DNA of 64,000 nt from Paraflavitalea pollutisoli (lineage in GTDB: Bacteria; Bacteroidota; Bacteroidia; Chitinophagales; Chitinophagaceae). The stretch is taken from positions 3,092,202 through 3,156,201 of the forward strand of contig NZ_JARKMX010000008.1 in the NCBI RefSeq assembly GCF_029360705.1. Reading direction: 5' to 3'. A program made the position numbers and the translations under genes. This document shows positions 1 through 64,000 of this stretch, piece by piece (the stretch's first letter is position 1; each line of letters starts with the position of its first letter). The notes beneath the pieces were generated by a model that saw nothing but the letters and a program-made list of their open reading frames with translations, searched no databases and was not told the origin of the DNA.

Positions 1-760
1 TCGTTTCGGCCGATACTTCTTCTTTCAGTTGAAGGGTGAAATCGCCGAGCGCTCCATTGGCCACCGGCACCCGGGTAGATACCGTGGCGATCCTTCCCTG
101 TAATACAGGAAACAGGTTTTCCAGCGAATGCGCCAGATCGATCTCAACAGGGATGATCGATTCGGCGGCAGCACGGCCGCGGCGGAATTGTTTGTGCGGC
201 CCATCAACGATCCCCTGCCGGGACGTATAGGAATGCAGCACATTGATATGGACCGACTGTATGCCAATCGAGTTGAGCAAATACAGGATATGGGTAGAGC
301 AGTTGGTCATGCAACCACCGGGAGAGATGATATCCGTTTCAGGCGTCAGGAGATGTTGGTTGAACCCGTAGATCATCAGGGGGATCTCCGGAGCGCCCGT
401 GGTAGAGAGCAATACTTTCTTGGCACCCACCGCCAGGTGCGTAGAGGCCCCGGCCCGGCTGGTGAATTTGCCAGAGCATTCCAGTACCACATCGACACCC
501 AGGGAAGCCCAGGGCAGCTTGTTCGGATCTGCCTGTTGCAGAATGGCGATGGACTGCCCGTTGACCACGAGTGTCTCTGCGCCCTGCATGGCCATCTCAC
601 CGGGAAAAGTACCGTACACCGAATCATACTTGAGTAGATAGGCCAGGTTGGCCGGCTCCATGATATCATTGATCGCTACCAGTTCCAGGTCTGTCCTGCC
701 GACAAGCCGCCTGAAGAGCAACCGGCCGATCCGTCCCATTCCATTGATCGCTATACGCAT
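1..760 (-). CDS. GAPDH-family dehydrogenase, divergent, 3' end outside the window
   Basis: The first 253 residues of a protein of the glyceraldehyde-3-phosphate dehydrogenase family (usual length about 335); the gene runs off the left edge. The N-terminus has the NAD-binding Rossmann motif INGMGRIGR. The catalytic pair is present at the usual places: Cys150 in SPGGCMTNC and His176 in HSYTSRQ. The surroundings are not canonical: the usual ASCTTNC reads GGCMTNC, and the phosphate-binding TGAA loop after the RAAA motif is replaced by PVEIDLA. The RVPVANG motif is kept. It may therefore act on another aldehyde or have lost normal GAPDH activity; a second, canonical gap gene would be expected elsewhere. 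The ATG at 760 gives the correct N-terminus. Family is certain, substrate is not. Confidence 0.85.
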   Translation of the reverse strand, partial: MRIAINGMGRIGRLLFRRLVGRTDLELVAINDIMEPANLAYLLKYDSVYGTFPGEMAMQGAETLVVNGQSIAILQQADPNKLPWASLGVDVVLECSGKFTSRAGASTHLAVGAKKVLLSTTGAPEIPLMIYGFNQHLLTPETDIISPGGCMTNCSTHILYLLNSIGIQSVHINVLHSYTSRQGIVDGPHKQFRRGRAAAESIIPVEIDLAHSLENLFPVLQGRIATVSTRVPVANGALGDFTLQLKEEVSAET

Positions 761-1374
761 GTGTGCTTGATTTTAAAAAGAGGGCAAATATCGCAACAAT
801 CCAGGGATTTTAGGCTCCCCGTTGCTGGTGACAAAGTCCAGGTGCTGGCCGGGCATTCCGGCACCGGCACACCGCCTGTTTTTGGCGAACGTACCATAGC
901 GCCGCCGACTGCCGGTCGATGCCTTGCCGACCACCAGACGGTGGATAAACCCGCCTTTTTTGGGGATTACCGCCCTGTTTTGGCAGGCAACGGCGGCGGG
1001 CAGATTGGCCAAAAACGACCGGAAGGGGCAGTTTTGCACCCGAAACGGGTTAGCCGGATCGCTGAATCCGGCATTCATAAAATTCCAGGTAATTTGTAAG
1101 CCGGTAATAATCAAGCCCTCTTTGGACCGATTATTAAGCCTCTGTAAAAATTTGCCGGGAGGTCCTTTTAGCCGTCCCCGGAATAACAGGATTGTCCTAC
1201 ATTTGACCCTACCAACCTATTAGAATTCTACCAAACCAACCCCCGCTACATCCATTAAATTCTACCACGAGCACTGCCGTTTGAAAAAGACGGACCTGTG
1301 TGAACGGATGATTGTTTACTAACCCGATTAGGTTCTGAATTAAAACAATTAACTAAAACGGTGGAGGAGATTGT
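761..1374. other. Intergenic region, 614 bp, without a convincing gene
   Basis: No supported gene. A 113-codon minus-strand frame (773-1114) is open but has no recognisable domain and a low-complexity, Arg/Gly/Pro-rich translation, so I leave it out. There is a possible hairpin with arms TAATAATC at 1104-1111 and GATTATTA at 1129-1136. A perfect promoter -7 element lies at 1198-1205. Confidence 0.5.
1198..1205 (+). promoter_or_regulatory. Bacteroidota -7 element for the 88-aa gene
   Basis: TACATTTG matches the Bacteroidota housekeeping -7 consensus TAnnTTTG exactly. It would give a 5' leader of about 165 nt before the ATG at 1375. No clear TTTG box is seen near -33, so this remains a candidate. 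Confidence 0.4.
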
Positions 1375-1641
1375 ATGTATCAGTATGCATTGTTAGAGGC
1401 TGGTAATTATTACCTGATCCAGGAAAAAGAAGATAGCCAGGTATCATTGATCAAAGTAACGGTAGAAACAGATTATTGTCTTTATGTCACTAATTATGCA
1501 GAAGGACCGGAACTGAACTGGAAGAAGAAGTCCGATCCCATTTTCGATATTCTCGAGCTGCTGAGTGAGGACAAAGTGAAAGAATGGGAGTCCGTTTACA
1601 ACGACAATCAGGATGCCTATTACGAAGAAGATGATGACTAA
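1375..1641 (+). CDS. Small acidic conserved-type protein, function unknown
   Basis: An 88-residue soluble protein with no signal peptide and no membrane segment. It begins MYQYALLEAGNYYLI and ends in an acidic tail YYEEDDD. Aromatic and acidic residues dominate, and the predicted alternation of strands in the first half suggests a small beta domain. I recognise no named family. A strong purine-rich ribosome binding site (GGAGGAG) lies about 6 nt before the ATG and an intrinsic terminator follows, so it is a monocistronic real gene. It has no obvious functional link with the GAPDH-like gene, which is transcribed away from it. Confidence 0.8.
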   Translation: MYQYALLEAGNYYLIQEKEDSQVSLIKVTVETDYCLYVTNYAEGPELNWKKKSDPIFDILELLSEDKVKEWESVYNDNQDAYYEEDDD

Positions 1642-1653
1642 TGCAATAAACCA

Positions 1654-1690
1654 GCTCCCGGCCCCTTGTAGCAGCCGGGAGCGGTTTTTT
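1654..1690 (+). terminator. Intrinsic terminator after the 88-aa gene
   Basis: Stem GCTCCCGG (1654-1661) pairs with CCGGGAGC (1675-1682) and is followed by GG and six T. Confidence 0.85.
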
Positions 1691-1968
1691 CTGTTTATCC
1701 CCGCCGATAGTATGTCCGTCACCGCTCCGTAAAATTCTCCTGCCGGGCACTGCGTGCAATAGCATCTCCTACTACATTCTACTTATTTCCCCTGGAGCTC
1801 CGCACTTGTTTTTGACGGATGTCGTCTATTATTATATTCTGGTTAACATAAAATTGTATAAATTAGGCTGTGCTGTAACCCTGACACCTTTTAGCCCAAA
1901 CGATCTGCCGAGCCATATCACCCTGCACAGCACAAACGTACAAACGGGTACAATTTTTCCAGGATCTA

Positions 1969-2889
1969 ATGGATGCTACAGGTATGAATTTCAACGACGA
2001 AAAATATAATCATATTCGCAAAGTATTGCTGATCATCGTCAGCATACTAACCATATTACCCCTGGCCCCACTCATCAACCGGTACATTCCGCCTTTGATG
2101 ATCGGCGATTGGAACATGGACCTGACTTTATCCGTCGTACTGGCGAGCCTTGCTACCTGGCTGGTATTGCGCATTTTTCGTTTTCTGCTGATCCCCGCCG
2201 TAGGGCTTTGTATACTGGTATTGCTGTACAACCAGCTGACCAACGGATACGGCTTCAGCCATATGGTGACCGATTACCGCACCATGGTCGAGAACAACTG
2301 GGGCAGGAATGGGCAAAAGGAAACCGACCTGATCCTCACGCCGGGCATCTTCGATGGACCGCTGACAAAAACGATCAAAGTGCTGCAATCGAAGGTCGAT
2401 TCGAAAGATTCTGTCGTGCGCAATTTTGCCGTGCGCCACTCACTCGATTTCTTCGACGAGTACCATACCAAGTATGGCCCCATCGTACGGCACCTCTCCC
2501 TGTTTAAATACATCAACACCAATTTCAAATATGTGTCCGACTCGGAGCGTGACGAATACTTCGCCACGGGCCGCGAAACGATCGACAACGGTTTGGGCGG
2601 AGATTGCGACGATCATACTATTCTCATGGTTTCGACCCTGAAATCGATCGGTGCTCACTGTCGCATGGTGCTTTCTGAAGGACACCTGTATCCCGAGCTC
2701 TACGCCGGCGACAAGAAATCATTCGACCGTTTGCAGCAGGCGATCATCTACCTGTTCAGCGATCGCCAGATCGACAATATCTACTACCACGAACAAAACG
2801 GACAATATTGGATCAACCTCGATTACACCGCCAAACATCCCGGTGGTCCTTACCTCAGTGAAAAGGCCTACGCCATTATTGATTTATGA
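1969..2889 (+). CDS. Membrane-anchored transglutaminase-like protein
   Basis: A 306-residue protein with two or three membrane segments in the first 90 residues (about 18-40, 52-70, 72-90) and a soluble C-terminal transglutaminase-like (papain fold) domain. The catalytic Cys213 lies in GGDCDDHT, a possible His239 in EGHLYPEL, and an Asp285 in INLDYTAKH, in the order expected for the Cys-His-Asp triad. Such proteins in bacteria act as cysteine peptidases or as amide hydrolases at the envelope; the substrate here is unknown. The ATG at 1969 is used; Met6 (1984) is an alternative. The next gene follows in the same direction but has its own promoter. Confidence 0.8.
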   Translation: MDATGMNFNDEKYNHIRKVLLIIVSILTILPLAPLINRYIPPLMIGDWNMDLTLSVVLASLATWLVLRIFRFLLIPAVGLCILVLLYNQLTNGYGFSHMVTDYRTMVENNWGRNGQKETDLILTPGIFDGPLTKTIKVLQSKVDSKDSVVRNFAVRHSLDFFDEYHTKYGPIVRHLSLFKYINTNFKYVSDSERDEYFATGRETIDNGLGGDCDDHTILMVSTLKSIGAHCRMVLSEGHLYPELYAGDKKSFDRLQQAIIYLFSDRQIDNIYYHEQNGQYWINLDYTAKHPGGPYLSEKAYAIIDL

Positions 2890-2953
2890 CAATCAATTAA
2901 AATTCTTACCTCCTATATTCAGTCTACAGCATGGACTATTCGATGATATGTGC

Positions 2954-2961
2954 TATATTTA
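2954..2961 (+). promoter_or_regulatory. Likely -7 element of the 213-aa membrane protein
   Basis: TATATTTA differs from TAnnTTTG at one base and lies 18 nt before the ATG at 2980. Confidence 0.45.
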
Positions 2962-2979
2962 GCAACATTCGATGCACGC

Positions 2980-3621
2980 ATGACTGTAGCACCCCTTGCA
3001 GCCATTATATCGACTTATTCCTTTATGGCTATACCGGCCGCCCTACTCATCCAACGTCCCCACCGTATGGAATTTCCGGTAAAGCTGCTGTTAGTCTATT
3101 CCCTTATTGCTTTTTTGTGTGACTGTTTGCCGGGCCTGGTGCTTGCTACGCCTACCTTTAGCCGGATTCTCTCCTTTGCGTTTACCATTTTCGAATACAC
3201 GGTATTTACCCTTTTCTATCTCCACTTTCTGCAACGAAAAAGTCTCCGCCGCGTCGTACTGGGCGGTTCCCTCCTCTTTGCCGGCATTGCCGTACTGGAA
3301 TTACAGAAATTTGGGGTGGTGTATTACAGCCGGTTCAATGCAGGCATGACCGTGATCCTGATCATTGGCTACAGCCTGCTGCTGTACCACGAATGGTTAA
3401 CGGATAACCCGATGGAGCTCATCCACAAGAAACCTGCCTTCTGGATCACGCTGGGGTGCCTCCTGTACCTCTCCGGCCATTTCTTTTTTTTCATTGCCGT
3501 GGGCAAACAATGGGAGCAGAACTGGATACTACATGCAGTATGCAATATCGGGAAGAACGTACTGTTTGTAATCGCTATCTGGCAGACCTATCCCGCGATT
3601 CGTCCCAGAAAGATCTTTTGA
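2980..3621 (+). CDS. Seven-segment integral membrane protein, function unknown
   Basis: A 213-residue, very hydrophobic protein with about seven membrane segments and short loops. An in-frame upstream ATG at 2950 would lie within the promoter, so the start at 2980 (MTVAPLAAII) is preferred. It has no motif that I can assign to an enzyme or transporter family. The next gene, convergent on the minus strand, codes for a protein of similar size and topology, so the two may be distant paralogues. Their coding ends overlap by 47 bp (3575-3621). Confidence 0.7.
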   Translation: MTVAPLAAIISTYSFMAIPAALLIQRPHRMEFPVKLLLVYSLIAFLCDCLPGLVLATPTFSRILSFAFTIFEYTVFTLFYLHFLQRKSLRRVVLGGSLLFAGIAVLELQKFGVVYYSRFNAGMTVILIIGYSLLLYHEWLTDNPMELIHKKPAFWITLGCLLYLSGHFFFFIAVGKQWEQNWILHAVCNIGKNVLFVIAIWQTYPAIRPRKIF

Positions 3622-4279
3622 TCGCCGCGGTGGCCGGTATCCGGCGCAAGCCTTTTAGCAGCAGGCCGGAACTACCGATCGCAATAGAAATAATGGTAGA
3701 GATGTAATAGATGAGGAATTTATCGACCGTATCGGCGAAATCGATGAGGTAATAGTCAAAAATATAGACGACGATATAGGTGCCATACTGAAACAACAAG
3801 GCACCATGTATGAGCAGCAGGGCTTTCTCGCGGCTGGCATGCTCTATCTGCTGCAGAAAAAGCGAGATCTGCCAGATGATGATGGTCAGGATGAAAAGCA
3901 ACCCCACACCCAGGGCATATTTCAGGGAGTCATAGTCGAAACCACCATGAATAAGACAGGCGATCTCAAATACAATAAAGAGCACCAGACTGATGCGGAT
4001 AAAGCGCTTCAACCGGTCCGAAAATGCAGCGAGATAGATCACCCCCACCATCATCGGAATATCGATGGCATTGTAGATCACAATCGCTACCTCCAGGAAT
4101 TTTTTGTTGAGGTCCTTGATCAGCAGCATCGCGTTGATCAACCCATTGACAACCCAGTACGCTGCAAAGAAGTTAAAGGGAACAGCCTGCCAAAGTTTTT
4201 TGAGCAATACGATCACCGCTGGAACGAAAGACAGGATGACCGTTAAGACAGATATGACATCGTAAAATTGACTTTTCAC
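3575..4279 (-). CDS. Seven-segment integral membrane protein, convergent with its neighbour
   Basis: About 234 residues from a GTG at 4279 (VKSQFYDVISVLTVIL), with an AAGGGG-like ribosome binding site about 12 nt upstream. About seven membrane segments, ending in a short basic soluble tail. The open frame continues upstream to 4612, but that extension is not hydrophobic and looks non-coding, so the GTG start is chosen by comparison with the topology of the neighbour. It resembles the convergent 213-aa protein in length and layout. Function unknown. Its last 47 bp are also the last 47 bp of that neighbour on the other strand. Confidence 0.65.
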   Translation of the reverse strand: MKSQFYDVISVLTVILSFVPAVIVLLKKLWQAVPFNFFAAYWVVNGLINAMLLIKDLNKKFLEVAIVIYNAIDIPMMVGVIYLAAFSDRLKRFIRISLVLFIVFEIACLIHGGFDYDSLKYALGVGLLFILTIIIWQISLFLQQIEHASREKALLLIHGALLFQYGTYIVVYIFDYYLIDFADTVDKFLIYYISTIISIAIGSSGLLLKGLRRIPATAAIKRSFWDESRDRSAR

Positions 4280-4662
4280 TAAGCTGGCATTACCCCTTAA
4301 AATCGCTCGAAAACAGCAAAATATTGCCTGTTGAGGGTTTTTCAGTATTACTACCCCCGCAATTCCCTGCATAAAATACGATAGGTATCCGCAGCTTTGG
4401 ACCAAGCCCGCGTAAATTCCACTGGCAGGCCGTTTTACATATACCCAAACACCCTGATCCCAGGTCATTTCTGCCCGTTTGCCCCTACCGGGTCTGGCTA
4501 AAAATCCCGGTAGTATTGCCGCCTTTACCGTGTAAGTTTCTGCCGGTAACGCCAGCCACCCTTGCCATTCGGCCAGACTCCTTTGCCATTCACCGCAATC
4601 CCGACAGGCCATTGCAGAACTTGTACTACATTTAACTTTATACCTGCATTAAAACACCCTCT
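4280..4662. other. Divergent intergenic region upstream of the aminopeptidase gene
   Basis: About 383 bp with no supported gene. On the plus strand TACATTTA at 4627-4634 is a one-mismatch -7 element placed 28 nt before the aminopeptidase ATG. The minus-strand frame here is an upstream extension of the membrane protein gene and is judged non-coding. Confidence 0.5.
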
Positions 4663-6123
4663 ATGCGCTTACGCCATTTCGTTATAGGACTTGCCCTGCT
4701 GGCCAGTTCCCCTGTCTTTGCCCAACCAGCACCGCTGCATGACCTGGCCGACGACTACCTGACGCCAGCCTTTCATGCCGGACGCCGTGATTCCCTGCGC
4801 CAGCTGATGCCCGCCAATTCCGTCACCGTAGTATTGGCCTTTCCTACGCGCAACTTTTCGAACGACGTGGACTATGTTTACCATCAAAACCCCGATCTGT
4901 ATTATTTCTCGGGGTATAAAGAGCCGCATTCACTGATGCTGATCTTCAAAGAACCGCAAACCGCGGCCAATGGCAGCACCTTCAAAGAAGTACTCTTCGT
5001 TCAAAAACGGAATGCACAGGCCGAACAGTGGACCGGTAAACGCATGGGCGTAGAGGGTGCCAAAGAAAAACTCGGACTTGCCACCGTATACAATGGAGAA
5101 GAGTTTAAAAACTTCGCCGTTGATTTCTCCAAGTTCGATAAGATCATCATCGACCGCCTGCCAACCGATGTGGCCGACGCACGTGGTGACAATGCCGACC
5201 TGTATGACCTGCTGAAGCAATTGAAAGAGAAAGCCCAGATACCCGACAATTACCAGCAGGACAAACGCTTTGGCACCGGACTGTTTCGCCAGTACACCGG
5301 GCAGCTGCGGGAGATCAAGACCGAAGAGGAAGTGGTATTGCTGCGCAAGGCGGTAGAGATATCCTGCCATGGCCAGGCCGAAGTGATGAAAGCGGTCAAG
5401 CCGGATATGTCGGAACGTGAAGTACAGGGATTACACGAATACGTACACAAGAAATACGGCGCTGAATATGTTGGTTATCCTTCTATCGTTGGTGCCGGCA
5501 ACAATGGTTGTGTACTGCACTATACGGAAAATGAAAAACTGCATGTAGAAAACAAGATGGTACTGATGGATGTAGGCGCCGAGTACCACGGCTATACCGC
5601 CGATGTAACCCGTACGGTACCTGCCAACGGCAAGTTCACCGCAGAACAAAAAGCGATCTATGAGATCGTGTATGAAGCCCAGGAAGCAGCTTTCAAGCTG
5701 TGTAAGGAAGGCACCAGCTGGCAGGAACTGGACCGCGTATCACGTGGCGTGGTAGCCGATGGACTGATCAAACTGGGTATCATCACGAAGAAAGAAGACG
5801 TCAACAAATACTATCCCCACGGATTGGGCCATCATATCGGCCTCGATGTGCATGACCGCTCCGCCTCCGGCACCCTGAAGAAAGGGATGGTCATTACCAT
5901 CGAGCCAGGCATCTATATCCCCGAGAACAGTCCTTGTGACAAAAAATGGTGGACGATTGCTGTGCGCATCGAAGACGATCTGCTGATCAAAGAGAAGGAT
6001 TATGAACTGCTGTCCTGGGCAGCCCCCCGCAAGGCAAGCGATATAGAGAAGACAGTGGCAGAGAAAAGTCCGCTCGACCAGTTTACCCTCCCCAAACTGC
6101 AATCGGGCAAGAAAGGCTTCTAA
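4663..6123 (+). CDS. pepP: Secreted Xaa-Pro aminopeptidase (M24B)
   Basis: A 486-residue metallopeptidase that removes N-terminal residues preceding proline. Residues 1-20 form a signal peptide ending at VFAQP, so it acts in the periplasm or outside. The AMP_N-type N-terminal domain follows, then the pita-bread M24 domain. All five dimetal ligands are visible: Asp303 and Asp314 (DVGAEYHGYTAD), His390 (HGLGHH), Glu414 (TIEPGIY) and Glu437 (VRIEDD). It is single, flanked by its own promoter-like element and a strong terminator. Confidence 0.95.
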   Translation: MRLRHFVIGLALLASSPVFAQPAPLHDLADDYLTPAFHAGRRDSLRQLMPANSVTVVLAFPTRNFSNDVDYVYHQNPDLYYFSGYKEPHSLMLIFKEPQTAANGSTFKEVLFVQKRNAQAEQWTGKRMGVEGAKEKLGLATVYNGEEFKNFAVDFSKFDKIIIDRLPTDVADARGDNADLYDLLKQLKEKAQIPDNYQQDKRFGTGLFRQYTGQLREIKTEEEVVLLRKAVEISCHGQAEVMKAVKPDMSEREVQGLHEYVHKKYGAEYVGYPSIVGAGNNGCVLHYTENEKLHVENKMVLMDVGAEYHGYTADVTRTVPANGKFTAEQKAIYEIVYEAQEAAFKLCKEGTSWQELDRVSRGVVADGLIKLGIITKKEDVNKYYPHGLGHHIGLDVHDRSASGTLKKGMVITIEPGIYIPENSPCDKKWWTIAVRIEDDLLIKEKDYELLSWAAPRKASDIEKTVAEKSPLDQFTLPKLQSGKKGF

Positions 6124-6154
6124 TAGGTTCCAGCAACGATATTGACTTAGACCA

Positions 6155-6179
6155 GGCCGGCAACACGCCGGCCTTTTTT
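6155..6179 (+). terminator. Intrinsic terminator after pepP
   Basis: Stem GGCCGGC (6155-6161), loop AACAC, GCCGGCC (6167-6173), then six T. Confidence 0.9.
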
Positions 6180-6497
6180 GTGCCCTGCCTGATGGAACTC
6201 TCTATTTCCGTCAAACACCCATCCTGCCTGCACATACCCGCATCAGGCAGAAATACACTTATCAGGTCAATACCGCAAATACCGAAGTTTGACCAGCGAT
6301 TTGCGCAATAGATAATTTTAGTAAAAACACGATATTAACAGGCGTACTTATACCTAAAACAGGTGGTTTCTGGCAAAAACACTATAAATATTTCGGTAAT
6401 ACCACGCGTCATATCAGTGTTATTTACGATATTAGTGGCAGAATCCGAAGCAGAAAAATGAGGCGGTTCTGCGCTATGTCAGATTAAGTGTTAAAAT

Positions 6498-6505
6498 TAC
6501 CTTTG
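6498..6505 (+). promoter_or_regulatory. Perfect -7 element in a gene-free region
   Basis: TACCTTTG fits TAnnTTTG exactly. No protein gene starts within 440 bp downstream, which suggests either a long leader for the BNR-repeat gene or an independent transcript. Confidence 0.4.
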
Positions 6506-6511
6506 TAACAG

Positions 6512-6850
6512 CTGATCTGATATCCGCACCGAAGACCGAACCAATATCCAACACATCCAATATCAGCTTGAAAGATCAAAATCCACTGAAACCGTAGTGT
6601 TCTGATAGTAGCAACAAGGTTTTAGACACATCCTGAAAGACCACATAATAGATTCCAATTCCTGAAAGAAATTCCATGATCCAGCAGGTCCTGAAAACCC
6701 AGTCGATATCCTAAAAACCTTTCCAAACAAGAACAGCTCAAAACCAGTATTATCCAATTCCAGTGAAGACGTTCTAAGTTTACCTTTCGATTCGACTGAA
6801 AAGATTAAGACATTCAAAAAGCCATCGCTCCCAAGGAGGATGGCTTTTTG
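6512..6850 (+). ncRNA. Candidate non-coding RNA between a -7 element and a terminator
   Basis: A perfect -7 element (6498-6505) is followed after about 310 nt of G-poor, non-coding sequence by a hairpin with a T tract (6818-6850). No Rfam family is recognised by eye; it is not RNase P RNA, tmRNA or SRP RNA. The boundaries are inferred only from the two signals. Confidence 0.3.
6818..6850 (+). terminator. Terminator-like hairpin
   Basis: AAAAAGCCATC and GATGGCTTTTT form a perfect 11-bp stem around GCTCCCAAGGAG. Because of the flanking A and T runs it could act on both strands. The word TGGCTTTTTGATTTTC recurs at 6921-6936 after a second, shorter hairpin (CCACCTGGTGG). Confidence 0.65.
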
Positions 6851-6951
6851 ATTTTCACTCCCCGCCGGCCACCATCCACTTTGTAAATGATTTTACAGGA
6901 AGCCCGGCAAAACCACCTGGTGGCTTTTTGATTTTCCTTACCTTAACAGCT

Positions 6952-8004
6952 ATGATCAACCAACTCAATAGGATAGCCCCATTATTGCTGCTCAGTACTG
7001 CCCTTGCCCTCGACACACCAGCTGCCACCTACCCGGCCGCTAGCCCGGCTGTAGTTGCCGGCGACTCGCCGAAAGTACAGCTGCTCACCAGCGGCACCGA
7101 CGTCAGCATCCGCGGCCTCAGTGTCGTGAATGACAAGATTGTATGGGTAAGCGGCAGTAAGGGAAAAATAGGCCGCTCTACAGACGGTGGGGCCACCTGG
7201 CTATGGACGACCGTGCCGGGCTTTGAGAAACGTGATTTCCGGGATATTGAAGCGTTCGATGACCAGACAGCGGTGATTATCGCCATCGCCGAACCCGCCA
7301 ATATACTCCGCACCACCGATGGGGGTAAAACCTGGACCACCGTATTCACCGATACGACCAAAGGCATGTTCCTCGATGCCATGGCCTTTGCCGACCAAAA
7401 GAAAGGTATCGTGGTGGGCGACCCCATCGACGGCAACACCTATATCGCCACCACCAGCGATGGCGGCAGGAGCTGGACCAAGATGTTGCAACCGGTGATC
7501 CCCGCACCAGCCGGTGATGGGTTCTTTGCCGCCAGCGGTACCAATGTCGTGTACCAGAAAAACGGTGATTTCACAGCCGTATCGGGAGGTAAAGAATCGA
7601 GGTTGCTCACCCCTGCTGGTGCCAGCATCATGCCGGGCATCATTCAGGGCAGAGAGATGACAGGCGCCAACTCCATCGTGCGCAGCGGCAACATCGCCAT
7701 TGTGGTAGCGGGAGACTATGAAAACAACAAAGACACCACCAACAATTGCATCTATTCGCACGATAACATGAAGACCTGGCAGGCACCGGTGAAGCGCCCC
7801 AGGGGCTATCGCAGCTGCGTAGCGCAGATCGATCAGCAAACCTATGTTACCTGTGGTACTGCCGGCATCGATATTACCCGCGACGCGGGCCAACACTGGC
7901 AATTCATTGCACCCGACTCGTATAACGTTTGCCAGAAGGCAAAGAAAGGGAAAGCGGTATTCCTCGCCGGTGGCAATGGACGTATTGCTAAGCTGGTGTA
8001 TTGA
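6952..8004 (+). CDS. Exported BNR/Asp-box repeat protein (YCF48-like beta propeller)
   Basis: A 350-residue secreted protein starting at ATG 6952 (a TTG further up is in a terminator tail and is rejected). A signal peptide covers about residues 1-30. At least four Asp-box motifs are visible (STDGGATW, TTDGGKTW, TSDGGRSW, TRDAGQHW), the signature of beta-propeller blades seen in sialidase-like and photosystem II assembly factor HCF136/YCF48-like proteins. No sialidase active-site arginine triad is evident, so it is more likely a structural or binding propeller than a glycosidase. Public annotations of such proteins as oxidoreductase are not supported by anything seen here. Confidence 0.8.
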   Translation: MINQLNRIAPLLLLSTALALDTPAATYPAASPAVVAGDSPKVQLLTSGTDVSIRGLSVVNDKIVWVSGSKGKIGRSTDGGATWLWTTVPGFEKRDFRDIEAFDDQTAVIIAIAEPANILRTTDGGKTWTTVFTDTTKGMFLDAMAFADQKKGIVVGDPIDGNTYIATTSDGGRSWTKMLQPVIPAPAGDGFFAASGTNVVYQKNGDFTAVSGGKESRLLTPAGASIMPGIIQGREMTGANSIVRSGNIAIVVAGDYENNKDTTNNCIYSHDNMKTWQAPVKRPRGYRSCVAQIDQQTYVTCGTAGIDITRDAGQHWQFIAPDSYNVCQKAKKGKAVFLAGGNGRIAKLVY

Positions 8005-8096
8005 GCAACTACACCCGTCAGTGCTGGGTAGCCGCCACACAATTGGCGCGCTTGATAGCACCTACTTGGGGCTCCGCTTGTGCAGGCGTGTAGCCT

Positions 8097-8426
8097 TTAC
8101 TTCTTGAACATGAAGTACACGGCGCCCAGCAGGAAGCCAAAGCTCACCAGGTACTTCCAGTGAAAAGGCTCCTTGAGGTACAGCACGGCAAACACGGAAA
8201 ACACGATGAGGGTGATCACTTCCTGGGTCATCTTGAGTTGAAACCCATTGAATCCGTTGGCATACCCCAGCCGGTTGGCAGGTACCATCAGGCAATATTC
8301 AAAAAAGGCGATGCCCCAGCTCACCAGAATGGCTTTCCACAGCGGAACATTTTCCTGCTTGAGGTGGCCGTACCAGGCAAACGTCATGAATATGTTAGAA
8401 AGTAATAGTAAAATAATGGTGCGCAT
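8097..8426 (-). CDS. DMT-family inner membrane protein (DUF486)
   Basis: A 109-residue protein with four membrane segments, matching the DUF486 group of the drug/metabolite transporter superfamily in length and in its conserved patterns (NIFMTFAWYGHLK near the start, WGIAFFEYCLMVPANRLGY in the middle, FMFKK at the end). Members are half-size DMT proteins, presumably dimeric; the substrate is not known. It is transcribed divergently from ferritin with 72 bp between the start codons. Confidence 0.9.
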   Translation of the reverse strand: MRTIILLLLSNIFMTFAWYGHLKQENVPLWKAILVSWGIAFFEYCLMVPANRLGYANGFNGFQLKMTQEVITLIVFSVFAVLYLKEPFHWKYLVSFGFLLGAVYFMFKK

Positions 8427-8498
8427 AGCTTGTTATTTTTCAAGTGTATCTAACTGTCGAAATTAGAATTTCGTATCTTGACCACAAAACTCTAACAT

Positions 8499-9032
8499 AT
8501 GATATCCAGCAAAATTGACGAAGCCCTCAACCGGCAGATCGACCTGGAAGGTTTTTCTTCCATGTACTACCTGGCGATGGGCTCCTGGGCAGAAGTTAAA
8601 GGATACAACGGTGTAGCGAAGTTTCTCTATCATCATTCCGATGAAGAGCGCCTGCACATGCTGAAGCTGTTCCATTACATCAATGACCGTGGCGGCCATG
8701 CGATCGTTCCCCCGTTTGCAGCACCGCAAAAGGACTTCAAGAATATCCAGGAGATCTTCGAGATCGTATTGTCGCATGAAGTAAAAGTATCCAACGAGAT
8801 CAACGCCCTGGTAGAACTGTGTATACAGGAGAAAGACTATACCACGCATAACTTCCTCCAGTGGTACGTAACCGAGCAGATCGAAGAAGAAAGCCTGGCG
8901 CGTCAGGTACTCGACAAGCTGAAACTGATCGGTGAAGACAAGGGCGGCATGTACCTGTTTGACCGCGACCTGGGTGTATTGAACCCACACGGCGGCAGCG
9001 GTGGTGGCAGTAAAGGGGGCCACGGGCATTAA
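8499..9032 (+). CDS. ftnA: Ferritin, FtnA type, with Gly/His-rich tail
   Basis: A 177-residue non-haem ferritin that stores iron in a 24-subunit shell. The ferroxidase residues fall at the same numbers as in E. coli FtnA: Glu17, Glu50, His53, Glu94, Gln127 and Glu130. The four-helix bundle is followed by a short helix and then an unusual flexible tail of Gly, Ser, Lys and His (HGGSGGGSKGGHGH), not needed for the fold and possibly able to bind metal. A strong terminator follows, so the gene is monocistronic. Confidence 0.95.
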   Translation: MISSKIDEALNRQIDLEGFSSMYYLAMGSWAEVKGYNGVAKFLYHHSDEERLHMLKLFHYINDRGGHAIVPPFAAPQKDFKNIQEIFEIVLSHEVKVSNEINALVELCIQEKDYTTHNFLQWYVTEQIEEESLARQVLDKLKLIGEDKGGMYLFDRDLGVLNPHGGSGGGSKGGHGH

Positions 9033-9058
9033 TTGCTATCAGCATTACTATAGTAAAA

Positions 9059-9087
9059 GGGCCTCACGATTGTCGTGGGGCCCTTTT
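9059..9087 (+). terminator. Terminator after ferritin
   Basis: GGGCCTCACGA pairs with TCGTGGGGCCC (one G-T pair) across a two-base loop, followed by five T. Confidence 0.85.
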
Positions 9088-9104
9088 TAGTATCGCAATC
9101 GCTG

Positions 9105-9773
9105 TTACCGCAGTTTGGCAGTCAGCCTTTCGATGCCCGATTCTTTTACATCGACGGAGTCAAACACCCGTAAAGCCTTTCCCTGGATCGTATCTTTTCC
9201 TACAAAATAATACTTGCCCAGATTGATATTGTACAAAGCGATGACCCCGTTGGATTGGGTATTGATATTGTAAGCAGCATATTTTACGGAATCGGCTACG
9301 GCTGCCACCTTGCTTCGGTAAATCCTGATGGGCAGGTTGGGCAACAGACCACCCAGGGTATCGGTAAACTGTACGTACATTCCATTCAGGTAAGCAGGCG
9401 CAATGTCGAGCGTCGTACGCACCACTTTATTGTCGTTGAACTCGCCACTTTCGATCCTTTTGGCACCTATGTATTCTATATTGTCCTTCAGGTAACGAGT
9501 AAATACGATGTATGGCTTTTTTTCGCAGACAAAGTTGAAGGAGAAGTACCCCGACTTGTCGGTTTTAGTGGCAAAAACGTAGGAGCTGGTATCATTGCCC
9601 GTATTTAAATAGATGGTTTGATCGGCCAGTGGCGTTTTCAACACTTCCGAAGAGGATCCTGTCAGGTAAGCGTAACCGGTGAGGGTAGCCTCACTTCCAA
9701 ATGAGTCGTATTTGTCACATGCTGCCAGGAGCAGACATATGGCCATAATAATATAGACTGGTATTGATTTCAT
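9105..9773 (-). CDS. Lipoprotein with a possible Ig-like/CarbopepD_reg domain
   Basis: A 222-residue lipoprotein: signal peptide with lipobox LLAAC, then Asp at +2 of the acylated Cys. The body has a beta-strand-rich pattern (TLTGYAYLTG, DKSGYFSFNF) like carboxypeptidase-regulatory or transthyretin-like folds common in Bacteroidota surface proteins. No enzymatic motif. It is the last gene of a three-gene minus-strand operon, 19 bp after the 738-residue protein, so it is probably anchored near that protein's product at the outer membrane. Confidence 0.8.
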   Translation of the reverse strand: MKSIPVYIIMAICLLLAACDKYDSFGSEATLTGYAYLTGSSSEVLKTPLADQTIYLNTGNDTSSYVFATKTDKSGYFSFNFVCEKKPYIVFTRYLKDNIEYIGAKRIESGEFNDNKVVRTTLDIAPAYLNGMYVQFTDTLGGLLPNLPIRIYRSKVAAVADSVKYAAYNINTQSNGVIALYNINLGKYYFVGKDTIQGKALRVFDSVDVKESGIERLTAKLR

Positions 9774-9792
9774 AACGGAGGTTTTGGATTGG

Positions 9793-12009
9793 TTAAAAGT
9801 TCAGGAATTTACCGAGTTCTGCAAATAAAGTAAGGTCGGTAGACAGCCCCATGAAAAAGGCAGCGCGGTATGGCTTTTTATCCTGGAAAACCTTACCATC
9901 TTTATAAGACTTGTAGTGGTATTTATTAAACATACCACCCACATTGAAACAGAAACCCGGCCACAGATCGAACCCCACACCCGTATAGATATTGTCCATC
10001 GGTTTTTTGACATCAAAGGCTACTGTAATGCTGGTTCTGGAAAGCAGTAACGGTTTCCCATCCCGATCTTTTCCGGTAATGAACTGCGGGCTACGAATAT
10101 CTGTTTTGCGGAGGTATACTTTAAGTCCTACCACAAACTTCACGGTAGCTTCCTGGTCGATGGAGAAATTGCCGGCCGAGTCCCGGTTGACCGAGGCAAG
10201 CCGTTGTGGTACCCAGGCGATGCCCGCCATGGGGAATAAGCGGTATAACTTGTTGATGCGATAGCTGAACGTATCTGTAGGTACTTTGTCCAGCTTGAGG
10301 GAATCGCCCCCCTGTGCATTCAATACGACGGTATTGAGGTAGTAAGTAGCCTTTCGTGGTCCTTTTACCTTCTTGACGGGGTTGGTAACTTCTGAATGAT
10401 AAGCCTTCGATTTGTCGGTTTGTTCCTCCAATTGAAGGGGTGGGTTGGATTGCCCCATCAGATAGTCGATGGCCTTGTTGTATATCCGTATATCCTGCAA
10501 TCTGTTGGTCAATTCGTCAATAACCGAATCCGATGCTGCCAGCAACTGATCAACCCTTACAGCAGCACCACTGCCTGTGCCTGTCTGTGATGCCTTCAAT
10601 GCCTTTATCTGAGGGATAAGTATATCCGATAACAGTGATTGATCATTTTCAATTTCTTTGAAAGTCAGGTTCAGGGAAGCTTTTTGGTTCGGCTGAAGGT
10701 TATGCGCCAGGATGATCACAGGATCAGTTTCCAGGTACTCGTCAGTTAACCGGTCATTTATGATTTCATAATTGGTTGCCGCATCATGATGCCGCATCCA
10801 ATAGTAATTATTATCTGTGCCATCAACAAACAAAACACCGTTGTTAAGTGCAAAAGTGGTCGTACAAAATACCTCTTTATTGGTATTGCTCACTTTTTCC
10901 TGTTGCACGTACGCTGCAACCGTCTGCTCGATGGACTGCAGCTGTTTTTTATAAGACTCGATTACATCCAGTAAGGAATCTAATTGTTTGTCTTTTAGCC
11001 TATCCAGGTTGCTCTTTAAAAAGGATTCCCTGGTCTGTAGTTTGATCCGCAGCGACCCCAGCGCGCTCGTATCAGGGCGCTTTGCAAGACCTTCGCCAAA
11101 TCCGAATGGATTGGTAGCCGGCATCACCGTAGTCTGATACCATAGCCATTTCAACACCCAGTCTTTGTTGGAAGTTGCGACAACTTTCGGCACATACAAA
11201 GCCAGCATCTGATCAATCTCTTTATTCAACTCAGCCCCTCTACTGATGATCGTTTCCAATAATACTTTGTATTTGATCAATAATTTATCATCGTGTAGGC
11301 CGGCCTTTCGCTCCTTCAAAAGATCCGCAATGATCTTTTTGCAGGAATCAGCAAACAGCTCTACCCGCGGCACCAACGATTTGATCTCCTGCTGAAACTT
11401 CGGCAATACACTGGCATCGATCAATTGTGCATAGAGACCATTGGTTTTGGTAAACCATTCAAATACCAGTTTCCGGTAGGCATCTGTTTTCCTGATTTCA
11501 AATCCAATCCGCGATTCCGACCCTTTAGGTGTCACCAACAACGCATTGCCGGTCTGATTGGGCCCAAACGCATCGTTTATTATGCTGGCAGTATTCTTTA
11601 GTACAACTTTGTAATACTTTTGTTGCGCAGCGCTGAAAGACGGGATATAGTTGAATGAAGCCCCCGACAGAGGATTAGCGATTGCCTGTTTAATTTCATT
11701 GACGACGAGATTGATGTCCCCATTGCTAATACCAAATAAAGTGGATAGTACTTTCATCTTGTCGGCATCTTTCCTCATTTCAGCAATGAGCGATTCGGCT
11801 CTTTTCAACTGGTTGACGTAAGCATTCTTGTATTTGTCGAAAGATTCCTCGGGGTCGTTTAGGTTCAATTGAATGTTATCAGTACGTCCCAATCGTTCCG
11901 GCAATACGGGACCTATTTTTCCAGCCTTGTCAACTTGTATAGTCCAGGTCTTCTGTCCCCAGCTTACCGCCCAACAAAAGAGCACCGGAATAAAAAAAAC
12001 ACATTTCAT
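9793..12009 (-). CDS. Large exported protein with possible C-terminal outer-membrane barrel
   Basis: 738 residues with a signal peptide ending near SWGQ. The N-terminal 400 residues are rich in charged helices and probable coiled coil; the last 180 residues alternate short amphipathic strands (GIAWVPQRL, VVGLKVYLRK, TVAFDVKKP, GVGFDLWPGF, FFMGLSTDLTLF) and end in Phe, as outer-membrane beta barrels do. I recognise no named family. It lies 39 bp after the H1-tail protein gene and 19 bp before a lipoprotein gene, all on the same strand, which suggests an envelope complex. Codon use resembles the neighbours. Confidence 0.7.
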   Translation of the reverse strand: MKCVFFIPVLFCWAVSWGQKTWTIQVDKAGKIGPVLPERLGRTDNIQLNLNDPEESFDKYKNAYVNQLKRAESLIAEMRKDADKMKVLSTLFGISNGDINLVVNEIKQAIANPLSGASFNYIPSFSAAQQKYYKVVLKNTASIINDAFGPNQTGNALLVTPKGSESRIGFEIRKTDAYRKLVFEWFTKTNGLYAQLIDASVLPKFQQEIKSLVPRVELFADSCKKIIADLLKERKAGLHDDKLLIKYKVLLETIISRGAELNKEIDQMLALYVPKVVATSNKDWVLKWLWYQTTVMPATNPFGFGEGLAKRPDTSALGSLRIKLQTRESFLKSNLDRLKDKQLDSLLDVIESYKKQLQSIEQTVAAYVQQEKVSNTNKEVFCTTTFALNNGVLFVDGTDNNYYWMRHHDAATNYEIINDRLTDEYLETDPVIILAHNLQPNQKASLNLTFKEIENDQSLLSDILIPQIKALKASQTGTGSGAAVRVDQLLAASDSVIDELTNRLQDIRIYNKAIDYLMGQSNPPLQLEEQTDKSKAYHSEVTNPVKKVKGPRKATYYLNTVVLNAQGGDSLKLDKVPTDTFSYRINKLYRLFPMAGIAWVPQRLASVNRDSAGNFSIDQEATVKFVVGLKVYLRKTDIRSPQFITGKDRDGKPLLLSRTSITVAFDVKKPMDNIYTGVGFDLWPGFCFNVGGMFNKYHYKSYKDGKVFQDKKPYRAAFFMGLSTDLTLFAELGKFLNF

Positions 12010-12048
12010 ATTTTAATTTTTAGCGTGTAAGAATGAGGCCGCATGGCT

Positions 12049-13170
12049 TTAAAAAATCAATTCAATAGCCTGCCGCCCGCCTGCACCGTTTACAATCTGT
12101 GCGGATTCGTGAAGCCGGGGAAATCCATCCTTCTCCCAGTTGGGATGGATGGGTTGACTTCCTCCCATAATAGAAATGTCGCTTAGCAGAACAGAAGGTT
12201 CCGGGGGATAATGAAGTCGTTCGCTATGTCGTTTTACCTCCAATGTTCCGCAGCAGTTGTATAGCTCTTCGATATTGCCTATACTGGCCGTATCGATGAA
12301 AGTTGCTGACTCATGTTCCTCAAAAAAACATTGATACCGGAATTTGTTGCCGCTTCTCCCTACCATCCGGATGGTAGCGGTCAGATGATCACCCGATTGT
12401 ACGGTTACCAGCGTGGAAGATTTGAGTGGCAGGTTAACGGATCCTTCCGCCAGGCAACAGCCAATGGTCCATTCACGGTCACCACCCATTTGAGACCTCC
12501 CCCATTGCAGGATGGGCTGTAGTATCCGTTCCTTATCCTGAAGTCCGATAAAGATCATGATATTTTGTACGCCTACCTTAGAAGGAGGATCGGGCACCAC
12601 CATGGAACAATTAAAGGAGGTAACAGCAGGTTCATCATCGAGATTATAATGCATGACTGCCCGCCAGTTGCTGTTCTCAATGGAGACAGGCGGCCGATTA
12701 CCGACAGCCAGTTCCGCTGTTTCGAAGGCGCTTACCCGCGAACCGTTTTTGCGGCCCCTCGGCGCAGCCTTTTTAGCTACTCTTTTCCTGGCAGCATTCA
12801 GCCCTGCCGGCAGCTTAGTAGCAGAGACTTTCTTGACAGCTGCTTTCTTCACAGCCTGCTTCTTTGTTGCAGGCTGCCTTATCACCTTTTTCTTCTTCAA
12901 CACCTTCTTCCCCGAGGGTCTTGATGCGACCTTTTTGACAACCTTTCTCTTTTTGACTGCCTTTTTAATTTTTCCTTGTTCAGTATCTTTCTTTGCAGCC
13001 ACCTTTCGGCCCCTTTTCGCACGCACCTTCTTCGCCGCTTTCTTTTTTAAGCGCTTCTTATCACTAACGACCGCTTCTTTCTCCGAGGCCTTTTTATCCT
13101 TCTTTGCCACCGGCTTTCTGTCGCGACGTGCTGGCTGTGTCACCTTTTTAGACGTGGTTGATCTTTCCAT
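12049..13170 (-). CDS. Histone-H1-like basic tail fused to a G1-peptidase-like beta-sandwich domain
   Basis: 373 residues from ATG 13170. Residues 1 to about 150 are a very basic, Lys/Ala/Arg/Val-rich low-complexity tail with repeated KKA and KKV words, like histone H1-type DNA-binding proteins. Residues 160-373 form a compact domain with the pattern NSNWRAV, SFNCSMVVPDP, MIFIGLQDK, ILQPILQWG, SGDHLTATI, CCGTLEVKR. This order resembles eqolisin (family G1) and related lectin-like sandwiches: the Gln in ILQ and the Glu in TLEVKR would sit where the catalytic Gln and Glu lie. That assignment is my inference. No signal peptide is seen. First gene of the operon with the two exported proteins downstream. 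Confidence 0.65.
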   Translation of the reverse strand: MERSTTSKKVTQPARRDRKPVAKKDKKASEKEAVVSDKKRLKKKAAKKVRAKRGRKVAAKKDTEQGKIKKAVKKRKVVKKVASRPSGKKVLKKKKVIRQPATKKQAVKKAAVKKVSATKLPAGLNAARKRVAKKAAPRGRKNGSRVSAFETAELAVGNRPPVSIENSNWRAVMHYNLDDEPAVTSFNCSMVVPDPPSKVGVQNIMIFIGLQDKERILQPILQWGRSQMGGDREWTIGCCLAEGSVNLPLKSSTLVTVQSGDHLTATIRMVGRSGNKFRYQCFFEEHESATFIDTASIGNIEELYNCCGTLEVKRHSERLHYPPEPSVLLSDISIMGGSQPIHPNWEKDGFPRLHESAQIVNGAGGRQAIELIF

Positions 13171-13300
13171 GGTCAATAAGATTGAATGATTACAATACCC
13201 CGCATTCAGCTTCCATAAAAGTAGTTCTGCACACCAGCCCGGGCAAAGGTGTTTATACGGTATTTCGCCGGGTCTATTCCCGCCTGGAGTAACTACAATA

Positions 13301-13327
13301 AAAAATCCCGCTCGAGGCGGGATTTTT
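13301..13327 (-). terminator. Terminator after smc, probably bidirectional
   Basis: AAAAATCCCGC (13301-13311), loop TCGAG, GCGGGATTTTT (13317-13327); T tracts on both strands. Confidence 0.85.
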
Positions 13328-13355
13328 CTTTTTCCTATTGACCTAATGAAATGTC

Positions 13356-16300
13356 TTAGTTGAGACTTCTAAAGTCTACCGGCACCAGTTTACTCACCCC
13401 TGGCTCCTGCATCGTCACCCCGTAGATCACGTCTACCGAACTCATCGTTTGCTTGTTGTGCGTGACGATGATGAACTGGCTCTCTTCCGAGAACTTACGG
13501 ATCATATTGGTGAACTTACCTACGTTGGCATCATCCAGCGGCGCGTCCACCTCATCGAGGATACAGAACGGCGCGGGTTTGATTAGGTAGATCGCGAACA
13601 GCAGGGCCGTGGCGGTCAGCGTCTTCTCACCACCACTCAGCTGCGTGATCGAAGAAGGACGTTTACCCTTGGGCTTCGCAATGATATCGATGCTGGTTTC
13701 CGCGAGGTTCTCGGGATTCTCCAGGATCATATCTGCCGTATCGTCTTCCGTGAAGAGCGCCTTGAATACGCGCTGGAAATTCTCCCGCACCCGGTTGAAG
13801 GTTTCGAGGAATTGCTGGTTGGCAGTGGCCTCTACTTCCTGAATGGTTTGCAACAGGCTGTCTTTCGCTGTAACCAGGTCATTCTTTTGCTCGAGGATGA
13901 ACTCATAACGCTTCTTCATTTCCGTGAAGGCTTCTATCGCCGTGGGGTTCACCTCTCCGAGGTTTTCCAGGCGTTTCTTCATCCGGTCACATTTCTCCTG
14001 GAGCTCTTCGGTGGCCACATCCCCTATGCGGGGCTGGTCGATGATATCATCGAGGTTGATGCGGAATTCCACATTCAGCCTTTCCTTCATACCGGCCAGT
14101 TGCAGCTTCAGCTCATTGAGCTTATCCTTGATTTCGGTGAGTAGGTGCTCAAGTATTTCACGCTCTTTGTTCTTCGCGCGCAATTCACTTTCTTTTTCAC
14201 CCAGTGAATTACGTTGGTTGTAATAAGCCTGATCGGTTTCGTTGAGGATCTTCTCCGACTCTTCCTTCTTGCGCATCAGGTCTACCAACCCGTTTTCGGC
14301 AGTGCCCAGGGCCTCTTCGCTTTCGAGGATGTTCTCGGCCGTTTGTTTCAACTGAGAAGCATTGGTCTCGATCTGACCACGAAGGCCCGTCAGCTGGTTG
14401 CGTTTGAACTCCAGCTCGGTGGTCAGGGCATTGATCTTACTGTGCTGACGGGTTACCTGCAGGTTAAACTCGTTGTAGGTAGCCAGCGCACTATGGTATT
14501 GGCTTTCGGCCGATTTGTAATCACTTTCTGCTGCCTGCAGTTTCTCCCGTACTTCGTTGAGCTGGGCGACCAGGACCTGCCACTCTTCGCGCGTACCGGA
14601 GATCGAAGAATTCACATTCTCCAATTGGATCTGCAGTTCTTCCAACCTGTTTTGAGAAGTACTCTTCATGCCATGCAGGTTCTCGATCTTGTTCTGCAGG
14701 GAGAATACCAGGTTGGTGAGGTGATTGATATCGTTTTGTGCCTGCTTGATGGCAGTATCTTTCAACTGCTCATTGTAGGACATCACTTCGTTTTGCTTGT
14801 CCTGGATCGCTTCTTTCAATCCTTTCACCGATGTTTCGAGGGTCTGGATCTGCTCGGCCAGTTTTTCGAGATTCTTGGCACGACCGATCTTTTTACCTTC
14901 AAACATCCCTACGCTACCACCGGTGAGGGAGTACTTACCCTTCACATATTTACCGGTCTTTTCCAGTACGATGGCGCCGTTGCTATTGGTGAGGGCGTCT
15001 TCGTTTTCGGCGATGAAGACGGAAGACAACAAGTGCTCGGCCAGCTGGCGGTATTTGGCGTCTACCTCGATCACGTCCATGGCGGCAATGGTACCGGCAG
15101 GCTGGTGGGCCGCGGCTTCTGTACTGCCATTCAGCTTATCGAGCAGGAAGAAATTCGCTTTACCCTTCTTGTTGGCATCGAGCAGGTGTACGGCTTGCAG
15201 ACCTTCCTGCAGGTCGTTCACCACATAATAGTTCAGGTAGGGTTCCAGCACGTTTTCTACCGCAGCACGAAACTCTTCCTTTACATAAATGATATCCGAT
15301 AAGATGGGCGCTGTATGATTCCAGTTGGGATTCTTGTGCAGGAACTTGATGCTTTCGGGGTAACCTTCCATCGAGTCGATGAGGCTCTTGAGCAGGTCAT
15401 GTTCGTTTTTACGGGCATCGAGCTTACGGCTTTCCTCGGCCAGTTCCTGGCGGAGCTTTTCCATCTGCCCCTGTGCCTGCAGGATCTGCTCTTTGGTACG
15501 CTCCTGGTGCTCTTGCAGGTTTTGCAGATCACGTTGGCGGCCTTCCAGTTCTTCTTCTTTGGTTACACGTTCTTCTTCCAGTTGTTTCAACTGGCTGTTA
15601 CGTGCTTCCTGCTCTTCTTCGAGGCGGGTAATACCCTGCTCGAGGTTGCGGATCGAGTTGTCGGCGATTGCCACTTTCTTTTCCGCGTCGAACTGGTTGC
15701 GCTGCATGCTGAGGTTTTCCGAACGGAGGCTGTCGACCGTCACGCGCTTTTCGTCGAACACCTTGCGTTTTTCTTCGCTGGCATCCTTCAGGTCTTCCAG
15801 TTGGTTTTGCAGGCTTTCGAGTTTGCCTTCTTCTTCACCGACCTGCAGGGTGGTGAATTCGATGCTTTCTTCGATGCCTTTCAGCTGACCTTCGCTTTTA
15901 TTGAGGAACTCCTGCAAGCTGTTCTCGCGTTCCTTCAGGAAGTTGAGGCGCTGCGAAGCCAGGTTCTTATCATTCTCTTTGGTCCGTAATTTCTGTACGA
16001 GGTCGTTGAACTCGTGCTGCATGCTTTGCAACGCGCGTTCCTTTTCGATGAAGCCCACCTTCTCCTGCTCGATCACCGCTTCTTCATTGGCGATCTCGGC
16101 TTCGAGGCGGATCTTTTTGTCCGTTTCCGTTTCGGATTGCTGGTTGAGGTCGCGCCAGGTGAGGTTGAAGCCCTCCAGCGATGCCTTGGCCAGCTCGATG
16201 CTCAGTTCACGGTATTCCTTCTTGATCTCGTAATACTTCTCCGCCTTCTTGGCCTGGTTTTCGAGGCTCTTGAGCTGGTTGTTGATCTCAAACAAAAGGT

Positions 16301-16877
16301 CTTCGATACGGGCAAGATCCTGCTCGGTGGCATCGAGTTTTTGTTTGGCTTCTTTTTTACGCGTTTTATAGATCGTAATACCGGCAGCCTGTTCCAGCAT
16401 GCGGCGGCGGCTGTTTTCTTTGTCTTTGATGATTTCATCCACCATACCCAGCTCGATGATGGCGTAGCTGTCGGTAGAGACACCGGTATCCATGAAGAGG
16501 TTCTGGATATCTTTCAGGCGGCACTGTACGTCGTTGAGGCGGTATTCGCTCTCACCGCTCTTGTAGAACTTACGGGTTACGGTCACCGTGTTGAACTCCG
16601 TGGGCAAGAGGTTGCGGGTATTCTCGAAGGTAAGGCTTACCTCCGCCAGACCACTGGCCGAGCGGGTCTTCGATCCGTTAAACACCAGGCTTTCCAGGTT
16701 CTCGCTACGCAGGTGACTGATCTTTTGCTCGCCAATTACCCAACGGATACTATCGATGATATTACTTTTACCGCAGCCATTGGGCCCGATAACGCCAGTA
16801 ATACCCTCATCGAAGTTGAGTACGGTCTTGTCGGCAAAACTTTTGAAACCTTTAATTTCTAAACTCTTTAATCGCAC
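13356..16877 (-). CDS. smc: Chromosome partition protein SMC
   Basis: 1173 residues, the full length expected for bacterial SMC, the ATPase that condenses and separates chromosomes with ScpA and ScpB. The N-terminal half-head has Walker A GPNGCGKSN at about 32-40; two long coiled coils flank a hinge around 520-660; the C-terminal half-head carries the signature LSGGEKT and Walker B CILDEVDAPLDD. The start is GTG at 16877 (MRLKSLEIKGFKSF), 25 nt after a perfect -7 element. scpA and scpB are not adjacent. A DnaA-box cluster lies upstream. Confidence 0.97.
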   Translation of the reverse strand: MRLKSLEIKGFKSFADKTVLNFDEGITGVIGPNGCGKSNIIDSIRWVIGEQKISHLRSENLESLVFNGSKTRSASGLAEVSLTFENTRNLLPTEFNTVTVTRKFYKSGESEYRLNDVQCRLKDIQNLFMDTGVSTDSYAIIELGMVDEIIKDKENSRRRMLEQAAGITIYKTRKKEAKQKLDATEQDLARIEDLLFEINNQLKSLENQAKKAEKYYEIKKEYRELSIELAKASLEGFNLTWRDLNQQSETETDKKIRLEAEIANEEAVIEQEKVGFIEKERALQSMQHEFNDLVQKLRTKENDKNLASQRLNFLKERENSLQEFLNKSEGQLKGIEESIEFTTLQVGEEEGKLESLQNQLEDLKDASEEKRKVFDEKRVTVDSLRSENLSMQRNQFDAEKKVAIADNSIRNLEQGITRLEEEQEARNSQLKQLEEERVTKEEELEGRQRDLQNLQEHQERTKEQILQAQGQMEKLRQELAEESRKLDARKNEHDLLKSLIDSMEGYPESIKFLHKNPNWNHTAPILSDIIYVKEEFRAAVENVLEPYLNYYVVNDLQEGLQAVHLLDANKKGKANFFLLDKLNGSTEAAAHQPAGTIAAMDVIEVDAKYRQLAEHLLSSVFIAENEDALTNSNGAIVLEKTGKYVKGKYSLTGGSVGMFEGKKIGRAKNLEKLAEQIQTLETSVKGLKEAIQDKQNEVMSYNEQLKDTAIKQAQNDINHLTNLVFSLQNKIENLHGMKSTSQNRLEELQIQLENVNSSISGTREEWQVLVAQLNEVREKLQAAESDYKSAESQYHSALATYNEFNLQVTRQHSKINALTTELEFKRNQLTGLRGQIETNASQLKQTAENILESEEALGTAENGLVDLMRKKEESEKILNETDQAYYNQRNSLGEKESELRAKNKEREILEHLLTEIKDKLNELKLQLAGMKERLNVEFRINLDDIIDQPRIGDVATEELQEKCDRMKKRLENLGEVNPTAIEAFTEMKKRYEFILEQKNDLVTAKDSLLQTIQEVEATANQQFLETFNRVRENFQRVFKALFTEDDTADMILENPENLAETSIDIIAKPKGKRPSSITQLSGGEKTLTATALLFAIYLIKPAPFCILDEVDAPLDDANVGKFTNMIRKFSEESQFIIVTHNKQTMSSVDVIYGVTMQEPGVSKLVPVDFRSLN

Positions 16878-16902
16878 AGTGTTCTTATTTTTTTAAGGAC
16901 AG

Positions 16903-16910
16903 CAAATATA
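16903..16910 (-). promoter_or_regulatory. -7 element of smc
   Basis: On the minus strand TATATTTG, a perfect match to TAnnTTTG, lies 25 nt before the GTG start of smc. Confidence 0.65.
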
Positions 16911-16944
16911 GAAGAATAGGGGTACAAAATACATAGGGGTATAG

Positions 16945-17041
16945 TTACCCACAGGATTACGCACATGGAATTATACACAAACACTGCACCATGTGGATAT
17001 CCTCGACCCAATGTGGATAAAATAGCAGGCAATGGTGAATA
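16945..17041. promoter_or_regulatory. Cluster of six DnaA-box-like sites (candidate origin or DnaA-controlled region)
   Basis: Against the DnaA box TTATCCACA: plus strand TTACCCACA (16945), TTACGCACA (16957), TTATACACA (16971); minus strand sites read on plus as TGTGGATAT (16992), TGTGGATAA (17012, perfect) and GGTGAATAA (17033). The three plus-strand sites face the three minus-strand sites, and the latter are 20-21 bp apart, two helical turns. An AT-rich stretch lies at 16886-16945. This could be part of a replication origin or a DnaA-titrating or regulatory site upstream of smc. Confidence 0.5.
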
Positions 17042-17186
17042 AGTCATAGCGGCCATACTCCCGCAACCCGGTCATATTTCACTGGTCGTGAAGGGTTTGA
17101 AAGCAGGCCCGACGCGTGTATGGCTTTTACGGCTGTTGAAAAGCCAGGTAAATGCAGTAATTTTTACCAACCAAACCGTAGCTGTC

Positions 17187-17945
17187 ATGTCTTTTGTCAT
17201 TTTCGCCGTTTTTGCGGTGTCGGTGGTCCTGCTGTTCAGGTTGTTTCGGCTTCCGCGCAACGGGCAGGCGGTGTACAAACCTTTGTACGAACTACACCTG
17301 CAGCACCAGTCCGTACATTACCGGCTCGTGGGGGTAGGGTTGCTCGCGGGCGCCGTAGCGGGATTGGGCAGTTACCTGCTATTGCCGGCCATCTGCGACC
17401 TGCGGCTGTCATACATCCCTCAAAAAGAATATACTTTTCGGCCGGCAGCCGGCGCCTTCCGTACCGCCGCTATTTTTCTCGGACTGTACATCGGTACCCT
17501 GGTAGCCCTGTACTGGGGCAAACGACGGCTGAAAGACAAATGGGCCGAGTACCTCGTGTACCAAAGCCTTCGATACAAAGGACTCTCCCCTGCCCCGCTC
17601 AAGGTATCGGTGATCGTACTGGGACTGCTCGCAGGCGCCGCGAGCCTGGCCGCCACCGATCATTTCATCGCGTTTACCACCGATAGTATAGTGGTGAAGT
17701 CCACTTTCTCGCCACGTGTGCACCGCTATACGTACGATCAGCTCGAGGAGATCAGGCAGGTAGAAACGTTTACCAGCTTTACCGGCACGGTGGTGTACGA
17801 TCCGCATGCAGTGCTGCTCTTTACGGACGAGCGCAACTGGAATTTCCGCAGCGAGGGATTATCGCCGCGGCCCGAGGAAAAGGAGTTCATCCCCTGGTTG
17901 TTGCGGCGAACGGGTAAAAAGTTGGTACAACTGGAAGCTGAATAA
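17187..17945 (+). CDS. Membrane protein of unknown function
   Basis: 252 residues from ATG 17187; an in-frame upstream TTG is not needed. Four membrane segments are likely (about 1-22, 55-77, 98-122, 150-170), followed by a soluble C-terminal domain of about 85 residues with a PH-like alternation of strands (VVKSTFSPRVHRYTYDQLEEI, AVLLFTDERNWNF). The end reads TGKKLVQLEAE. I recognise no family. The 3' end of the coding sequence is present twice more, in degenerate form, just downstream. Confidence 0.75.
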   Translation: MSFVIFAVFAVSVVLLFRLFRLPRNGQAVYKPLYELHLQHQSVHYRLVGVGLLAGAVAGLGSYLLLPAICDLRLSYIPQKEYTFRPAAGAFRTAAIFLGLYIGTLVALYWGKRRLKDKWAEYLVYQSLRYKGLSPAPLKVSVIVLGLLAGAASLAATDHFIAFTTDSIVVKSTFSPRVHRYTYDQLEEIRQVETFTSFTGTVVYDPHAVLLFTDERNWNFRSEGLSPRPEEKEFIPWLLRRTGKKLVQLEAE

Positions 17946-18065
17946 AAAACAGGTAGGGTTCCTTGGTTGCTATGGCGAACAGGTAAAAAGCAGTTGCTAG
18001 TAAATGCTGTCTTCCTTAGTTGCAACAGGAACCGGCAAAAAGCTGGTACAGCTCGAATCTGAATG
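17893..18065 (+). repeat. Three degenerate copies of the 3' end of the membrane protein gene
   Basis: Copy A (17893-17946) is the real gene end. Copy B starts at 17961 (TTGGTTGCTATGGCGAACAG, then the GTAAAAAG core). Copy C at 18014-18065 again encodes TGTGKKLVQLESE followed by a stop, against TGKKLVQLEAE in the gene. The copies are separated by 68 and 53 bp and have diverged, so the duplication is old. Confidence 0.75.
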
Positions 18066-18199
18066 ATTAAAATGTAACGTATGTTATTCAAGCAAGTTCA
18101 TCTCGACGGTATCCGGCAAGGCAGTCAGCAACAAAATCATACGCACCTGAAAACATAGCAGCCCCTTCTTCGTTGTAGTACTATCTTCGAATCAAATCA

Positions 18200-18829
18200 T
18201 TGACCGTGTCCGATCCTATCCTGACCATCGCCAAACGCATCAAGTCACTCGCCGATACCGGTTTGCTCTATACCGCCAACGACTACGATCGTGAACGCTA
18301 TACCGAACTGTTGGAGATCAGCCACGCATTGACCAGCCTGCTGATCGGTAAGCCCATTGAAACGATCAAAAACTTCTACGTCCCCAACAAAGACTACCCC
18401 ACCCCAAAAGTCGATGTGCGGGGACTGCTGCTGAATGAACAGGGAGAAATTTTGCTGGCCCGTGAAATGGCCGACGGCAAATGGACTTTGCCCGGTGGCT
18501 GGGCAGATATCGGGTATTCACCGGCACAGGTGATCGAGAAAGAATTCAAAGAAGAAACCGGACTGTCAGTTACCGCCACGCGCCTCCTGGCCGTCTTCGA
18601 CAAGCGTTGTCACCCCCATCCGCCACAAGCTTTTTACGTATATAAGTTTGCCCTGCTGTGCACATTGACCGGACCGTTGCAACTACAAAAAGGTTTCGAC
18701 ATACTCGATGTTGCCTTCTTCCCCCTCGATCAATTGCCGGAACTGTCCACCGACCGTATTCTTGCCTCGCAGATCGAACTGCTATACAAAAAAGCAGTCA
18801 ACGGGGATGTTGCTGCTTATTTTGATTGA
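18200..18829 (+). CDS. NUDIX hydrolase with Nudix N2-type N-terminal domain
   Basis: 209 residues. The N-terminal 60 residues form the helical domain found in the YjhB-like group of NUDIX hydrolases; residues 70-200 are the NUDIX fold. The NUDIX box starts at GGWADIGYSP and continues KEFKEETGL: the metal-binding EE pair is kept, but the first Glu of the box is Tyr and the usual Arg is Lys. The likely substrate is a nucleoside diphosphate linked to another moiety (for example ADP-ribose). The start is TTG 18200 or GTG 18206; a TATCTTCG element at 18182-18189 suggests a nearly leaderless message. Confidence 0.88.
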   Translation: MTVSDPILTIAKRIKSLADTGLLYTANDYDRERYTELLEISHALTSLLIGKPIETIKNFYVPNKDYPTPKVDVRGLLLNEQGEILLAREMADGKWTLPGGWADIGYSPAQVIEKEFKEETGLSVTATRLLAVFDKRCHPHPPQAFYVYKFALLCTLTGPLQLQKGFDILDVAFFPLDQLPELSTDRILASQIELLYKKAVNGDVAAYFD

Positions 18830-18944
18830 CGGTTTCATGGCTATATAGCACGCAACAGACCGGTCCGTCTGCCTTTTTCTGAGCTGCGTATAGAAACATT
18901 TTTTGTATGCCGGCGACTGATGTCCTGAAGCCGCAAAAAATAGG

Positions 18945-19820
18945 CTAACTCGCCGTCTTCGATAGCTCCCAACCCAGCATGGCCTTTTTCCGTTCGGTGC
19001 CCCAATGGTATTCGCCAATGATGAGGTTTTTGCGGATGATCCGGTGACAGGGAATGAGGTAGGCGATGGGATTGGCCCCTACTGCCGATCCCACGGCTTG
19101 CAACGCTTTGGGTTGATCGATGTGCTGCGCGAGTGATTGATAGGTACTGACGGCCCCATAAGGTACTTCGAGCAAGGCATTCCAAACCTTAACCTGAAAA
19201 TTGGTGCCTTTCACAAGTACGCTGAGTTTTTCCTGGGCGCCGGGTTTGCGGTGAAAGATAGCACTGGCCATCATTTCTGTATTGCGGCTGTTTTCCCGGA
19301 TAGACGCTTTCTCCCAGGCTTTCTCCATTTCTTCAATGGCCACACTGCGGTTGTCTTCCTGCAGGAATGACAGGTGACAAATGCCACGCCCCGTTACCCC
19401 GATGATGCATTCACCAAAAGGCGTGTTGTGAAAGCCATAGTCGATCTGGATACCGCTGCCCTTCTCTTTGTATTCCTGCGGCGTCACTGCTTCGAGGTTT
19501 ACAAACAGGTCGTACACCCTGGACTGGCTCGAGAGCCCCGCCGCATCGGCTGCATCCAGCAGGTTATCGAAACCGGTGATCTTGTGCTTCAGGTAATCGG
19601 TGGTCAGGAACTGCAGAAACCGCTTGGGACTGATACCCGCCCATTCGGTAAACATGCGCTGAAAATGAAAAGCACTCATATTGACCTGTGCAGCTACTTC
19701 TTCCAGGCTGGGCTGATCACGGAAGTGCTCGTAGAGATAATCGATGGCCCGGGCTATTTGTTGGTATTGATAGGCATTGGCTGCCACAGGTTCATAGTTT
19801 ATTATTTTCTCTGATAGCAT
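18945..19820 (-). CDS. AraC-type regulator fused to O6-methylguanine-DNA methyltransferase (Ada-like)
   Basis: 291 residues. Residues 20-120 form an AraC-type double helix-turn-helix (MSAFHFQRMFTEWAGISPKRFLQ); residues 200-285 are the methyl acceptor domain with the active site PCHR (Cys258), which takes the methyl group from O6-methylguanine. The N-terminal methylphosphotriester Cys domain of E. coli Ada is missing, so the way it senses alkylation is not evident. It removes alkyl damage and probably regulates its own or other repair genes. Good ATG at 19820. Confidence 0.93.
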   Translation of the reverse strand: MLSEKIINYEPVAANAYQYQQIARAIDYLYEHFRDQPSLEEVAAQVNMSAFHFQRMFTEWAGISPKRFLQFLTTDYLKHKITGFDNLLDAADAAGLSSQSRVYDLFVNLEAVTPQEYKEKGSGIQIDYGFHNTPFGECIIGVTGRGICHLSFLQEDNRSVAIEEMEKAWEKASIRENSRNTEMMASAIFHRKPGAQEKLSVLVKGTNFQVKVWNALLEVPYGAVSTYQSLAQHIDQPKALQAVGSAVGANPIAYLIPCHRIIRKNLIIGEYHWGTERKKAMLGWELSKTAS

Positions 19821-19957
19821 AAGGAATTGTTGTTAATGTAGGCAATTTCGCGCCAAATACCGGGCAGCTCAACCTGTTTCTTGCTATATTTAACACGCTG
19901 CCGGTACAACTGTTGGGCAGTAAAATCGATCTTTACCCATTGTACAAACCTTTACGC

Positions 19958-20380
19958 TTGAAGTCGTTCGTTTATATCATTTTACCCTTGTTATTACTGG
20001 CCGGCCGCCCCGCTGCGGCCCAGCAGGTAGACAGTATCTATTTTCACCTGTACACCGACAGCCTGAAAAAAGGGGTGCACAATTACATCAATGTCGATGG
20101 CAAGCTATCCAACGGCCGTTGGATGCCTATGACCCACAAAGACATCCAATTTACCGCCACAGCGGGCCGCTGGGACGGCAACAGTCTGATCCTCGACTCT
20201 GCCTTCAAAGGAGAAAAAGTAGACGTAAAAGCCGTGCTAAAGGCCGATCCGAAGATCTGGCGGGAAGTCACGATCTACCTGAAGACCGTGGACACCGCCG
20301 AGCGACTGCCAACGGTTGACGAGATCCTCAAAGGCGGTCAGGGACCTGCCCGTCAACCCAGGCGCGGGCGCCGGGGATAA
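19958..20380 (+). CDS. Small secreted beta-rich protein, function unknown
   Basis: About 140 residues from TTG 19958, which gives a normal signal peptide (LKSFVYIILPLLLLAG ending AAAQ). Upstream in-frame TTG codons would place a charged stretch before it. The mature part (KGVHNYINVDGKLSNGRWMPM, LILDSAFKGEKVDVKAVLK) looks like one Ig-like or lipocalin-like beta domain, and the C-terminus is a short Arg-rich tail (PRRGRRG). TATATTTA at 19885-19892 is a one-mismatch -7 element. Function unknown. Confidence 0.65.
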   Translation: MKSFVYIILPLLLLAGRPAAAQQVDSIYFHLYTDSLKKGVHNYINVDGKLSNGRWMPMTHKDIQFTATAGRWDGNSLILDSAFKGEKVDVKAVLKADPKIWREVTIYLKTVDTAERLPTVDEILKGGQGPARQPRRGRRG

Positions 20381-20510
20381 CCATCGGCAAACACGTCAAG
20401 TCGATCAGCCAGTCGTCCTTTCAGCACTTCGTTGACAATCAATCACCTACATTTTACTGCTGGTTCTTTTAGCCCATATTAGGGCGCATCACAGGCACGA
20501 CGGGTGCGTT

Positions 20511-20657
20511 TCCGCATGTCTCCGTATGCTAAGATGTCTCCTACATCTCTCAATCATATCTTACTCATATCCCGTAGATGTTCCGTATCTATATAGAGAC
20601 GAGATATCTACGGGATATATACGAGACATCTACGGGATATCTACGGAACATCTATAA
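20511..20657. repeat. Array of degenerate 11-bp repeats with an inverted left arm
   Basis: On the right, five units lie exactly 11 bp apart: GATATCTACGG (20603), GATATATACGA (20614), GACATCTACGG (20625), GATATCTACGG (20636), AACATCTATAA (20647). To the left the same unit appears in the opposite orientation at 11-bp steps (CCGTAGATGTT 20572, CCGTATCTATA 20583), and looser units continue back to about 20511. The arms can pair (TAGATGTTCCGTA with TACGGAACATCTA). The 129-codon frame starting at 20578 is a by-product of this repeat. Confidence 0.8.
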
Positions 20658-20713
20658 AATTGGGGACAAGTCGGAGCGGCTGTCCCGACCTGTTGCAGGC
20701 AGGTCCGGAAAGC

Positions 20714-20740
20714 AAAAACGCCCCCTGACGGAGGCGTTTT
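20714..20740 (-). terminator. Terminator after the fructose-6-phosphate aldolase gene
   Basis: On the minus strand AAAACGCC...GGCGTTTTT forms a stem-loop with a T tract, about 25 bp past the stop codon. Confidence 0.75.
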
Positions 20741-20763
20741 CAGCATTTTATGGAACGCGGGAA

Positions 20764-21417
20764 TTACGACATTTTCTTGGCGTCTTCCAGGAACTTCGCC
20801 AGACCGATATCGGTCAGGGGGTGTTTCAACAGGCCCAGGATTGGTTCCAGCGGGCTGGTCACCACGTCTGCACCGGCTTCAGCACATTTTACGATGTGGA
20901 GCGGGCTGCGGATAGAAGCTGCGAGGATTTCTGTCTTATAACCTTGTGTGTTGTAGATGTGTGAGATCTGCTCGATCAGTTCGATACCATCCCAGTTGCT
21001 GTCATCGATACGACCGATGAAGGGCGACAGGTAGGTAGCGCCTGCTTTAGCAGCCAGGATCGCCTGACCAGCAGAGAATACCAGGGTACAATTGGTTTTG
21101 ATACCATTGTCGGTGAAATACTTGATCGCTTTGATACCGTCCTTGATCATCGGTACTTTCACGATGATGTTGGGGTGGATCGCGGCCAGTTTCTTGCCTT
21201 CTTCTACGATCGCTTTGAATTCAGTAGAGATCACTTCGGCGCTGATATCGCCATCTACCATTTCACAAATAGTGAGGTAGTGTTTCATGATCGCTTCTTC
21301 ACCCTTGATGCCTTCTTTGGCCATCAGGGAAGGATTGGTCGTTACTCCATCGAGGATACCCAACTCATGAGCTTCTTTGATCTGCGCCAGGTTGGCTGTA
21401 TCAATGAAAAATTTCAT
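20764..21417 (-). CDS. fsa: Fructose-6-phosphate aldolase / small transaldolase
   Basis: 217 residues, the length of the small transaldolase subfamily. It starts MKFFIDTANLAQI and has GVTTNPSL, the Schiff-base Lys87 in IVKVPM, NCTLVFSAGQA, SPFIGRIDD and AASIRSP, all typical. Members either transfer dihydroxyacetone in the pentose phosphate pathway or cleave fructose 6-phosphate to dihydroxyacetone and glyceraldehyde 3-phosphate; the sequence alone does not settle which. Single gene with its own terminator. Confidence 0.93.
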   Translation of the reverse strand: MKFFIDTANLAQIKEAHELGILDGVTTNPSLMAKEGIKGEEAIMKHYLTICEMVDGDISAEVISTEFKAIVEEGKKLAAIHPNIIVKVPMIKDGIKAIKYFTDNGIKTNCTLVFSAGQAILAAKAGATYLSPFIGRIDDSNWDGIELIEQISHIYNTQGYKTEILAASIRSPLHIVKCAEAGADVVTSPLEPILGLLKHPLTDIGLAKFLEDAKKMS

Positions 21418-21545
21418 AATTCTAAAGTTTTGAAATGTTGTATGTAGTATAAGCGGATGGCCTTTGAGCGGGAGCGATCTTTTCAGGAGTGTAAGATTGT
21501 GTGCAGGTTGCCATTGGCCAATCTCTTAGGAATAAGAAAAAAAAA

Positions 21546-21640
21546 AGGCAGATTACTTACATCGCACCGCTCAACCACCTACCCTTGCTGCCTTCCGGCC
21601 CTGGGGGGATTCAGCAGGAGCTGGTCGTGTAAGACCTGCC
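21546..21640 (-). ncRNA. ffs: Signal recognition particle RNA, bacterial small type (4.5S)
   Basis: On the minus strand the RNA begins GGCAGGTCTTACACG and ends GTAAGTAATCTGCC, which pair. The conserved domain IV hairpin is evident, with GGCCGGAAGGCAGCAAGGG containing the GGAA tetraloop and the asymmetric bulge bound by Ffh. A T-rich run (21536-21545) follows as terminator. It takes part in membrane targeting of nascent proteins. Confidence 0.93.
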
Positions 21641-21644
21641 GGGT

Positions 21645-21652
21645 GCAAATAT
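21645..21652 (-). promoter_or_regulatory. -7 element of the SRP RNA gene
   Basis: TATATTTG on the minus strand, a perfect TAnnTTTG, ends about 5 nt before the predicted 5' end of the RNA. A TTG lies about 22 nt further upstream. Confidence 0.75.
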
Positions 21653-21871
21653 ACACCAAAACCGTGAATTACTTTCAACCAACTTAAATTATTGAACATA
21701 ATTTCTTGTCTTTCTTATCACTATCGATGTAGATTTTATTTTCCGGGTCTCCTTCCACCTGCCCCAAACCCTTTACGGACGGCTGGTGTAGCGCATCGAC
21801 ACAGCCGACAAAACCATCTGCGTAATTGTGGACGGTGTGATGATTTGAGAAGAAAAGACCAACCCCCTCCG

Positions 21872-23158
21872 TTAAAATCCGGGTCGATCGGTGCGCGAGT
21901 TGAGTGTAGTAATGCCTACCAGCTCATCGGCACGACCACCCAGCGGACGATAGTACACGAGTATGGTGTAGAGGTTTTCTGTTTCCCAGTAATTGCCTTC
22001 GGTAAAGTTGAAGGAGGTTTTGCGTTTGGGATCTCCGCGATCGATGGTCGCGTAACAATAATCATAATACCCCGTCTTGAGCATGATCATTCTTTCGTAT
22101 ACCCCTTTCTCGGCATTGAACACCATTTTGGCGGAGTCGTTGAGGTTGTAGTCGGTGAGTTCGCCCACGATGAACAGGTCCTTGTCAGGAAAGGGGGCAT
22201 TGTTGGCCGGTACATAGCTAAAGTGTACAAACGCATAATCGGCCTGCCAGAAAGGATTCACACTTTCGGTGGTCTCGATGGTGAACATCCCGTTGTTGTC
22301 GCGGAAGAAATTGAAGCGTTGTACACTGCGGTCGGCATCCGGCTTCACGAATACATCCGGCGTAGCATTGGCATTGCGGTAATTGACCTTGTCGATGCGG
22401 TCGCTCTGAAAACGGATGCTGCGCATATCGAGCCAGCGCCACTCTTTGCCGGCTGGGAATACGGCATCGTTCTCCGTATTGTACTCCAGCACATTCCTCC
22501 CGAAGAAGGAAGGCTTGATATTCGTTACGGCATTATCCCAGCGGTAGTTTTGCATGATGACCACATTGATCTGCTGAAACTGGTTCACCACATTCAGTTT
22601 TTCATTGAGGGCTACCTTAAACTGTATCTTCTGGTGTGTTTTAAAGATCTGTCCGTTGAAGGGCTGCTGCACCTGCGCCGTGATGGCCGATTGCTCATCC
22701 ACCACCATCATGCGTTTGGTAAAGATCGTTTTCGACGTATCGTTGTTGGCAAATACTTTCAGGATATAGTTGCCGGAGCGCGAAGGCATACAATTGCGGT
22801 CGGGCAGTTGCGCGGAATAATGCGTGTAGCGGGTAAGGGATACCGAAGCAATCCGGTAGTTGGTAATGCGCTGGTTGGGAAAACCGCGGATGTAATCGAA
22901 GGTGCTGAGTATCGCGGGCGTCCAGTCGGCATTGCAGAGCTGGAACGTATACGAATAATTCTTAGCGCCGGCATCGAGGTCGTCGAAATGGAGCTCCAGG
23001 GCACCCGCAGCGCCTATCGGCATGATGGGCGGGCTCAGCTGGTTGCCGGTCCGGTACAGCATCACTGTTTGTATGCGGGGAGAATAGACTGCATCCGGTA
23101 TCTGAGCCTGTGTGGCGGCCACATTGAGTAACAGTATCGTAAGCAACAGGTATCTCAT
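21872..23158 (-). CDS. Type IX secretion Plug protein (DUF5103)
   Basis: 428 residues from ATG 23158 (MRYLLLTILL), signal peptide ending TQAQ. The protein matches the DUF5103 family, now described as the Plug that closes the SprA translocon of the type IX secretion system on its periplasmic side. Recognisable segments: YSPRIQTVMLYRTGNQLSPP at the mature N-terminus, GALELHFDDL, YTFQLCNADWTP, and the C-terminal YDYCYATIDRG and FTEGNYWETEN. Its presence shows that the organism probably has a T9SS. The next genes are unrelated. Confidence 0.88.
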   Translation of the reverse strand: MRYLLLTILLLNVAATQAQIPDAVYSPRIQTVMLYRTGNQLSPPIMPIGAAGALELHFDDLDAGAKNYSYTFQLCNADWTPAILSTFDYIRGFPNQRITNYRIASVSLTRYTHYSAQLPDRNCMPSRSGNYILKVFANNDTSKTIFTKRMMVVDEQSAITAQVQQPFNGQIFKTHQKIQFKVALNEKLNVVNQFQQINVVIMQNYRWDNAVTNIKPSFFGRNVLEYNTENDAVFPAGKEWRWLDMRSIRFQSDRIDKVNYRNANATPDVFVKPDADRSVQRFNFFRDNNGMFTIETTESVNPFWQADYAFVHFSYVPANNAPFPDKDLFIVGELTDYNLNDSAKMVFNAEKGVYERMIMLKTGYYDYCYATIDRGDPKRKTSFNFTEGNYWETENLYTILVYYRPLGGRADELVGITTLNSRTDRPGF

Positions 23159-23307
23159 CCGGCGTAATTTTAATAGATTCTTATTGACAAGCTGTTCGTT
23201 TTGTGTACTTTTTGCTGTGCTGAAGGTATACAAATCCTCCTAAAGACAGCTTTTTGAACGGGTATGGTTGCTTTCAGCTATTTTTACCCCCGAAAAAATG
23301 ATGCCGA

Positions 23308-24537
23308 TTGAATATCGCCTCTTTCATAGCCCGCCGCATTGCCTTTAACCAACAACGGTCTTTTTCCCGTTTTGTTATCCGTCTGTCGATCGGTGCTACG
23401 GTCATCAGCGTAACCGTGATGATCCTGACCCTCGCTTTTGCCAGTGGTTTTCAGAAAACCATTGCCCAAAAGGTGTTCAGTTTTTGGGGGCATGTCCGCA
23501 TCCAAAGTTATGACGCCTCTTCCGTGTCGATCGCAGAGGAGTATCCTATACACAAAAATGATTCCGTTCTGCGGTTGAAGGCCTACGATCCGGCCATTAA
23601 ATCGGTACAGCCTTTTGCCACCAAGAACGCCATTCTCAAAACACCGGCTACCATCGAAGCCGTACTGCTCAAGGGCGTAGAAAAAGGATACGACTTCAGC
23701 AACCTGCAAAACTTCCTGGTAGAAGGACGCTGGGTACAGTTTGCCGATAGCGGGTACAGTAATGAGATCAACCTCTCGTCCTATACCGCTGGTCAGCTCA
23801 ACCTGAAAGTGAACGACCAGGTGCTGATCTATTTCATTCCCCGCGGGGCCCCTCCCCGCCCCCGCAAACTGAAAGTTGCGGGTATTTTCAAAACGGGTAT
23901 CGAAGATTACGACAAACATATTGCCCTCGGCGATCTCAAGCTGATACAGCGTATGAATGATTGGGACAGTACTGAGGTGGGCGGCTATGAAATCTTCCTG
24001 CACGATTTCAACCAGGCGGATGCCGTCAGCGACAATATCGTTACCCAGTTACCCATCGGCGTCAAGAGCACGACCATTAAGAATATTTACCCCAATATCT
24101 TCGACTGGCTGGCGCTGCAAAACAAGACCATCTACATCGTACTGATCATCATGATCGTGATCGCTACACTCAACCTCATCACCTGCCTGCTCATCCTGGT
24201 ACTGGAGCGCACCCGTATGATCGGTGTGCTGAAAGCCCTGGGTGCCCGCAACAGCACGGTGCAACAGATCTTCCTCTACCATGGCTCCTACATCACCTTC
24301 ATGGGCCTGCTGGCCGGTAATGTGATCGGCCTGCTGATCTGCTGGCTGCAGCAAAAATATGGTTTCATTCCGCTACCGGAAGATGCTTACTGGATGTCGA
24401 AGGCCGTAGCCGATGTAGTGTGGTGGCAGATCCTGCTGGTAGACGTATGCACTTTCCTGATCTGTTTCCTCGTATTACTGATCCCTACGGTGATCGTGCG
24501 CAATGTAAGACCCGTCAAGGCGATCCGCTTCAGCTAA
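23308..24537 (+). CDS. ABC transporter permease of the LolC/FtsX type
   Basis: 409 residues with the MacB_PCD/FtsX layout: one N-terminal membrane segment (about 25-48), a large periplasmic domain (50-270) and three membrane segments at the end (about 275-300, 325-350, 375-400). The motif LKALGARNSTVQQIFL before the second segment is the conserved coupling region. It resembles LolC/LolE, which extract lipoproteins from the inner membrane. No ATPase gene is adjacent. The start is TTG 23308; no ATG fits. Divergent from the Plug gene. Confidence 0.88.
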   Translation: MNIASFIARRIAFNQQRSFSRFVIRLSIGATVISVTVMILTLAFASGFQKTIAQKVFSFWGHVRIQSYDASSVSIAEEYPIHKNDSVLRLKAYDPAIKSVQPFATKNAILKTPATIEAVLLKGVEKGYDFSNLQNFLVEGRWVQFADSGYSNEINLSSYTAGQLNLKVNDQVLIYFIPRGAPPRPRKLKVAGIFKTGIEDYDKHIALGDLKLIQRMNDWDSTEVGGYEIFLHDFNQADAVSDNIVTQLPIGVKSTTIKNIYPNIFDWLALQNKTIYIVLIIMIVIATLNLITCLLILVLERTRMIGVLKALGARNSTVQQIFLYHGSYITFMGLLAGNVIGLLICWLQQKYGFIPLPEDAYWMSKAVADVVWWQILLVDVCTFLICFLVLLIPTVIVRNVRPVKAIRFS

Positions 24538-24548
24538 CGGGCCGGTTG

Positions 24549-25283
24549 CTACCGGGCGATGTGCGAAAGGATGATGCCTGTCGCCACGGCGGCATTGAGT
24601 GATTCTGCCTGCCCGATGCGCGGTATCGTAATCCTGTTCTTACAGAGCTGGATCAACTCGTCCCGAAGGCCTTTTGACTCATTACCGATCAGCAACAATC
24701 CTTCTTTTACCGGTTGCATGGTGTATAGATCGGTGCCGTGTAAAGTGGCCGCGTAGGCCGGAATATCCGACTGTTGCTGCATGAAAGCAGCCAGGTCTTC
24801 GTACAATACCTGTACCCGGGTGATGCTGCCCATGGTCGACTGAACTACTTTGGCACTGAACACATCGGCACTTTCGCGGCTGCACACCACGGTCTGCACG
24901 CCAAACCAATCGGCGCAGCGGAGGATGGTACCCAGGTTGCCGGGGTCCTGGATGGTATCGAGTACGAGGGTCAGCCGGCTGTGGTAACTGGTGATTTTGG
25001 GAAATACAGGCTTACGAAAGATGCCCAGCACCTGGTTGGGTGTCTGCAATAAAGAGATACGTTCCAGCTCCTGCTCACTCACCTCTATCACTGTACCGGC
25101 CTGCGTTTGGGGCGATTGGCCGGTCCATTGGGCGGTGGCGTACAACTGCACCAGGCCGAGGTTGGACGTGCTTAAGAGTTCGTTAATAATCTTAGGCCCT
25201 TCGGCAATAAACACCCCTTCCTCATCTCTTGATTTTTTCTGGCTTAAACTTTGAATATATTTGACCTGCGATTTAACCAACAT
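24549..25283 (-). CDS. TrmH/SpoU-family RNA 2'-O-methyltransferase
   Basis: 244 residues. An N-terminal substrate-binding domain (1-90, L30e-like) is followed by the SPOUT methyltransferase fold with its three motifs: motif 1 DTIQDPGNLGTILR (about 108-121), motif 2 LLIGNESKGL and motif 3 IPRIGQAESLNAAVA, which forms the trefoil knot that binds SAM. It methylates a ribose in rRNA or tRNA; the exact site cannot be told. It is divergent from tamL with only 20 bp between the start codons and converges with the permease gene, 11 bp apart. Confidence 0.93.
   Translation of the reverse strand: MLVKSQVKYIQSLSQKKSRDEEGVFIAEGPKIINELLSTSNLGLVQLYATAQWTGQSPQTQAGTVIEVSEQELERISLLQTPNQVLGIFRKPVFPKITSYHSRLTLVLDTIQDPGNLGTILRCADWFGVQTVVCSRESADVFSAKVVQSTMGSITRVQVLYEDLAAFMQQQSDIPAYAATLHGTDLYTMQPVKEGLLLIGNESKGLRDELIQLCKNRITIPRIGQAESLNAAVATGIILSHIAR
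25256..25263 (+). promoter_or_regulatory. -7 element of tamL inside the divergent methyltransferase gene
   Basis: TATATTTG, a perfect -7 element, lies within the first codons of the minus-strand methyltransferase gene and about 40 nt before the tamL ATG. Confidence 0.6.
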
Positions 25284-25303
25284 TGCACCTCGTTTAAAGT
25301 TAT

Positions 25304-27739
25304 ATGACGTCTGGCCGGCAAGTTACTTTTTTTACATTTTATAAGTGGTCTTTCTGTGGTCTGCTCTGTCTGTTGCTGGCTACCGCCTGTTCCGTGACGG
25401 ACAAGGTACGCAACTACAATTCGGCCAAGCCATTCCCCTATCGCACTACGGTAACCCTGGCGGGCAAAACGCCCGACTACGACCGCACGGACCTGCAGAC
25501 CCGGTTGCAGGAACAGGTAGACGATAGCCTGAAAACCCGGCTGATCACGTCCTGGATCTTATTTCGCACCTTGAAAAATCCGCCGGTATTCGACTCGCTC
25601 AACATCGGGCGCTCGCGCATTTTCCTGGCCAATCTGCTGCACTCGATGGGGTATTTCAACCCCGTGATCAAGGATACTTTTTATGTGGATACGGTTCCCA
25701 ATGACAAGTTTGGTGAACAAAAACGGGTATTCACCAATTTCATGGTGATACCCGGCAAAGTGATGCACCTGGATTCCGTCGACTATTCCCTGATCTCTCC
25801 CCAGCTGCAGGCCATGGCCCTCAAGACCAAAAAAGAATCGCTGTTGAAGAAAGGAGGTGCCTACTCAGACCAATCGGTGAATGCCGAACTGGACCGTTTG
25901 CTGGGGCTTTTCCGCGACAGTGGATATTATAAGTTCTCGAAAGAAAGCCTCTATGCCGAACGGGATACGGTGGTAGCCGCGTTGATCGATCCTACCCTCG
26001 ACCCGTTTGAGCAATTGCAATTACTGGACTCCCTGAAACGGAAAAGAGAGAACCCGACGATCAATGTCACCATCCGCCAGCGGCCTGTTAAAGACAGTAC
26101 ACACCTGCTGCAATATCATTTCGGCGACATCAAAGTATATACGGATCTGTCGCTGCTGGAAGATTCGGTGGAGTTACGTTTCGACAGTACAAAGATCCAG
26201 GATTACACTTTCTTTACCCGATCGAACCGGTTCAAACTACCTTTCATCGCCAGCAATATCCGCCTCAAGCCCGGCTCGCTGTATTCACAGCGCCGCTACT
26301 ACCGGGTCATCAACACCTTCAATCAACTGGGCGCCTGGCAAAACGTCGATTTCAACCTGCGCGAACGATACGATACCGTACCCCTGCTCGATGGGGTGCT
26401 GCGGCTCTACCCGGCTATGAAACATAGCCTGAACGTAGATTTTGAAACGAGCCGCAACGTGAGCGACTTCCTGTCGCAGGGAACCTTTTTCGGCCTCGGT
26501 CTCAACTTCCGTCTGCTGAACCGCAATGCTTACCGGGAAGCGATCCAAACGAGTACCAATGCCCGCTTTGGTATCGAGATCGGTACGCAACTGGTGCAAA
26601 CCGTGCAGGCGAGTTTATCGCACAATATCTATTTCCCGAGGGTCATTCTGCCCCAGTTTTTGCTGGACTGGTTTCCACGCAAAACGGATGGCAACGAACG
26701 TACCATTGCCCGCCGTACCGTGTTTAGCATGACGGGCGCTTATACCGATCGCCGCGATTTCTTCCGGGCACCTTCTTTCAACAGCGCCTGGAGCTATGAA
26801 TGGTCACGCCGCCGCACACGGGCCTCCGACCCGGACAATGTAACCAACCGGTGGACCAAGAGTTATGTACTGACACCCGCCAACTTCGAGTTTACCAATT
26901 TGCGTAAAACCGATAGCCTGATCAAGCTGGAGCAGCAGATACCTGCTTACCGTTTCGCTTTCAACGACGGGATGATCATCAGTACTATCTTCAGCGCTAC
27001 TGCCGGTCGTCAATACGATGGCGACAAGAAGCTGATCCTGATACGTGGCCGGGTGGAAGAAAGTGGCGGTTTGTTTGGGCTTATCAAAAAGCTGGAGTTG
27101 GGCGACCTGCGCCGCTTCGTCAAGTTCGACGGTGAGATCAAGCATTATATCAACCGTAAGCGTTCTTCCTGGGCTTTCCGTGCCTTTGGCGGCTTTGCCC
27201 TCATTTATGGTAAAACCGATACCTCGGCCATCCCTGGCGTAAGCCAGGTCGTCAAAGAGAACAATCTCCCCTTCTTCAAAGCCTTCTTTGCCGGCGGCCC
27301 CTACAGTATGCGCGCCTGGCAGGTACGCCGGTTGGGTCCAGGCTCCTCTACCATTTATGATGATTACGACAGCACGCGTATTGATCGCTTTGGTAATATG
27401 CAGCTGGAGTTCAACGCCGAATACCGCTTCAACCTCACTACCATTGCCGGCATCAAGATCAACAGTGCCCTATTTGTCGATATCGGCAATATCTGGAGTA
27501 AGGAGTACCGCAACAATGAACCGGTACCCGAAGCATCCTTCAAGCTGAGTCGCCTGTACAAAGACCTGGCCGTAGGTGCTGGTACCAGCTTACGGCTCGA
27601 CTTCGAGTTCTTCATGATCCGCCTCGACTGGGCGTATAAGATCAAAGATCCCCACAATGCCAAGATCAAAGGTGGCTGGATACAGCAATTCAACATCACC
27701 GATGGTCAGCTACAACTGGGTATTGGTTATCCTTTCTAA
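25304..27739 (+). CDS. tamL: TamL, lipidated Omp85-family outer membrane protein
   Basis: 811 residues. Signal peptide with lipobox LATAC (acylated Cys near residue 29), then POTRA-type domains (about 45-380) and a C-terminal 16-strand barrel of the BamA/TamA family, with the lid-loop region around VSQVVKENNLPFFKAFFAGGPYSMRAW and a final strand GQLQLGIGYPF. Lipidated TamA homologues of this kind are characteristic of Bacteroidota and work with TamB in outer membrane assembly; tamB is not adjacent here. The coding end is 1 bp from the end of truB on the other strand. Confidence 0.9.
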   Translation: MTSGRQVTFFTFYKWSFCGLLCLLLATACSVTDKVRNYNSAKPFPYRTTVTLAGKTPDYDRTDLQTRLQEQVDDSLKTRLITSWILFRTLKNPPVFDSLNIGRSRIFLANLLHSMGYFNPVIKDTFYVDTVPNDKFGEQKRVFTNFMVIPGKVMHLDSVDYSLISPQLQAMALKTKKESLLKKGGAYSDQSVNAELDRLLGLFRDSGYYKFSKESLYAERDTVVAALIDPTLDPFEQLQLLDSLKRKRENPTINVTIRQRPVKDSTHLLQYHFGDIKVYTDLSLLEDSVELRFDSTKIQDYTFFTRSNRFKLPFIASNIRLKPGSLYSQRRYYRVINTFNQLGAWQNVDFNLRERYDTVPLLDGVLRLYPAMKHSLNVDFETSRNVSDFLSQGTFFGLGLNFRLLNRNAYREAIQTSTNARFGIEIGTQLVQTVQASLSHNIYFPRVILPQFLLDWFPRKTDGNERTIARRTVFSMTGAYTDRRDFFRAPSFNSAWSYEWSRRRTRASDPDNVTNRWTKSYVLTPANFEFTNLRKTDSLIKLEQQIPAYRFAFNDGMIISTIFSATAGRQYDGDKKLILIRGRVEESGGLFGLIKKLELGDLRRFVKFDGEIKHYINRKRSSWAFRAFGGFALIYGKTDTSAIPGVSQVVKENNLPFFKAFFAGGPYSMRAWQVRRLGPGSSTIYDDYDSTRIDRFGNMQLEFNAEYRFNLTTIAGIKINSALFVDIGNIWSKEYRNNEPVPEASFKLSRLYKDLAVGAGTSLRLDFEFFMIRLDWAYKIKDPHNAKIKGGWIQQFNITDGQLQLGIGYPF

Positions 27740-27740
27740 T

Positions 27741-28439
27741 TTACTGAAGAGGAGTTAATGCTTCTTTGATCATGGCCTGCGCTGCTTCCACACTCATCGA
27801 CTGATCGATGGTAAATTCCCCGATCCTGGTACGACAAAGTTTGCTGAGGTAACCACCACAGCCGAGAGCTGCGCCTACATCATTGGCCAGGCTGCGGATA
27901 TAGGTACCGGTGGTGCACACGACCCTGAAATCTACTTCGGGTAAGGCAAAGCGGGTGATCTCAAATTCTTTGATGGTGATCTTGCGGGCATCGAGCTCTA
28001 CATGCTCGCCACGGCGCGCCAGTTCGTATACGCGTTTGCCATCTTTCTTGATAGCGGAGTGTATGGGAGGCACCTGCATGATCTCGCCAGTGAACATTTT
28101 TACTACGCCTTCGAGCTGTACAGGGGTAACGGTTGTATAGTCTTTGAAGTCCTGTGGTTCGCTTTCAAGATCGTATGTCGGCGTAATGGCGCCCAGGGTA
28201 ATGGTGCCGGTGTATTCTTTCTCCTGGGCCATGTATTCGTTGATGCGCTTGGTGAATTTACCGGTGCAGAGTATGAGTAACCCGGTCGCCAGCGGATCGA
28301 GGGTGCCCGCATGGCCTACTTTCTTGATCTTCATTTGTGCCCGGAGCTTGCGCACGACATCGAAGGAGGTCCACTCCAGCGGTTTGTCGATGAGCAATAC
28401 CTGTCCTTCACTGAATTTATTATTGATTCCCTGGTCCAT
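27741..28439 (-). CDS. truB: tRNA pseudouridine-55 synthase
   Basis: 232 residues, a short TruB without a C-terminal PUA domain. Catalytic Asp48 lies in GHAGTLDPLATG, the same number as in E. coli; other signatures are YTGTITLG and CTTGTYIRSLA. It makes pseudouridine 55 in the T loop of all elongator tRNAs. It ends 1 bp after tamL with no room for a terminator between the converging genes. Confidence 0.96.
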   Translation of the reverse strand: MDQGINNKFSEGQVLLIDKPLEWTSFDVVRKLRAQMKIKKVGHAGTLDPLATGLLILCTGKFTKRINEYMAQEKEYTGTITLGAITPTYDLESEPQDFKDYTTVTPVQLEGVVKMFTGEIMQVPPIHSAIKKDGKRVYELARRGEHVELDARKITIKEFEITRFALPEVDFRVVCTTGTYIRSLANDVGAALGCGGYLSKLCRTRIGEFTIDQSMSVEAAQAMIKEALTPLQ

Positions 28440-28536
28440 GCCGCGAAGATAAAGGAAAAGGGGCGGACGGTGCTGCCCGTTGGGGAGGAGGACTGGCGGG
28501 CATGATCACCAGGTACCATTAAAGATGACGGTCCGA

Positions 28537-29886
28537 TCAGATCGCCTGGCGTGCCTTGAGCTCCAGGTATTTATTGACCGTATTGATGGTGAGGTCTTCG
28601 GGTGCCGTCAGGATGGAGATGATGCCGTGCTGCTGCAGTTCTTTTACAATTTGCTTCTTTTCATGCATGAACTTTTCGGCGATCGTCTTTACATAGATCG
28701 ATTCTACATCATTGGCATCGGTGGCCGTGAGCTGCCGCAATTCGGTATTCTCGAAAAATACGACCAGCACCAGGTGATTGCGGGCAATGCTGCGGATATA
28801 TGGTAGTTGACGCTGCAGACCATCCATCGACTCGAAGTTGGTAAACAACACGATGAGGCTGCGTTGGTTGATGCGTCCGCGGATGAGCGCATATAATTTC
28901 TCGAAGTCTGTTTCGAGGTATTTGGTCTGCTGGTTGTAGAGCGTTTCCAATACATTACCCATCTGTGCGGCCTTGCGGTCGGCAGGCAGGAACTGACCGA
29001 TCTGGTCGGCAAAAGTGATCAGTCCGGCCTTATCCTGTTTGATCAGGGCCACGCGCGTAAGGATCAGGGTAGCGTTGATGGCATAATCGAGCAAGGACAT
29101 GCCTTCGAAGGGCATCTTCATCACGCGCCCCTTATCGATCACACAATAGATCTGCTGGCTGCGCTCGTCCATAAAATTATTGACCATGATCTGGCCTCCT
29201 TTACGGGCTGTCGCCTTCCAGTTGATGCTGCGGATATCATCACCGGTCACGTATTCTTTGATCTGCTCGAACTCCAGGCTATGGCCAATCTTCCGGATCT
29301 TACGGCTGCCGGCTTCCGACAGGTTGTTGGACCAGGCCTTGATCTCGAACTGACGCAGCGCAAAGAAAGAAGGATATACTTTGATGAGTTGCTCCTGGGG
29401 CGTCAATATACGACGCACCACGAGGCCCAGGGGGCTTTTTACAAATACATTGATGTCATGAAAGATATATTCACCCCGCTCCACCGGACGCAGTTTGTAG
29501 ACCAGTCGCTCCCCGGCATTGCCTGCGAGGGAGGTCTTCAATAAAAAGTCCCTGCGCTGAAACTGTACCGGTATTTCATCGATGATCCGGAGCCATACCC
29601 TGAAATGATAGTGGCTTTGGATCTCCAGTTCTACCTTGTTCTCGTCACCATTGCTGAACCGCTCCGCCAGGTGGCGTACGGCCGTAATACTTTTCCGGTT
29701 GAAAAAGAGAATAGCATAGTCGATCAGCACCATAACGGCGAGAAACAGCAGCAACAGCTGACCGATCCTGTACAGGAAGGTAGAGGTATAGGATAACATG
29801 AAAACACCGATCACGACCACCAGTGCCCAATAGAAGCGGCGGCCGAAAAACAGCGGTTGCAGGTATTTGTTGAAGATCGCTTTCAA
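28537..29886 (-). CDS. DUF58 membrane protein of the MoxR cluster
   Basis: 449 residues from a TTG start (MKAIFNKYLQ). Two membrane segments near 20-60, a beta-rich middle, and a C-terminal DUF58 domain with vWA-like features, including the DUF58 hallmark GDDIRSINWKATAR (about 215-230). DUF58 proteins are always found with MoxR AAA+ ATPases and are thought to be their targets or adaptors. Last gene of a five-gene minus-strand operon, 32 bp after moxR. Confidence 0.93.
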   Translation of the reverse strand: MKAIFNKYLQPLFFGRRFYWALVVVIGVFMLSYTSTFLYRIGQLLLLFLAVMVLIDYAILFFNRKSITAVRHLAERFSNGDENKVELEIQSHYHFRVWLRIIDEIPVQFQRRDFLLKTSLAGNAGERLVYKLRPVERGEYIFHDINVFVKSPLGLVVRRILTPQEQLIKVYPSFFALRQFEIKAWSNNLSEAGSRKIRKIGHSLEFEQIKEYVTGDDIRSINWKATARKGGQIMVNNFMDERSQQIYCVIDKGRVMKMPFEGMSLLDYAINATLILTRVALIKQDKAGLITFADQIGQFLPADRKAAQMGNVLETLYNQQTKYLETDFEKLYALIRGRINQRSLIVLFTNFESMDGLQRQLPYIRSIARNHLVLVVFFENTELRQLTATDANDVESIYVKTIAEKFMHEKKQIVKELQQHGIISILTAPEDLTINTVNKYLELKARQAI

Positions 29887-29918
29887 GGTTGTGTGCCCGG
29901 TTTATAGAGTAAGTGGGA

Positions 29919-30896
29919 TTAGCGGGGTAGATCGATGCTTTGTATCACCTGGGTGATCACATCATCGGTGGTAGCCCCTTCCATTTCCTTCTCTGGCGTC
30001 AATACGATGCGATGACGCAGTACGGAGGGAATGATGTACACGATATCTTCCGGCGTCACAAAATCACGCCCCCGGATGGCAGCCAGCGCTTTGGCACCAT
30101 TGAGGATACCGATAGAGGCACGGGGTGAAGCACCGAGGTAAATCGATTTATGGTTGCGGGTATTGGCTACCACGGTCGTGATATAGCTGATCAGCTTTTC
30201 TTCCACGTGAATGCCACGAACCTGCTTGCGCAAGGCATCGATCTGTCCGGCCGTGATGACTGCCTTCACCTCTTCCAGCATGGTCGACAAGGTCGCATGG
30301 TGGTGATTGGACAAGATCCTGAATTCCTGTTCGAGTGTGGGATACGTGACATTGATCTTGAACAGGAAACGATCGAGCTGTGCTTCGGGCAGGTGGTAGG
30401 TTCCTTCCTGCTCGATGGGGTTTTGGGTGGCCACCACGATGAAGGGTGCGTCGAGTCCATAGGTGATGCCATCAACGGTTACCTGGCGCTCTTCCATGAC
30501 CTCAAACAAGGCTGCCTGGGTTTTCGCCGGGGCGCGGTTGATCTCATCGATCAATACGATATTGCTGAAGATGGGTCCTTGTTTGAACTGGAAGGACTGC
30601 TCTCGCGGGTTGAAGATCGAGGTACCGATCACATCACTGGGCATGAGGTCGGGGGTAAACTGCAGGCGCGAGAAGCCAACAGAGATGCTTTTGCTCAGCA
30701 GTTTAGCCGTTAGTGTTTTTGCCACACCGGGCACGCCCTCGATGATCACATGGCCATCGGCGAGTACAGCCGTCAGCAGCAGTTCTACCATTTGCTCCTG
30801 CCCTACTACCACTTTACCAATTTCCCCTTTTAAGGTTTCTACCGCTTCCTGCAGGGCGCTGAGGTCGGTACGGAGTTCAAAAAAAGTTTCTTCCAT
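29919..30896 (-). CDS. MoxR-type AAA+ ATPase
   Basis: 325 residues. Walker A GVPGVAKT (about 54-61), Walker B VLIDEINRAP, sensor 1 VATQNPIEQEGTY and sensor 2 SPRASIGIL. MoxR ATPases act as chaperone-like machines that mature membrane-associated complexes; here the partners are the products of the flanking DUF58, DUF4350, DUF4129 and SpoIIM-like genes. 26 bp after the DUF4350 gene. Confidence 0.95.
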   Translation of the reverse strand: MEETFFELRTDLSALQEAVETLKGEIGKVVVGQEQMVELLLTAVLADGHVIIEGVPGVAKTLTAKLLSKSISVGFSRLQFTPDLMPSDVIGTSIFNPREQSFQFKQGPIFSNIVLIDEINRAPAKTQAALFEVMEERQVTVDGITYGLDAPFIVVATQNPIEQEGTYHLPEAQLDRFLFKINVTYPTLEQEFRILSNHHHATLSTMLEEVKAVITAGQIDALRKQVRGIHVEEKLISYITTVVANTRNHKSIYLGASPRASIGILNGAKALAAIRGRDFVTPEDIVYIIPSVLRHRIVLTPEKEMEGATTDDVITQVIQSIDLPR

Positions 30897-30922
30897 GTAT
30901 CAGGCAATTGAAATTTGAATAG

Positions 30923-32167
30923 TTATGCTTTCTTGTAAAAGGTTTCCAGTTTATGGTTCAGCTCCAGCAGGTTGTCGTCGGTTACCTGTGGTGAGTCCTG
31001 CGCATAGCGCAAGGCATACACCAGCGTTTGGACAGCCTGCGGATCGTACCCGCTTTTAAAGGCGAGCCGTTGTACAAAGTCATCATCCAGCGTGGTAGCC
31101 CTGATCTGGTAGCGGCTACGCACGTGGCTCATGAAATGTACGATCATTTTATGTACCAGGTCTTTGTTGTCTTTCCGCTGAAAATACATACGTCCGATGG
31201 TCTTCACGAAATCGAGCGAGGTATTGCGCAGCGGGGCAATGGCCGGTATCACCCGTTGTTTGCGTTTCGACTCAAACACGTAGATGAAAAGTAACAGGAG
31301 CAGCATCAGGCCTAGTGCGGCGGCAAACGCTGGTTGCTTACGCATCCAGGTCAGTGCTTCGCTGGCTCCTTTACCCCCTTCCTGGCCTTTTCCTTCTCCG
31401 TCCTGGCTGTTGCGGAAATAGTCGTCCCACCGTACGTCGTCGATCTTTTTGGGCAACCAGGACAAGACCTTGTCATAATATGTTTTGTTGTCTTTGTGCA
31501 GCAGGAAAAAGTTGGTGAAGGCCAGCGGAGCCAGGTGCAGGTAAATAGCCCCACCACTTTCGTAAGCGATCTTTACAAAATTGGCTTTCCCATTGGCGTT
31601 TTTACCGAGTACCGTGGTAATGGCAGAATCGACATGGGTGAAATAGTTATCGAAGGCTTTGCCCGGATAAGTATAGGTCTTCTCTTCCCAGGATACCGGG
31701 TCGTATACCTTTACCCGCAGGGTGTCGTGGTCAAACAGAAAATAGTTGCTCTGCGAGGATTGCAGTTGCAGGGTGTCAAGAAAACGCTGGGCCACCTGTG
31801 CCGCCGATATAAAGACGTGACCGCCGCGACCCACGAAACCCATCAGCCCTTCCATCTCTTTTTGATCGGGACGGAAACTGAAGGCCACCGTGATGAAGGC
31901 GGCATTGAGGTGCTCTGAATCGTAGGGACTGAACAACCTTTCTTTCTCGGTCGTTTCAGCCGGATCGGTGGTATGGCGGTTGGTAGAGATACTCGCCTGG
32001 GGGAATAGCTGGCCCAATTGGTTGTAAGCGTACCAGGTACCATAGGGGATCTTATCGTTGCGCCAGAGGGTCATCCGCTCATCCACGGTCTTCCCTTTCG
32101 TACATCCGGTGACGAGCAAGACCAGCCCTACGCTGCAAAGCATGATATATAGACTAAAGCGGATCAC
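30923..32167 (-). CDS. DUF4350-domain lipoprotein of the MoxR cluster
   Basis: 414 residues. The start is the GTG at 32167, whose first bases overlap the TGA of the upstream gene (GTGA), so translation is coupled. Lipobox VTGC near residue 22, then a periplasmic domain of the DUF4350 type (about 40-290, with FVGRGGHVFISA), a membrane segment at about 290-310 (ALGLMLLLLLFIYVF) and a cytoplasmic C-terminal domain. Function unknown; always seen with MoxR/DUF58/DUF4129 in Bacteroidota. Confidence 0.85.
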   Translation of the reverse strand: MIRFSLYIMLCSVGLVLLVTGCTKGKTVDERMTLWRNDKIPYGTWYAYNQLGQLFPQASISTNRHTTDPAETTEKERLFSPYDSEHLNAAFITVAFSFRPDQKEMEGLMGFVGRGGHVFISAAQVAQRFLDTLQLQSSQSNYFLFDHDTLRVKVYDPVSWEEKTYTYPGKAFDNYFTHVDSAITTVLGKNANGKANFVKIAYESGGAIYLHLAPLAFTNFFLLHKDNKTYYDKVLSWLPKKIDDVRWDDYFRNSQDGEGKGQEGGKGASEALTWMRKQPAFAAALGLMLLLLLFIYVFESKRKQRVIPAIAPLRNTSLDFVKTIGRMYFQRKDNKDLVHKMIVHFMSHVRSRYQIRATTLDDDFVQRLAFKSGYDPQAVQTLVYALRYAQDSPQVTDDNLLELNHKLETFYKKA

Positions 32168-32985
32168 AGTTTGGCAGAATTGTGGAATTGTTGAAAATGC
32201 TGGTGTACCTGTTTGAATTGCTCTTCGTTGAGGGCAAACTCTCCGTACCACACGTATTCGTACACATGGGTCAGGAACCTGAACTCTTTACCGACACCGT
32301 AGGGGGTTACCTGGCTGAGGTACTCGTGATTGGTAGCCTGGGCGTGGTAGCGGATCCATCCCTTGTTCTGTAAGCCGTTGAGGGTTTTCAGGAAGAGAAA
32401 ACGAACGGCGGCCCGGTAATTGCCTTGCGCCATTGCGGCTTTGATGCGGGCATCGAGGCTGCTGTTGTCGAGCACTTCTTCTTCCTCTTCGGCTTCGACG
32501 TGGCGGGCTTTGGAGGCCCGCGTTACAAACAGGTTGTTGACGATCACGATCCGGTAAATGATCCAAAGCAGCACGATAGCGATCAATACATAGATGAAGA
32601 TACGGATGCCATCGCCCGAGAAAAAGCTATCCGGCTCCTGGGTATAATTGGATTGCCGCTCTTTTTCTTTGATCTCGGGTTTATTCCAGAATTCCGGGTC
32701 GTTGGCATAGGCGAAATCCTTGTCGGCTTTCAGCGTATCGACGGTGGAAGCGGGCACGGCACGTAATTCGGGGGCCGCGGGTGGCTCCTGCGCTTCATCG
32801 GGTGCTTCGACAACGGGAGCTGCAGAATCGGCCTGCCACTGTTCGTCCGTCGTCACGACCGTGGTATCCACCACAGGTTCATCGTCGACCTGTGCCGAGG
32901 TTACAGCCGGCAATACGATCAGGGCCAGGTACAGCAGGCGCTTACCAAGGCGGTGGATCAACGTATTTGAAAAGGGAGCGATCAT
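32164..32985 (-). CDS. DUF4129-domain membrane protein of the MoxR cluster
   Basis: 273 residues from ATG 32985, 8 bp after the stop of the SpoIIM-like gene. A signal peptide or first membrane segment (to about residue 32), a Pro/Glu/Asp-rich periplasmic linker, a membrane segment at about 130-150 (IFIYVLIAIVLLWIIYRIVI) and a cytoplasmic DUF4129 domain (NYRAAVRFLFLKTLNGL). Probably a structural partner in the MoxR-associated membrane complex. The four-base overlap with the next gene ties their expression. Confidence 0.87.
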   Translation of the reverse strand: MIAPFSNTLIHRLGKRLLYLALIVLPAVTSAQVDDEPVVDTTVVTTDEQWQADSAAPVVEAPDEAQEPPAAPELRAVPASTVDTLKADKDFAYANDPEFWNKPEIKEKERQSNYTQEPDSFFSGDGIRIFIYVLIAIVLLWIIYRIVIVNNLFVTRASKARHVEAEEEEEVLDNSSLDARIKAAMAQGNYRAAVRFLFLKTLNGLQNKGWIRYHAQATNHEYLSQVTPYGVGKEFRFLTHVYEYVWYGEFALNEEQFKQVHQHFQQFHNSAKL

Positions 32986-32993
32986 TACAGGGT

Positions 32994-33956
32994 TTATTCC
33001 AGTGATTTTGTTGCCGGGTGCTTTTTCCCCAGCCTGATGGGATAGAGTACAAAGTACCAAAGTATAAAACTAAACGATGCAGCCAGAATGGAAATACTGA
33101 GCCATTGTGGCATGGACGAATAACGGGTTACGTATCCTTCGAGGAAGGCTGCCACAATGAATACCGGCACGAGGCCGATCATGAGTTTGAGGCCATCCTT
33201 GGCGCCCCGCTTGAGCGAATCGATGCGCTTGCGCGTACCCGGGAAGAGGAGGCTGTTGCCGAGGATGAAACCAGCGCCACCGGCAATGATGATGGCCGAG
33301 ATCTCAAGGGTGCCATGTATCCAGATCACCAACACCGAAGGCCAGCCGAGTCCTTTGGCGAAGAACATATACTGAAAGGCCCCGAGCATCATGCCGTTCT
33401 GGAAGAGAAACCAGGCGGTTCCTACCGACAGGAACAGGCCGGCCACGAATACCATCAGGGATACCCGGATATTGTTGAGCGCTATGCGCAGGAACATGAC
33501 GATCTTGTTTTCGTCTTTGTACACACCAAAAGGGTCACCTTTGGCAATATTGTCTTCCGTCATTTCCACATAACCGTCACCGAGGATACCCCGCACAAAG
33601 GTGGCATCGTGGGCGGCGGAAAAGGCGGCCATGACAGCCAGGGTGGTGAAGATCAGGAAGGCATAGAGCAGTTCGCGGTGGTATTTACGTACCGTGAGTG
33701 GCAGTTCGGTTTTCCAGAAGCGGGCAAACCGGGAGCTTTCTTCTCTTTTGTTGCGGTAAATGCCCAGGTAGATCCGGGAGGCCAGGCCATTGAGGTAGGT
33801 AGTGACCTTACTGTGCGGGTAAAACGTCTTTGCATAGCCCAGGTCATTGACGAGCTCGGTAAACTGCTTCGCCATCTCGTCGGGATTGGATGCCGACTCG
33901 TACTGGTACTGCTTCCATTTCTCTATGTTTTTCTTCAGAAATAGGCCTTCTCTCAC
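32994..33956 (-). CDS. SpoIIM-like (DUF95) integral membrane protein
   Basis: 320 residues from GTG 33956 (MREGLFLKKN, the usual N-terminus of this group). A cytoplasmic helical N-terminus is followed by about six membrane segments from residue 100 on, with the typical WIHGTLEISAIIIAGGAGF motif in the middle. Despite the name, in Bacteroidota it has nothing to do with sporulation; it belongs with RDD and MoxR-cluster proteins. First gene of the operon and divergent from the RDD gene. Confidence 0.92.
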   Translation of the reverse strand: MREGLFLKKNIEKWKQYQYESASNPDEMAKQFTELVNDLGYAKTFYPHSKVTTYLNGLASRIYLGIYRNKREESSRFARFWKTELPLTVRKYHRELLYAFLIFTTLAVMAAFSAAHDATFVRGILGDGYVEMTEDNIAKGDPFGVYKDENKIVMFLRIALNNIRVSLMVFVAGLFLSVGTAWFLFQNGMMLGAFQYMFFAKGLGWPSVLVIWIHGTLEISAIIIAGGAGFILGNSLLFPGTRKRIDSLKRGAKDGLKLMIGLVPVFIVAAFLEGYVTRYSSMPQWLSISILAASFSFILWYFVLYPIRLGKKHPATKSLE

Positions 33957-34162
33957 CGAAAGATGTTTTATGTATTCAAACCTACACGAAAAAGTCCATT
34001 GAACAAAGGCTGATAACCAGGGGTTATTGTCTTTTTCAAGGGCCTGCGGGCGATCCTTGTAAATTTAATTAATTCAAGGCGGCAGAAATTCGGCAACAAC
34101 CGGATTTCTTACATAATTAATTAATTTTAAGAGCGTTTACAGTATGCAAAACGAATTTATCC

Positions 34163-34170
34163 TACTATTG
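34163..34170 (+). promoter_or_regulatory. Likely -7 element of the RDD gene
   Basis: TACTATTG, one mismatch from TAnnTTTG, ends 7 nt before the ATG at 34178, so the message would be nearly leaderless. Confidence 0.4.
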
Positions 34171-34177
34171 TTGCAAT

Positions 34178-34930
34178 ATGCTGCAGGTTAAGTTAGATAC
34201 GGGTTTCAATATCGAAGTGGAGTTTCCGATCTCCCCTTTCCACAAGCGTTTATTCGCCTGGCTGATCGATCTGTTCATCTGTTGGTTGTACCTGCAGTTG
34301 ATGAGTAGCCTGACGAACATCAAGGCCTACGACGTTAGCTGGCTGGAGATCCTGGTGGTGATACCGTTGCTACTGTATTTTCCCTTGCTGGAGATCCCCC
34401 TCAATGGGCAAACCATCGGTAAGATGGCCATGCGCATCAAGGTGATCACCGATGAAGGCGGACAACCCACCATTGGCCAGTACCTGATCCGCTGGTTGTT
34501 CAGGATGGTCGACTTTCCGTGGTGGCTGCTGTTTGCCGTACTCAACGATGTGATCCCTGCCTGGACGATGCCCCTGATCTTCATCGGCCTGGCCAGCGTG
34601 ATCTTCACCCCTAAATCGCAGCGGATCGGCGATCTGCTGGCCGGTACGATCCTGATCGACCTGAAAAACCAGACCTCCTGGGAAGACACGGTCTTTACCG
34701 AGGTAGAATCGACCTACAAGCCCCGCTATCCCCAGGTAATGCAATTGAGCGACCGTGATATCAATACCCTGAAAAGCATCATTGAAAGCGTACGCCGTAA
34801 AAACGACTATGCGCTGGCCATGAAGATCGGTGACCGCATCAAATCGAAGCTGAAGATGGAAAGTGACCAGGACTCGATCGAATTTCTGCATACCCTGCTG
34901 AAAGATTACAACTACTACTCGACCAATTGA
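34178..34930 (+). CDS. RDD-family membrane protein
   Basis: 250 residues with three to four membrane segments in residues 20-150 and a soluble C-terminal tail. The RDD hallmark residues are visible: FHKRLFAWLIDLFI (Arg, Asp), GQTIGKMAMRIKV and SQRIGDLLAGT (Asp). Substrate unknown; some RDD proteins act as ion or small-solute transporters. It is divergent from the SpoIIM-like gene and belongs to the MoxR block functionally. Confidence 0.92.
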   Translation: MLQVKLDTGFNIEVEFPISPFHKRLFAWLIDLFICWLYLQLMSSLTNIKAYDVSWLEILVVIPLLLYFPLLEIPLNGQTIGKMAMRIKVITDEGGQPTIGQYLIRWLFRMVDFPWWLLFAVLNDVIPAWTMPLIFIGLASVIFTPKSQRIGDLLAGTILIDLKNQTSWEDTVFTEVESTYKPRYPQVMQLSDRDINTLKSIIESVRRKNDYALAMKIGDRIKSKLKMESDQDSIEFLHTLLKDYNYYSTN

Positions 34931-34949
34931 TTTCACCTATTTGAATACG

Positions 34950-34981
34950 AAAATGCCCGCTGCGATCACAGCGGGCATTTT
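34950..34981 (+). terminator. Terminator after the RDD gene
   Basis: AAAATGCCCGCTG and CAGCGGGCATTTT form a perfect 13-bp stem around CGATCA. Confidence 0.88.
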
Positions 34982-35000
34982 CTTTGTTACAGCAGTATTC

Positions 35001-35038
35001 AAAAAACGAGGGAGTATCGTCGCTGATACTCCCTCGTT
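35001..35038 (-). terminator. Terminator after the DUF5362-like pair
   Basis: AACGAGGGAGTATC and GATACTCCCTCGTT form a perfect 14-bp stem; on the minus strand six T follow. Confidence 0.88.
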
Positions 35039-35059
35039 CAGTATTATGTTACAACCGGA

Positions 35060-35488
35060 TCACCTACCCATCATGGAGGCGCCCAGGGCAAAGGCGAGGA
35101 ATACAATAAAGAACAGCGCCATCGCTATAATGATCAATATAGCCATCAGCTTGAAGTAGGTCTTCAGGTTGTTGGCCCCTTCATTGAACTGTACCTGGCT
35201 CATATTTTCCAGGCTGGCGAGCGTATTGGTAGCAAAGCGATACAGAAAAATATTCAGTACCACCCCAATGACCAGGAACAACGTAACAAAAAGCAAACTA
35301 CCCGCCAGGGCAAAACCACCTGCTTTGGCACCGGACAAGATCGTACTGAGCAAAGTGATGCCGGCGCTGATAAATCCTATAATGGCAACGATGCGGGCCC
35401 AACTGGCGGCAGTATGCAACAGCTGCTTGGCTTCTCCTTCAATCGCCAGGTTGAACAGGCCACTTTCTTCGTTTCTATTATTTTCCAT
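35060..35488 (-). CDS. DUF5362-like membrane protein, copy 2
   Basis: 142 residues with three or four membrane segments (about 32-52, 60-84, 112-138) and a short acidic N-terminus. The middle reads YRFATNTLASLENMSQVQFNEGANNLKTYFKL, close in pattern to YRFATLTRQAIQTQNQGLLTEGIRHLKRYF in the upstream neighbour, so the two are tandem paralogues. Function unknown; this family is common in Bacteroidota. Confidence 0.8.
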   Translation of the reverse strand: MENNRNEESGLFNLAIEGEAKQLLHTAASWARIVAIIGFISAGITLLSTILSGAKAGGFALAGSLLFVTLFLVIGVVLNIFLYRFATNTLASLENMSQVQFNEGANNLKTYFKLMAILIIIAMALFFIVFLAFALGASMMGR

Positions 35489-35506
35489 GTAAAACGATAT
35501 TAGCTT

Positions 35507-35947
35507 TTAGAATGAGGTAGTGATAAGGCCAAAAATATTGTACACGATACTCAGGATCGCAAACACGCCATGTATCAGGAAATAGCGTTTGAGGTGGCGA
35601 ATGCCTTCTGTCAGCAAACCCTGGTTTTGTGTCTGGATCGCTTGCCGGGTAAGGGTAGCAAACCGGTACAGCAAAATGGTAATGTACGTATAGATCGCCA
35701 TCACGATCAACACCGCATAGTATATCTTATCGCCTTGCCCAGCATATTGCGGCATCGCTTCCCGGAAAGTACTTTCCAGTCCGTTAGGTCCGGCTACCAA
35801 CATCGACACCAGTACCAGGCCGATGCCAATGAAGATGACAATAGCAATAAATTTAGCCCACCTGGCAGCTTCATTGAATTTACTACCGGAGTCGAAATCG
35901 ACTTCGAGGCCCAGTAAGGGACGTTCTTCGGAAGGTTGCTGATCCAT
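35507..35947 (-). CDS. DUF5362-like membrane protein, copy 1
   Basis: 146 residues, same layout as the next gene: acidic N-terminus, about three membrane segments and the conserved YRFATLTR...RHLKRYF stretch between the last two. It lies 18 bp upstream of its paralogue and is surely co-transcribed. Function unknown. Confidence 0.8.
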   Translation of the reverse strand: MDQQPSEERPLLGLEVDFDSGSKFNEAARWAKFIAIVIFIGIGLVLVSMLVAGPNGLESTFREAMPQYAGQGDKIYYAVLIVMAIYTYITILLYRFATLTRQAIQTQNQGLLTEGIRHLKRYFLIHGVFAILSIVYNIFGLITTSF

Positions 35948-36020
35948 TTGATTACGTTTGTTTTATAATTGCGGATACTAATATAATCTATTTTACGATC
36001 GAGACACTGCGCGCACGCGG

Positions 36021-36818
36021 TTAAAACCGTATCGTAAAATGTTGCTTCACTTTAAAGTCTTTGCGGAAGAGCACAAGCCCCACAAAGAACAGGTCGATCG
36101 TCATAGTGACTGCCGGGTGTTCTTTTACCTGCTCCCAGGCCTGTTCCATCTCTGCGCTCCAGTGTATGTCATCCAGGATCACGATGCTTTGATCGGTGAG
36201 GTGTGGCAGCAACTGTTCGAAATACCGGACAGTGGGTTCCAGCCGGTGATTGCCATCGAGGAATGCCAGTCCCAGCGTCGGCAATTGCTGCAACATGACG
36301 GGCAAGGTTTCATCAAAATTTCCGGATACCAGCTGAATGTTGGATATACCGAGTTGTTCGAAATTAGCCCGGGCCTGGTGCGCCACAGCTGAACTCCCCT
36401 CCCCCGTCACGACCTGACCGTCCGCATTCGCCAACGCCAGATAGGCTGCCGACACACCCAGGGAAGTACCCAACTCCAACACTGTCGCTGGTTTATAGTA
36501 CTGTACGATACGGTACAGTAGCTGTGCGAGCTTTTTCGATTTCGCGGCATTGCGTGCGATGCTGGCAATGCTACGCTGACGGGTATTACCCAAGGCAGAA
36601 CCCGCGCCAAAATCTTCTACGGTAAGCAACGTTTCATTACCCTTCAGTTGTTGACGCAATGTTTCTACCCGCTGGTAGGCCGGGTATGGTTGCTGATCGT
36701 TCAGTACATGAATGATAAAGTCAAATACAAAAGGTGAATGCACACCATGCCCCTTACCGTTTTCGGCGGTACAATAATAGTGGATATATTTCTTCGCTAA
36801 CTGCCAGCGTGAGAACAT
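36021..36818 (-). CDS. Class I SAM-dependent methyltransferase, O-methyltransferase-like
   Basis: 265 residues. The N-terminal part has HGVHSPFVFDFI, typical of a Bacteroidota group of methyltransferase-like proteins. The SAM-binding motif I is VLELGTSLGVSAAYLA (about 112-127), followed by an acidic residue at the end of strand 2 (VTGEG) and AFLDGNH and VILDDIHW later, as in small-molecule O-methyltransferases. The substrate is unknown. 39 bp separate its end region from folA, on the same strand. Confidence 0.87.
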   Translation of the reverse strand: MFSRWQLAKKYIHYYCTAENGKGHGVHSPFVFDFIIHVLNDQQPYPAYQRVETLRQQLKGNETLLTVEDFGAGSALGNTRQRSIASIARNAAKSKKLAQLLYRIVQYYKPATVLELGTSLGVSAAYLALANADGQVVTGEGSSAVAHQARANFEQLGISNIQLVSGNFDETLPVMLQQLPTLGLAFLDGNHRLEPTVRYFEQLLPHLTDQSIVILDDIHWSAEMEQAWEQVKEHPAVTMTIDLFFVGLVLFRKDFKVKQHFTIRF

Positions 36819-36857
36819 GTATGGCTGATTGGATGGTGTATCGGTTGCTGTTATAAC

Positions 36858-37349
36858 TTATCGCCTGCCCCAAACCTGGAAGCTGTATGCGTAGGCATGT
36901 TTTTCGTCGGCCGGAAAGTCGAGATTAGACAGCAACTCCCATTCCTTTTCACTAAACTCCGGAAACCAGGTGTCACCTTCCAGCGACGTGTGTACACGGG
37001 TAAGATAGATCCGTTGTGCAATGGGCAATGCCTGTGCATATATCTCTCCGCCGCCGATCACACTGGCCTCTTTGGCATCCGTGCCGGCCGCCGCTTCGAG
37101 TGCTTTCTCCAGGCTGTTCACCACGATCGCTCCGGGAGCCTGCCACTCGGATTGACGGGTGATCACGATATTGGTACGGCCCGCCAGTGGCTTGCCCAGC
37201 GACTCGAAGGTCTTACGCCCCATGATCACCGGCAATCCCCAGGTAGTATTCTTAAAGAACTTCATGTCATTGGGCAGTCGCCACAGCAACTGGTTGTCTT
37301 TACCAATAACATTGTTCTCTGCAGCAGCAACGACTAAAGCTATTTGCAT
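36858..37349 (-). CDS. folA: Dihydrofolate reductase
   Basis: 163 residues from ATG 37349 (MQIALVVAAAENNVIG). The substrate-binding Asp lies in WRLPNDMKFF, the NADPH-binding segment reads PVIMGRKTFESLGKPLAGRTNIVITR, and VIGGGEIYAQAL is typical. It regenerates tetrahydrofolate after the thymidylate synthase reaction. It lies 10 bp after thyA, a common operon. The in-frame extension upstream to 37436 overlaps thyA and is not used. Confidence 0.97.
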   Translation of the reverse strand: MQIALVVAAAENNVIGKDNQLLWRLPNDMKFFKNTTWGLPVIMGRKTFESLGKPLAGRTNIVITRQSEWQAPGAIVVNSLEKALEAAAGTDAKEASVIGGGEIYAQALPIAQRIYLTRVHTSLEGDTWFPEFSEKEWELLSNLDFPADEKHAYAYSFQVWGRR

Positions 37350-37359
37350 AATGTGTTTC

Positions 37360-38172
37360 TTATACAGCAACCGGCGCCTTGATGGCAGGGTGCGACTGGT
37401 AATTTTCCAACGTGAAGTCTTCGAATTGGAAGGCAAAAAGGTCTTTTACGGCTGGATTGAGTTTCATGACCGGCGCGTCAAAGGGTGTCCGCGTCAATTG
37501 CAGTTTCGCTTGTTCTACGTGGTTGCTGTACAGGTGCACATCACCAAACGTATGTACAAAATCACCTGGCTCCAGGTCGCATACCTGCGCCATCATCATG
37601 GTGAGCAGTGCATAGGAAGCAATATTGAAAGGCACGCCCAGGAATACATCGGCAGAGCGTTGATAGAGCTGGCAGGAGAGTTTGCCTTTTCCGCCGTCTA
37701 CACCCGGTGCCACGTAGAACTGAAACAGGGCGTGACAAGGCATAAGCGCCATGTCAGGCAACTCGCCAACGTTCCAGGCACTTACGATAATGCGGCGGCT
37801 ATCGGGATTGTGTTTGATCTGCTTCAAGGCATCGGCAATCTGGTCGATGGTTTTTCCATCGGCACCTGCCCAGCTGCGCCACTGTTTGCCGTAAACGGGT
37901 CCCAGGTCACCTTGCTCATTGGCCCATTCGTCCCAGATACTGACGCCGTGATCTTTCAGGTATTTGATATTCGTGTCGCCCTGCAGAAACCAGAGCAATT
38001 CGTAGATGATACTTTTGAGGTGCAGCTTTTTGGTCGTCACCAGCGGAAAGCCCTGCTGCAGGTCGAACCGCATCTGGTAACCAAAATAGCTTGTGGTGCC
38101 GGTACCGGTCCGGTCGGTCTTGGTTACCCCTTTGTCAAAAATATGCTGTAACAGGTCCAGGTATTGTTGCAT
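37360..38172 (-). CDS. thyA: Thymidylate synthase, ThyA type
   Basis: 270 residues. The nucleophile Cys146 is in [10 protein letters not shown], with the same number as in E. coli; the phosphate-binding Arg lies near RTGTGTTS and [32 protein letters not shown] binds dUMP. It makes dTMP from dUMP with methylene-tetrahydrofolate and so needs folA, the next gene. 76 bp separate its start from the end of the upstream gene. Confidence 0.98.
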
Positions 38173-38248
38173 GGCTGCAAGGTACGAAAAACCCTGCCGG
38201 AGGCATCAGGTTGCCTGCCGGGTGGTGTATAACTTGTGGATGGACAAT

Positions 38249-38980
38249 TTATTCCGTATTCAGCTTTCTCCACATCTCATCGATGGGGTCGCCTTTGGAA
38301 CTGAGGCCGGAGTGGTCCCATTCGTGGCCTTTCACTTTGCCATTGAAGGTGAGGGAAGCGCCAACACGGCTGCTATCACGGCTGAAGAACTCAATGTTTT
38401 CGGTGTATTTGCCGTTCTTGAAGGTATAGGTACCGCCGCCGGTACCGGAGAAATCTTTGGTGTCGATATTGATCGCCACCCATTGAAAGCGGGTAGCGGA
38501 GAGTATTTTGAGCGTACGTCGGGGGCCCAGCGGCATCGTAGTAGGCTGGTTGCCGTTCTTGCGTCCGGCAATGCGCCAAACACCGGCGAGGTCGGACATT
38601 CCCTTGTCCAGTTGCTTCCAGGTCTTCTCTCCGTTGTCGATGTTTGCGATCAATTGCTCGTTCTTATCCGACCAGGCAAACACGACCTGCTGCCCCACTT
38701 GCTGTTTGTCTTTGGTATTGAATTGTACGGTCACTTCCACCTTATCGTCTTTGACAATATAGGGACCTCCCCAGGTGTAATAAAATTGCTTGCCTGCTTT
38801 GTCGTATACGGCGTGTACGAAGTAACCGTCGACAAAGGTCAGGGTCTCTTCGCGGCTATTGTCCTGGGTGTGCCAGGCGCCGTTGAGCGATAGTGTACTG
38901 ACGGGTGGTTGGAAGGCTGTCACCACGATGAGGAGCAGCAACGTCAGGATGAAGTTGTTGGCTGGGGCGTACTTTCTCAT
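38249..38980 (-). CDS. Secreted or membrane-anchored two-domain beta protein (DUF4488-like)
   Basis: 243 residues from ATG 38980. A signal anchor covers about 10-30. Two similar lipocalin-like halves follow: the first starts SLNGAWHTQD (about 38) and the second DLAGVWRIAGRKN (about 138); each has alternating strands, which is why I compare it with DUF4488 and lipocalin-like proteins of Bacteroidota. No catalytic motif. Monocistronic by position; function unknown. Confidence 0.7.
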   Translation of the reverse strand: MRKYAPANNFILTLLLLIVVTAFQPPVSTLSLNGAWHTQDNSREETLTFVDGYFVHAVYDKAGKQFYYTWGGPYIVKDDKVEVTVQFNTKDKQQVGQQVVFAWSDKNEQLIANIDNGEKTWKQLDKGMSDLAGVWRIAGRKNGNQPTTMPLGPRRTLKILSATRFQWVAINIDTKDFSGTGGGTYTFKNGKYTENIEFFSRDSSRVGASLTFNGKVKGHEWDHSGLSSKGDPIDEMWRKLNTE

Positions 38981-39055
38981 ACGGAGCAATTTTCCGTAAG
39001 TTAACGAAACTATAACGATTCGCCATGCAGCATCCCGTACGTGGTTGTGTTAAAG

Positions 39056-40357
39056 TTATCCCAATAGGGCTTCCGCCGGGGCCGCCACGGGAATCGCCGA
39101 CTGCTTTTCCGTCAATTCCAATTGGTGGGGATCGATGGAGCGCGAGAGTTCGCTGTAGATACGCATCAGTAGCTGACTGCTGATATCCAGGCGGCTACTG
39201 AGGTCTTGCGCCTGCTGCTTTTCCTGGGCCACCTCCTGCTGCAGGGCGTTCACCAGCGCCTGTTTTTCGGTCAATGTTTCTTGTAATACTTGTTGGCTGC
39301 TTTTTAGCTGACTAAGTTCCTGCTCCAGCTGGCCCACCTGCTGGCTGCCGGCCTCCAGGCGCTGCTGTTGTTCCTGGGTATGTTGGCGGCTTTCCTCCAG
39401 CGCTTCGCGCCAGGCAGTTCCCTGTGCCTGCGTGGCCTCCAGCTCCCTATGAAGCGTTTGTGCCTGTTGCTCGAGACCGGTAATGGTTTGCTTCAACTCG
39501 CTGACCTGTGCCGTGGAGGCGTTGGCCTGGTGCTCGAGGGTATGATAGTTTTTGATGCGTTGTTCCAGTTGTTGCTGCAGAAAGGTGATCTCTGTTTTCT
39601 TTTCGTTCAACACGTCGGGCAGATAGTCCTGCTCCTCCAACTTTTCGCGTAAAGCCTTGCGTTCCGTTTCCGCTTGTTCCAGTAATTGTTGCAATGCCTG
39701 CAGGCGATCATCGAGTGGCCTGCCTTCATCGCCGGCCGCCTGGTTGGCGATCAGCAATTGCTGGAGGCGATTGTTTTCTGCTTCACGCTGTTGCAGGTCG
39801 TGCCGGAGGTGCTGCAGGGTAGCCTGCGTTTGTTCATCCGGTGCACCTTGCTGTATCGCAGCCTGCTGCAGATGGCTGACCTTTTCCTGGTACGCTTTGA
39901 TATCCTGTTGCAGCTGCGCCACCAGTGTGGTATCGGTCGTCTTATCAGTATGATAGGCTTTGTTGCGGAGGTCGGTATATTTTTCTTCGAGCTCCCTGAA
40001 ATCCTGCTCGAGGAGCGCGTAGTTTTCGCGATATCGTCTTACTTCATGCTCATATTTCTTCAGCAGGGGCGTATTGTCCGGATTGGTGCTGGCGAGCCAG
40101 TCGGGCATGACTTCGGGCTGTTCATGCACCGTAGAATGTATTTGAATGGCAGCGGCGGGGTTGTGCGCCAGTGGCTCCCCCCAGGACTTATCTTCCTGAA
40201 AAGCAAGGCCCAGGGTGGTTTGTCTTTTTTTGCGACGGTAATGAAAGAATATGGTCAATCCGATAGCAATGACGGTGGCAGGCACAGCTATCCACAATAC
40301 GATTTGAAGAAATTGTGTGAACTCGTAGAGGGACACAAGCAACATTGACGGCATCAT
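39056..40357 (-). CDS. Membrane-anchored long coiled-coil protein
   Basis: 433 residues: one N-terminal membrane segment (about 15-40) with a basic RRKKR stop, a low-complexity linker, and from about 95 to 410 an almost unbroken coiled coil, very rich in Gln, Glu and Leu. Of unknown function; it could be a scaffold at the inner membrane. It could show false similarity to SMC and myosin-like proteins because of the coiled coil. Start ATG 40357 (MMPSM). Confidence 0.72.
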   Translation of the reverse strand: MMPSMLLVSLYEFTQFLQIVLWIAVPATVIAIGLTIFFHYRRKKRQTTLGLAFQEDKSWGEPLAHNPAAAIQIHSTVHEQPEVMPDWLASTNPDNTPLLKKYEHEVRRYRENYALLEQDFRELEEKYTDLRNKAYHTDKTTDTTLVAQLQQDIKAYQEKVSHLQQAAIQQGAPDEQTQATLQHLRHDLQQREAENNRLQQLLIANQAAGDEGRPLDDRLQALQQLLEQAETERKALREKLEEQDYLPDVLNEKKTEITFLQQQLEQRIKNYHTLEHQANASTAQVSELKQTITGLEQQAQTLHRELEATQAQGTAWREALEESRQHTQEQQQRLEAGSQQVGQLEQELSQLKSSQQVLQETLTEKQALVNALQQEVAQEKQQAQDLSSRLDISSQLLMRIYSELSRSIDPHQLELTEKQSAIPVAAPAEALLG

Positions 40358-40872
40358 GAAAAAATTTTACGTACAATTCTCCTCATTCATTTTACTTGGC
40401 TCATGGTGAAATAGGACTTCGGATCAATTCTGTACGGCAGTAGGATGCGGGGGGATCGGGTGGGATAAAAAGACACAAGAATAGTACCAAAAATGTCAAT
40501 AAGATAACACAACAACGTGTGTGATAGCGGATACAGGGGGCATCAAACCGGATGCTTCCGAACGCACTATTTGCCCACGCTGTTATCCTTTTTTATTCAC
40601 ACTCGTCCAAAATACTAATATATTTAGTACTTTTACCGACGCAAAATCTCCCCTTGTTGCCACTGCGGCGCACTATCTTCCGTATACACTGATCGACTGA
40701 TCAATGCGCAGGATTCTGTCTGGTACTTATTTTCAGCCTCTATAACGGTTACCAATAGAACGGATCACAAAAAAAATGATCCTTTATCACTAAAGTGCAG
40801 CGGATCGTAACTATAAAACAACAATCTGTACTTTATGCTAATTTATTTATCATTTGTTTTTTTCTTTGAGGC
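40358..40872. other. Divergent intergenic region with inverted repeats
   Basis: About 515 bp without a gene. A palindrome TACTAA-TATAT-TTAGTA lies at 40613-40629. An inverted repeat GGATCA...TGATCC with an A-rich centre lies at about 40764-40785. Both look like possible operators for the small gene that starts at 40873. Confidence 0.5.
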
Positions 40873-41148
40873 ATGACTAAGGACGAAAGATACCTGGGCG
40901 TAAAACAACTGATTGAATCGGGACACATTACTGAATTCAAGCAGATCTTCACATTTCTTCCCAAGACGGTACTGGCGGGAGACCTTGGCACCAACAATAA
41001 CCGCATGACGCGGCTCATCAACAATGTGCAGGAATTTACCCTGGGCGAGCTGGACCGCATCAGCCAGCTCATCGATGTGCCGTATGACGCCATCAACCTG
41101 CTGGTCAATAATCAATTCAAGAAAAGCAAACAATTCGGTAAAAAGTAA
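40873..41148 (+). CDS. Small protein, possibly helix-turn-helix DNA-binding
   Basis: 91 residues, helical, with the pattern DLGTNNNRMTRLINNVQEFTLGELDRISQLIDVPYDAINLLV, which resembles the Cro/XRE type of helix-turn-helix where a Thr-Asn-Asn recognition stretch precedes a conserved LxELxxIAxxL helix. No other domain. A G-rich ribosome site (GAGG) lies just before the ATG. It has two palindromes upstream (40613-40629 and about 40764-40785) that could be its own operator. Regulator role is inferred; target unknown. Confidence 0.6.
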   Translation: MTKDERYLGVKQLIESGHITEFKQIFTFLPKTVLAGDLGTNNNRMTRLINNVQEFTLGELDRISQLIDVPYDAINLLVNNQFKKSKQFGKK

Positions 41149-41330
41149 CCGCACTCCTGCCACTGGCAAGCTTTGGCGGAAAATGCCCCTCAACGGGGCT
41201 CATCAACAATAGCCGACCTCCCGGGTAAGCTGTGCTAGAAACGGCATTATGCATTTGTCTGGCACCTCATGCCACGTTTTGTAACATCCCGATGTCATAA
41301 CTCCTGATTGCTCACTAAAAAAACACAATC

Positions 41331-41501
41331 ATGAAATTGCCAGGTACACTACTCAGTGCGATCCTGATCGGCATTGCCGTTCAAACAACTACCTCCTGTA
41401 AAAAGGAGAAGGATGAACCCACCGATAAGGAAAAGCAGGAAGCCAAGGAAGAGGCTTCTAAAAAACCGCCCTACTATTGCCCTGCCTGCGGCATGGGTTA
41501 A
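41331..41501 (+). CDS. 56-residue lipoprotein-like peptide with C-terminal CPACGMG, probable RiPP precursor
   Basis: A short gene that is easy to miss. Residues 1-23 are a lipoprotein signal peptide with lipobox TTSC, so Cys23 would be acylated. A charged linker rich in Lys and Glu (about 24-45) follows, then KKPPYYCPACGMG at the very end, with Cys50 and Cys53. It lies 38 bp upstream of a DUF692/MNIO enzyme. A short exported peptide with a Cys motif next to such an enzyme is the typical layout of a RiPP precursor (methanobactin, bufferin and chryseobasin types). The exact match to a described precursor family cannot be tested here. Confidence 0.7.
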   Translation: MKLPGTLLSAILIGIAVQTTTSCKKEKDEPTDKEKQEAKEEASKKPPYYCPACGMG

Positions 41502-41539
41502 TAATTATCACCTATTCCCGTACTGATTAATTTCACCCA

Positions 41540-42670
41540 GTGCCCCGAATTTTATCATCAGTTGCTTGCAACCTCGATCGTCACATGCTGGAAGCTTGTC
41601 TTCCTTTATTGGAAGAAGCACGGGTGGAAGCGCTGGAATGGTCTTTCGATGTACTGTACCAAACAGCGGAAACCCCAGCCTGGTTCCATGACCTGCTGAC
41701 TGCATTCAGCAAGGAGGAGCGACTCATAGGTCATGGGGTTTTCTTCTCCCTTTTCTCGGGCAGGTGGCTGCCCGAACAGGACGTATGGCTACAACACCTG
41801 CGCACCTGCTGTGCCACTTTTCACTTCGATCATATCACCGAGCATTTCGGATTCATGACAGGCACCGATTTCCACCAGGGGGCGCCACTCAATATTCCCT
41901 ATACCGCCAGCACCCTGGCCATCGGGCAGGATCGCCTCAAAAGGATCTACGAGGCCTGTGCCTGCCCGGTAGGTCTCGAAAACCTGGCCTTTGCGTATAG
42001 TATCGATGATGTACAACGGCAAGGCAGCTTTCTGGATGAGCTGCTACATCCCATCAATGGCTTTATCATTCTCGACCTGCACAACCTGTGGTGCCAGTTG
42101 CACAATTTCTCGATCCCCTACGAGCAACTGATCCACCTGTATCCGCTCGACCGTGTCCGTGAGATCCACATCTCCGGAGGTAGCTGGGACGATTCACTGC
42201 TCGAAACCGGCCGTCGCATCCGCCGCGATACACACGACGATGCTGTACCTGCGGCCGTATTCGACCTGTTCCGGCAAACGATCCCTCGATGCCCGCACCT
42301 GAAATATGTGGTCATGGAACAACTCGGCAATGGGCTCACCAGCCATAAAAGCAAACAACAGTTCTATGCCGATTTTGTAACCATGGCATCGATCGTCGAC
42401 ACCGCCAACCAACAGCGGGAAGCAGGGGCAACACATGCTTTCCTGCCTGCAGAGCAGCTGTACCTGGGCCAGCCCCTGGAAGATGAAACGCTCTACCAGC
42501 AACAGCGTGAACTGGCCAATATCCTCGAATCCGCCGGTTCTTTTGACGCCGCCCGCCACCTGTTGCTGACTTCCTCCCTGGCTGGTACGGCCTGGCACGT
42601 CGAACAATGGGATGCGGCCATGATCGAAACAGCCGTTAAGATCGCCCAGAAGTGGAAAGAAGGGTTTTAG
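41540..42670 (+). CDS. DUF692/MNIO multinuclear iron oxidative enzyme, probable RiPP-modifying enzyme
   Basis: 376 residues from GTG 41540. The TIM-barrel DUF692 fold is shown by the ordered motifs LIGHGVFFS (His65), DHITEHFGF (His98, Glu101, His102), GLENLAF (Glu147, Asn148), LDLHN (Asp179, His181, Asn182), REIHISGG (His210), DTHDDAVP (Asp230, His232) and VVMEQ (Glu260), which supply iron ligands in MbnB, TglH and bufferin enzymes. These enzymes oxidise Cys or Asn of small peptides. Usual members are about 280-300 residues; this one has about 100 extra residues at the C-terminus, which may replace the separate partner protein of other systems. Its likely substrate is the 56-residue peptide upstream. 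Confidence 0.85.
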   Translation: MPRILSSVACNLDRHMLEACLPLLEEARVEALEWSFDVLYQTAETPAWFHDLLTAFSKEERLIGHGVFFSLFSGRWLPEQDVWLQHLRTCCATFHFDHITEHFGFMTGTDFHQGAPLNIPYTASTLAIGQDRLKRIYEACACPVGLENLAFAYSIDDVQRQGSFLDELLHPINGFIILDLHNLWCQLHNFSIPYEQLIHLYPLDRVREIHISGGSWDDSLLETGRRIRRDTHDDAVPAAVFDLFRQTIPRCPHLKYVVMEQLGNGLTSHKSKQQFYADFVTMASIVDTANQQREAGATHAFLPAEQLYLGQPLEDETLYQQQRELANILESAGSFDAARHLLLTSSLAGTAWHVEQWDAAMIETAVKIAQKWKEGF

Positions 42671-42741
42671 TCACGCTGGCAACCAGCTGACCCAACCTTG
42701 CGTATGGTGAATGGTCATCCTCCATTAACACGTTACGCGTC

Positions 42742-43551
42742 ATGGTCAAAGGGCAAAAAGTGGTGGTCGTTCTTCCGGCTTACAATGCGGCACGTACGCT
42801 GGAGCAAACCTATCGGGAGATCGACCGGTCGATCGTCGACGAGGTGATCCTGGTGGATGACGCCAGCCAGGACAATACCATCGAGGTAGCGCGTCGCATC
42901 GGCATCCGCCACATCATTCTCCATGAGCGCAACACAGGCTATGGTGGTAATCAAAAATCCTGCTACCGGAAAGCCCTCGCATTAGGTGGCGATATCATTG
43001 TCATTCTTCATCCCGACTATCAATACACGCCGGCGCTGACCGGACCCATGGTGCACCTGATCGCCAATGGCGTATACCCGGTGGTGCTGGGGTCGCGCAT
43101 ACTGGGGAGGGGCGCTTTGAAGGGTGGCATGCCGCGCTATAAATATGTAGCCAACCGCCTGCTTACGCTGATACAAAATATCCTCATGCGGCAAAAGCTG
43201 TCCGAATACCATACCGGCTACCGGGCTTACCACAAAGACGTGTTGTTGTCGGTCCCTTTCGAACACAATTCCGATGACTTCATTTTCGACAATGAGCTGC
43301 TGGCACAGATCTTTTTCAAAGGCTATGAGATCGCTGAGATCACCTGTCCCACCAAATATTTTGCGGAAGCTTCTTCCATCAGCTTCGCACGAAGTGTAAA
43401 ATATGGCTTGGGCGTACTGCGGGTGAGCTGTCAGTATTTTTTGCAGAAGGCGGGGATAGCGCGGACCAGGTTGTTCCAACCAGCAGCCAGCGACATGTCC
43501 AGGGCACCATCACCCGGATTGCCTACCCTTGCGAAGACCGATATTCCCTGA
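42742..43551 (+). CDS. Family 2 glycosyltransferase (dolichyl-phosphate-sugar-type)
   Basis: 269 residues. GT-A fold with VVVLPAYNAARTLEQTY at the start, the nucleotide-binding VILVDDASQDNT (about 36-47), the acidic DxD-like HPDYQY and the acceptor region GYRAYHKDVL. No membrane segment is obvious except a weak one near the end, so it may transfer sugar onto a lipid carrier at the membrane. It is 71 bp downstream of the MNIO gene on the same strand; whether it belongs to that system is open. Confidence 0.87.
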   Translation: MVKGQKVVVVLPAYNAARTLEQTYREIDRSIVDEVILVDDASQDNTIEVARRIGIRHIILHERNTGYGGNQKSCYRKALALGGDIIVILHPDYQYTPALTGPMVHLIANGVYPVVLGSRILGRGALKGGMPRYKYVANRLLTLIQNILMRQKLSEYHTGYRAYHKDVLLSVPFEHNSDDFIFDNELLAQIFFKGYEIAEITCPTKYFAEASSISFARSVKYGLGVLRVSCQYFLQKAGIARTRLFQPAASDMSRAPSPGLPTLAKTDIP

Positions 43552-43655
43552 CAGGGTCCCCACCAGGGTAGAAGGGCGAAAAGCTTTTTGGGCTGTGCAT
43601 AAATGCCTTATTTTTATAAGCCAGCCGACAGCTGAACCCTTTATACCCTATCAAC

Positions 43656-44477
43656 ATGGAAGAAAATACTAAGCCTAAAACGCGCAGCAGTAAACAAACT
43701 ACCCCTAAACGACCAGACCTGAAAATCTACTTTGTGTTCGGCTGCATCAGCGTGTTGTTTATCGTTATCACGCTTTTATTTAAGGAGAGCCTATCTCCCG
43801 ATCAGCAATTCTACTTTAAGATACTCTTTGCACTCGGCTGTGCCGGTATCGCGGCCACCATTCCAGGCATTACCAAACTACAATACAAAGGTGCTATTGC
43901 TGCCTCTGGCGCCATCGTGGTTTTTGTACTGATATTCAGCCTCGACCCTCCGAAAAAGAAATTTGGGTTGACGATCTTCCCCAAGACTCCTGCGGAGGAA
44001 TCTATCAGTCTGGGCAACACTACCCTTAAGTTGCAGCTTACCCAGGGCTTTCTGGAAGGCGTTGTCACCTCCGAGCAGACCATCAAATTCAACGACGTAC
44101 CCAATGAATATTACGGAGATTCTATTCGGTTATTCCTGTCAGCGGGGGATTGGGTATTTGGCAACGGTTTGAAGAGCCAGCGCATTAAACTGGAGCACGA
44201 AAGCATCGACGTTTACTTTAAACGGCCTGCCGCCTACCTGTCAATCGGGGGCGCCCTCTATTACCGGAATGCTCCACTTGCCGGAGCGGTCATCATCGAC
44301 AGTGACCATCCCCATCACGCCGATACGACCGATGCTTTTGGAAAGTTCAGGTTTATCTATCCTGACGATGAACCCCGTGTCCGGGTGAAGTTCAATGTTG
44401 TTAAAAACCAGCTCATACTTCCTCCGCTGGAAATCAATATGGGAAACAACGAGTATGAAACGAATTTTCAGCAGTAA
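43656..44477 (+). CDS. Membrane protein with C-terminal carboxypeptidase-regulatory-like domain
   Basis: 273 residues. A basic cytoplasmic N-terminus (to about 22) precedes three membrane segments (about 25-43, 52-70 and 78-96; FALGCAGIAATIPG in the second), then a short linker and a C-terminal Ig-like or carboxypeptidase-regulatory-like domain (YLSIGGALYYRNAPLAG, TTDAFGKFRF). The three-helix module is a recurring one in Bacteroidota signalling or conflict-type proteins, as I recall, but this is not certain. Its last 23 bp overlap the start of the next gene, so translation is coupled. Confidence 0.68.
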   Translation: MEENTKPKTRSSKQTTPKRPDLKIYFVFGCISVLFIVITLLFKESLSPDQQFYFKILFALGCAGIAATIPGITKLQYKGAIAASGAIVVFVLIFSLDPPKKKFGLTIFPKTPAEESISLGNTTLKLQLTQGFLEGVVTSEQTIKFNDVPNEYYGDSIRLFLSAGDWVFGNGLKSQRIKLEHESIDVYFKRPAAYLSIGGALYYRNAPLAGAVIIDSDHPHHADTTDAFGKFRFIYPDDEPRVRVKFNVVKNQLILPPLEINMGNNEYETNFQQ

Positions 44478-46155
44478 CCGTTTCTGGTCTGTGGTCCTTT
44501 GCGGCCTCGTCTTTATGACTGGTATGGAAGTGTGGGCACAGCCCACCTACTATATCAAAGGGGAGGTCAAGGAATTACATGCAGGACAATTGCATCAAAG
44601 CAGGCCGCTCGTGATGGCCAATATCAAAGTATACAATGGCCAGGCCGTACAGTACAGCACTACCTCCAAACTCAATGGAGACTTCTTCGTGGAAATGAAG
44701 GAAGCGCTTCCCTTGCTACAGGTGAACGTTACTTACCAGGACTATGAGATCCTTGACAACGGTCCATTAAAAAAGGTTGTTCCAACGTCCGACATCAATG
44801 CACCAGGTATTTATATCCTCATGTGTAGTAAAGCCCGGCTCAAGCAATTGACGGCGGAGTATTATGAAACTGTCAGAAAGCGCATCTCAGCGCCTTACGA
44901 GGCGCATATTGCCCGGCTTAAAGAGACACTTGATACGAAATCGGAAATCTTCCGGGATTCCAGCAGAAGACTCGCAGAAGCTTTTCATGAGCAGCTGGAC
45001 AGAACAAAAAAATACGCAGAGCATTTTGCCCGAACTGAATTCTCTGATCCCGAAAACCCACTTTACAAAGCCTTTCAATGTTATCTGCAAGGTAAGCTGG
45101 ACTCCTGTGCCTACTATTATGAACATAACAATTTTCTGACTGAAGCAGCCACCAGGAACAGTATAGATAACCGGTCATTGATTGATCATTGGCTTATCTA
45201 TGCGGAAACGAAAGCTGCCAGGGAAGACTGGAGTTCCGTGGACAAGATCTACTCCAAAGCGGTCGAAATGTCCAATATGGAAAACCAGCCACTGGCACTT
45301 AAGACCTATATCGGTTATTTACTGAAAAGGGGAAAAAATGAGCAGTGTCTACCCTACCTGAATGTACGGAGATCGATGCTGGAAGTTGGCCCCCGGGACC
45401 ATCACGAAATACTACACACCAACTATCAGTACGCGCAGCTGTACCGATCCAAAACATTAACTGGAGAACCTAATCCACTCGCCAATGCTGAGAAGTTTAA
45501 CCTATATGCATCCGGTATCATCGCCGACTCGAATAAAATAATTGCCGACCAAAACAATCTCCGGAATATTGCCGTGTTGCTTAATACCATGGAGTTGGTT
45601 GCCGACGAGCAGGTAAAGGAAAAAAAGAAATATGAAAAACTGATCGACCTGTCCCGCATCGGCGATAAGATCGACCCAAAGCTGTTTGATACCCTGGATG
45701 TAGAAGTTCCCAGTCCTGCGGACATAGCCTGGTCAATTGGCGAATACTACGACAATAAAGAGAAAGGGCTTTTCTCTTCCTTATTGGCTGAATCTTATTA
45801 TAAACGCTCGATTAAAAAACGGAAACATTATATCCTGACAACACGGCACGATACCCATGTCGCTGAACAGGTGTTTATGTTGTACAGTTCTTATTTTATT
45901 GTGGCGGGGGCGGCTGTCAAGCATTCATCTGCCAGTGAACGGGAGATTAAGTATTTCCAGTGGGAAGCGAAGTTCGCAACCCGGCTTCATCAGCGATTGG
46001 ACACTTCCATGCTAAGTAAATTTCTGAAGGCTACTGCCGATGGTCTGCAGAAAGGAGATTACAAGAGTGCCTTCTACCCGATTATGCAAGACTACCTGAA
46101 AAGAGGCAAAGCTATGTTTGCCTATCCCCCACCACCCGTTCGAAAAGATCCCTGA
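44455..46155 (+). CDS. Exported TPR-like protein, function unknown
   Basis: 566 residues from ATG 44455, inside the last codons of the previous gene. Signal peptide ending near VWAQP, then a carboxypeptidase-regulatory-like beta domain (about 30-125), a coiled-coil helix stretch (about 130-200) and a long helical region with TPR-like pairs (about 210-550), for example AETKAAREDWSSVDKIYSKAVEM. It probably acts as a periplasmic scaffold with the membrane protein before it. No enzymatic motif; no named family recognised. Confidence 0.68.
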   Translation: MKRIFSSNRFWSVVLCGLVFMTGMEVWAQPTYYIKGEVKELHAGQLHQSRPLVMANIKVYNGQAVQYSTTSKLNGDFFVEMKEALPLLQVNVTYQDYEILDNGPLKKVVPTSDINAPGIYILMCSKARLKQLTAEYYETVRKRISAPYEAHIARLKETLDTKSEIFRDSSRRLAEAFHEQLDRTKKYAEHFARTEFSDPENPLYKAFQCYLQGKLDSCAYYYEHNNFLTEAATRNSIDNRSLIDHWLIYAETKAAREDWSSVDKIYSKAVEMSNMENQPLALKTYIGYLLKRGKNEQCLPYLNVRRSMLEVGPRDHHEILHTNYQYAQLYRSKTLTGEPNPLANAEKFNLYASGIIADSNKIIADQNNLRNIAVLLNTMELVADEQVKEKKKYEKLIDLSRIGDKIDPKLFDTLDVEVPSPADIAWSIGEYYDNKEKGLFSSLLAESYYKRSIKKRKHYILTTRHDTHVAEQVFMLYSSYFIVAGAAVKHSSASEREIKYFQWEAKFATRLHQRLDTSMLSKFLKATADGLQKGDYKSAFYPIMQDYLKRGKAMFAYPPPPVRKDP

Positions 46156-46184
46156 TCCCATGGCGCCCAGGTAGCGTACCAAAC

Positions 46185-46209
46185 AAAAACGGCACTCGCC
46201 TGAGTGCCG
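46185..46209 (-). terminator. Terminator of the tRNA-Val gene
   Basis: On the minus strand CGGCACTC, loop AGGC, GAGTGCCG, followed by five T. It lies 5 bp past the tRNA 3' end. Confidence 0.8.
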
Positions 46210-46214
46210 TGAAG

Positions 46215-46288
46215 TGGATCGTGTCAGACTCGAACTGACGACCCCCGCCTTGTCGAGACGGTGCTCTAACCAACTGAGCTAACAATCC
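46215..46288 (-). tRNA. tRNA-Val (GAC) with C at position 33
   Basis: 74 nt. The cloverleaf is complete: acceptor GGATTGT with ACGATCC, D arm GCTC/GAGC, T arm GTCAG-TTCGAGT-CTGAC, variable loop of 5. The anticodon stem CCGTC/GGCGG contains a T-G pair and the loop is TCGACAA, placing GAC at 34-36. Position 33, nearly always U, is C. The discriminator is A and CCA is not encoded. A terminator follows. Confidence 0.88.
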
Positions 46289-46421
46289 GTGGGGGTGCAA
46301 TTTACATGATCGTTTCCAATTAGATACAGTTAGGCCATAAATATTTATGGGAAGGCCACGCGGCCTACGATGGGATTCGTTAACTTTAAAACTTATCCTT
46401 TTTATCACACAAATTCCTGAT

Positions 46422-47282
46422 ATGAACCAGCAGATCATCAACCTGTTTGATGAATACACGCACCAACCACTCAAGCGGGAAGTTTTTATCAAACGCCTGG
46501 TGCTGCTAACTGGCAGCTTAGCCGCTGCTACCGCTGCCCTGGCACAACTGGAAGTAAAGTACGACCATGCCGTGACCATCGCCCCCCAGGATGACCGCAT
46601 CACCACCGAATACATCACCTACCCTTCCGATGAAGGGGTAACCATGAAAGGTTATTTTGCCAAACCCAAAAAGGAAGGCAAATTCGGCGCTGTGGTAGTG
46701 ATCCACGAAAACAGGGGCCTCAACCCGCATATAGAAGACGTCACCCGGCGGGTGGCGCTCGCAGGGTACCTTGCCCTCGGCGTAGACGCGCTTTCCCCCT
46801 TTGGAGGCACACCCAAAGACGAGGAAAAAGCACGGGGGCTGTTTGGCCAGCTGGATGCTAAAAAGAACCTGACCAACTTCATGAAAGCTTTCGACTACCT
46901 CAAAGCGCGTCCCGATTGCAACGGCAAAACCGGCTGCGTAGGCTTTTGCTGGGGCGGCGCCATGGCCAACCAACTGGCTGTGAACGTGCCTGACCTCAAA
47001 GCCGCCGTAGCCTATTATGGCCGCCAGCCCGAGGCAGCCGATGTACCTAAGATCAAAGCGGCCGTACAACTGCATTATGGCGGTCTCGATGAGCGCGTCA
47101 ATGCCGGCATCCCGGCCTATGAAGCCGCCCTGAAGAGCGCCGGAATACCTTACGAGCTGTACGTTTACGAAGGTGCCAACCACGCCTTCAACAACGACAC
47201 CGCGCCTACCCGGTACAATGAAGCCGCCGCCAAACTGGCCTGGGAACGCACCCTCAAGCTGTTTGGTGAACGCCTGAAATAG
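46422..47282 (+). CDS. Dienelactone hydrolase-family alpha/beta hydrolase, exported
   Basis: 286 residues from ATG 46422. A signal segment (RLVLLTGSLAAATAALA) follows a charged N-terminus with REVFIKR, a Tat-like start without the full twin-Arg motif. The catalytic triad of the dienelactone hydrolase family is visible: nucleophile Cys in GFCWGG, Asp in GLDERV and His in GANHAF. Such enzymes hydrolyse dienelactones or related esters and lactones; the substrate here is unknown. Promoter-like TAACTTTA lies at 46380. Confidence 0.92.
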   Translation: MNQQIINLFDEYTHQPLKREVFIKRLVLLTGSLAAATAALAQLEVKYDHAVTIAPQDDRITTEYITYPSDEGVTMKGYFAKPKKEGKFGAVVVIHENRGLNPHIEDVTRRVALAGYLALGVDALSPFGGTPKDEEKARGLFGQLDAKKNLTNFMKAFDYLKARPDCNGKTGCVGFCWGGAMANQLAVNVPDLKAAVAYYGRQPEAADVPKIKAAVQLHYGGLDERVNAGIPAYEAALKSAGIPYELYVYEGANHAFNNDTAPTRYNEAAAKLAWERTLKLFGERLK

Positions 47283-47594
47283 GCAGTCTTTGCTTCCCGC
47301 TGGCAAGCGTGAGCATGCCTGCCACTGGCAGGTAACGCCGACGGAAGGTGACGATCGGAAGTTTGCGCTGTCGCGGACAACCTCCGGCATTGAAAATCTG
47401 TCTTATTATTGTAAGGAAAAAGCGATGCAAATAGCTGGGTACCCAGCTGATAGATTTCACTTAGCGCCGAAAAAAAGTGAAACATTACATATTGTAATTT
47501 GTTTTTTACCGTTAAATCGAACAGCCGAAAGCTACAGAATGCCTGTGGTGAGATGGTGTCAGGATTATAGAACCGATTAAAACTGAACCAGGTG
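47283..47594. other. Intergenic region with a short palindrome
   Basis: 312 bp without a gene. CCTGCC-ACT-GGCAGG at 47318-47332 is a perfect 6-bp hairpin; the word CTGCCACTGGCA also occurs at about 41155. No riboswitch or RNA family is recognised. A 199-codon minus-strand frame crosses the region but is a shadow of the amidase gene. Confidence 0.5.
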
Positions 47595-48629
47595 ATGATG
47601 CGAAAACCCGTAACTCTATTACTGTTTGTGGCCGGACTGGCAGGCCTTTTATCCTTTACAGGTAAAACGCCGCCCGGCGATCCCGGTCGCCCTAAATCAG
47701 TGTTGGCCACGATCGTGGTCGATGCAGGCCATGGCGGCCCTGCACGAGGGGCCAAAGGCCTCATTTCGTATGAAGCAGATGTGGCCCTGGCTATTTCCCT
47801 GAAACTAGGTCAACGCATCCAGGAAGTATTCCCGGATACAAGGGTCGTGTATACCCGTACCTCCGACACGGTCTTCGGGGTGAATGTAGACGCCCGTACT
47901 GCCAACCGCATGCGTGCCGAACTCGCCAATGAAGTAAAAGGAGACCTGTTCCTCAGTATTCACTGTAATGCCACCCCGCAAAAAGCCGGTGGCTGGTATG
48001 CCAAACGCGTAGTGGGTCATACCACCAAAACGGTTACCGTGGGCAAGGGCGCCAAGAAAAAGAAGAAGACGGTAAGAGTGCCCATTTACGAAAACTACTG
48101 GGTAAAGAACGAACGCCATGGCACCGAAACCTATATCTGGGCAGCAGACCGCAGCGGTGTTAAAAGCACCTTCATCAAACCCGAAGAAAGCGCCGAATTC
48201 ACAGAAGACAGCGGAACGGCCTATGTAGCCCCAGACCTCAATTCGCCCGAAGCCCGCATCCGCGCTCAGCTCTATGAGAAGAAATTCTTTGGTAAGAGTT
48301 TGACGCTCGGCAATATGGTGGAAGAAGAATTTGCCAAAGCCGGCCGCCTGAGCGGAGGCGTGAAGCAACGTAACTGGGAGCAGATCTGGGTACTGCAGGC
48401 TACGGGTATGCCCAGCATTCTGGTGGAGACCGGCTTCATCACCAATGAAGAAGAAGAGAAATACCTCAATAGTGAGCAGGGACAAGCCGAGATCGTAGAG
48501 AATATCGTGACGGCATTGAAGCGGTACAAAGAGGCGCTGGAAGGTGCGCCCGCCAGAGCCGAAATCACCACCGGCACAACCCATGTCGACTCTACTGTCG
48601 TAACGCCGGACACCTCCGGCAAGCAATAG
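47595..48629 (+). CDS. N-acetylmuramoyl-L-alanine amidase (Amidase_3)
   Basis: 344 residues from ATG 47595. Signal peptide (about 1-24), then an Amidase_3 zinc domain: TIVVDAGHGG (first His), Glu in SYEADVALAI, LSIHCNA (second His) and the catalytic Glu in ILVETGFITNEEEE. It cuts the peptide stem from the peptidoglycan glycan strand. An inserted basic segment VGKGAKKKKKTVRVP after the second His motif is unusual, and the C-terminus is a Thr/Val-rich tail. A strong terminator follows. Confidence 0.95.
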   Translation: MMRKPVTLLLFVAGLAGLLSFTGKTPPGDPGRPKSVLATIVVDAGHGGPARGAKGLISYEADVALAISLKLGQRIQEVFPDTRVVYTRTSDTVFGVNVDARTANRMRAELANEVKGDLFLSIHCNATPQKAGGWYAKRVVGHTTKTVTVGKGAKKKKKTVRVPIYENYWVKNERHGTETYIWAADRSGVKSTFIKPEESAEFTEDSGTAYVAPDLNSPEARIRAQLYEKKFFGKSLTLGNMVEEEFAKAGRLSGGVKQRNWEQIWVLQATGMPSILVETGFITNEEEEKYLNSEQGQAEIVENIVTALKRYKEALEGAPARAEITTGTTHVDSTVVTPDTSGKQ

Positions 48630-48655
48630 TAACGGTATACAACAACACGTAATAG

Positions 48656-48680
48656 AAAAAGGGGCGTAATGCCCCTTTTT
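48656..48680. terminator. Bidirectional terminator between the amidase and proline dehydrogenase genes
   Basis: AAAAAGGGGC, loop GTAAT, GCCCCTTTTT: a perfect stem with T runs on both strands. Confidence 0.88.
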
Positions 48681-48698
48681 CTATTATTTCTGGTCGAA

Positions 48699-49919
48699 CT
48701 ATATTTTGCGTCTTTGCATCTCCTTCTTGATCAACCCCAGTTCGCGGCCTGTTTGTCCGGATACAGAAGAGTTTTCCTGCGCCCGGCGCATCAGGTAAGG
48801 AATCACGTCATGAATGGGCCCAAAGGGCAGGTATTTGCTGACAGACAACCCTGCCTTAGCCAGGTTGAAGGTAATGTTGTCGCTCATGCCATACAGCTGT
48901 GAAAAATGGATATGCTTGTGATCATGGGGTAATCCCTTTTTATCCAGCAGCGCTACCGCCTGCAGGCTGCTTTGTTCGTTGTGCGAAGCTACGATGAGCC
49001 CGATGCGGTCGAGGTGTTCAATACAGAACTCAACACCGGCATTGTAGTCGCGGTCGCTGGCTTCCTTGCTGGGCTGGATGGGTGACGGATAGTTTTGTTC
49101 TTCCGCCCGCCTCCGTTCTTTTTCCATATAGGCGCCACGTACGAGTTTAGCACCGAGAATAAAGCGCCTGGCTTCGGCCTGCCGGTAACTATCTTTCAGA
49201 AAAGCGAGCCGGTCATGGCGGTATAGCTGGATGGTATTGTATACGACTACCTTGTCGAGGTTGTACAGTTCCATCATTTGCATGGTCAATGCATCCACCG
49301 GGTCCTGGACCCAGGTTTCCTCTGCATCTACCAATACCCCTACATTTTTTGCCGCAGCAGCACTGATGATCTTGTGCATCCGCGCAACTACTCGCTGCCA
49401 CTCAGCCTTCTCCGTCTCCGTCAACACTTCCGTGTGCACGGTGCCTTCATAACCACTTTTATCCGTAGCGGCAGCATCTAGCTTTTCGAGCAAAGCAAAA
49501 CGGGCAAAGCCGGTTACCTTGATGCTCATGAAAGGGATATTGTGCTGTGTACCGGCAAAGTTGATCACCCGGATGAACTCTTCCGTAGCGTGATCGAAAT
49601 TGTCTTCTCCTTCTTTACCTTCTACGCCATAATCGAGGATCACATCCACCCCAAACTGCTCGAGCTTATTGGCTACGCGGACTGTTTCATCAAGGGTTTC
49701 GCCACCGACGAATTGCTTGAAAATGGTGTTGCGGATAAGTCCTTTGATGGGCAGGCCGGCTTTGATGGCCCAGGGGGTGAAGCGGGTGCCCAGGTTAACG
49801 AGCAACTGGTTGCCCATGCTGGAGAATAGAAAATTAGCTTTCTTGAGTTCCTGATCTGTTTTGTAAGCGAACGCGTACTCTGTATTATCGAATGAAATGA
49901 CCGGGTGAGGATTATCCAT
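48699..49919 (-). CDS. Proline dehydrogenase
   Basis: 406 residues, FAD-dependent. It oxidises proline to pyrroline-5-carboxylate, the first step of proline catabolism. The TIM-barrel has the usual motifs: LDYGVEGKEG, VLVDAEETWVQ, YNTIQLYRHD, AKLVRGAYMEKER, IVASHNE and FSQLYGMSDNITFNLAKAG. The P5C dehydrogenase domain of PutA is absent, so it is the monofunctional form. Single gene. Confidence 0.95.
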   Translation of the reverse strand: MDNPHPVISFDNTEYAFAYKTDQELKKANFLFSSMGNQLLVNLGTRFTPWAIKAGLPIKGLIRNTIFKQFVGGETLDETVRVANKLEQFGVDVILDYGVEGKEGEDNFDHATEEFIRVINFAGTQHNIPFMSIKVTGFARFALLEKLDAAATDKSGYEGTVHTEVLTETEKAEWQRVVARMHKIISAAAAKNVGVLVDAEETWVQDPVDALTMQMMELYNLDKVVVYNTIQLYRHDRLAFLKDSYRQAEARRFILGAKLVRGAYMEKERRRAEEQNYPSPIQPSKEASDRDYNAGVEFCIEHLDRIGLIVASHNEQSSLQAVALLDKKGLPHDHKHIHFSQLYGMSDNITFNLAKAGLSVSKYLPFGPIHDVIPYLMRRAQENSSVSGQTGRELGLIKKEMQRRKI

Positions 49920-50160
49920 AGTTTACTAACAAATGTTAGGCGCAAAATTAGGCCAAGTTTTGATAATTAAGCGCATCATAAATTGTCTGATCCTTTACAG
50001 CTAATCATGGTGTTCTGCACGGATATGTGCCAGGTAGCCATCGCCTTGCCCCCGGTCCTGCAACTTCCCGCAACCGAGTTATAATTAGTTAGTTACCCGG
50101 CCATATTTCCAACCCTCGCCTGTATCCCCGCTCCAAAATTGTTGTTACCTTCCCGGCCTT

Positions 50161-51261
50161 ATGAAGATCCTCCATACCGATATCTACAAGTTCAGCATCC
50201 CCATGCACCCTTTTACCATTGCAACGGGTACCATGCATTTTGCCCAGAATACCTTTATCCGCGTGCACACCGACGCCGGTATGTATGGCGTGGGCGAATG
50301 CTCGGCGTTTCCCATGATCGTGGGTGAAACGCAGGCCACCTGTTTCGAAATGGCGAAGGATTTTGCGGGTTTGTGGAAAGGTAAGGAGGCAGGTGCTATT
50401 GCCGACCGCCTGGCCGAACTGGATGCTTTTACCGCCTTCAACAGCACCATTAAAAGCGCGTTTGATATGGCTTTGTATGACCTGGCTGCCAAACAGGCCG
50501 GCGTACCCCTATATCGCTACCTGGGCGGCCAGGGGCCACGGGTATTGGAAACGGACCTGACGATCGGTATCGACCACCCTTCCAACATGGCGGCCACCGC
50601 CGTCGACTTTGTAGCCCGTGGTGTTCGGATCATCAAAATAAAACTGGGCAAACATGCGGTGGAAGATGTGGAGCGCATCCGGCAGATACGGGCTGCAGTA
50701 GGCCCTGATATTACGCTCCGCATCGATGCCAACCAGGGATGGAGTTATGAGGATGCGCAATATGCGCTGGTGGCCCTGGGTGCTTACGATATAGAATTCT
50801 GCGAGCAACCCATGCGGTACTGGAACGATCACCACCTGCCCGCCCTGCGCCAGCTTTCCCCCATCAAACTGATGGCGGATGAAAGCGTATACGATCACCA
50901 CGATGCCGCCAGGGTCATTGCTGCCGGCAGTTGTGATTATGTGAACATCAAGTTTGCCAAATCGGGCGGTATTGCCGAGGCGATCCGCATCAATGAGGTG
51001 TGTGCCGCACAGGGCATTCCCTGTATGATGGGCGGCATGCTCGAAAGCCGGATAGCCCTCACAGCGTTTGCCCATTTTGCCCAGGCTCACCCCAATGTTC
51101 AGTTCTATGATATGGATACCTGCATGCTGGGCCACCAGGCCGATCCCGTGACGGGCGGCGTCCGGTACAACGGATTTGTGGTGGAAGTACCAGAAACACC
51201 CGGCATCGGGGCAGATGCAGACGAGGCCTTCCTGCAGACTCTGGAGCGGGTGACGGTGTAA
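50161..51261 (+). CDS. Enolase-superfamily dipeptide epimerase
   Basis: 366 residues of the mandelate racemase/muconate lactonizing group. The acid-base lysines are in IKIKLG (about 160) and NIKFAKSGG (about 263), with metal ligands Asp in RIDANQGW, Glu in EFCEQP and Asp in MADES. This pattern, with two facing lysines, fits L-Ala-D/L-Glu and related dipeptide epimerases that recycle murein peptides. The exact dipeptide cannot be told. Promoter-like TTACCTTC lies about 12 nt upstream of the ATG. Confidence 0.92.
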   Translation: MKILHTDIYKFSIPMHPFTIATGTMHFAQNTFIRVHTDAGMYGVGECSAFPMIVGETQATCFEMAKDFAGLWKGKEAGAIADRLAELDAFTAFNSTIKSAFDMALYDLAAKQAGVPLYRYLGGQGPRVLETDLTIGIDHPSNMAATAVDFVARGVRIIKIKLGKHAVEDVERIRQIRAAVGPDITLRIDANQGWSYEDAQYALVALGAYDIEFCEQPMRYWNDHHLPALRQLSPIKLMADESVYDHHDAARVIAAGSCDYVNIKFAKSGGIAEAIRINEVCAAQGIPCMMGGMLESRIALTAFAHFAQAHPNVQFYDMDTCMLGHQADPVTGGVRYNGFVVEVPETPGIGADADEAFLQTLERVTV

Positions 51262-51305
51262 GGTGGCCAGTTTTACTTTACGCCTTGCTTTTTGCCTTTC
51301 CCGAT

Positions 51306-51313
51306 TATCTTTG
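51306..51313 (+). promoter_or_regulatory. -7 element of the thioesterase gene
   Basis: TATCTTTG, a perfect TAnnTTTG, lies 14 nt before the ATG at 51328; a TTG lies about 17 nt upstream of it. Confidence 0.65.
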
Positions 51314-51327
51314 CGCAAATTTGCGCC

Positions 51328-51849
51328 ATGAGTCCAAAAGCGAAGACTGCGAAAGAATCGTATGTAGTGATGACCGAACTGGTTCTGCCTAACGATACCA
51401 ACACCTTTGGTAACCTGATGGGGGGACGACTGATGTACTGGATGGATATTGCAGCAGCGCTGGCTGCCATGAAGCACTGTGCCGCACCCGTCGTGACGGC
51501 GTCTGTCGACAATATCTCTTTCGAAAACCCCATTAAACTGGGGAATGTCGTGCACATCGAAGCCAAGGTATCCCGCGCCTTCAATTCTTCGATGGAAGTA
51601 CACATGAAAGTCTGGGGCGAAGACGCCATCCAGCAATACCGTTACAAAAGCAATGAAGCTTATTATACATTCGTGGCGCTCGATCCCAATGGCCGTTCGC
51701 GTCACGTACCCCAGTTGGTACCGGAGACCGAAGAAGAGCAGGAACTGTTTGAAAGCGCCCTGCGCAGAAGACAGATCCGTTTGATACTCGGGGGTAAGAT
51801 GAAACCAGACGATGCTACGGAGCTAAAAGCCTTGTTCTTTAAGTCGTAA
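51328..51849 (+). CDS. Acyl-CoA thioesterase, hotdog fold (YciA/BACH type)
   Basis: 173 residues from ATG 51328; the in-frame start at 51292 is upstream of the promoter and rejected. The hotdog signature is PNDTNTFGNLMGGRLMYWMDIAAALAAM with the catalytic Asp in NTFGN...GG...D, followed by the second strand pair VDNISFENPIKLGNVVHIEAKV. It cleaves acyl-CoA to free acid and CoA. 45 bp precede the next gene on the same strand. Confidence 0.93.
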   Translation: MSPKAKTAKESYVVMTELVLPNDTNTFGNLMGGRLMYWMDIAAALAAMKHCAAPVVTASVDNISFENPIKLGNVVHIEAKVSRAFNSSMEVHMKVWGEDAIQQYRYKSNEAYYTFVALDPNGRSRHVPQLVPETEEEQELFESALRRRQIRLILGGKMKPDDATELKALFFKS

Positions 51850-51893
51850 GCAACGCTGGCCATTGCCGACAGATACCCTAACAAAACGCTCTT

Positions 51894-53159
51894 ATGAAAA
51901 AACTCTATGCCGGCAAAACTGGCCTGCAATGGTTGCAGTACCTGCTCTGCCTGTTGGTGCTTGTATTCTGTATCGACCGCGCACGCAAGGGCTCCGATTT
52001 CGACGTGTACCTGGCTGCGGCAAAAACCCTGCTGGCCGGCGGCAACCCTTACGATGCAGCGAATACGCTGACGGTTCCTTATTTCTACAGTTCCTTCTTT
52101 GCTTTGGTGCTGGCCCCTTTTACCTTCCTGCCAGCTTTTGTGGTAAAACTGGCCTGGCTGCTATTTTCCGTTTATTGCATTTACCGCATCTGGAAGCTGG
52201 TACAGGCTTACTACCCCGTAGCCGCCCTCACTTCAACACAAAAGGTGTGGTGGATCATTGTATCCCATGCCATCCTCGCGGGCTTCTACATCGACAACTT
52301 CCACATGGTGCAGGTCACTTTCTTTATGATCTGGGCTTCGCTCGAGGCTGTGCACCTCATCTCCACCGGCAAAACTTTCCGCGGTGCTCTGTTGCTGGGT
52401 CTCGCCATCAATATCAAAATAATGCCCATCCTCTTCCTTCCCTATCTCTTTTACCGGGGAAAATGGAAAGGTGGCTTTTTGACGCTGGCATTTATCCTGG
52501 TGTTCACCCTCCTCCCCCACCTGTTCCTGGGTAGTGACTACGGCAATACCTTGTTACAGGAATGGTGGACAGCGATCAACCCCATCAGTGACAAACACTC
52601 GGTAGAGGTTCATCCGCACTACTTCGATCTGCCAGCCTTTGTAGCAGCCTTCTTTACTACTGCTGCCGGTGAACTGACCACCTCCTTCGAAAGCTACCAG
52701 CTTACGCTGACGCTGGTCAGGTTATTCTTCGTAGTCCTTACGCTGGCCTACCTGCAACTACCGATGTTCAAAGATGCCCGCAACCCGCTTTCCCAAGGTA
52801 GAGAGATCGCCTACCTGTTGCTGGCAACCGTACTGCTTTTTCCGCACCAGAATAAATATGCGAATGTGTACCTGATGCCGGCACTCGCCTATGTTTTCTA
52901 TTACCTGCTGGCTTCTTACAACCTCAACAAGCAGTTCCTGCGCGAACAGTCGCGCTTTTTATGGGTGGCTGTGTTGCTGCTATTGGTGATCCTGTTGCTG
53001 AATGTGCGGGGCCGTTCTACGGAAGGAACTGATCTGCTATCGCTGCTGGTGCGCTACCGGGGCATTACGATCGGTACCATGCTACTGGCTGGCATCCTGT
53101 TATTGTTGCCTCCTTCCTGGCTGTTAAAGCGGCAAGCGGCCGCGCAGCAAGCGGCCTAG
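51894..53159 (+). CDS. GT87-like (DUF2029) integral membrane mannosyltransferase family protein
   Basis: 421 residues with about ten membrane segments. The extracytoplasmic acidic motif GSDFDVYLAAAKTLLAGGNPYD after the first segment and INIKIMPILFLPYL further on fit the GT-C fold family 87 (PimE-like), which uses polyprenyl-phosphate sugars on the outer face of the inner membrane. No substrate can be assigned. The C-terminus ends in a short Ala/Gln tail. Same strand as the thioesterase gene. Confidence 0.88.
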   Translation: MKKLYAGKTGLQWLQYLLCLLVLVFCIDRARKGSDFDVYLAAAKTLLAGGNPYDAANTLTVPYFYSSFFALVLAPFTFLPAFVVKLAWLLFSVYCIYRIWKLVQAYYPVAALTSTQKVWWIIVSHAILAGFYIDNFHMVQVTFFMIWASLEAVHLISTGKTFRGALLLGLAINIKIMPILFLPYLFYRGKWKGGFLTLAFILVFTLLPHLFLGSDYGNTLLQEWWTAINPISDKHSVEVHPHYFDLPAFVAAFFTTAAGELTTSFESYQLTLTLVRLFFVVLTLAYLQLPMFKDARNPLSQGREIAYLLLATVLLFPHQNKYANVYLMPALAYVFYYLLASYNLNKQFLREQSRFLWVAVLLLLVILLLNVRGRSTEGTDLLSLLVRYRGITIGTMLLAGILLLLPPSWLLKRQAAAQQAA

Positions 53160-53313
53160 CAGAATAGGGACAGTGGTTTTATACAACAGTAGCAGGCAAC
53201 TGGTCGATAGCTTGCAAGGTGAATGGCGAAACTGTTGAACATCTCGTAAGGACGAGTGAATTCTACCAGTGGTATCTTGCCGCAGCGTTGTTAAGCAATA
53301 ATACCTTCCGCGA

Positions 53314-54078
53314 TCATACGGCGGGTTTGCGATGCTGCGGCCCTTTCAGCATATAAGGTTTGCTTTGTTCGATGGCATCCATCAATTGATCGAGGATCAC
53401 TTCTGTAGGGGCTTCGTAGTCGATATCGATGGGCGGTTTAAAACGCACGGTGAGTAAAGTTCCTTTCTTCTTAAAACGCAACCCTTTCTTATCAAAAGCT
53501 CTCCAGAAGCCGTTGATGACAACCGGTACTACGGTAGGCTTGCCCATTTTGATGATGAGGGCTGTGCCTTTGCGACCGGGGGCAAAGGGTTTGGTAGTAC
53601 CCTGCGGAAAAGTAATGATCCAGTTGTTCTCCAATGCCCGTGCGATCTTGCGTGTATCGGACGGATCAAGCCCTTTGCGCGTTTCGGTGCCTTCCGGACG
53701 CCAGGTACGTTTTACGGTGATGGCACCCGCCATGGTAAACAACCGGCTGATCCAGGTAGCGCGCATCGTTTCCTCGGCCGCTACATAATACACATTCGTA
53801 AATGGATTGATCAGGTAATAAGGTATTCCCAACCTGTTTTGCTTGCGCCATTTCACGGCGCAGAATATGTGCAGAAAGGTGATCACATCTGCGAAATAGG
53901 TCTGGTGGTTGCTGACAAACAGTACATTCTTGCGCGGAAGATCTTTGATGTGTTCTGTACCGGTGATCTTGAGTTTATTGAAGAGTACCAGCCCGGGATA
54001 GGAAAACACGCCCACGAGGGCATAGATAAACTTGCGCACGATCTGTACATGTTTAAGTCTTTCGCGAATGGAACTCAT
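53314..54078 (-). CDS. plsC: 1-acyl-sn-glycerol-3-phosphate acyltransferase (PlsC family)
   Basis: 254 residues from ATG 54078. The acyltransferase H-X4-D motif is NHQTYFAD, motif II has GAITVKR, and motif III reads FPQGT where most family members have FPEGT. Motif IV VVPVVINGFW is present. It makes phosphatidic acid from lysophosphatidic acid. Monotopic, with one N-terminal membrane-associated helix. Divergent from the SIMPL gene. Confidence 0.92.
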   Translation of the reverse strand: MSSIRERLKHVQIVRKFIYALVGVFSYPGLVLFNKLKITGTEHIKDLPRKNVLFVSNHQTYFADVITFLHIFCAVKWRKQNRLGIPYYLINPFTNVYYVAAEETMRATWISRLFTMAGAITVKRTWRPEGTETRKGLDPSDTRKIARALENNWIITFPQGTTKPFAPGRKGTALIIKMGKPTVVPVVINGFWRAFDKKGLRFKKKGTLLTVRFKPPIDIDYEAPTEVILDQLMDAIEQSKPYMLKGPQHRKPAV

Positions 54079-54204
54079 GGACGGGTAATTGTGTTTTCGG
54101 TGTATCGAAATTAAGGAAATGTTAATAAACAACTATGTTTATTGATAACGGCTGCAACGTTATGTAATTGCTTTTGATCAGTCATCTATCTAAAAATCGA
54201 TGTT

Positions 54205-54921
54205 ATGAAAAGAATTATTACTGTGCTCGTAGTTATGTTGTTAGTTGGGAAAGGATTTGCACAAACCACTATTGCCAATCCGTATCCGAAGACCATTACC
54301 GTCAATGGCAGTGCCGAAATGGAAGTAATACCCGATGAGATCTATGTGCTGGTCGATCTGAAGGAGTATGAAAAGAAAGGCACCAAGATCACACTCGACA
54401 AGATCAAGAGCGATTTTCTGAGCTATTGCAAAAGCATAGGCTTACCCGATTCGGTGATCACGATTGCTTCTTACGATGGCAGCAACGGCAATCCCTGGGT
54501 GCGTAAGAAATCAAAGAAGACCGAACAAATGATGGCCTCCATCACTTACCAGGTAAAGTTCTCGAGCAGCAAGAAAATGGATGAACTGGTAGACAAGCTG
54601 GATGATGAAGCGACCCAGAATTTCCGTATCGACAGAACGTCGCACAGCAAGATCCTTGAGTTCCGCAAGCAGCTGAAGATCCAGGCTGTGAAAGCAGCCA
54701 AGGAAAAAGCGGGTTACCTCGCAGCTGCCATCGATGAGCAGGTAGGCGCTGCAGTCACCATCAATGAACCCGGCGACATGATCGTGCAACCCTATATGCT
54801 GTCGCAGATGAGATCGAACGCCGCTACAATGGAAGCTTTGGACAGTAACGGTGGTGCTACTGTCGACTTCAAAAAGATCAAATTGCGTTTTGAAGTGAGT
54901 GTGGTATTTGCGCTGAAATAA
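54205..54921 (+). CDS. SIMPL-domain (DUF541) periplasmic protein
   Basis: 238 residues: signal peptide ending KGFAQ, then a SIMPL domain with the N-terminal TITVNGSAEMEVIPDEIYV and the middle KLDDEATQNFRI and AVKAAKEKAGYLAAAI patterns. Such proteins are oligomeric and of unclear function, often with stress roles. The terminator is about 135 bp past the stop; this 3' stretch has the palindrome GCCTGATCAGGC at about 54932-54943. Confidence 0.9.
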   Translation: MKRIITVLVVMLLVGKGFAQTTIANPYPKTITVNGSAEMEVIPDEIYVLVDLKEYEKKGTKITLDKIKSDFLSYCKSIGLPDSVITIASYDGSNGNPWVRKKSKKTEQMMASITYQVKFSSSKKMDELVDKLDDEATQNFRIDRTSHSKILEFRKQLKIQAVKAAKEKAGYLAAAIDEQVGAAVTINEPGDMIVQPYMLSQMRSNAATMEALDSNGGATVDFKKIKLRFEVSVVFALK

Positions 54922-55054
54922 TGCCCGGATGGCCTGATCAGGCTTTTCCCGCGCGGAATAAATGGCGACCTGAGATGGGTTGCCCCACAAGAGAGCACTT
55001 TGGCGCGTCCGCAGCCTAAAAGGGCCACAAAATCAGGCTAAGTGCCAAATAATT

Positions 55055-55086
55055 AACGACTTCTCCACATTGGAGGGGTCGTTTTT
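55055..55086 (+). terminator. Terminator upstream of mutS
   Basis: AACGACTTCTCC and GGAGGGGTCGTT pair over 12 bp (two T-G) around ACATT, followed by three further T. It lies in the gap just before the mutS promoter. Confidence 0.78.
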
Positions 55087-55107
55087 CATTGTGGGAACCA
55101 AAGCGTT

Positions 55108-55115
55108 TATATTTG
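55108..55115 (+). promoter_or_regulatory. -7 element of mutS
   Basis: TATATTTG, perfect TAnnTTTG, lies 6 nt before the ATG at 55122; the message would be almost leaderless. A TTG lies about 16 nt upstream of it. Confidence 0.7.
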
Positions 55116-55121
55116 CCCCCC

Positions 55122-57752
55122 ATGGCAAAATCAGGTGAAGATACTCCGTTAATGCAGCAGCATAAGGCCATCAAGCAACGATATCCTGATGCGATCCTGT
55201 TGTTCCGCGTAGGCGATTTCTATGAAACCTTTGGCAGCGACGCCATCGTCGCCGCCCAGGTATTGGGCATTACGCTGACCAAGCGTAACAATGGCGCCGC
55301 CTCAGGCGCGTCCGAGCTGGCGGGTTTTCCACACCATGCCATGGACACCTACCTGCACAAGCTGGTGAAAGCCGGTTACCGGGTGGCAATCTGCGACCAA
55401 CTGGAAGATCCCAAGCAAGCAAAAGGTATTGTGAAACGTGGGGTAACCGAAATGGTGACGCCGGGTGTAGCCACCAACGACAAACTGCTGGAGCACAACA
55501 GCAATAATTTCCTGGCCGGTATTCATTTTACCGACGACAAAGCCGGCATTGCTTTCCTTGACATTTCCACCGGTGAATTCTTCGTGGCCGAAGGCAACCA
55601 GGAATACATCGACAAGCTGCTGCAAACCATGCGGCCTGCGGAGGTCATCTTCCAACGGGCCTACCAAAAACATTTCAAGGAGAACTACGGCAGTAAGTTT
55701 TATACCTACACCATGGAAAGCTGGATCTTCGATCTGGCTTATACCACGGAAAGTCTGCTCAAGCATTTCGATACCAAATCACTGAAAGGGTTTGGGGTGG
55801 AAGACATGCCCCAGGCAGTTGTAGCTGCCGGCGCCGTGCTCCATTACCTGAAAGATACCGAGCACCCCAACCTGCAGCACATCACCTCGATACAACGTAT
55901 CGACCGGGAAGATTATCTCTGGATGGATCGCTTTACGATCCGCAACCTCGAGTTGATCAGTACCGGCAGTGGCGAACCGGGCAACACCTTACACAAGGTG
56001 CTGGACAATACCGTATCGCCCATGGGTGCCCGTCTGCTGAAAAGATGGATACTGTTGCCGTTGAAAGATCCGGCAAAGATCACCGAGCGGCTCGATCTCG
56101 TGGAGTATTTCATCAAAGAAGTAGAACTGCGCAACAAGATCAGCCACCACATCAAGCAATGCGGCGATGTAGAGCGACTGGTGAGTAAGATACCGGTCAA
56201 GAAGATCAATCCACGGGAAGTACTGCAGATCGCCAAAGGCCTGCAGGAAGTGGATGCGATCAAAGAACTGACCAGCTCCGTCACCGACAAATACCTGGGT
56301 CAGCTCACCACCGCATTGGATACCTGCACCACCATCCGCCAGGCCATCGTGCAAACCATCTGCGAAAACCCACCGGCAGTAGCTGCCAAAGGGGGCGTTA
56401 TTGCCGATGGCATTCATGAAGAGCTGGACCAGCTGCGCAAGATATCCAGTGGTGGTAAAGAATACCTGGTAGAACTACAGGTGAAGGAAGCAGAAGCTAC
56501 CGGCATCTCTTCCCTTAAGATCGGATTCAACAACGTATTTGGTTACTACCTCGAAGTGACCAATGTACACAAGAATAAAGTGCCTGCCACCTGGATCAGG
56601 AAGCAGACGCTGGCCAATGCCGAGCGCTACATCACCCCCGAGCTGAAGGAATACGAAGAGAAGATCATGGGCGCCGAAGACAAGATCATGGCCATCGAAA
56701 TGGAACTGTACGACCGGCTATTGGTACAGTTACAGGAGTTCATCGGCCCTATGCAGGCCAATGGACATATCCTCGCCATTCTCGACTGCCTGGTATGTTT
56801 TGCAGACAATGCCTTGCGCAACAATTACAAGAAGCCACACCTGCATGAGGGACACGAGCTGGAGTTTAAAGAAAGCCGTCACCCCGTTATCGAACGTAAT
56901 CTGCCGCCAGGTGAACCCTATATCGCCAACGATATCTTCCTGGATCAGTCTACCCAACAGATCATCATCCTGACGGGCCCCAACATGAGTGGTAAGAGCG
57001 CCATCCTGCGACAGGCGGCGCTGATCACCCTGATGACCCATATGGGCAGTTTTGTGCCGGCAGACAGTGCCAAAGTGCCCCTGACCGACAAGATCTTTAC
57101 CCGTGTTGGCGCTTCCGACAACCTGAGTGGTGGTGAATCGACCTTTATGGTGGAGATGAATGAAACGGCCAGCATCATCAACAACTTCACGACGCGTAGC
57201 CTCATCCTGCTGGATGAGATCGGTCGCGGTACCTCTACCTACGATGGTATCTCGATCGCCTGGAGTATCGCTGAATACCTGCACAATGCCGACTTTGCTC
57301 CCAAGACTTTGTTCGCTACCCACTACCACGAGCTGAATGAACTGGAAAATAAACTGGCACGTGTTCGCAACTTCCATGTCACCAATAAAGAAGTAGCAAA
57401 CAAGATCATTTTCCTGCGTAAGCTGGCGCCCGGTGGCAGCACCCACAGCTTTGGTATTCACGTAGCCAAAATGGCCGGTATGCCACCTGCCCTATTGCAG
57501 CGTGCCAACGAGATCCTGCACCAACTGGAAGAAAAGCATGTAGAAGAGAATGGCGCAGGCACGCATCAAAGCAGCAACATTGGTGAAGCTGTCAAGAACA
57601 TTTCTTCCCAAAAGTTTCAGCTGTCGATCTTCGATGCCCACAGCGAAACCTTCGACGATATCCGCAAGACGCTGGAAGGTATCGACATCAATCGTCTTAC
57701 GCCGGTAGAAGCATTGCTAAAGCTGCAGGAGATCAAGAGTAAGATCCGCTAA
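55122..57752 (+). CDS. mutS: DNA mismatch repair protein MutS
   Basis: 876 residues from ATG 55122. The mismatch-binding Phe-X-Glu is in GDFYETFG near the N-terminus. Domains in order: mismatch recognition, connector, levers (about 280-560), and the ATPase with Walker A GPNMSGKSA, Walker B LILLDEIGRGTST and the downstream helix-turn-helix. The C-terminus ends LLKLQEIKSKIR. It recognises mismatches and small loops and recruits MutL. Start at 55122 chosen because the upstream in-frame start lies within the terminator and promoter. Confidence 0.97.
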   Translation: MAKSGEDTPLMQQHKAIKQRYPDAILLFRVGDFYETFGSDAIVAAQVLGITLTKRNNGAASGASELAGFPHHAMDTYLHKLVKAGYRVAICDQLEDPKQAKGIVKRGVTEMVTPGVATNDKLLEHNSNNFLAGIHFTDDKAGIAFLDISTGEFFVAEGNQEYIDKLLQTMRPAEVIFQRAYQKHFKENYGSKFYTYTMESWIFDLAYTTESLLKHFDTKSLKGFGVEDMPQAVVAAGAVLHYLKDTEHPNLQHITSIQRIDREDYLWMDRFTIRNLELISTGSGEPGNTLHKVLDNTVSPMGARLLKRWILLPLKDPAKITERLDLVEYFIKEVELRNKISHHIKQCGDVERLVSKIPVKKINPREVLQIAKGLQEVDAIKELTSSVTDKYLGQLTTALDTCTTIRQAIVQTICENPPAVAAKGGVIADGIHEELDQLRKISSGGKEYLVELQVKEAEATGISSLKIGFNNVFGYYLEVTNVHKNKVPATWIRKQTLANAERYITPELKEYEEKIMGAEDKIMAIEMELYDRLLVQLQEFIGPMQANGHILAILDCLVCFADNALRNNYKKPHLHEGHELEFKESRHPVIERNLPPGEPYIANDIFLDQSTQQIIILTGPNMSGKSAILRQAALITLMTHMGSFVPADSAKVPLTDKIFTRVGASDNLSGGESTFMVEMNETASIINNFTTRSLILLDEIGRGTSTYDGISIAWSIAEYLHNADFAPKTLFATHYHELNELENKLARVRNFHVTNKEVANKIIFLRKLAPGGSTHSFGIHVAKMAGMPPALLQRANEILHQLEEKHVEENGAGTHQSSNIGEAVKNISSQKFQLSIFDAHSETFDDIRKTLEGIDINRLTPVEALLKLQEIKSKIR

Positions 57753-57780
57753 CCGTTTATAGCTATTCGAAAATATAACT

Positions 57781-57819
57781 AGCACGATCGTCACCTGCTT
57801 CACAGGTGACGATCGTGCT
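57781..57819. repeat. Perfect 17-bp inverted repeat after mutS
   Basis: AGCACGATCGTCACCTG (57781-57797), loop CTTCA, and its exact reverse complement (57803-57819). No T tract follows, so it is not a typical intrinsic terminator; it may stabilise the mutS mRNA 3' end or bind a protein. Confidence 0.85.
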
Positions 57820-57931
57820 ATTGGCCTACTCACGTTGCAGGTTGCCTGCTGATTGCATCATCTACGTTGTCACCTTGAATAGACCCCGGGATCTAGGCAT
57901 TTAACAATTATCAAGAAAAACAGTCGACTAA

Positions 57932-58019
57932 GGGTACGATACAATAATGTCTAATATGTACCCGTTTTAATGATCCTATAACACACAAACACCTTGTTCT
58001 AAGTACCCCTTCGTACCCC
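57932..58019. promoter_or_regulatory. Four GTACCC/GGGTAC words, candidate operator
   Basis: GGGTAC (57932) and GTACCC (57958) form an inverted repeat with a 20-bp spacer; GTACCCC recurs directly at 58003 and 58013, 10 bp apart. They precede the small exported-type gene and could be binding sites of one regulator. Confidence 0.4.
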
Positions 58020-58109
58020 ATGTTTTTTTCCTAAACCAAATCCATTTGTGAAAGGCAGCCTGCTGATGTTTATCGGCATACCCATGGCTATTGCCCCTGC
58101 TTTTCGTGA

Positions 58110-58388
58110 ATGCTAAAACATGAGATTTTGCCAATAAGGATCTATCCCACGATTATCGACAAAATGAACTGGCTGTTTGTACAAGCCAACAGGCGCCTTG
58201 ACAACACCAGCATCCGCCTCCAAACATTGACGGGACGCCCCATGTATGAACAGAAAACGGGTATCCTCCAGCCAGGGCAGATGGTCAGCTTTCCGTTGGA
58301 GACAGACGGTCTGGCACCAGGCACCTATCTCTTGCAACTGTTGCAGGGCACTGATGTGATCTACAAAAAGAAGATCAATGTGGTATAA
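58110..58388 (+). CDS. Orphan T9SS-like C-terminal sorting domain, possibly frameshifted
   Basis: 92 residues. From RIYPTIIDKMNW to IYKKKINVV it follows the layout of a type IX secretion C-terminal sorting domain: IYP start, RLQTLTGRPMYEQ, APGTYLLQL and a final basic strand. No cargo precedes it. In another frame just upstream, GTG 58048 starts an 18-22 residue hydrophobic signal-like peptide (MKGSLLMFIGIPMAIAPAF) that ends in a TAA overlapping this start. A single frameshift would join the two into a short secreted protein of about 110 residues. It may be a decayed gene or a real frameshift. Confidence 0.6.
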   Translation: MLKHEILPIRIYPTIIDKMNWLFVQANRRLDNTSIRLQTLTGRPMYEQKTGILQPGQMVSFPLETDGLAPGTYLLQLLQGTDVIYKKKINVV

Positions 58389-58415
58389 GCGCTATCTGCC
58401 TTATGACCCCGGGGT

Positions 58416-59615
58416 CTACAGGTAGCTGAGCCACCAACGCTGATGCTTGCTTTTGTAGTTGTTGTACCGCCTGCACAAGGGATACAGCAGCAGGATCACG
58501 CCAATCCAGATAATGTAGACAGCCCATAACGGAAATCCAAAACTGACCGGCCTGAACAGGAAGGGAGTTTGATTGGATACGATGTCCTTGACCCCAAATC
58601 CCGACAGGAAGAAAACGATGACCGTAATCGTGTGTATGAGAAAGAAATGCAGCACGTAGTAAAAGAAGGGTACCCGGCCAAATACCCGGGCAAACTCCGT
58701 GACCGGCGTTCTTATATCCTCCAGGCATCGCAGGGCGATCAGGGAGATCCCGATCGTGATACACATATACATCAGCGAGGGAGGATATTTGTTGACGTTG
58801 AAAAAAGCATAGGCATTCTTTAACAGGCTTCCCTGCTTTGTCCAGGGCACAGGATCACCATAAACGTTGACAAAGCGTAGCACCACAAACAAAGCGATAA
58901 GTGCCACACCCGTCAGCAGCAGTTCTCTTTTACGCTGCCTGGAAGGATAACCAGCGGTGAACCACTTGCCCGCACAATAGCCCATCAACATCAGGCCTGT
59001 CCAGGGCAGGAAGGGATATACGATCAATAAAAAATGATTGGGTGCCCAGGGATAGAAGGCATAACGGGATCCATGCACCAGGTCCCACCAGAACCCCAGG
59101 GGTTGTTTGGCCGCCAAACGGGCCGCCTCGGGTTGATCGAGTAGGTTGTGCCCCAGCACAATCGCCAGTCCCACCACAAATATTACCGCGTAGGGCAATC
59201 GCACCACAACACCCAAAATGACCATAGTGATGCCAATAGCCCAAATGACCTGAAAGATGACCAGGTTGTACAAAGGATTGAAGGTTAGTGCGAGCGTAAC
59301 GAGCAGCACCTCGGCCAGGATCAGCCACAAACCGCGCTTGAGCAGAAACATACTCAGCTCAGCCTTGGTCTTACGACCGCCAAGGAGGTATGATGAGGTA
59401 CCGGCCAGAAAAACAAAGGTAGGCGCACAAAGATGGGTGATCCAGCGGGTGAAATACAACATCGGCGTCGTAGTAGCCGGATCGAGCGGATCGGCCTGGA
59501 AGGCCCCAATGTGAAAGAAATCGCGCACATGGTCGAGGGCCATAATGATCATCACGATGCCCCGCAATACATCGATAGACTCTACCCTGCTACGGGTACC
59601 TGGGGTTTGGTTCAT
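58416..59615 (-). CDS. DUF1624/heparan-alpha-glucosaminide N-acetyltransferase-like membrane protein
   Basis: 399 residues from ATG 59615. About ten membrane segments. The N-terminal motif RVESIDVLRGIVMIIMALDHVRDFF is the DUF1624 hallmark, with the LDH catalytic-type stretch of the acyltransferase 3 superfamily. It probably transfers an acyl group to a sugar or cell-wall component; acceptor unknown. The extension upstream to 59687 is not used. Gap of 108 bp to the kinase gene, same strand. Confidence 0.88.
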   Translation of the reverse strand: MNQTPGTRSRVESIDVLRGIVMIIMALDHVRDFFHIGAFQADPLDPATTTPMLYFTRWITHLCAPTFVFLAGTSSYLLGGRKTKAELSMFLLKRGLWLILAEVLLVTLALTFNPLYNLVIFQVIWAIGITMVILGVVVRLPYAVIFVVGLAIVLGHNLLDQPEAARLAAKQPLGFWWDLVHGSRYAFYPWAPNHFLLIVYPFLPWTGLMLMGYCAGKWFTAGYPSRQRKRELLLTGVALIALFVVLRFVNVYGDPVPWTKQGSLLKNAYAFFNVNKYPPSLMYMCITIGISLIALRCLEDIRTPVTEFARVFGRVPFFYYVLHFFLIHTITVIVFFLSGFGVKDIVSNQTPFLFRPVSFGFPLWAVYIIWIGVILLLYPLCRRYNNYKSKHQRWWLSYL

Positions 59616-59723
59616 GGCTGTTGTATTAAAGGTTATAGATAGTCGATGCCATAGTAGCTGCAATGATCTGTCAAAGGCCAGTATCATAGCACCACCAAAA
59701 CTGGTGACCGGGTACTATTGTTT

Positions 59724-61229
59724 TCAGGGAGCAGGAAGAAAAAGGTCTTTCAACCGATGGTACAGTTCGCGGTATTTTTCATAGTTACGCAGATAAGCGA
59801 TCCGGCTTGTTTCCTGTGGATAATAGGTCGTAGCTGCTGCGGGTGACGCACCGGCAAAGGCAAGTGTGTCCATCAAACCCAGCGCCTGGTAACCCAATAT
59901 GGCAGCTCCTGTTGCGGAAGCATCGGCCGTTGAGGAAACGGTTACCGGCTTGTCAAACAGGTCGGTCAGCCATTGCAACCAGGCCGTGCTTTTGGTGAAA
60001 CCGCCACTGGCATAAACATGATCGATCGGGGCAATGGTCTCTTCAATGGATTGCGCGACCTCGTACAACGAAAAGTTGATCCCTTCCACCACCGCCCGCA
60101 TCGCGTGTGCTTGCCCATGCGTTGCCTGCAAACCAAAGAAGACGCCTTTTGCAGCCGCATCCCATACGGGTGCCCGCTCTCCCTGCACATAAGGCAGAAA
60201 GATCAGCCCCTCCGCTCCTGCCGGCACCTGCGCTGCCCGTTGCAGGAACCAATCGAAGTCTTCGCTATGTGTAAAGCTGCGCTCCAAAAACTGCGCAGCA
60301 TACCATTTGAGCAACACACCCCCATTGTTGACCGGGCCACCCGATACAAACCACTCTTCGGTAAGCACATAATTGAATATCCGTGCCTGTGGATCGTGCC
60401 GGGGTTGTTGCGAAAGCATCCGTACTGCACCGCTGGTGCCAATGGTCAGTGACAGGTCACCAGTACGCAAAGCACCACTGCCGATCTGTGCCAGGCAACC
60501 ATCACTGCCGCCGGGTACCAAGGGCGTTTGGGCGTCGATACCCAATTGGCTTGCCATAGCAGGATCCATTCCCCGGATGATGGCTGTAGGACTAACAGGG
60601 GTTGATAGTCGCTCTACGCCGATGCCGGCATAGGCCAGCGCTTCGGGATACCAGGTCTTCGCATAAATATCAAAAAGACCGGTGGCAGAGGCCACCCCAT
60701 AATCGATGAGGTATTGGTTGAAAAAACGAAAGAAAACAAGTTCCTTGATCCCGATGAATTTTTGGGCACGTTCAAATAAAGCAGGTTCCTGTTCCTGCAT
60801 CCAACGCAGCTTGCATAAGGGTGACATGGGGTGAATGGGGGTGCCCGTATGCTGGTAGATATGTTGTCCTGCCGCCGTATCTCTTAACGCCGCAGCCTGC
60901 GCACTGCTGCGCAGATCGGCCCAGGTAATGAGGTTGGTCAATGGCTTGCCCGCCTTATCTACCGCCAGTAAACTGTGCATGGCACTGCTAAAGGAGATGC
61001 CCAGCAAGGACCCAGTAGTCATGGCATCCACTACCCCGCGTATACTCGTTACAACAGCATCAAATAAAGTTTCCGGATCCAACTCATGCGTTCCGGCTGC
61101 GGTTGGCAAGGGAGAATAGGTGATATTGGCTTGCGCCAGGGGATTACCAGCACCATCAAAAGCAATGGCCTTGGTATTGGTAGTACCGATGTCTACCCCG
61201 ATCAGGTATGTGGCTTGCTTAGTACTCAC
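59724..61229 (-). CDS. FGGY-family carbohydrate kinase, gluconokinase-like
   Basis: 501 residues from GTG 61229, 11 nt inside the end of the GH13 gene. The FGGY phosphate-binding motif YLIGVDIGTTNTKAI is at the N-terminus; later MHSLLAVD, GSDGCLAQIG (about 245), LTIGTSGAVR and the C-terminal ASGGFTKSTAWLQWL fit the gluconokinase/xylulokinase group. The overlap GTGAGTACTAA suggests translational coupling with the amylase gene, so the substrate may come from polysaccharide breakdown, but this is only inferred. Confidence 0.9.
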   Translation of the reverse strand: MSTKQATYLIGVDIGTTNTKAIAFDGAGNPLAQANITYSPLPTAAGTHELDPETLFDAVVTSIRGVVDAMTTGSLLGISFSSAMHSLLAVDKAGKPLTNLITWADLRSSAQAAALRDTAAGQHIYQHTGTPIHPMSPLCKLRWMQEQEPALFERAQKFIGIKELVFFRFFNQYLIDYGVASATGLFDIYAKTWYPEALAYAGIGVERLSTPVSPTAIIRGMDPAMASQLGIDAQTPLVPGGSDGCLAQIGSGALRTGDLSLTIGTSGAVRMLSQQPRHDPQARIFNYVLTEEWFVSGGPVNNGGVLLKWYAAQFLERSFTHSEDFDWFLQRAAQVPAGAEGLIFLPYVQGERAPVWDAAAKGVFFGLQATHGQAHAMRAVVEGINFSLYEVAQSIEETIAPIDHVYASGGFTKSTAWLQWLTDLFDKPVTVSSTADASATGAAILGYQALGLMDTLAFAGASPAAATTYYPQETSRIAYLRNYEKYRELYHRLKDLFLPAP

Positions 61230-62604
61230 AAACAATATATCCCCAGGGTTCTATATGGAAGGAATAATTGAGCGTAAAAGGTTCTTTGGTACCGAGGAAA
61301 AGATTCATTGGCTCTCCTACCAGGCTGGCATCTTTGATGGTAATGACCTGTTCTTTATTACTCAGGTTCAGGATCACCAGTACTTTATCTGTCCCTTTCT
61401 CCCGTACATAAGCATACAATGCTTTGTCATCTCCCACAGATACTTTGCGGAACCCGGCGTCGGTTGCCAGGGCAGCATTGCGATGGCGCAATTGCAGCAG
61501 GGTTTTGTACATGGGTGCGCGGGCATATTGGGCAAACCCCATATTGTCTTTCTCGAAAAAAGGAATGGCCCGTAATACGGGCTCTTCCTGACCACTGTAG
61601 ATCAAGGGTAGCGAAGCTTTCATCGTTTGCGTAAGTACCGCGAAGGGTGCATGTTTGGGCCCTGGCAATGTACCGTAATCGGCCTTGTTCCAGCTGTTTT
61701 CATCGTGGTTGCTGGTAAAATACAAGCGAGCGGCATTGGCAGGGAAACTACTGTCCTTCCGCATCGATACAGAATCGAGCGAGAGGGCATTACGGGTACC
61801 CGCAGCCACGTCGTTCATACGGTGAAACATATCCCAGTCATACATAGCGTCGAAGCCTGCCCCGTACATTTCCGGCTTCTCGGCTTCGGCCAGCATAAAT
61901 ACTTTTTTGTCTTTGCGCAGTGAACGGATACAATCTTTCCAAAAATCGGTGGGCACCTCTCCTGCCACATCACAGCGGAAACCATCGATACCCATTTCAT
62001 CGAGCCAGAATTTCATCGATGCGATCATGCTGTCACGCATTGCGTGGTTATCGTAGTTGAGGTCGCGGGTATCACTCCAGTCGAAAGCATATTTGGCTTT
62101 GCCGGTACTATCGCGGTTGTAAAAATCAGGATGAGCAGTGAGCCAGGGATGATCGGCACCCGTATGGTTGGCTACCCAATCTACAATGACCTTGAAGCCG
62201 TTGTCGTGTGCCTGCTGCACCAGTTGTTTGAAGTCGGCCAGGGTACCAAACTCGGGGTTGATGGCCTTGTAATCGGCCACGGCATAATAACTACCCAGTG
62301 TGCCTTTGCGATCGGTTTTGCTGATGGGCGTAACCGGCATGAACCAGAGAATGTCCACCCCCATCTGTTTTAGGCGGGGTAAGGAAGCAGCAAAAGCCTG
62401 GAAAGTACCTTCGGGTGTATACTGACGTATGTTGACTTCGTAGATGTTCGACTGCCGGATCCAATCCGGACCAGCGATTACAGCCGTATCTTCCTTATAA
62501 TCTGCGGGCTTCTTATCTGCTTCCTTGGGCATGAGCTTGCAGGCAGTTGCCAGCAGAATGAGCAGACAGCAGCCTATCAAGCATCTCAGGGACACCTGTT
62601 TCAT
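61219..62604 (-). CDS. GH13 alpha-amylase-family lipoprotein
   Basis: 461 residues with lipobox LLATAC, so outer-membrane or periplasm-anchored. The (beta/alpha)8 catalytic domain shows the family's conserved regions: VDWVANHTG, GFRCDVAGE (nucleophile Asp), AEAEKPE (acid-base Glu) and FTSNHDEN (transition-state Asp). A C-terminal beta domain (VLVILNLSNKEQ) follows. The exact glucan acted on is unknown. It overlaps the carbohydrate kinase gene downstream. Confidence 0.93.
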   Translation of the reverse strand: MKQVSLRCLIGCCLLILLATACKLMPKEADKKPADYKEDTAVIAGPDWIRQSNIYEVNIRQYTPEGTFQAFAASLPRLKQMGVDILWFMPVTPISKTDRKGTLGSYYAVADYKAINPEFGTLADFKQLVQQAHDNGFKVIVDWVANHTGADHPWLTAHPDFYNRDSTGKAKYAFDWSDTRDLNYDNHAMRDSMIASMKFWLDEMGIDGFRCDVAGEVPTDFWKDCIRSLRKDKKVFMLAEAEKPEMYGAGFDAMYDWDMFHRMNDVAAGTRNALSLDSVSMRKDSSFPANAARLYFTSNHDENSWNKADYGTLPGPKHAPFAVLTQTMKASLPLIYSGQEEPVLRAIPFFEKDNMGFAQYARAPMYKTLLQLRHRNAALATDAGFRKVSVGDDKALYAYVREKGTDKVLVILNLSNKEQVITIKDASLVGEPMNLFLGTKEPFTLNYSFHIEPWGYIVCEY

Positions 62605-62658
62605 TCGATCTTATTTAAGGAAGGAAGTTAAGTGATTTTAGGCGATCACTTTACATAC

Positions 62659-63795
62659 TTACATAATCTCTTTCAACTTGCTAATCACCTGGTCGATCTC
62701 TTCTTTGGTGTTGTGCTTGCTGAAGGAGAAGCGAACGGTGATCTGATTGGGATTGTTGTTGATAGCGCGGATCACGTGCGAGCCCTGGTCGGCACCACTG
62801 GTGCAGGCACTGCCGCCGCTGGCGCAGATATTGTTGATGTCGAGGTTGAAAAGCATCATCTCCGACTTTTCGGTTTTCGGGAATGAAACGCTGAGTACGG
62901 TATAGAGGCTTTTGCCAAGCGGATCGCCGTTGAAGCCAACACCCTGGATCTGCTTTTTCAGCTGCTCCATCATGTACACCTTCAGGCCTTTGATGTAGGC
63001 ACTATCCTGTTCGTAGTTGGCAGTAGCCAGTTCGAGGGCTTTGGCAAAGCCAACGATCCCATACAGGTTTTCGGTACCGGCGCGCATATTGCGCTCCTGT
63101 GAACCGCCATGGATATGGGGCTTGATCTTTACGTTCTCGTTCACGTAGAGAATACCCACGCCCTTGGGGCCATGAAACTTATGCCCGGCACCATTGATGA
63201 AGTGTACGGGGGTATTGCGCAGGTCGAAGGGAAAGTGACCCACCGTTTGAACCGTATCTGAATGGAAGATGGCGCCATACTTCTTACAGATCTCTCCTAC
63301 AGCATGTATGTTGAGGATCGTTCCGATCTCGTTGTTGGCGTGCATCAGGGTGACGAGCGTTTTGTCTTCCGTGCTGGCGATCAGTTGCTCGAGGTCTTCG
63401 AGATCGATGTGGCCATCGGGCAGCAGTTTTACATAGCTCAGCGCTACTTCACCACGGTGAAAAAGGTTCTCCACCGTATGCAGGGTAGCATGGTGTTCAA
63501 TAGCCGAGGTGATGATATGCCGGCAGCCCAGGTCATGTACAGCGGCATTGATGGCCGTGTTGGAACTTTCGGTACCGCCGGAAGTAAAGAAGATCTCTGC
63601 AGGATGTGCATTGAGTATTTTAGCCACCGACTTGCGGGCCGTCTCGATCGCCAGGCGGGTCTCGCGTCCATAAGAATAAATGGAAGATGGGTTACCAAAC
63701 TTTTCGGTCAGGTAGGGCATCATTACTTCCAGCACCTGGGGGTCGAGGGCGGTTGTCGCCGCATTGTCGAAATAGATACGTGTATTGTGGCTCAT
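62659..63795 (-). CDS. NifS/IscS-type cysteine desulfurase
   Basis: 378 residues from ATG 63795; the upstream open frame is not needed. PLP Lys in NGAGHKFHGPKG (about 200), FDNAATT at the N-terminus, FTSGGTESSN and the sulfur-carrying Cys in SACTSGAD (about 325), typical of class I desulfurases. It supplies sulfur for Fe-S clusters or thionucleosides. Other ISC or SUF genes are not seen nearby within the window. 54 bp separate it from the GH13 gene. Confidence 0.94.
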   Translation of the reverse strand: MSHNTRIYFDNAATTALDPQVLEVMMPYLTEKFGNPSSIYSYGRETRLAIETARKSVAKILNAHPAEIFFTSGGTESSNTAINAAVHDLGCRHIITSAIEHHATLHTVENLFHRGEVALSYVKLLPDGHIDLEDLEQLIASTEDKTLVTLMHANNEIGTILNIHAVGEICKKYGAIFHSDTVQTVGHFPFDLRNTPVHFINGAGHKFHGPKGVGILYVNENVKIKPHIHGGSQERNMRAGTENLYGIVGFAKALELATANYEQDSAYIKGLKVYMMEQLKKQIQGVGFNGDPLGKSLYTVLSVSFPKTEKSEMMLFNLDINNICASGGSACTSGADQGSHVIRAINNNPNQITVRFSFSKHNTKEEIDQVISKLKEIM

Positions 63796-64000
63796 GGGCC
63801 GCAAATTTCCGAAATAAATGAATCGAAAGAGCCATCCCAGGTGGTTTGCAAATTCGTCATCATAAGGGCAGATTTCCTGATCGATGTTCAATGATTATAC
63901 GGCGATCCTGAACATTATTCAAAAAAACGCCTGTTTAACCGAATAACAACAATCAGCCTTTTGTCCAGTAGTTCAATGGGTTATGAGCATTGGGCGCGTT

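Follow-up and report, generated by a model that had tools for sequence, protein, structure and literature searches.

In a bioRxiv preprint, Chen et al. (2025) describe a subfamily of MNIO enzymes with precursor peptides ending in CPxCGxG (PMC12636315). As reported in its main text, DybH from Dyadobacter crusticola, acting without a partner protein, forms a macrocycle and a hydantoin in the CPACGMG tail of DybA, with a loss of 4 Da, the same mass change being given for ChsAH and HymAH, and the minimal unit consists of precursor and MNIO only. Precursors from Bacteroidota other than Chryseobacterium have an additional conserved Cys, that of the lipobox, which in DybA was found by mass spectrometry to be lipidated (triacylated in E. 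coli), and the class was named 'DAG-RiPPs' (PMC12636315). The chryseobasin system of Chryseobacterium (ChrA/ChrH/ChrI), as described in PMC10214503, is a larger cluster that includes ChrI and yields an S-methylated, +10 Da product. More distant are the bufferins and oxazolins (BufABC, HvfABC), with thiooxazole or oxazolone products and a DUF2063-type partner.

We analysed a 64,000-nucleotide stretch of the Paraflavitalea pollutisoli genome (the window), in which a 56-residue ORF (MKLPGTLLSAILIGIAVQTTTSCKKEKDEPTDKEKQEAKEEASKKPPYYCPACGMG; 41331–41501, + strand, in the ORF list of the window) lies 38 bp upstream of a GTG-initiated, 376-residue ORF on the same strand (41540–42670, +), just as in the initial annotation of a gene with a TTSC lipobox and a CPACGMG end 5' of a DUF692 enzyme. 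Sequence and conservation point to a lipoprotein-type signal peptide in residues 1–22 (41331–41396, +), which starts M-K-L-P and contains a hydrophobic stretch followed by the predicted lipidated Cys23; the predicted lipobox has Thr at −3, where Leu is classical, and Cys23 opens a C-x-K segment with Lys25 at +3 (41397–41405, +). The conserved core motif CPACGMG (residues 50–56 with Cys50 and Cys53; 41478–41498, +), identical to the tail of DybA, is the predicted macrocycle and hydantoin site by homology to the chemistry described in PMC12636315. The peptide matched NF050125, 'chryseobasin-related MNIO class RiPP peptide', over positions 1–56 of 56 (84.1 bits, E 8.2e-24, cut-off 40), and scored below the cut-off of 50 with NF050124, the chryseobasin precursor ChrA model (27.2 bits). 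We therefore describe the gene as encoding a DybA/ChrA-related lipoprotein RiPP precursor.

The window unit resembles DybA/DybH and ChsA/ChsH (Chitinophaga sancti), as these are portrayed in PMC12636315, in its minimal precursor–MNIO composition and in its predicted SPII-type signal with a conserved Cys; it also has the C-terminal CPxCGxG and adjacent MNIO of DybA/DybH-type DAG-RiPPs, a helical C-terminal enzyme domain and no obvious partner gene. It comes from a different genus, and the comparison is with the published descriptions. With chryseobasin it shares the CPACGMG core and an MNIO subfamily with a C-terminal extension, whereas ChrA, according to PMC10214503, carries an SPI signal and has no lipid Cys. 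Bufferin and oxazolin precursors are likewise MNIO-modified, exported and at times lipoproteins, but differ in core motif as well as in partner and products. Given the same anatomy as the units in PMC12636315, and one match each to Lgt and LspA in the genome, we assign the window unit to the DAG-RiPP kind, and consider it highly probable that the pair is a minimal two-gene unit of the DybA/DybH type. The curated models and the experiments on counterparts in PMC12636315 favour the initial reading of a RiPP system whose product would be membrane-anchored and Cys-modified.

The downstream gene encodes a ChrH/DybH-like MNIO (DUF692) enzyme. A profile search with PF05114 gave 96.9 bits (cut-off 25), establishing MNIO membership, and an AlphaFold2 model (mean pLDDT 90.9) found TglH, MbnB and 3BWW as best PDB matches, indicating an MNIO fold. 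The metal-binding motifs noted initially are complete: the nine presumed iron ligands (H65, H102, E147, N148, D179, H210, D230, H232 and E260) were invariant in all 19 aligned sequences, namely the window enzyme, the enzyme of locus L004 and every other full-length family homologue except that of genome G280 (17 of 18). Moreover, those covered by phmmer alignments face identical residues in 3BWW and in TglH chain 8HCI. Residues N175, D242 and H244, listed in PMC13419390 as the putative third iron site of HvfB, would correspond to N148, D230 and H232 of the window enzyme. With NF050165, the ChrH equivalog model, the enzyme scored 395.4 bits, below the cut-off of 600, so that identical chemistry is not guaranteed; together with the NF050125 match, this ChrH-like score upholds the relation to the ChrA/ChrH group raised in the initial annotation. 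NF050165 is described as a 'chryseobactin maturase' and the precursor models as 'chryseobasin', which looks like a naming slip, chryseobactin being an unrelated siderophore.

The ChrH model has a length of 363 positions and its alignment covers residues 13–373 of the enzyme, so that the long C-terminal extension is characteristic of the subfamily. Alignment and models place the extension at residues 269–376 (42344–42667, +), which were all-helical both in the whole-enzyme model and when residues 266–376 were modelled on their own; a Foldseek search for a known partner fold with this second model returned nothing from the PDB at E≤0.001. The initial suggestion that the extension stands in for a partner protein is reasonable insofar as the same helical domain, encoded separately as MelHc in the mel cluster, is required for activity in the account of PMC12636315; the models lack the strands of an RRE-type partner. 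Scans of nine neighbouring window proteins revealed no partner family, DUF2063 had no match anywhere in the genome, and the lone DUF1772 (ChrI-type) match lies ~239 kb from the pair.

The genome encodes a second DUF692 enzyme (L001:718–2268, −, contig C6; 516 aa), also with a long C-terminal extension, in which no Pfam match was found. An 85-residue ORF (L001:2273–2530, −), which includes CKPCISGSAC and shows no evident signal peptide, ends 4 bp before it, and the two possibly form a different, perhaps undescribed, MNIO–precursor pair.

Membership of the ChrH family raises the alternative that the same pair makes an S-methylated (+10 Da) product of the chryseobasin type, its enzyme using SAM as ChrH does, and ArlAH is described as yielding both products (PMC12636315). 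We regard this as very unlikely, since the window enzyme falls under the ChrH equivalog cut-off, the two genomes above that cut-off in the phylum sample described below have precursors that by eye look to be of SPI type, and ChsAH, from Chitinophaga, gave −4 Da (PMC12636315).

In 294 genomes of the family (101 genera, drawn evenly from a larger group), the enzyme was matched at E≤1e-20 in 20, in 19 of them at full length, and the gene pair is patchily distributed. A precursor-type peptide directly adjoins every one of the 19 full-length enzymes, so the occurrence of a small CPACGMG-type gene next to orthologues, proposed initially as a check, was confirmed; 18 of these peptides end in CPxCGxG-stop and the other, in G149, in the variant CLACGMG. 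CPxCGxG-stop, searched with a pattern whose last codon also admits TGG, turned up in 55 of the 294 genomes, which makes the loose pattern unspecific by itself and its mere presence little informative. Exact CPACGMG-stop was found in just one of the 274 genomes that lack an enzyme match (G271); it lies there at the end of a contig, which could explain the absence of an adjacent enzyme gene. Five genomes of the same genus include three with the pair, one with remnants (G162) and one with neither (G259, 93% complete). At the G162 locus (L088) the upstream small gene is intact; the precursor has been lost along with the 5' portion of the enzyme gene, of which a decayed remainder is left. Within the 8.76-Mb P. 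pollutisoli genome (G000), other substrates were considered and discarded, the window peptide being the sole CPxCGxG-stop; a backwards-pattern control likewise occurred once.

CxxCG resembles the halves of zinc ribbons, and the peptide might on that account be an ordinary small lipoprotein with a zinc-knuckle-like CxxC in its CPxCGxG tail, the DUF692 enzyme acting elsewhere. Strict adjacency and joint loss of precursor and enzyme speak against this, as do the match to the curated RiPP model NF050125 and the homologous pairs shown to react in PMC12636315, and we give it almost no weight relative to a dedicated precursor–enzyme unit.

Comparison of 21 neighbourhoods, each no longer than 20 kb, using gene products of at least 100 aa, revealed none besides the enzyme in more than three genera (antisense ORFs inside the enzyme gene set aside). 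Five neighbour clusters of that size not overlapping the enzyme gene were common to two or three genera (2–5 of the 21 neighbourhoods); the two scanned are large families, one of ABC-transporter ATPases, in which two dissimilar proteins were put together, and one a sigma-70-type factor. The neighbours in one genus include atpD and an ATP synthase epsilon gene. With few neighbours common to several genera, and the two scanned belonging to large families, neighbours were rejected as a clue to function. In the window itself, a 91-residue HTH-like gene (40873–41148, +; weak HTH_26 match, 16.6 bits, cut-off 22) lies just 5' of the pair and a family 2 glycosyltransferase gene (42742–43551, +) directly 3' of it, each in such a position within the genus only (four loci).

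The initial annotation had also raised metal binding, and the product could act as a surface or periplasmic copper or iron buffer like the bufferins and oxazolins, its modified core binding the metal. MNIO relatives do make copper-binding peptides, and the DybA product keeps a free thiol (PMC12636315). The same source describes that product as devoid of the aromatic heterocycles of methanobactin and bufferin, and the nine neighbouring window proteins scanned include no metal-related family; we found no support for the suggestion and judge a buffering role unlikely.

To define conserved features of the precursor, we compared 20 principal precursors (19 distinct sequences), these being the 19 beside full-length enzymes and the one at the contig end of G271. 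Their core is nearly invariant (C 20/20, P 19/20, A 17/20, C 20/20, G 20/20, M 19/20, G 20/20) and their linker highly variable. Ser-Cys-x-Lys is invariant (20/20), the Cys followed by x-Lys having been taken where there were two candidates (L084) and a single candidate being present in the other 19. More than one precursor occurs in 6 of the 19 full-length family loci (G225, G101, G001, G125, G280 and G240), and likewise in L004. Apart from G001, each of these loci, L004 included, has a precursor with a CGRG end (CPPCGRG, CITCGRG or CPACGRG) in the most upstream place and one with a CGMG end beside the enzyme. 'CGRG' does not appear in the main text of PMC12636315, and the literature searched yielded no mention of CPPCGRG, CITCGRG or CPACGRG. 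The extra CGRG precursors lie in L072, L073, L081, L086 and L087 (at about 8.6–9.8 kb in enzyme-forward orientation) and at L004:4002–4307, and some look by eye to be of SPI rather than lipoprotein type.

Beyond the family, a tail-type peptide was present near the enzyme in 12 of 16 loci from named genomes; no convincing precursor was seen in the other four (L010, L013, L016 and L019). Five of the 12 (L005, L006, L009, L014 and L018) are labelled Acidimicrobiales (Actinomycetota) and have ChrH-like enzymes with CPACGMG or CPPCGLG tails shortly 5' of them; these loci come from metagenome bins and may be mislabelled. An RR pair is found in three of these five precursor N-termini, and 'Actino' is absent from the main text of PMC12636315. 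In a wider phylum sample, the enzyme occurred in 6 of 395 genomes, so the cross-phylum set rests mainly on the named-genome loci. Five of these six have a precursor; none was seen in the sixth (L157), where the enzyme match begins about 410 bases from the contig end.

The invariant Lys at +3 recalls surface lipoproteins. It was present in 21 of 27 SusD-like proteins of the genome compared to 5 of 30 BamD proteins from 30 genera (Fisher tests, which ignore kinship; the SusD-like sample was the best 30 of 103 matches, 3 of them without a recognised lipobox, and the lipobox finder misplaced a few). SusD proteins are taken as surface lipoproteins in PMC5080379, which gives the Capnocytophaga export signal as C-x-K-(D/E)2, Lys-Glu alone being weak there. 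The window sequence, C-K-K-E-K-D-E, fits that signal partially, and, Lys-Glu alone being a weak signal, surface display is a prediction. We found no mention of this Lys in the main text of PMC12636315.

The signal peptide is also conserved. With one sequence per genus, mean identity was 46% among 10 precursor signal peptides, 23% among linkers and 28% among BamD signal peptides (29 of 30 parsed), for proteins of similar divergence (enzymes 58%, 9 genera; mature BamD 53%). A start M-[KQRHE]-[LIV]-[SP], a motif picked after inspecting the sequences, was found in 16 of 17 distinct family N-termini and in 12 of 12 precursors from outside the family, with the start chosen by us where an earlier one was possible (7 of 20 principal and 5 of 12 outside precursors). 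The outside set comprises Bacteroidota and loci labelled Myxococcota, Deltaproteobacteria or proteobacterium; the five Acidimicrobiales-labelled precursors, which lack the motif, are excluded from its count. The motif was found in 3 of 9 extra precursors of family loci and in none of the 55 control lipoproteins or 81 generic signal-like N-termini; a family-trained position score put 4 of the 12 outside precursors below the best control. Since codons at the conserved positions vary synonymously, the constraint looks like one at the protein level.

One reading of this constraint is that the signal peptide has a second job: the MNIO would recognise it, besides the seven-residue tail, as a hidden leader, which might dock on the C-terminal helical domain of the enzyme. 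Modification would in this way be coupled to export and, with C-x-K, the ring would come to lie on the cell surface. A seven-residue tail is reported to suffice for modification on GFP (PMC12636315), so any second role of the signal peptide is hypothetical, and we consider this one unlikely. The signal peptide appears constrained beyond apparent export needs, which sits uneasily with the statement in PMC12636315 that tail recognition relaxes selection on the N-terminus; we found no mention in its main text of a conserved start across Bacteroidota and Myxococcota/Deltaproteobacteria-labelled precursors.

By analogy with its counterparts, the window pair would perform the same chemistry and lipidation. 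The precursor would be translated with its lipoprotein signal peptide, and in the cytoplasm its C-terminal CPACGMG would be bound in the multi-iron TIM-barrel site of the MNIO, which with O2 would bring about a four-electron oxidation with Cys53 at its centre. A bond between the sulfur of Cys50 and the former beta carbon of Cys53 would close the macrocycle, and a hydantoin would form from the following Gly-Met amides, leaving one thiol free and giving −4 Da; methylation appears unlikely in the clade of the window enzyme. After export of the modified peptide by Sec, Lgt would add a diacylglyceryl group at Cys23 and LspA would cut off the signal peptide; a third acyl chain may follow. We infer that the product would be a lipid-anchored peptide bearing the modified ring on its unattached end; it would probably reside in the outer membrane, possibly exposed on the surface.

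The window pair would add another genus to the recently described class of lipid-anchored RiPPs. Features beyond the known unit type, namely Lys at +3, the conserved signal-peptide start, the CGRG second precursors and the Actinomycetota-labelled loci, look worth testing, and possible surface export through Lys +3, the Arg-containing tails of the second precursors and the constrained signal peptide may offer comparative handles on the role of these peptides.
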